Positions 1 through 12,821 of a stretch of 12,821 bases of DNA are shown here, piece after piece. Source of the stretch: an uncultured Rivibacter sp. (GTDB taxonomy: Bacteria > Pseudomonadota > Gammaproteobacteria > Burkholderiales > Burkholderiaceae). The notes under the pieces are model-generated. The model saw nothing but the letters and a program-made list of their open reading frames with translations, ran no database searches and was not told the DNA's origin. Within the stretch, counting starts at the first letter, position 1. Each line of letters starts with the position of its first letter. The position numbers and the translations under genes are program-made. Location of the stretch: assembly GCA_946480925.1 (NCBI GenBank), contig CAMLLU010000108.1, forward strand, positions 1 through 12,821, written 5' to 3'.

Positions 1-36
1 TGCAGCCCAAGCCGTCAAGAACGCTGGTCGCGCCAT
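1..36 (-). CDS. possible 5' end of a leftward gene, cut by the window edge
   Basis: Read on the minus strand, an ATG at 36-34 is preceded by a perfect GGAGG (plus-strand positions 43-47) with a 6-nt spacer, and the frame stays open to the edge. Only twelve residues are visible (MARPAFLTAWAA), too few to identify a family. The ribosome-binding site and spacing are the only support. If real, this gene is divergent from the OLD-type nuclease gene. An overlapping minus-strand frame through the ATG three bases away is less well placed relative to the GGAGG. Confidence 0.35.
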   Translation of the reverse strand, partial: MARPAFLTAWAA

Positions 37-794
37 TCATATCCTCCACTGGTATCAAGCTCGTCCGGCAATTATTCGGCATTGATATCGGGCGAATGGC
101 TGGCGCTTGCTGATTTCCGCCGTCTTGAATGGTCGGTTCGGCGACGTGGTCAGCGAGTTCTGTGCTGTTGATCAGCCTACATGCGAGGGCTCAAGCAAAT
201 TCCGGAACCGGCCAGGAGCTGGCGCTCGATTCCAGCGAGCGAACTACAGCACAGCAGTGCAGCGGGTGCTGTCGGATGCAGTCAACCGTCGTACTCACGG
301 TCTCGCGCACATACCGGCCATTGCGGCACGTAGACGCCAGCAAGTTCAATGGCGTGTAGGTGCTGAACTGCTGACACACGCGAGACGCAGCCGCGTCCTC
401 CGTCGTCGGCAGGCTCCGTTCGTTATCCCAACGAACTTTCGCGAGCAATCCGTTGCTGCCCGTCACCGCATCAAGGACCGTTAGCTCAGTGAGGTACTGC
501 AACTTGGTCCGGCGAGTGGCGGCTCTGGAGCGTGGGCTGTGGCAATCGAACTCGTCTGGCACCAGCCTCGGTTCTCAGTCAGGCCAACGGCAGACATGCT
601 GCCGTCCACCCTGGACGCGATGGCGCGGCGCTGTCAACTCCAGAGTCCATTCTTATTCGCCGACGTTGGCCACCTGCGTAGACCCGACCCTGCCGCCTAC
701 CTTCCGAACGGGGTGTCTTGGGCGCTTTCCTGGGGCCGTCCCGGTGCCGGGCGGTCGCTATCATGGATAGAAGAAGCACACGGGGAGAGAGTCC
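37..794. other. about 760 bp without a convincing gene, upstream of the defence pair
   Basis: No frame here has the composition of the neighbouring genes. Open frames on both strands at about 107-562 are rich in Arg, Ser and Cys and lack recognisable motifs. The minus-strand frame from 562 down to base 1 is interrupted by a single stop (191-193), so a decayed gene is possible but unproven. Small inverted repeats are present, such as ACAGCAC/GTGCTGT at 246-252/266-272, but nothing resembles a tRNA, CRISPR array or known structured RNA. GC is moderate (60% at 241-300), like the defence genes and unlike dctA. The last 60 bp probably hold the promoter and ribosome-binding site of the next gene. 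Confidence 0.5.
740..790 (+). promoter_or_regulatory. putative promoter and ribosome-binding site of the OLD-type nuclease gene
   Basis: A good -10 match, TATCAT, lies at 759-764. No clear -35 is present at the expected distance. Instead a small dyad, CCCGG-TG-CCGGG, sits at 740-751, where a regulator could bind. A purine-rich Shine-Dalgarno stretch (GGGGAGAGA, 782-790) is followed by a 4-nt spacer and the ATG at 795, which supports that start. The promoter call is weak; the ribosome-binding site is convincing. Confidence 0.3.
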
Positions 795-2411
795 ATGAAG
801 TTTGCCGCAGCCGTGGGTGGAGACGGATCGCTGGCCGGCGCCGACATCTCGCACCTGTGCATCCGCAAGGTGGTGCTGTCGAACTTCAAAAAGTTCGAGA
901 CGCTGCAACTCGAGCTCCATTCCGACCTGAACATCTTTGCCGGCGATAACGAAGCGGGCAAGAGCACCGTTCTAACGGCGATTGACCTGACCCTGTCGGC
1001 AAGCCGCAGCAAGGTCGAGACCTTGGGCATAGAGGCGCTCATGCGAAAGGGCGCGGTGGAGGGTTTTCTCAGGGGTGAGAAGAAGCTCGCGAACCTGCCC
1101 ACGCTTTTCGTTGAGGTCTACCTGTCCGAAGTCTGCGACCCCGATCTCAAGGGCCGGTGCAATTCGCGGCACGACAACACGTTTGGTTTGCGGCTGACGT
1201 GCGAGCCGTCTGACGACTACGCGCCTGAGATCCAGGAAGTGCTCGCGGAGAAGGCCGACAACTTCCCGTTCGAGTTCTACGCCATCAAGTTTTCGACCTT
1301 CGCAGGTGCGCCCTATGGTGCGCACGCGAGGCCTGTACGTCACCTATTGATCGACGGCGCTCAGATCGACGCGGAGTACGCACAGCGCGAGTACACCCGA
1401 ACGCTGTATAGGGCACATGCCGCACCTCGCCAGCGTGGTAGTCACGAGAACAAGTACCGACAGTACAAGGACCTCTTTTCTGCCGAGCAACTGGCCGACC
1501 TCAACGCGAAGCTGGAACTGAAGTTCCAAGTGCGCAGTTCAGCCAAATCGAACCTAGAGTCCGACCTGCAAATCGCTGAGGGTGGGGTCCCGCTGGAAGC
1601 ACGCGGCCGCGGCCGCCAGAGCCTCATAAAAACAGAATTCGCACTGAGCAAAGGCACGAAGGCCTCGGAGTCAATCCAGATCCTGCTCATCGAAGAGCCA
1701 GAGAACCACTTAAGCCACGTGAACATGCGCCGCCTGCTCGACGGTCTGGCCAAGCCTGGTGGCAAGCAGCTCTTCGTTTCGACCCACAGCAGCCTAGTGT
1801 GCTCGCGGCTGGACCTGCGCAAGGTCATCATGATGGACGCCGCAGGAAACAAGGCGTCGCTGCGAGATCTGGATTCGGCCACTGCGGACTTCTTCTGCAA
1901 GGCGCCGGACAACAACGTTCTGGAGTTCGCGATGTCGCGCCGCGTCATCCTTGTGGAAGGGGACGCCGAGTTCATCCTTATCGCGGCCTTGTATGAGGCA
2001 TCGACTGGCTCGACCCTCGAAAAAGATGGCATCCACGTCATTGCCGTCGGTGGTACCAGCTTCAAGCGGTACTTGGCGCTGGCCAAGATCCTGGATGTAC
2101 GCACGGCCGTGGTCCGCGACAACGATGGCGACTACCAGAAGCACTGTGTTGACAACTATGCCGACCTGCTTAGTGCCAACACCCAGGTTTTCGCCGACCA
2201 GGACAACGCCCGCTCGACGTTCGAGATCTGCCTGTACAACGACAACAAGGCCGCCTGCGATGAGCTGTTCGGCAATCGTCGCAAGCTCTCGCCGCTCGAA
2301 TGGATGCTGGACAACAAGGCTGAGGCCGCGCTCGCACTGCTGGAGAAACACAAGACCGGCTTGAAGGTCCCCACCTACCTCAGCGACGCGATGGCATGGG
2401 CAAGACAGTAG
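795..2411 (+). CDS. OLD-family ATPase/TOPRIM endonuclease, GajA-like (class 2 OLD)
   Basis: This 538-residue protein joins an ABC/SMC-type ATPase to a C-terminal TOPRIM nuclease, the architecture of overcoming-lysogenization-defect (OLD) nucleases, including GajA of the Gabija anti-phage system. Visible motifs are Walker A GDNEAGKST (50-58), a signature-like GRGRQSL (271-277), Walker B ILLIEEPE (296-303) and an H-loop STHSS (329-333). TOPRIM has the acidic strand VILVEGD (384-390, Glu388) and the DNDGD cluster (442-446), so both active sites look intact. GajA itself is slightly longer, about 580 residues. Its stop overlaps the helicase gene by 16 bp, implying translational coupling, and an adjacent helicase defines class 2 OLD. 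The expected role is cytosolic: nucleotide-gated DNA cleavage during phage infection. Domain assignment is firm; the defence role is inferred from family and context. GC is about 57%, well below dctA. Confidence 0.9.
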   Translation: MKFAAAVGGDGSLAGADISHLCIRKVVLSNFKKFETLQLELHSDLNIFAGDNEAGKSTVLTAIDLTLSASRSKVETLGIEALMRKGAVEGFLRGEKKLANLPTLFVEVYLSEVCDPDLKGRCNSRHDNTFGLRLTCEPSDDYAPEIQEVLAEKADNFPFEFYAIKFSTFAGAPYGAHARPVRHLLIDGAQIDAEYAQREYTRTLYRAHAAPRQRGSHENKYRQYKDLFSAEQLADLNAKLELKFQVRSSAKSNLESDLQIAEGGVPLEARGRGRQSLIKTEFALSKGTKASESIQILLIEEPENHLSHVNMRRLLDGLAKPGGKQLFVSTHSSLVCSRLDLRKVIMMDAAGNKASLRDLDSATADFFCKAPDNNVLEFAMSRRVILVEGDAEFILIAALYEASTGSTLEKDGIHVIAVGGTSFKRYLALAKILDVRTAVVRDNDGDYQKHCVDNYADLLSANTQVFADQDNARSTFEICLYNDNKAACDELFGNRRKLSPLEWMLDNKAEAALALLEKHKTGLKVPTYLSDAMAWARQ

Positions 2412-3427
2412 TTTTTGCCGTTGCCGGCTCCGGCAAGACTACGCGAATCGTCGAAGAGCTCGGCGCAGGCCGTCGTTGCTTGGTGTTCACCTACACCGAG
2501 GAAAACGCCCGGACCTTGTGCAGGAAGATCACCCTGCGCTACGGCGCCATGCCTCCGACAGTCAAGGTGATGACGTATTTCACCTTCCTGCACACCTTCT
2601 GTTTCCGGCCCATCATGGGCTTCAACATGCGAAACCGTGGACTCGGTTTCTCCGACTTGCCGCATCGCGACCGGTTCAAGCAGACAGATGACCGCTACTA
2701 CCTGGACAGCAGCGGCCGGCTGTATCACAGCCGCTTGGCCAAACTGCTGATCGAACGTAACTTGGTCAGCGACGTGATCGAGCGCATCGACCAGTTCTTC
2801 GAGCTTGTTTGCGTGGACGAAGTGCAGGACTTCGGCGGGAACGACTTCAACTTCCTACGCAAATTGGCCGGCGCGCAAGCGGACCTGCTGCTGGTGGGCG
2901 ACTTCAGGCAGCACACCTACGACACGAGCCGTGACCACAGCGTCAACCGCAACCTGCATGACAACTTCAAGGCATATGCCAAGCGCTTTGATGAGGTTGG
3001 TATCAAGGTCGATACGGAATCGCTCTCTCTGAGTCGCCGCTGCAGCCCGGCCGTGTGCGCCTTCATCTCCGAGCGGCTGGGTATCCCCATCGGAACGACA
3101 TCCGATCGCCAAGCATCCGTCATTGAGGTCGAGTCCCAGGACGAAGCCGATACCCTTTGGCGGCGCCGGGATGTCGTGAAGCTGTTCTATCAGGAGCACG
3201 CGCTCTACGGATGCCATTCGCAGAACTGGGGTGCATCCAAGGGCGAGGACCATCACGACGAAGTGTGCGTGGTCCTCAACGCAAACACACTCAAGCTCCA
3301 TCATGGAGGGAAGCTGGGAAATCTGCCGCCGGCTACGCTCAACAAGCTCTATGTGGCCCTATCGCGCTCGCGCGGCAACGTCTATCTGGCCTCGCACGCC
3401 TACCTGGATCGCTACAAGTCCAAGTAG
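2396..3427 (+). CDS. compact UvrD/PcrA-like superfamily 1 helicase, GajB-like partner
   Basis: This 343-residue protein carries the superfamily 1 motifs in order: Walker A GSGKTT (11-16), motif II VDEVQD (140-145), motif III LLVGDFRQHTY (165-175), a motif IV-like SLSRRCSP (211-218), motif V SKGEDHHDEV (281-290) and motif VI LYVALSRSRG (318-327). The Walker A begins almost at the N terminus, so no Q motif is present, and the protein is far shorter than canonical GajB (about 494 residues). The 1B and 2B insertions must be minimal or absent. The start overlaps the nuclease gene by 16 bp in another frame, indicating one operon and a functional pair. By analogy with Gabija it would sense or process DNA ends and activate the nuclease; whether it unwinds DNA is uncertain. 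Confidence 0.85.
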   Translation: MGKTVVFAVAGSGKTTRIVEELGAGRRCLVFTYTEENARTLCRKITLRYGAMPPTVKVMTYFTFLHTFCFRPIMGFNMRNRGLGFSDLPHRDRFKQTDDRYYLDSSGRLYHSRLAKLLIERNLVSDVIERIDQFFELVCVDEVQDFGGNDFNFLRKLAGAQADLLLVGDFRQHTYDTSRDHSVNRNLHDNFKAYAKRFDEVGIKVDTESLSLSRRCSPAVCAFISERLGIPIGTTSDRQASVIEVESQDEADTLWRRRDVVKLFYQEHALYGCHSQNWGASKGEDHHDEVCVVLNANTLKLHHGGKLGNLPPATLNKLYVALSRSRGNVYLASHAYLDRYKSK

Positions 3428-3551
3428 GTTGGGCTGGAGCACATGTTGCAGCACCGGCTCAACTTGGCCGACTAAGGCGGAAGAACTGCTGAACAGCACG
3501 AAGCTGCGGCTCTTCGTGGGGTATCGATAGCCGACTTCCGTACGGCGCAGC
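3428..3551. repeat. convergent intergenic region with an 8-bp inverted repeat
   Basis: The 124 bp between the two converging stop codons hold a perfect inverted repeat, AAGCTGCG at 3501-3508 and CGCAGCTT at 3546-3553. The second arm just enters the final codons of the HEPN gene. A smaller dyad, TGCTG-AA-CAGCA, lies at 3487-3498. The 37-nt loop and lack of a T-run make an intrinsic terminator doubtful, though the position would suit transcription ending from both sides. Confidence 0.3.
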
Positions 3552-4382
3552 TTACGGCGCCAAGTCATCCAGCACGGGCAACTGGTTCCTCTCAATACAC
3601 GCGCGCACCAGTCGTCCCAGGAGCGCTACGGATTCGTTCACGCTGTCACGCGGCTCGCCCTTCATCCTTGCTCCATGCACTGCCTTGGATCGAATGCCAT
3701 ACAGGCGCTTCACGGCGTTGAAAGTCTCGCGCTGCTGATCCAAATTCTCTGGGAAAAGAAACTTTGCCGCGTACAAGCTAACGCGGAATGTGATTTCCGA
3801 ATCAACGCCGAACAGGCCCTCAATTCCTGCCCATAAGAGGGCTAGTTGAGCTCGGGGCAGAGTGTGCCAGTGATATGTAGCGAGGCAGTGCACCGCGTTC
3901 TGAAAACGGTGTTCATCTAGAAGCTCTTGCGCACATCCAAAGTAAGTTTCGAGCCAGCAGCAGTCGTCCTCCTTCAGGGCTAGGCCTTCACCCTCAGGTG
4001 GTTCAAAGACGCGGTAGTGAATGATGTTCAACCGACTTGATTCGGTGAACCGCTCTAGCGCGCACGACGACTGCAGGCCACAGTTGACTGGGACCGTGTA
4101 GATGGCGCTCAGCAAGAGCACGTCCCACAGCGCATTCCATGCGCGAGTGGCGACGTCGCTGCTACCGCGACCGGAGACCCGTAGCTGGCACTGAACCCAC
4201 GGCAGCAGTAGCAACGCAAACTGTTGGTCCAATAAGTCCAGTTTCGACAAGAACGGGCGCGGGCCTACACCATCGTCGACCGGCAATAGTTCAATGCCTT
4301 GAACCAGCCTCACAGGTCGAGGTATCGTCACTCCGCTGATGAGCAAATACGTTGACCTTCCCCCACCCATGACGCGCGGCAT
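3552..4382 (-). CDS. HEPN-domain protein (ApeA-like HEPN), putative RNase or defence accessory
   Basis: This 276-residue protein is recognised by its C-terminal half. A helical stretch with AGIEGLFG (185-192) leads into LYGIRSKAVHG (227-237), which contains R231-x4-H236. That is the R-x4-6-H signature of HEPN nucleases, and the surrounding pattern resembles the ApeA-like HEPN family. HEPN proteins commonly cleave RNA as toxins or abortive-infection effectors. The N-terminal 150 residues are not recognised and might sense a trigger or bind a partner. The start is supported by AAAGG with an 8-nt spacer on the minus strand (about 4391-4395). The gene is convergent to the OLD-helicase pair, so it is not in the same operon, but it shares that block's low GC (53% at 3781-3840). 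No antitoxin is evident next to it. The HEPN call is fairly sure; RNase activity is inferred. Confidence 0.7.
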   Translation of the reverse strand: MPRVMGGGRSTYLLISGVTIPRPVRLVQGIELLPVDDGVGPRPFLSKLDLLDQQFALLLLPWVQCQLRVSGRGSSDVATRAWNALWDVLLLSAIYTVPVNCGLQSSCALERFTESSRLNIIHYRVFEPPEGEGLALKEDDCCWLETYFGCAQELLDEHRFQNAVHCLATYHWHTLPRAQLALLWAGIEGLFGVDSEITFRVSLYAAKFLFPENLDQQRETFNAVKRLYGIRSKAVHGARMKGEPRDSVNESVALLGRLVRACIERNQLPVLDDLAP

Positions 4383-4591
4383 CGTGCGGACCTTTGGACG
4401 ATGAACTGAACGATGAGCGTAACAGCCCCCATCGGTCCTTTCTTCGGGCGTCGGGAGTGAGTCGGAGTTCCAGTTTGTTGCCTTCGCATATGGCCGTTGG
4501 GCGGTCTTAAATGGTGCGTCGGCTGATGAACGTCAAGTTCGGAGGTGGGCCGGTCTGTCGTTCCCACAAACTCTGACTGACCGGTTTCGTT

Positions 4592-4612
4592 GGCCGCCGC
4601 CACGCGGCGGCC
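4592..4612. repeat. perfect 9-bp stem with 3-nt loop
   Basis: GGCCGCCGC and GCGGCGGCC flank the loop CAC. No T-run follows on either strand (the next bases are TAGATCGACC to the right), so it lacks the second half of an intrinsic terminator. It lies upstream of the HEPN gene and of dctA, so it could insulate the two transcription units, act as a cruciform-type site, or be a relic. The structure is certain; a function is not. Confidence 0.5.
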
Positions 4613-4695
4613 TAGATCGACCGACCGCCCCCAGCCTCCTGCTGCAGTTCGCCACCGCGAGCCGCACGGCAGCACTGGGTCGAACGGAGATGTTG

Positions 4696-4812
4696 ATGTG
4701 CGCCGTTCGGCACCCCCGTGCCTCGGCGATCCCGTCGCCGAAATTCCCCGATCAGTTCGAATCGTTGGATGACCTCGCGTTGCCGAAACATGCAGGTTCA
4801 GCGAAGCAATGA
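4696..4812 (+). CDS. possible small 38-residue ORF of unknown function
   Basis: A GGAG at 4686-4689 precedes the ATG at 4696 with a 6-nt spacer, and the frame closes at TGA 4810-4812. The product starts MCAVRHPRAS and ends HAGSAKQ. It has no motif, signal peptide or membrane segment. It may be a fragment of a decayed gene or chance, since 38 codons are not unusual at this GC. It lies just upstream of the dctA promoter region. Confidence 0.15.
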   Translation: MCAVRHPRASAIPSPKFPDQFESLDDLALPKHAGSAKQ

Positions 4813-4887
4813 CACGCGCTGCACGCCGGCGCGCTTTTCAGTTTTGATCCAGCCGCAAAGATCCCGCGGGCAAACCCCCATGGGCCG

Positions 4888-4922
4888 TTGGAAACGCTTG
4901 CCTACATTGCTTGTATGCAAGC
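4888..4922 (+). promoter_or_regulatory. putative dctA promoter with FadR-like operator
   Basis: TTGGAA (4888-4893) and TTGTAT (4911-4916), separated by 17 bp, could be -35 and -10 elements, although the -10 is poor. Over the -10 lies the near-palindrome CTTGTATGCAAG (4910-4921), symmetric at five of six base pairs and flanked by a further G/C pair. GntR/FCD regulators often bind sites of the type TTGTATACAA, and such a regulator is encoded just after dctA. Binding here would repress dctA. The palindrome is seen directly; its reader is inferred. Confidence 0.4.
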
Positions 4923-4983
4923 TTGTGGGCAAACTGCGCCCCCGAGCTGCTTCCTCCGCCAGCCGTAGTTTTGGAGAGCACAC

Positions 4984-6318
4984 ATGCCTCGCATTTTGCG
5001 TTCCCTGTTTGGCCAGGTGCTCCTGGCCCTCGTCGCCGGCGTGATCGTCGGCTTCTTGTGGCCCGAGGCGGCCACGAAGTTGAAGCCGCTGGGTGACGGC
5101 TTCATCAAGCTCATCAAGATGATCATTCCGCTCATCGTGTTCTGCGTGGTGGTGCACGGCATCGCCAGCGCGGGCGACCTGAAGCGGGTGGGGCGCGTGG
5201 GCGTCAAGGCCATCGTCTACTTCGAGGTGGTCACCACCATCGCGCTGGGGCTGGGGTTGGTGCTGGCCTTCATGTTCGAGCCCGGCGTGGGCATGAACGT
5301 GGACCCGAAGGCGCTGGACGCCGCGGCCATGGGTACCTACGCCGAAAACGCCAGCAAGCTCACCGGCGGCGGCACGGTGGACTTCCTGCTGAAGCTCATC
5401 CCCACCACGGTGGTCAACGCCTTCGCCACCGGCGACGTGCTGCAGGTGCTGCTGTTCTCGGTGCTGTTCGGCTGCGCGCTGGCCATGCTGGGCGAGCGCG
5501 GCGCGCCGGTGGCCACCTTCATCGACACGCTGTCGCACGTGCTGTTCAAGGTGATGGGCATCATCATCAAGCTGGCGCCGCTGGGCGTGCTGGGCGCCAT
5601 CGCCTTCACGGTGGGCAAGTACGGCATCGGCTCGCTCAAGCAGCTGGGCGCGCTGGTGGTGCTGTTCTATGCCTCGGTGATCTTCTTCGTGTTCGTGGTG
5701 CTGGGCACGATCATGCGGCTGTGCGGCCTGAGCCTCTTCAAGCTGCTGAAGTACCTGCGTGAAGAGCTCGCCATCGTGCTGGCCACCACGTCGTCCGACA
5801 GCGTGCTGCCGCAGGTCATGGCCAAGCTCAAGCGCCTGGGCATCCGCGACTCGACGGTCGGCCTCGTCATCCCCACCGGCTACTCGTTCAACCTCGACGC
5901 GTTCTCGATCTACATCACGCTCGCCGCCGTGTTCATCGCGCAGGCCACCAACACGCCGATCTCGATGACGGACCTGCTCACCATCCTGGCGATCTCGCTG
6001 GTCACGTCGAAGGGGGCGCACGGCGTGCCGGGCTCGGCCATCGTGGTGCTGGCCGCCACCTTGCACGCCATCCCGGCCATCCCGGCGATCGGCCTGGTGC
6101 TCGTGCTGTCGGTGGACTGGTTCATGGGCATCGCACGGGCTCTGGGCAACCTGGTCGGCAACTGCGTGGCCACCGTGGCCGTGGCGCGTTGGGAGGGCGA
6201 CATCGACATGGCCAAGGCCCGCGCCACGCTCAATGGCGAGCCGCATGAGGTGGTCGATATCGAAGAAGACGAACCACAGGCTGCAGCCGTGCAGCCTGCA
6301 ACCGCACCTGTGCGTTAA
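4984..6318 (+). CDS. dctA: C4-dicarboxylate:cation symporter DctA
   Basis: A 444-residue inner-membrane carrier of the dicarboxylate/amino acid:cation symporter family (GltPh fold), expected to import succinate, fumarate or malate with cations. Hydrophobic segments fill residues 7-405. The family signatures are present: the HP1 serine-rich tip ATTSSDSVLP (267-276), the TM7 motif PTGYSFNLDA (297-306), the HP2 tip SKGAHGVPGS (342-351) and the TM8 residues Asp378, Arg385 and Asn389. Several positions differ from textbook DctA: NLDAF instead of NLDGT, VPG instead of VTG in HP2, and DWFMGIARALGN instead of the DRFMSE type, so substrate preference may be shifted. The C terminus is a charged, Ala/Pro-rich tail of about 35 residues. 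The start is supported by GGAGAG (4973-4978) with a 5-nt spacer. It probably forms a transcription unit with the following regulator. Confidence 0.92.
   Translation: MPRILRSLFGQVLLALVAGVIVGFLWPEAATKLKPLGDGFIKLIKMIIPLIVFCVVVHGIASAGDLKRVGRVGVKAIVYFEVVTTIALGLGLVLAFMFEPGVGMNVDPKALDAAAMGTYAENASKLTGGGTVDFLLKLIPTTVVNAFATGDVLQVLLFSVLFGCALAMLGERGAPVATFIDTLSHVLFKVMGIIIKLAPLGVLGAIAFTVGKYGIGSLKQLGALVVLFYASVIFFVFVVLGTIMRLCGLSLFKLLKYLREELAIVLATTSSDSVLPQVMAKLKRLGIRDSTVGLVIPTGYSFNLDAFSIYITLAAVFIAQATNTPISMTDLLTILAISLVTSKGAHGVPGSAIVVLAATLHAIPAIPAIGLVLVLSVDWFMGIARALGNLVGNCVATVAVARWEGDIDMAKARATLNGEPHEVVDIEEDEPQAAAVQPATAPVR
6277..6298. repeat. 9-bp hairpin inside the 3' end of dctA
   Basis: CAGGCTGCA and TGCAGCCTG form a perfect stem around the loop GCCG, within codons for the Ala/Pro-rich tail and 20 bp before the dctA stop codon ends. 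No T-run follows, so it is not a standard terminator. It could slow transcription or protect the dctA part of a dctA-regulator message. Confidence 0.4.
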
Positions 6319-6346
6319 AGCCACTCCGCTAAAGTCCGCGCCCATC

Positions 6347-7066
6347 ATGAGCACCAGCCAAGCCGAAATCGCCCAGCGAGTGGTCGAGTCCATCCTCGCG
6401 CAGAAACTCTCACCGGGCGAAAGGCTGGGCGAGCAGGAGCTGGCCGATCTCTTCGGTGTGAGCCGTACGCTGGTGCGCGAGGCGCTCATGCAACTGCAGG
6501 CGCGCGGCTTCGTCGAGGTTCGTTCGCGCAAGGGCTGGTTCGTGGTGGAGCCTTCGCTCGACGAGGCGCGCGACGCCTTCGCCGCGCGCCGCATCATCGA
6601 ATCGGGCATGTTGCGCGACGCTGCCCAGAACGAAGAAGGCCGCCCGCTGCAGAACGTGGTGCGCAGGCTGCGCGCCCACATCGCGCAAGAAAAGCAGGCC
6701 ATCCGCAACGCGGACACCGCCACGCGCACCTTCCTGCTGGCCGACTTCCACGTGTGCCTGGCCGAATGCCTGGGCCACGGCCTGCTTTCCGACGTGATGC
6801 GCGACCTCACCGCTCGCACCACGCTGGTCGCATCGCTCTACCAGTCCACGCACGACGCGAGCCAGTCGTGTGCCGAACACGAAGAGATCGTCGAGGCGCT
6901 GGCCTCGGGCGACGTGGCGCTGGCCGAGCAGCGCATGCGGGCGCACATCGGCAGCGTCGAGAGTGCGCTGGGCCATTCGGTGAGCGGGGAGGCCGACTCG
7001 CGCGAGCGGCTACGGGCTTCGCTGGCGCCGGTGGTACCACTGGCCGCGGCCGGCCGGCGCAAGTGA
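6347..7066 (+). CDS. GntR-family transcriptional regulator, FCD (FadR) subfamily
   Basis: This 239-residue protein has an N-terminal winged helix-turn-helix (about 6-69) with the typical PGERLGEQELADLFGVSR region (23-40) and LVREAL (42-47). It has a C-terminal all-helical FCD ligand domain (about 75-210). His135, His178 and His200 stand where FCD proteins bind a metal that helps hold a carboxylate effector; the aspartate expected four residues before the first histidine is Leu131. The ATG at 6347 is chosen because it gives a normal N terminus. An upstream in-frame ATG at 6233 would add 38 unrelated residues inside dctA. No strong Shine-Dalgarno precedes it, and it starts 28 bp after dctA, so coupled translation is likely. 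It probably senses a dicarboxylate or related organic acid and controls dctA. Confidence 0.88.
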   Translation: MSTSQAEIAQRVVESILAQKLSPGERLGEQELADLFGVSRTLVREALMQLQARGFVEVRSRKGWFVVEPSLDEARDAFAARRIIESGMLRDAAQNEEGRPLQNVVRRLRAHIAQEKQAIRNADTATRTFLLADFHVCLAECLGHGLLSDVMRDLTARTTLVASLYQSTHDASQSCAEHEEIVEALASGDVALAEQRMRAHIGSVESALGHSVSGEADSRERLRASLAPVVPLAAAGRRK

Positions 7067-7071
7067 TCGGC

Positions 7072-8046
7072 TCACTCAGCCAGGATCGCAAACACCTCTG
7101 AACGCGCCACGGGGTCCTTCAGATAGGTTTCCAGCAACGGCGTCAGCCGCTTGACGATCGACCCGGAGTCGCGCACGGGTACGAACTGCGATCCTTGCTT
7201 GGCTGCCGCGGCGCGAGCCGTCTCCACGCGGGCGTTCCAGATTTCGCGCATGCGCTGCGCTGAGGCGCGGCCCGCTGCCTGCACGAGGGCCTGGTCCTGG
7301 GGTTTGAGCTGGTTCCATGCCTTGGCCGACATGACGAGCACCTCCGGTGCCACCGTGTGGTAGCTGAGGTAGACGTTCTTGGCCACCTTCATGTGCCCGG
7401 TCGACTCGTAGGCCGGCAAGTTGTTTTCGGCGCAGTCGATACGGCCGTCCTTCAAGGCGTCTCCCACTTCCTTGTAGGGCAGGACCACTGGTGTGGCCCC
7501 CAGCAGTTTCACCATTTCGATGGCTGAGGCCGATTGCTGTACCCGGATGCGTTCGCCGGCAAAGTCGCGAACCGTGTGGATCGGGCGGTTGGCGCAATAG
7601 AAGGAGCGCGCTCCGCCGTCATACCAGCCGAGCACCACGAACCCGGCAGCCTTCAGCTGGGTTTCGAACTGAGCACCGAGCTTGCCGTCCATCACCTTGA
7701 ACATGTGCCTGGCATCGCGGAACAGGAACGGCCGCGTCAGCACCGCAATGCTCGGCACGGCCTCGGCGAGCGGCGCGATGTTGAATTCGGCGAGGTCCAG
7801 CTCGCCGGCCTTCATCATCTGCACGGCCTTTGTCTGGTCTCCCAGCACGCCGTTCGAGTAGACCTTGACGTTGACCCTGTTCTCGGTGGACTGGCGAGCC
7901 GTGTCGGCAAAGTACTGGAGCGCCTCGGTCACCGGGTAGCCGTCAGGGTGGGTGTTCCACACGCGCAGCTCGGAGTCTGCGGCGAGGGCGGGAATGGATG
8001 AAAAGGCAAGAGAACTCAGAAGCAGCAGCAGGCGCAAAGGTCGCAT
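7072..8046 (-). CDS. TRAP transporter periplasmic substrate-binding protein, DctP family
   Basis: This 324-residue secreted protein has a Sec signal peptide (1-22: basic start, Leu-rich core, cleavage expected after ALA). The mature part matches DctP-type binding proteins of tripartite ATP-independent periplasmic transporters. It has NGVLGDQTKAVQMMKAGELDL (65-85) in the first lobe, the carboxylate-binding arginine region GERIRVQ (164-170, Arg168), then PYKEVGDALKDGRIDCAENN (190-209). The usual ligands are organic acids. The start is supported by AGGA four bases before the ATG. No DctQ or DctM gene is nearby, so its membrane partner is encoded elsewhere, or the protein serves as a ligand sensor. 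It converges on the GntR gene with only 5 bp between stop codons. The family is clear; the ligand is unknown. Confidence 0.88.
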   Translation of the reverse strand: MRPLRLLLLLSSLAFSSIPALAADSELRVWNTHPDGYPVTEALQYFADTARQSTENRVNVKVYSNGVLGDQTKAVQMMKAGELDLAEFNIAPLAEAVPSIAVLTRPFLFRDARHMFKVMDGKLGAQFETQLKAAGFVVLGWYDGGARSFYCANRPIHTVRDFAGERIRVQQSASAIEMVKLLGATPVVLPYKEVGDALKDGRIDCAENNLPAYESTGHMKVAKNVYLSYHTVAPEVLVMSAKAWNQLKPQDQALVQAAGRASAQRMREIWNARVETARAAAAKQGSQFVPVRDSGSIVKRLTPLLETYLKDPVARSEVFAILAE

Positions 8047-8256
8047 CGGATCCTGTCGAAAAAAAGCGGTTCATCGAAGCCCATTTCCTGCATGACCGTA
8101 CGCCGTCCATGAGCACTGCTCGAGCTTAGGGACCGTCGAACCGCGCGTCATGACGGAGCGCTGGCTGAGTTTGGATGAATGGCTAGCGATGCTAGGCGCC
8201 ATTGACCAGGCGCAAGGCGACTGCACTCAACGCAGTAGCAGGTCACGATGCATGGA
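8047..8256. promoter_or_regulatory. 210-bp gap between dctP-type and LysR genes, with small dyads
   Basis: This stretch lies upstream of the TRAP binding-protein gene and downstream of the LysR gene, both read leftward. It holds a perfect 10-bp palindrome CGTCATGACG (8146-8155), about 100 bp upstream of the dctP-type start, which could be an operator. CTAGC-GAT-GCTAG lies at 8183-8195, and ACTGC/GCAGT at 8220-8224/8232-8236, nearer the LysR stop. No convincing -35/-10 pair or T-tailed terminator is seen. Confidence 0.25.
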
Positions 8257-9165
8257 CTACAACGCCCTCTGCCACCAAGGCCCATCGAGGGCTTCCTTCA
8301 GGTAGTCGATGAAGGTCTTCACCTTGGCCGGCACCAGCTTGGGCGAGGGGAACACCGCATGCATCTCCTGCGAGGGCAGGGCGTAGTGCTCCAGCAGCGG
8401 CACGATGACGCCGTCGGCCACCGATTCGCGCGCCACGTACCACGGCAGCACCGCCAGGCCCATGCCGGCGCGGCAGGCGGCCAGCACGGCCGACAGGTTG
8501 TTCGAGCGCAGCGGCCCCTTCACCGAGACCGACAGCGCCTCGCCATCGGGCGAGGTGAACTGCCAGCGGTCGTCTCCCTGCACGCTGCTGTAGACGAGGC
8601 AGGCATGGCCGGCCAGGTCGTCGGGTGACGCGGGCGTGCCGGCCTGCCGCAGGTAGCCTGGCGCGGCGGCCAGCACCCACGGGTTCACGCCCAGGTAGCG
8701 CGCACCCAGCGTGGAGTCAGCCAGGCGGCCCATGCGTATGGCCAGGTCCACGCCCTGCTCGACGAGGTTGACGTAGCGGTCGTCGAAGCTCAGGTCGATG
8801 GCGATCTCGGGGTGCTCGCGCATGAAGCGCAGCGCCAGGGGCACCAGCACCCGCCGGCCGAAGGCCACCGAGGTGCTGATGCGCAGCTGTCCGCCGAGCT
8901 TCGCCTGCAGCAGCGCGGCGAGGTTGTCGGCCTCTTCGAGCTCGCGCTGGATGGTCTTGCACTTGTCGTAGTACACCGCGCCGGCCTCGGTGGGCGTGAC
9001 GCCGCGGGTGCTGCGGTGGAGCAGGCGGGTGCCCAGGCGCTCTTCGAGTGCAGCCACGTGCTTGGTGGCGGTGGGCTGGGTGATGCCGAGGTCGGCCGAG
9101 GCCTTGCTGAAGCTGCCGGTTTCCACCACGCGGATGAAAAGCTGGATGCCGGTGATCCTGTCCAT
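8257..9165 (-). CDS. LysR-family transcriptional regulator
   Basis: This 302-residue protein has a standard LysR layout. The N-terminal helix-turn-helix (about 4-62) reads FIRVVETGSFSKASADLGIT (10-29) followed by QPTATKHVAALEERLGTRLL (30-49). A linker helix follows, then a two-lobed effector-binding domain from about residue 92 that begins GQLRIST. The start at 9165 gives the normal LysR N terminus (MDRITGIQLF); upstream in-frame starts up to 9249 add an unrelated Arg/Ser-rich extension. The ribosome-binding site is weak. The gene reads away from the large 786-residue gene and from gcl. LysR regulators commonly control a divergent neighbour, and gcl is the more credible target, with the large gene as a later arrival. 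The ligand cannot be told from sequence. Confidence 0.92.
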   Translation of the reverse strand: MDRITGIQLFIRVVETGSFSKASADLGITQPTATKHVAALEERLGTRLLHRSTRGVTPTEAGAVYYDKCKTIQRELEEADNLAALLQAKLGGQLRISTSVAFGRRVLVPLALRFMREHPEIAIDLSFDDRYVNLVEQGVDLAIRMGRLADSTLGARYLGVNPWVLAAAPGYLRQAGTPASPDDLAGHACLVYSSVQGDDRWQFTSPDGEALSVSVKGPLRSNNLSAVLAACRAGMGLAVLPWYVARESVADGVIVPLLEHYALPSQEMHAVFPSPKLVPAKVKTFIDYLKEALDGPWWQRAL

Positions 9166-9354
9166 GACCGCCAATGTAGAGCGGGCACGACCTTGCATTG
9201 ATGCGCTCTGGCGCAGGTCTGCCTTGACCGACCTCGCGTCGGGTTGCATGCATGTCCGACTGCGCTTCCCGGCGATTTCCTTCGCGGGAGCATTCGTGCG
9301 CGGCGAGGGCCTGCCCGATCATCCGCGCCCCAGATCCTTACGTCGAGGAGTGTC

Positions 9355-11715
9355 ATGCGACCAGTTGGCGAGGGCAGTACGCATCGTTTCCCCGCTCCTT
9401 CCAGCAAGGCTTCGTCCAGCTCGTCCGGGCCGGCTTCCTTGCCGCAGCTGGCCAGCGCGGAATCCGCAGCCGCCGAGGTACCGTCGCCCCGCGCGATGCA
9501 GCACCGAGAAGAGGGCGCGCCGGGGCCACGTAACAGGCTGCCTGTCCTGGCGCTCGCGAAGGGCACGGACAGCGTAGGGCCCTCCGGCGCTGCAGGCGTG
9601 CAGGCAGCATCGGCGAGCCTGCCCACGTCCGCCATCCGGCCCGCCTCCGCGGTGGCCGGGGCGTCCTCCACGGGGCGGACGACCATCGACGCCCCGCTGG
9701 CGGCCGCGCTGCAATTGCGCCACGCCGACATCGGTGTCGTTCGAGGCTTGGCAGACGAGGTGGGCGCCCTCGAGGCTGCGCTCGCTGCGTTGAAGCAGCC
9801 GCCTGCGCAACCCGTGGCTGAAGCCGAGATGACGAAGGCCGATCGAGAAAAGGCGATCCGCCGCCTGCAGGCCAGCCTGGAGCGCACGCAGTCCCAGTGC
9901 GCCGAACTCGGCGTGCAATGCGAGCGCGCGCGGGAGGTGGTGGAAAGACTGGACGCTGTCCTTCAACAGAAGACGGCACTGCTGGAGCAACAGCACCGGG
10001 AACTCGAAGACAGTGGACGCTCCACCGCCGTTCCTGCACGGGCCGAGACAGCCTCGCGCGGGAGGCCGGCAGACGCGCGAGCGGAAGCGGCCGCGCGCGT
10101 CGACACGCTGACCCGGCAATTGAACGAAACGAGGGTGAGCCGCAAGAAGGCCGCGCAGGAGGCCGTGGCCGTCGCGGGACGCGACCGGCTGAGGGAGCTG
10201 GGAGCTGGAACGTTCACGAACTTGGTTGCCAACTCCATCGGAGCCCTGATGCCCGGAGGCGTCAGACCGGAGCTGATGGAGATCATCACGCAGTGGCTGC
10301 AGCCCGCTGCCCGCCGGTCGGAACGTTCCCGCGTGAACCTGGGGCAAACCGTCCAGTCGGCGCAGAACGCGGCATTCGAGCACCTCGCGCGAAGCGCCGC
10401 AGACCCAGACGGCAACGCCGCGGAAGCGCTGCAGGTCTTCCTGGCGATGACTGCGCGCCACGACTTGAAATGGCTGCACACGGCCATGGAGCAGAAGTTG
10501 GTGACCTACCTGGAGGGATGTCTCATCAGGGCCGATGGTGCCCACCAACTCAACAAGTCGCATGGCCAGGCCGAGGCTTCTTTCCAGGCCCTCGAACGGT
10601 CTCCGAGGGAGAAGATCGTCCAGGGCATGCTCGCCACGATCGAGGGCACGGTCGACAAACTCCGCAGCGGCGGACCCAACGCCCTGAAGCTCGACGGCCA
10701 GATACTGAACCCACGGCAGGTTTCGCGCGCGCTCAAGCAATGCGAGAGCCTGGCTGTTGCGTTCAAGGCCCACCGGCAAGACTTCCTGGTCACCTTGGAA
10801 AGAGTGGGGAACACATTCTTGAAGGTGCTGAAGGATGACGACGTCGAAAAGATGGGCCGTTTGGTCGCACCCAAACTGGATGCCTACTACAAGCAACGGA
10901 CCGCCGAATTGAGCGCCGAGCTCGGGCAGCAGCGGAAGGTCATGCAGCATGGGGCGCCGTCGGCGGCCGGCACGGTAGCGCCCGCCATCACCGCAGGCGC
11001 ATCCAGCGGAACCGATGCCGAGCACAGCGAGATCCGGATCAAGCGGCTGCAGGGCGACGTCCTGCGGTACACGGAGCAGCATCGTCGCGAGTTCGAGCAA
11101 TACACCGAGCTGAGCGCGCGTCACATCCGTGCCGGTGAGGAGGCCAACGCCCTTGCGAGGGAGATGCAAGTGCACCAGGACGCCTTGCAGGCACGGCAGC
11201 AGGAACGGCGCGATGCTCTCCGGCAACGCAGCTCGCAGGATGCCGAAGCAGGCCGGATCGAGCAGGAGCTGACCGCGCTATGGGAGCGTGCCCGGCACGA
11301 ACCCGCGCTCGCACGGCTCGTTTCGCCCGCTGCGCTCGACAGGGCCGATCGTGTGCACGTCGGCCAGTCGATCGAGCAGATGCGCTCCCGCATGGACAGC
11401 GTCATTCGCACAGGCACCTACAGCTCTCGATCCAGTTTGCTGCGTGTCGTCGCCGACGTGGCGAATCACGAACTCGGCAAGCGCGAGCCAGCCCTGCTGA
11501 CGCAAACGCGCGAAGACTTCGAGCGGATCATGGCCGACGACCCGGCCCGCAGCCGCGGGCTCTGCAACCACGGCCGCACCGTGGGCCATGGTGTGCGGCA
11601 GAGCGCGCGAGGGCTGGATGAAGCGCGCACCGGAACGACCCAGTACGACCTGGGGTGGGTCGCAGGCCAGGGCCCGCGCATCACGCACATCCACCCCTGG
11701 ATTTCGCCATATTGA
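9355..11715 (+). CDS. large coiled-coil protein of unknown function, effector-like N terminus
   Basis: I do not recognise this 786-residue protein. The start at 9355 is supported by GAGGAG at 9345-9350 with a 4-nt spacer; an in-frame ATG at 9244 would lack such a site. Residues 1-110 are Ser/Pro/Ala-rich and probably disordered, with no Sec signal and no membrane segment. Helical, heptad-like, Gln/Glu/Arg-rich stretches occupy about 125-272 and 556-650, separated by a predicted all-helical globular region (about 285-525) and an Ala/Gly/Ser linker (531-555). The last 60 residues are Gly/Arg/His-rich. A disordered Ser-rich N terminus on a long helical body recalls type III secretion effectors of plant-associated beta- and gammaproteobacteria. 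A cytoplasmic structural or polar protein is equally possible. No chaperone or secretion gene is adjacent. It sits between LysR and gcl and is read toward gcl, followed by two hairpins. Confidence 0.75.
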   Translation: MRPVGEGSTHRFPAPSSKASSSSSGPASLPQLASAESAAAEVPSPRAMQHREEGAPGPRNRLPVLALAKGTDSVGPSGAAGVQAASASLPTSAIRPASAVAGASSTGRTTIDAPLAAALQLRHADIGVVRGLADEVGALEAALAALKQPPAQPVAEAEMTKADREKAIRRLQASLERTQSQCAELGVQCERAREVVERLDAVLQQKTALLEQQHRELEDSGRSTAVPARAETASRGRPADARAEAAARVDTLTRQLNETRVSRKKAAQEAVAVAGRDRLRELGAGTFTNLVANSIGALMPGGVRPELMEIITQWLQPAARRSERSRVNLGQTVQSAQNAAFEHLARSAADPDGNAAEALQVFLAMTARHDLKWLHTAMEQKLVTYLEGCLIRADGAHQLNKSHGQAEASFQALERSPREKIVQGMLATIEGTVDKLRSGGPNALKLDGQILNPRQVSRALKQCESLAVAFKAHRQDFLVTLERVGNTFLKVLKDDDVEKMGRLVAPKLDAYYKQRTAELSAELGQQRKVMQHGAPSAAGTVAPAITAGASSGTDAEHSEIRIKRLQGDVLRYTEQHRREFEQYTELSARHIRAGEEANALAREMQVHQDALQARQQERRDALRQRSSQDAEAGRIEQELTALWERARHEPALARLVSPAALDRADRVHVGQSIEQMRSRMDSVIRTGTYSSRSSLLRVVADVANHELGKREPALLTQTREDFERIMADDPARSRGLCNHGRTVGHGVRQSARGLDEARTGTTQYDLGWVAGQGPRITHIHPWISPY

Positions 11716-11732
11716 TTTCGTCTCACTGAGGG

Positions 11733-11750
11733 CGGCCCCACTGAGGGCCG
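11733..11750. repeat. 6-bp hairpin just after the large gene, with a 10-bp direct repeat
   Basis: CGGCCC and GGGCCG pair around a CACTGA loop, 17 bp past the stop. The loop begins the second copy of a direct repeat, CACTGAGGGC, at 11724-11733 and 11739-11748. No T-run follows. It may work with the stronger hairpin downstream to end the transcript, or be the trace of a small duplication. Confidence 0.35.
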
Positions 11751-11761
11751 TGGGTGCAACG

Positions 11762-11785
11762 ACCGGCCGTGAAGAAGCGGCCGGT
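11762..11785 (+). terminator. probable transcription terminator after the large gene
   Basis: ACCGGCCG and CGGCCGGT form a perfect 8-bp GC-rich stem around the loop TGAAGAAG. A weak pyrimidine stretch (CCTTTC) follows about 8 bp later rather than a clean T-run, so termination would be modest or aided by Rho. It lies 46 bp after the stop at 11715 and 145 bp before the gcl start, which suits separation of the two units. Confidence 0.4.
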
Positions 11786-11836
11786 GGCCTGCCTTTCATG
11801 GCAGCTCACCGTCGAAAAGGGTGAAGAGCGCAAGCC

Positions 11837-11851
11837 ATTCCGGCGCGGAAT
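11837..11851 (+). promoter_or_regulatory. putative LysR-type operator upstream of gcl
   Basis: ATTCCG-GCG-CGGAAT is a perfect dyad with six-base arms. It contains the T-N11-A arrangement (T11838, A11850) typical of LysR regulator sites, and its near edge is 78 bp from the gcl start, an activator-like distance. The window's LysR protein is a natural candidate reader if gcl and LysR once faced each other directly. The dyad is seen; the assignment is inferred. Confidence 0.35.
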
Positions 11852-11929
11852 AGCAGAGATTCAGCGCCTGGGGTTCTCCCGACAAGCGTCGCTGCGGATC
11901 ATCGCCGCAACGATCCAAAGGAGAACCTC

Positions 11930-12821
<892 letters not shown>

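What the first reader, a model, noticed from the sequence alone, without database searches (positions are those of the whole stretch)
795..3427. Gabija-like class 2 OLD nuclease plus compact helicase
An ATPase-TOPRIM nuclease with both active sites apparently intact overlaps by 16 bp with a superfamily 1 helicase, the gene order of Gabija and class 2 OLD systems. The helicase is about 150 residues shorter than canonical GajB and the nuclease is also a little short. The pair may be a distinct compact lineage rather than textbook Gabija. The family link is established knowledge; the separate-lineage idea is inference.
Basis: partly seen in the sequence, partly recalled or inferred. Interest (0 to 1): 0.7.

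Follow-up and report, generated by a model that had tools for sequence, protein, structure and literature searches.

The report
Compact two-gene Gabija-type phage-defence pair
Two overlapping bacterial genes encode a stripped-down relative of the Gabija anti-phage system, whose helicase lacks the subdomain that normally restrains such motors and whose nuclease lacks a segment found in the studied Gabija nucleases, and relatives of the same compact pair occur in many bacteria and plasmids.

Summary
In detail: an intact ATPase-TOPRIM nuclease gene (795-2411, 538 aa) overlaps by 16 bp an intact superfamily 1 helicase gene (2396-3427, 343 aa). Both match PADLOC GajA/GajB models over nearly their whole length. 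The separate-lineage inference also holds: in trees of both proteins the compact members form one group (100/100) apart from Bacillus cereus-type Gabija, Xanthomonas/Burkholderia-type class 2 OLD and three other groups of pairs sampled. The size difference has a precise cause. The helicase has 66-78 residues between motifs IV and V against 202-275 in ten ordinary GajB proteins, so subdomain 2B is absent; the nuclease lacks most of the extra TOPRIM segment said to mark class 2 OLD proteins. Catalytic motifs are kept, relatives evolve under purifying selection, and the partners co-vary (r = 0.90). PADLOC already holds short models that hit this pair best, so the lineage is catalogued; my searches of an open-access library showed no description of a 2B-less GajB. 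I call it a new variant of a known kind. Function is inferred, not shown: DNA cleavage against phages with a helicase core lacking the usual self-inhibition. One or two origins relative to ordinary Gabija is unresolved.

The parts
782..789 (+). Shine-Dalgarno-like GGGGAGAG, ending 5 nt before the gajA start
   Evidence: sequence; role inferred
795..2411 (+). compact GajA-like OLD nuclease gene, 538 aa (ABC-type ATPase + TOPRIM)
   Evidence: residues 1-18 have pLDDT under 50, and Walker A lies about 15-20 residues nearer the start in most of the relatives compared, so the true start may be later
942..965 (+). Walker A GDNEAGKS (residues 50-57)
1692..1709 (+). Walker B EEPENH (residues 300-305)
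1956..1958 (+). TOPRIM catalytic Glu388
   Evidence: aligned with the invariant TOPRIM glutamate of ordinary GajA
2118..2126 (+). TOPRIM Asp442-Asn-Asp444
   Evidence: aligned with DxD of ordinary GajA
2217..2225 (+). T475-F-E477, like the metal-site pair T506/E508 of B. pseudomallei OLD
   Evidence: equivalence inferred
2316..2318 (+). Lys508, candidate equivalent of GajA K541
   Evidence: invariant in 72 rows; equivalence inferred
2396..2411 (+). 16-bp gene overlap; also 16 bp in 8 of the 13 other compact loci with both genes
2396..3427 (+). compact GajB-like superfamily 1A helicase gene, 343 aa, no 2B subdomain
2426..2440 (+). helicase motif I GSGKT (11-15)
2816..2830 (+). helicase motif II DEVQD (141-145)
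2897..2911 (+). helicase motif III GDFRQ (168-172)
3038..3040 (+). motif IV Arg215
3041..3238 (+). the 66 residues (216-281) between motif IV Arg215 and motif V Lys282, where ordinary GajB carries 2B in 202-275 residues
3236..3244 (+). motif V SKG (281-283)
3353..3373 (+). motif VI VALSRSR (320-326)

Best explanation
A compact, separate lineage of Gabija-type (OLD nuclease + UvrD-like helicase) anti-phage pairs. Shown here: both catalytic machineries intact, two overlapping genes, partners that co-vary, absence of helicase subdomain 2B and of most of the extra TOPRIM segment. Inferred: the nuclease forms an oligomer through its ATPase heads and dimerisation helices; the helicase docks on it with 1A/1B (the part that binds GajA in B. 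cereus) and moves on, or hydrolyses ATP at, phage DNA ends or single strands not covered by RecBCD; this engages the ATPase heads and releases two-metal TOPRIM cleavage of the DNA, stopping phage replication. Because 2B, the part that inhibits Rep/UvrD monomers, is missing, the helicase core would act without 2B-driven gating, and restraint must come from the nuclease complex or from nucleotide levels.
Against: I know of no experiment on a compact member. B. cereus GajB showed no unwinding even with GajA (PMC10681800 passages), so a helicase without 2B need not be an active unwindase. Foldseek, unlike VIA-align, ranks a GajA entry first for the nuclease (4.3e-17) and TsOLD second (1.7e-16), so the class-1-like fold is not firm. 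The five Vibrio/Photobacterium/Colwellia loci show no defence genes among ORFs seen by eye. Whether compact and ordinary pairs share one ancestral pairing is unresolved (p-AU 0.189). Whether the GajA-GajB contact surface is kept was not tested.
Confidence: 0.72

Rival explanations
1. It is textbook Gabija, differing only by ordinary length variation.
For: PADLOC names both proteins GajA/GajB; gene order and overlap as in ordinary pairs, of which 7 of 10 also overlap by 4-22 bp; Foldseek's first match of the nuclease is GajA.
Against: The motif IV-V interval does not overlap between 12 compact and 10 ordinary helicases, nor the TOPRIM tail between 15 compact and 9 ordinary nucleases, and both trees set the lineage apart. 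One genome (G005, Vibrio tetraodonis) carries both a compact and an ordinary pair.
Confidence: 0.1
2. An independent pairing: a class-1-like OLD nuclease joined a short superfamily 1 helicase separately from ordinary Gabija, so likeness to Gabija is convergent.
For: With five rows that I labelled class 1 OLD added, ordinary GajA groups with four of them rather than with compact GajA (93/88); the fifth falls on the compact side. Short TOPRIM tail and best VIA-align match to TsOLD.
Against: Holding all GajA together is not rejected (p-AU 0.189); compact GajA scores better with an ordinary GajA model (4e-35) than with Old (1.3e-23); compact and ordinary GajB are one side of a branch against UvrD, Rep and four other helicases with 91/98 support, short of firm.
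Confidence: 0.2
3. A decaying or non-defence (repair) pair kept by plasmids and chromosomes.
For: Partial relatives occur on Klebsiella plasmids (10 of 60 spread rows cover only query residues 22-247); the Rhodococcus copy has its nuclease in two annotated pieces and a changed motif I.
Against: Intact catalytic residues, dN/dS 0.07-0.20 among relatives, nuclease relatives covering at least 80% of the query in 1670 of 2446 plasmid records with a match, patchy presence (5 of 369 sampled gammaproteobacterial genomes, one of them the search's own centre) as expected for defence.
Confidence: 0.1

Closest known systems
Gabija of Bacillus cereus VD045 (GajA 578 aa, GajB 494 aa; PDB 8SM3, 8JQB)
   Same: ATPase-TOPRIM nuclease plus downstream SF1A helicase; same catalytic motifs; helicase parts 1A and 1B, which bind GajA there, are present
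   Different: no 2B (residues 306-416 of GajB), shorter TOPRIM tail, separate clade from its close relative L037; sequence match to GajA only 7.2e-10 and to GajB none at E <= 0.001
Class 2 OLD nucleases of Xanthomonas and Burkholderia pseudomallei (PDB 6NJV, 6NK8)
   Same: two-metal TOPRIM site (E, DxD, TxE, K) and adjacent helicase
   Different: their close relative L044 has partners of 589 and 609 aa with a long motif IV-V interval (235); Xcc matches our GajA only at 3.1e-4
PADLOC models PDLC00102/PDLC00098 (GajA, 532/534 positions) and PDLC00148/PDLC00140 (GajB, 369/365)
   Same: best hits of both proteins
   Different: they fit a sister subclade better: the Agrobacterium pair scores 1e-239 and 3.1e-157, the window pair 7.4e-105 and 3e-47
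Class 1 OLD (Thermus scotoductus, PDB 6P74)
   Different: class 1 stands alone (PMC10568477 passages); here a helicase gene overlaps
Rep/UvrD/PcrA helicases
   Same: 1A/2A core and SF1A motifs
   Different: 1B smaller and 2B absent

Membership tests
Gabija / class 2 OLD system | OLD nuclease with intact ABC-type ATPase and TOPRIM sites | tested here: met
Gabija / class 2 OLD system | UvrD/PcrA/Rep-like helicase gene directly adjacent in the same unit | tested here: met
   16-bp overlap
Gabija / class 2 OLD system | GajB with subdomains 1A, 1B, 2A and 2B | tested here: not met
   motif IV-V 66 residues against 202-275 in 10 ordinary GajB
Gabija / class 2 OLD system | helical TOPRIM insert of about 50 residues said to be conserved in class 2 (PMC10568477 passages) | tested here: not met
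   96 residues after DxD against 138-213 in 9 ordinary rows; a length test, no residue-level structure comparison; VIA-align and Foldseek disagree on whether class 1 or GajA is nearest
Gabija / class 2 OLD system | falls within clades of B. cereus GajAB or Xcc/Bp OLD, here stood for by L037 and L044 | tested here: not met
   separate side of a 100/100 branch for both proteins
Gabija / class 2 OLD system | recognised by PADLOC GajA and GajB models | tested here: met
   (model scores; PADLOC's own calling rules were not run)
Gabija / class 2 OLD system | 4:4 GajA-GajB complex, sequence-specific nicking, nucleotide control, phage protection | not testable with these tools
   needs bench work
Class 1 OLD | OLD nuclease encoded alone | tested here: not met
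   overlapping helicase gene, as in 13 other compact loci
Class 3 OLD (retron Eco8) | reverse transcriptase and retron RNA next to the nuclease | tested here: not met
   no reverse transcriptase among the 9 ORFs scanned; no Rfam match at gathering score

The most novel reading that the evidence does not exclude
The compact pairs are a separate OLD-helicase class, not a trimmed Gabija: a class-1-like OLD nuclease coupled to a naturally 2B-less, non-autoinhibited helicase core, arisen independently and spread by enterobacterial plasmids; its activation logic would differ from Gabija because the motor has no 2B switch and the nuclease alone must hold it in check.
Probability: 0.2. Interest if true: 0.7.

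Novelty: new variant of a known kind. Interest (0 to 1): 0.48.

Why it matters
What GajB does is an open question: the studied B. cereus protein binds GajA but did not unwind DNA, and its 2B subdomain sits in an intermediate position (PMC10681800 passages). A natural GajB without 2B makes the question directly testable: does the 1A-1B-2A core suffice for defence, and is it an active motor? Relatives are common (nuclease matches covering at least 80% of the query in 1670 plasmid records), so Gabija counts in plasmids may often refer to a system that differs in parts from the one studied structurally.

Tried and rejected
No whole genome is held for the window, so host and empty site were not settled; the best relatives for the right flank were 76-83% at single genes in another order, and no fetched locus matched window 1-790 by blastn. 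The convergent HEPN-like gene was considered as a third component and not adopted: comparing contig lengths of the listed relatives (119 of 120 HEPN, 120 GajA, 119 of 120 GajB; one HEPN and one GajB length left out by slips, and neither of them recurs in the other lists by eye, apart from the omitted GajB length being shared with one GajA as expected), only the window's own contig is shared between HEPN and the pair; lists are capped, so a rare link is not excluded. PDLC00120 (458 positions) as an intermediate gave nothing in 229 genomes nor in the controls, so that search is uninformative. A second OLD-helicase pair in Colwellia (L115, 569 + 471 aa, PADLOC PDLC04168/PDLC04173) was considered as an intermediate; motif IV did not align, so its spacing says nothing. 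Regular-expression motif calls missed or misplaced motifs in many GajB rows, in L042/L011 GajA (not counted) and by a few residues in L029 GajA; for GajB I use the alignment-based counts. PADLOC also lists GajB models of 382 and 392 positions; there they match only the first part of longer helicases, so I take them as partial models. Promoter scan found none (0 against 0.9 expected) and terminator hits were at chance (6 against 4.6). No direct repeat, and no Rfam match, bears on the pair. Of the literature searches, searches returned little of use; one search was mostly unrelated papers.

Rows dropped: L005 (contig end), L007 and G006 (319- and 421-aa nuclease pieces; G006 gave no compact GajB match at E <= 1e-15), L003 and L006 (near-copies, left out of the trees), 115 of the 120 listed GajA and 119 of the 120 listed GajB proteins (left out of the trees; the window's own are in; the 72- and 71-row alignments used 69 and 68 of the listed ones), L039, L041 and L043 (fetched; near-copies or IS-disrupted, unused), the Rhodococcus nuclease (two annotated pieces, left unjoined; only its helicase was used), L042 and L011 GajA from the second OLD tree (flagged long branches). 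'Class 1 OLD' labels of L016, L018, L102, L112, L113 are mine, from the absence of a helicase ORF in small fetched loci. In the first mirror-tree run 4 of 34 pairs were shifted by the omitted length; one search is the corrected run. The G252 helicase match holds one TAG near its end; its ORF up to the stop was used.

Full report
What is there. ORF calling gives a 538-aa gene at 795-2411 and a 343-aa gene at 2396-3427, both on the + strand, overlapping by 16 bp. The first carries AAA_15 and OLD-like_TOPRIM, the second UvrD-helicase and Viral_helicase1 domains. PADLOC gives GajA at 7.4e-105 and GajB at 3e-47, over nearly the whole of each protein. The two best models for each are short: 532 and 534 positions for GajA, 369 and 365 for GajB; of the 23 GajB models among the 25 rows displayed (32 families in all), the other 21 have 458-647 positions. 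No NCBIfam model listed reaches its cut-off for either.

Relatives. The nuclease has 2346 and the helicase 3155 homologues at E <= 0.001 among the candidates scored. Of the best 120 of each list, 119 nucleases are 510-559 aa long and 117 helicases 320-369 aa. Nuclease relatives occur in 2446 plasmid records, 1670 of them with at least 80% of the query covered, mainly Klebsiella, Escherichia and Enterobacter, all below 60% identity; in 3 phage records, 2 with at least 80% covered; and in 7 loci of the genome-contig collection. Of 369 gammaproteobacterial genomes, 5 have the compact nuclease (E <= 1e-20) and 4 the compact helicase (E <= 1e-15), the same genomes except one with a 421-aa nuclease piece only; one of the five, G005, was the centre of the draw and known to have it.

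Anchors. To compare with studied systems I took ordinary pairs from plasmids and genomes. The Enterococcus pair L037 (585 + 521 aa) is of B. cereus type (PDB GajA 3e-30, GajB 9e-30). The Vibrio tetraodonis pair L044 (589 + 609 aa) is of Xanthomonas/Burkholderia class 2 OLD type (Xcc 3.8e-43, Bp 8e-42, run on the same gene in L010). That genome, G005, also has a compact pair. Annotated plasmid loci supplied eight further ordinary pairs, and L011 one more nuclease.

Separate lineage. Maximum-likelihood trees put 15 of 15 compact GajA rows on one side of a 100/100 branch from 11 ordinary rows (2 class-1-labelled rows lie on the ordinary side), and 12 of 12 compact GajB rows on one side of a 100/100 branch from 10 ordinary rows. 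The ordinary rows fall into five small groups, the B. cereus and Xcc types among them.

Still working genes. Active-site residues are invariant across 72 nuclease and 71 helicase rows. dN/dS between close compact relatives is 0.07-0.12 for the nuclease and 0.09-0.20 for the helicase, 4 comparisons each; 8 more distant comparisons, those with the window among them, were saturated. The overlap is 16 bp in 9 of 14 compact loci with both genes, the window included, and 4-26 bp in the rest.

Neighbourhood. Of these 14 loci, one lies next to Qat genes, one next to a methyltransferase and a restriction subunit S gene, one next to a full type I restriction set, and two next to vapBC. L048 has TIR-domain proteins within 7 kb. 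The Vibrio, Photobacterium and Colwellia loci showed no such genes among ORFs that I looked at by eye, without a family scan.

How it probably works. In B. cereus, GajA is a tetramer with GajB docked through 1A/1B on the GajA ATPase domains (PMC10781630, abstract and sections 4, 5, 24; PMC10822852 passages), and GajB residues 1-223 suffice for binding. So lacking 2B need not prevent assembly. A review of UvrD-family helicases says that deleting 2B activates the Rep monomer and that 2B is autoinhibitory (PMC13238157 passages). A Pseudomonas preprint proposes that Gabija attacks linear DNA not acted on by RecBCD (PMC12407980, abstract and passages). Put together: DNA-end or single-strand engagement by an ungated helicase core, transmitted to the OLD ATPase heads, leading to TOPRIM cleavage. 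Assembly, end sensing and ungated activity are inference. Against: B. cereus GajB did not unwind DNA with or without GajA (PMC10681800 passages). Another published model has the complex released by nucleotide depletion (PMC10822852 passages), which the compact pair may share.

Origin. With UvrD, Rep and four other helicases added, compact plus ordinary GajB are one side of a branch at 91/98, below the threshold for a firm claim. With class-1-labelled OLD rows added, ordinary GajA joins four of five of them rather than compact GajA at 93/88, but holding all GajA together is not rejected (p-AU 0.189). So one pairing or two remains open.

In print. Searches for Gabija with class 2 OLD, subtypes, plasmid defence, homologues, 2B subdomain, truncated/shorter forms, plating with conjugative plasmids, and Burkholderia class 2 OLD showed no description of a 2B-less GajB; I saw passages or sections of nine papers (one of them on UvrD-family helicases) and only listings of the rest. 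The two papers holding both 'Gabija' and '2B subdomain' concern the B. cereus protein. The library is open-access only. A natural Vibrio cholerae Gabija has a minor role against ICP1/ICP2 (PMC11559045 passages), but its lineage could not be checked.

Verdict. Observation and interpretation both hold, with a sharper statement of what makes the pair compact. It works like Gabija as far as sequence can tell, but two structural features of textbook Gabija were tested and not met, so I describe it as a compact Gabija-type lineage, a new variant of a known kind.

Noticed in passing
window 3552-4382 (-): Convergent 276-aa gene with an HEPN-type motif R231-S-K-A-V-H236-G; R, S, A, V, G identical in 119 of 119 and H in 118 of 119 aligned relatives; three listed relatives are named as HEPN proteins by a source, two of them Apea-like HEPN. 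Pfam gives nothing. Possible RNase; no steady link to the pair seen.
   Followed up: partly
window 9244-11715 (+): An 823-aa frame with coiled-coil-like matches only (best 0.0024) and no family above cut-off; start uncertain, a 635-aa frame lies on the other strand.
   Followed up: no
plasmid hits H86-H95: Ten Klebsiella plasmids of the 60 spread rows match only residues 22-247 of the nuclease at 45.6%, as if a truncated copy were carried widely.
   Followed up: no
L031 and L008, upstream of the pair: Edwardsiella and E. coli plasmids carry a vapBC-type toxin-antitoxin pair directly before the compact pair.
   Followed up: no
L115:1095-4229: Colwellia has a second OLD-helicase pair of yet another type, 569 + 471 aa, fitting PADLOC PDLC04168/PDLC04173, beside its compact pair elsewhere in the genome.
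   Followed up: partly
L030:3998-6685: Rhodococcus plasmid copy has the nuclease annotated in two overlapping pieces and GSRKT instead of GSGKT in helicase motif I, so it looks inactive.
   Followed up: partly
window 1-5000: No convincing gene upstream of the pair; GC is about 0.62-0.63 near 250-1000, 0.56-0.60 through about 1000-4500, then 0.61-0.71, as for an inserted island.
   Followed up: no
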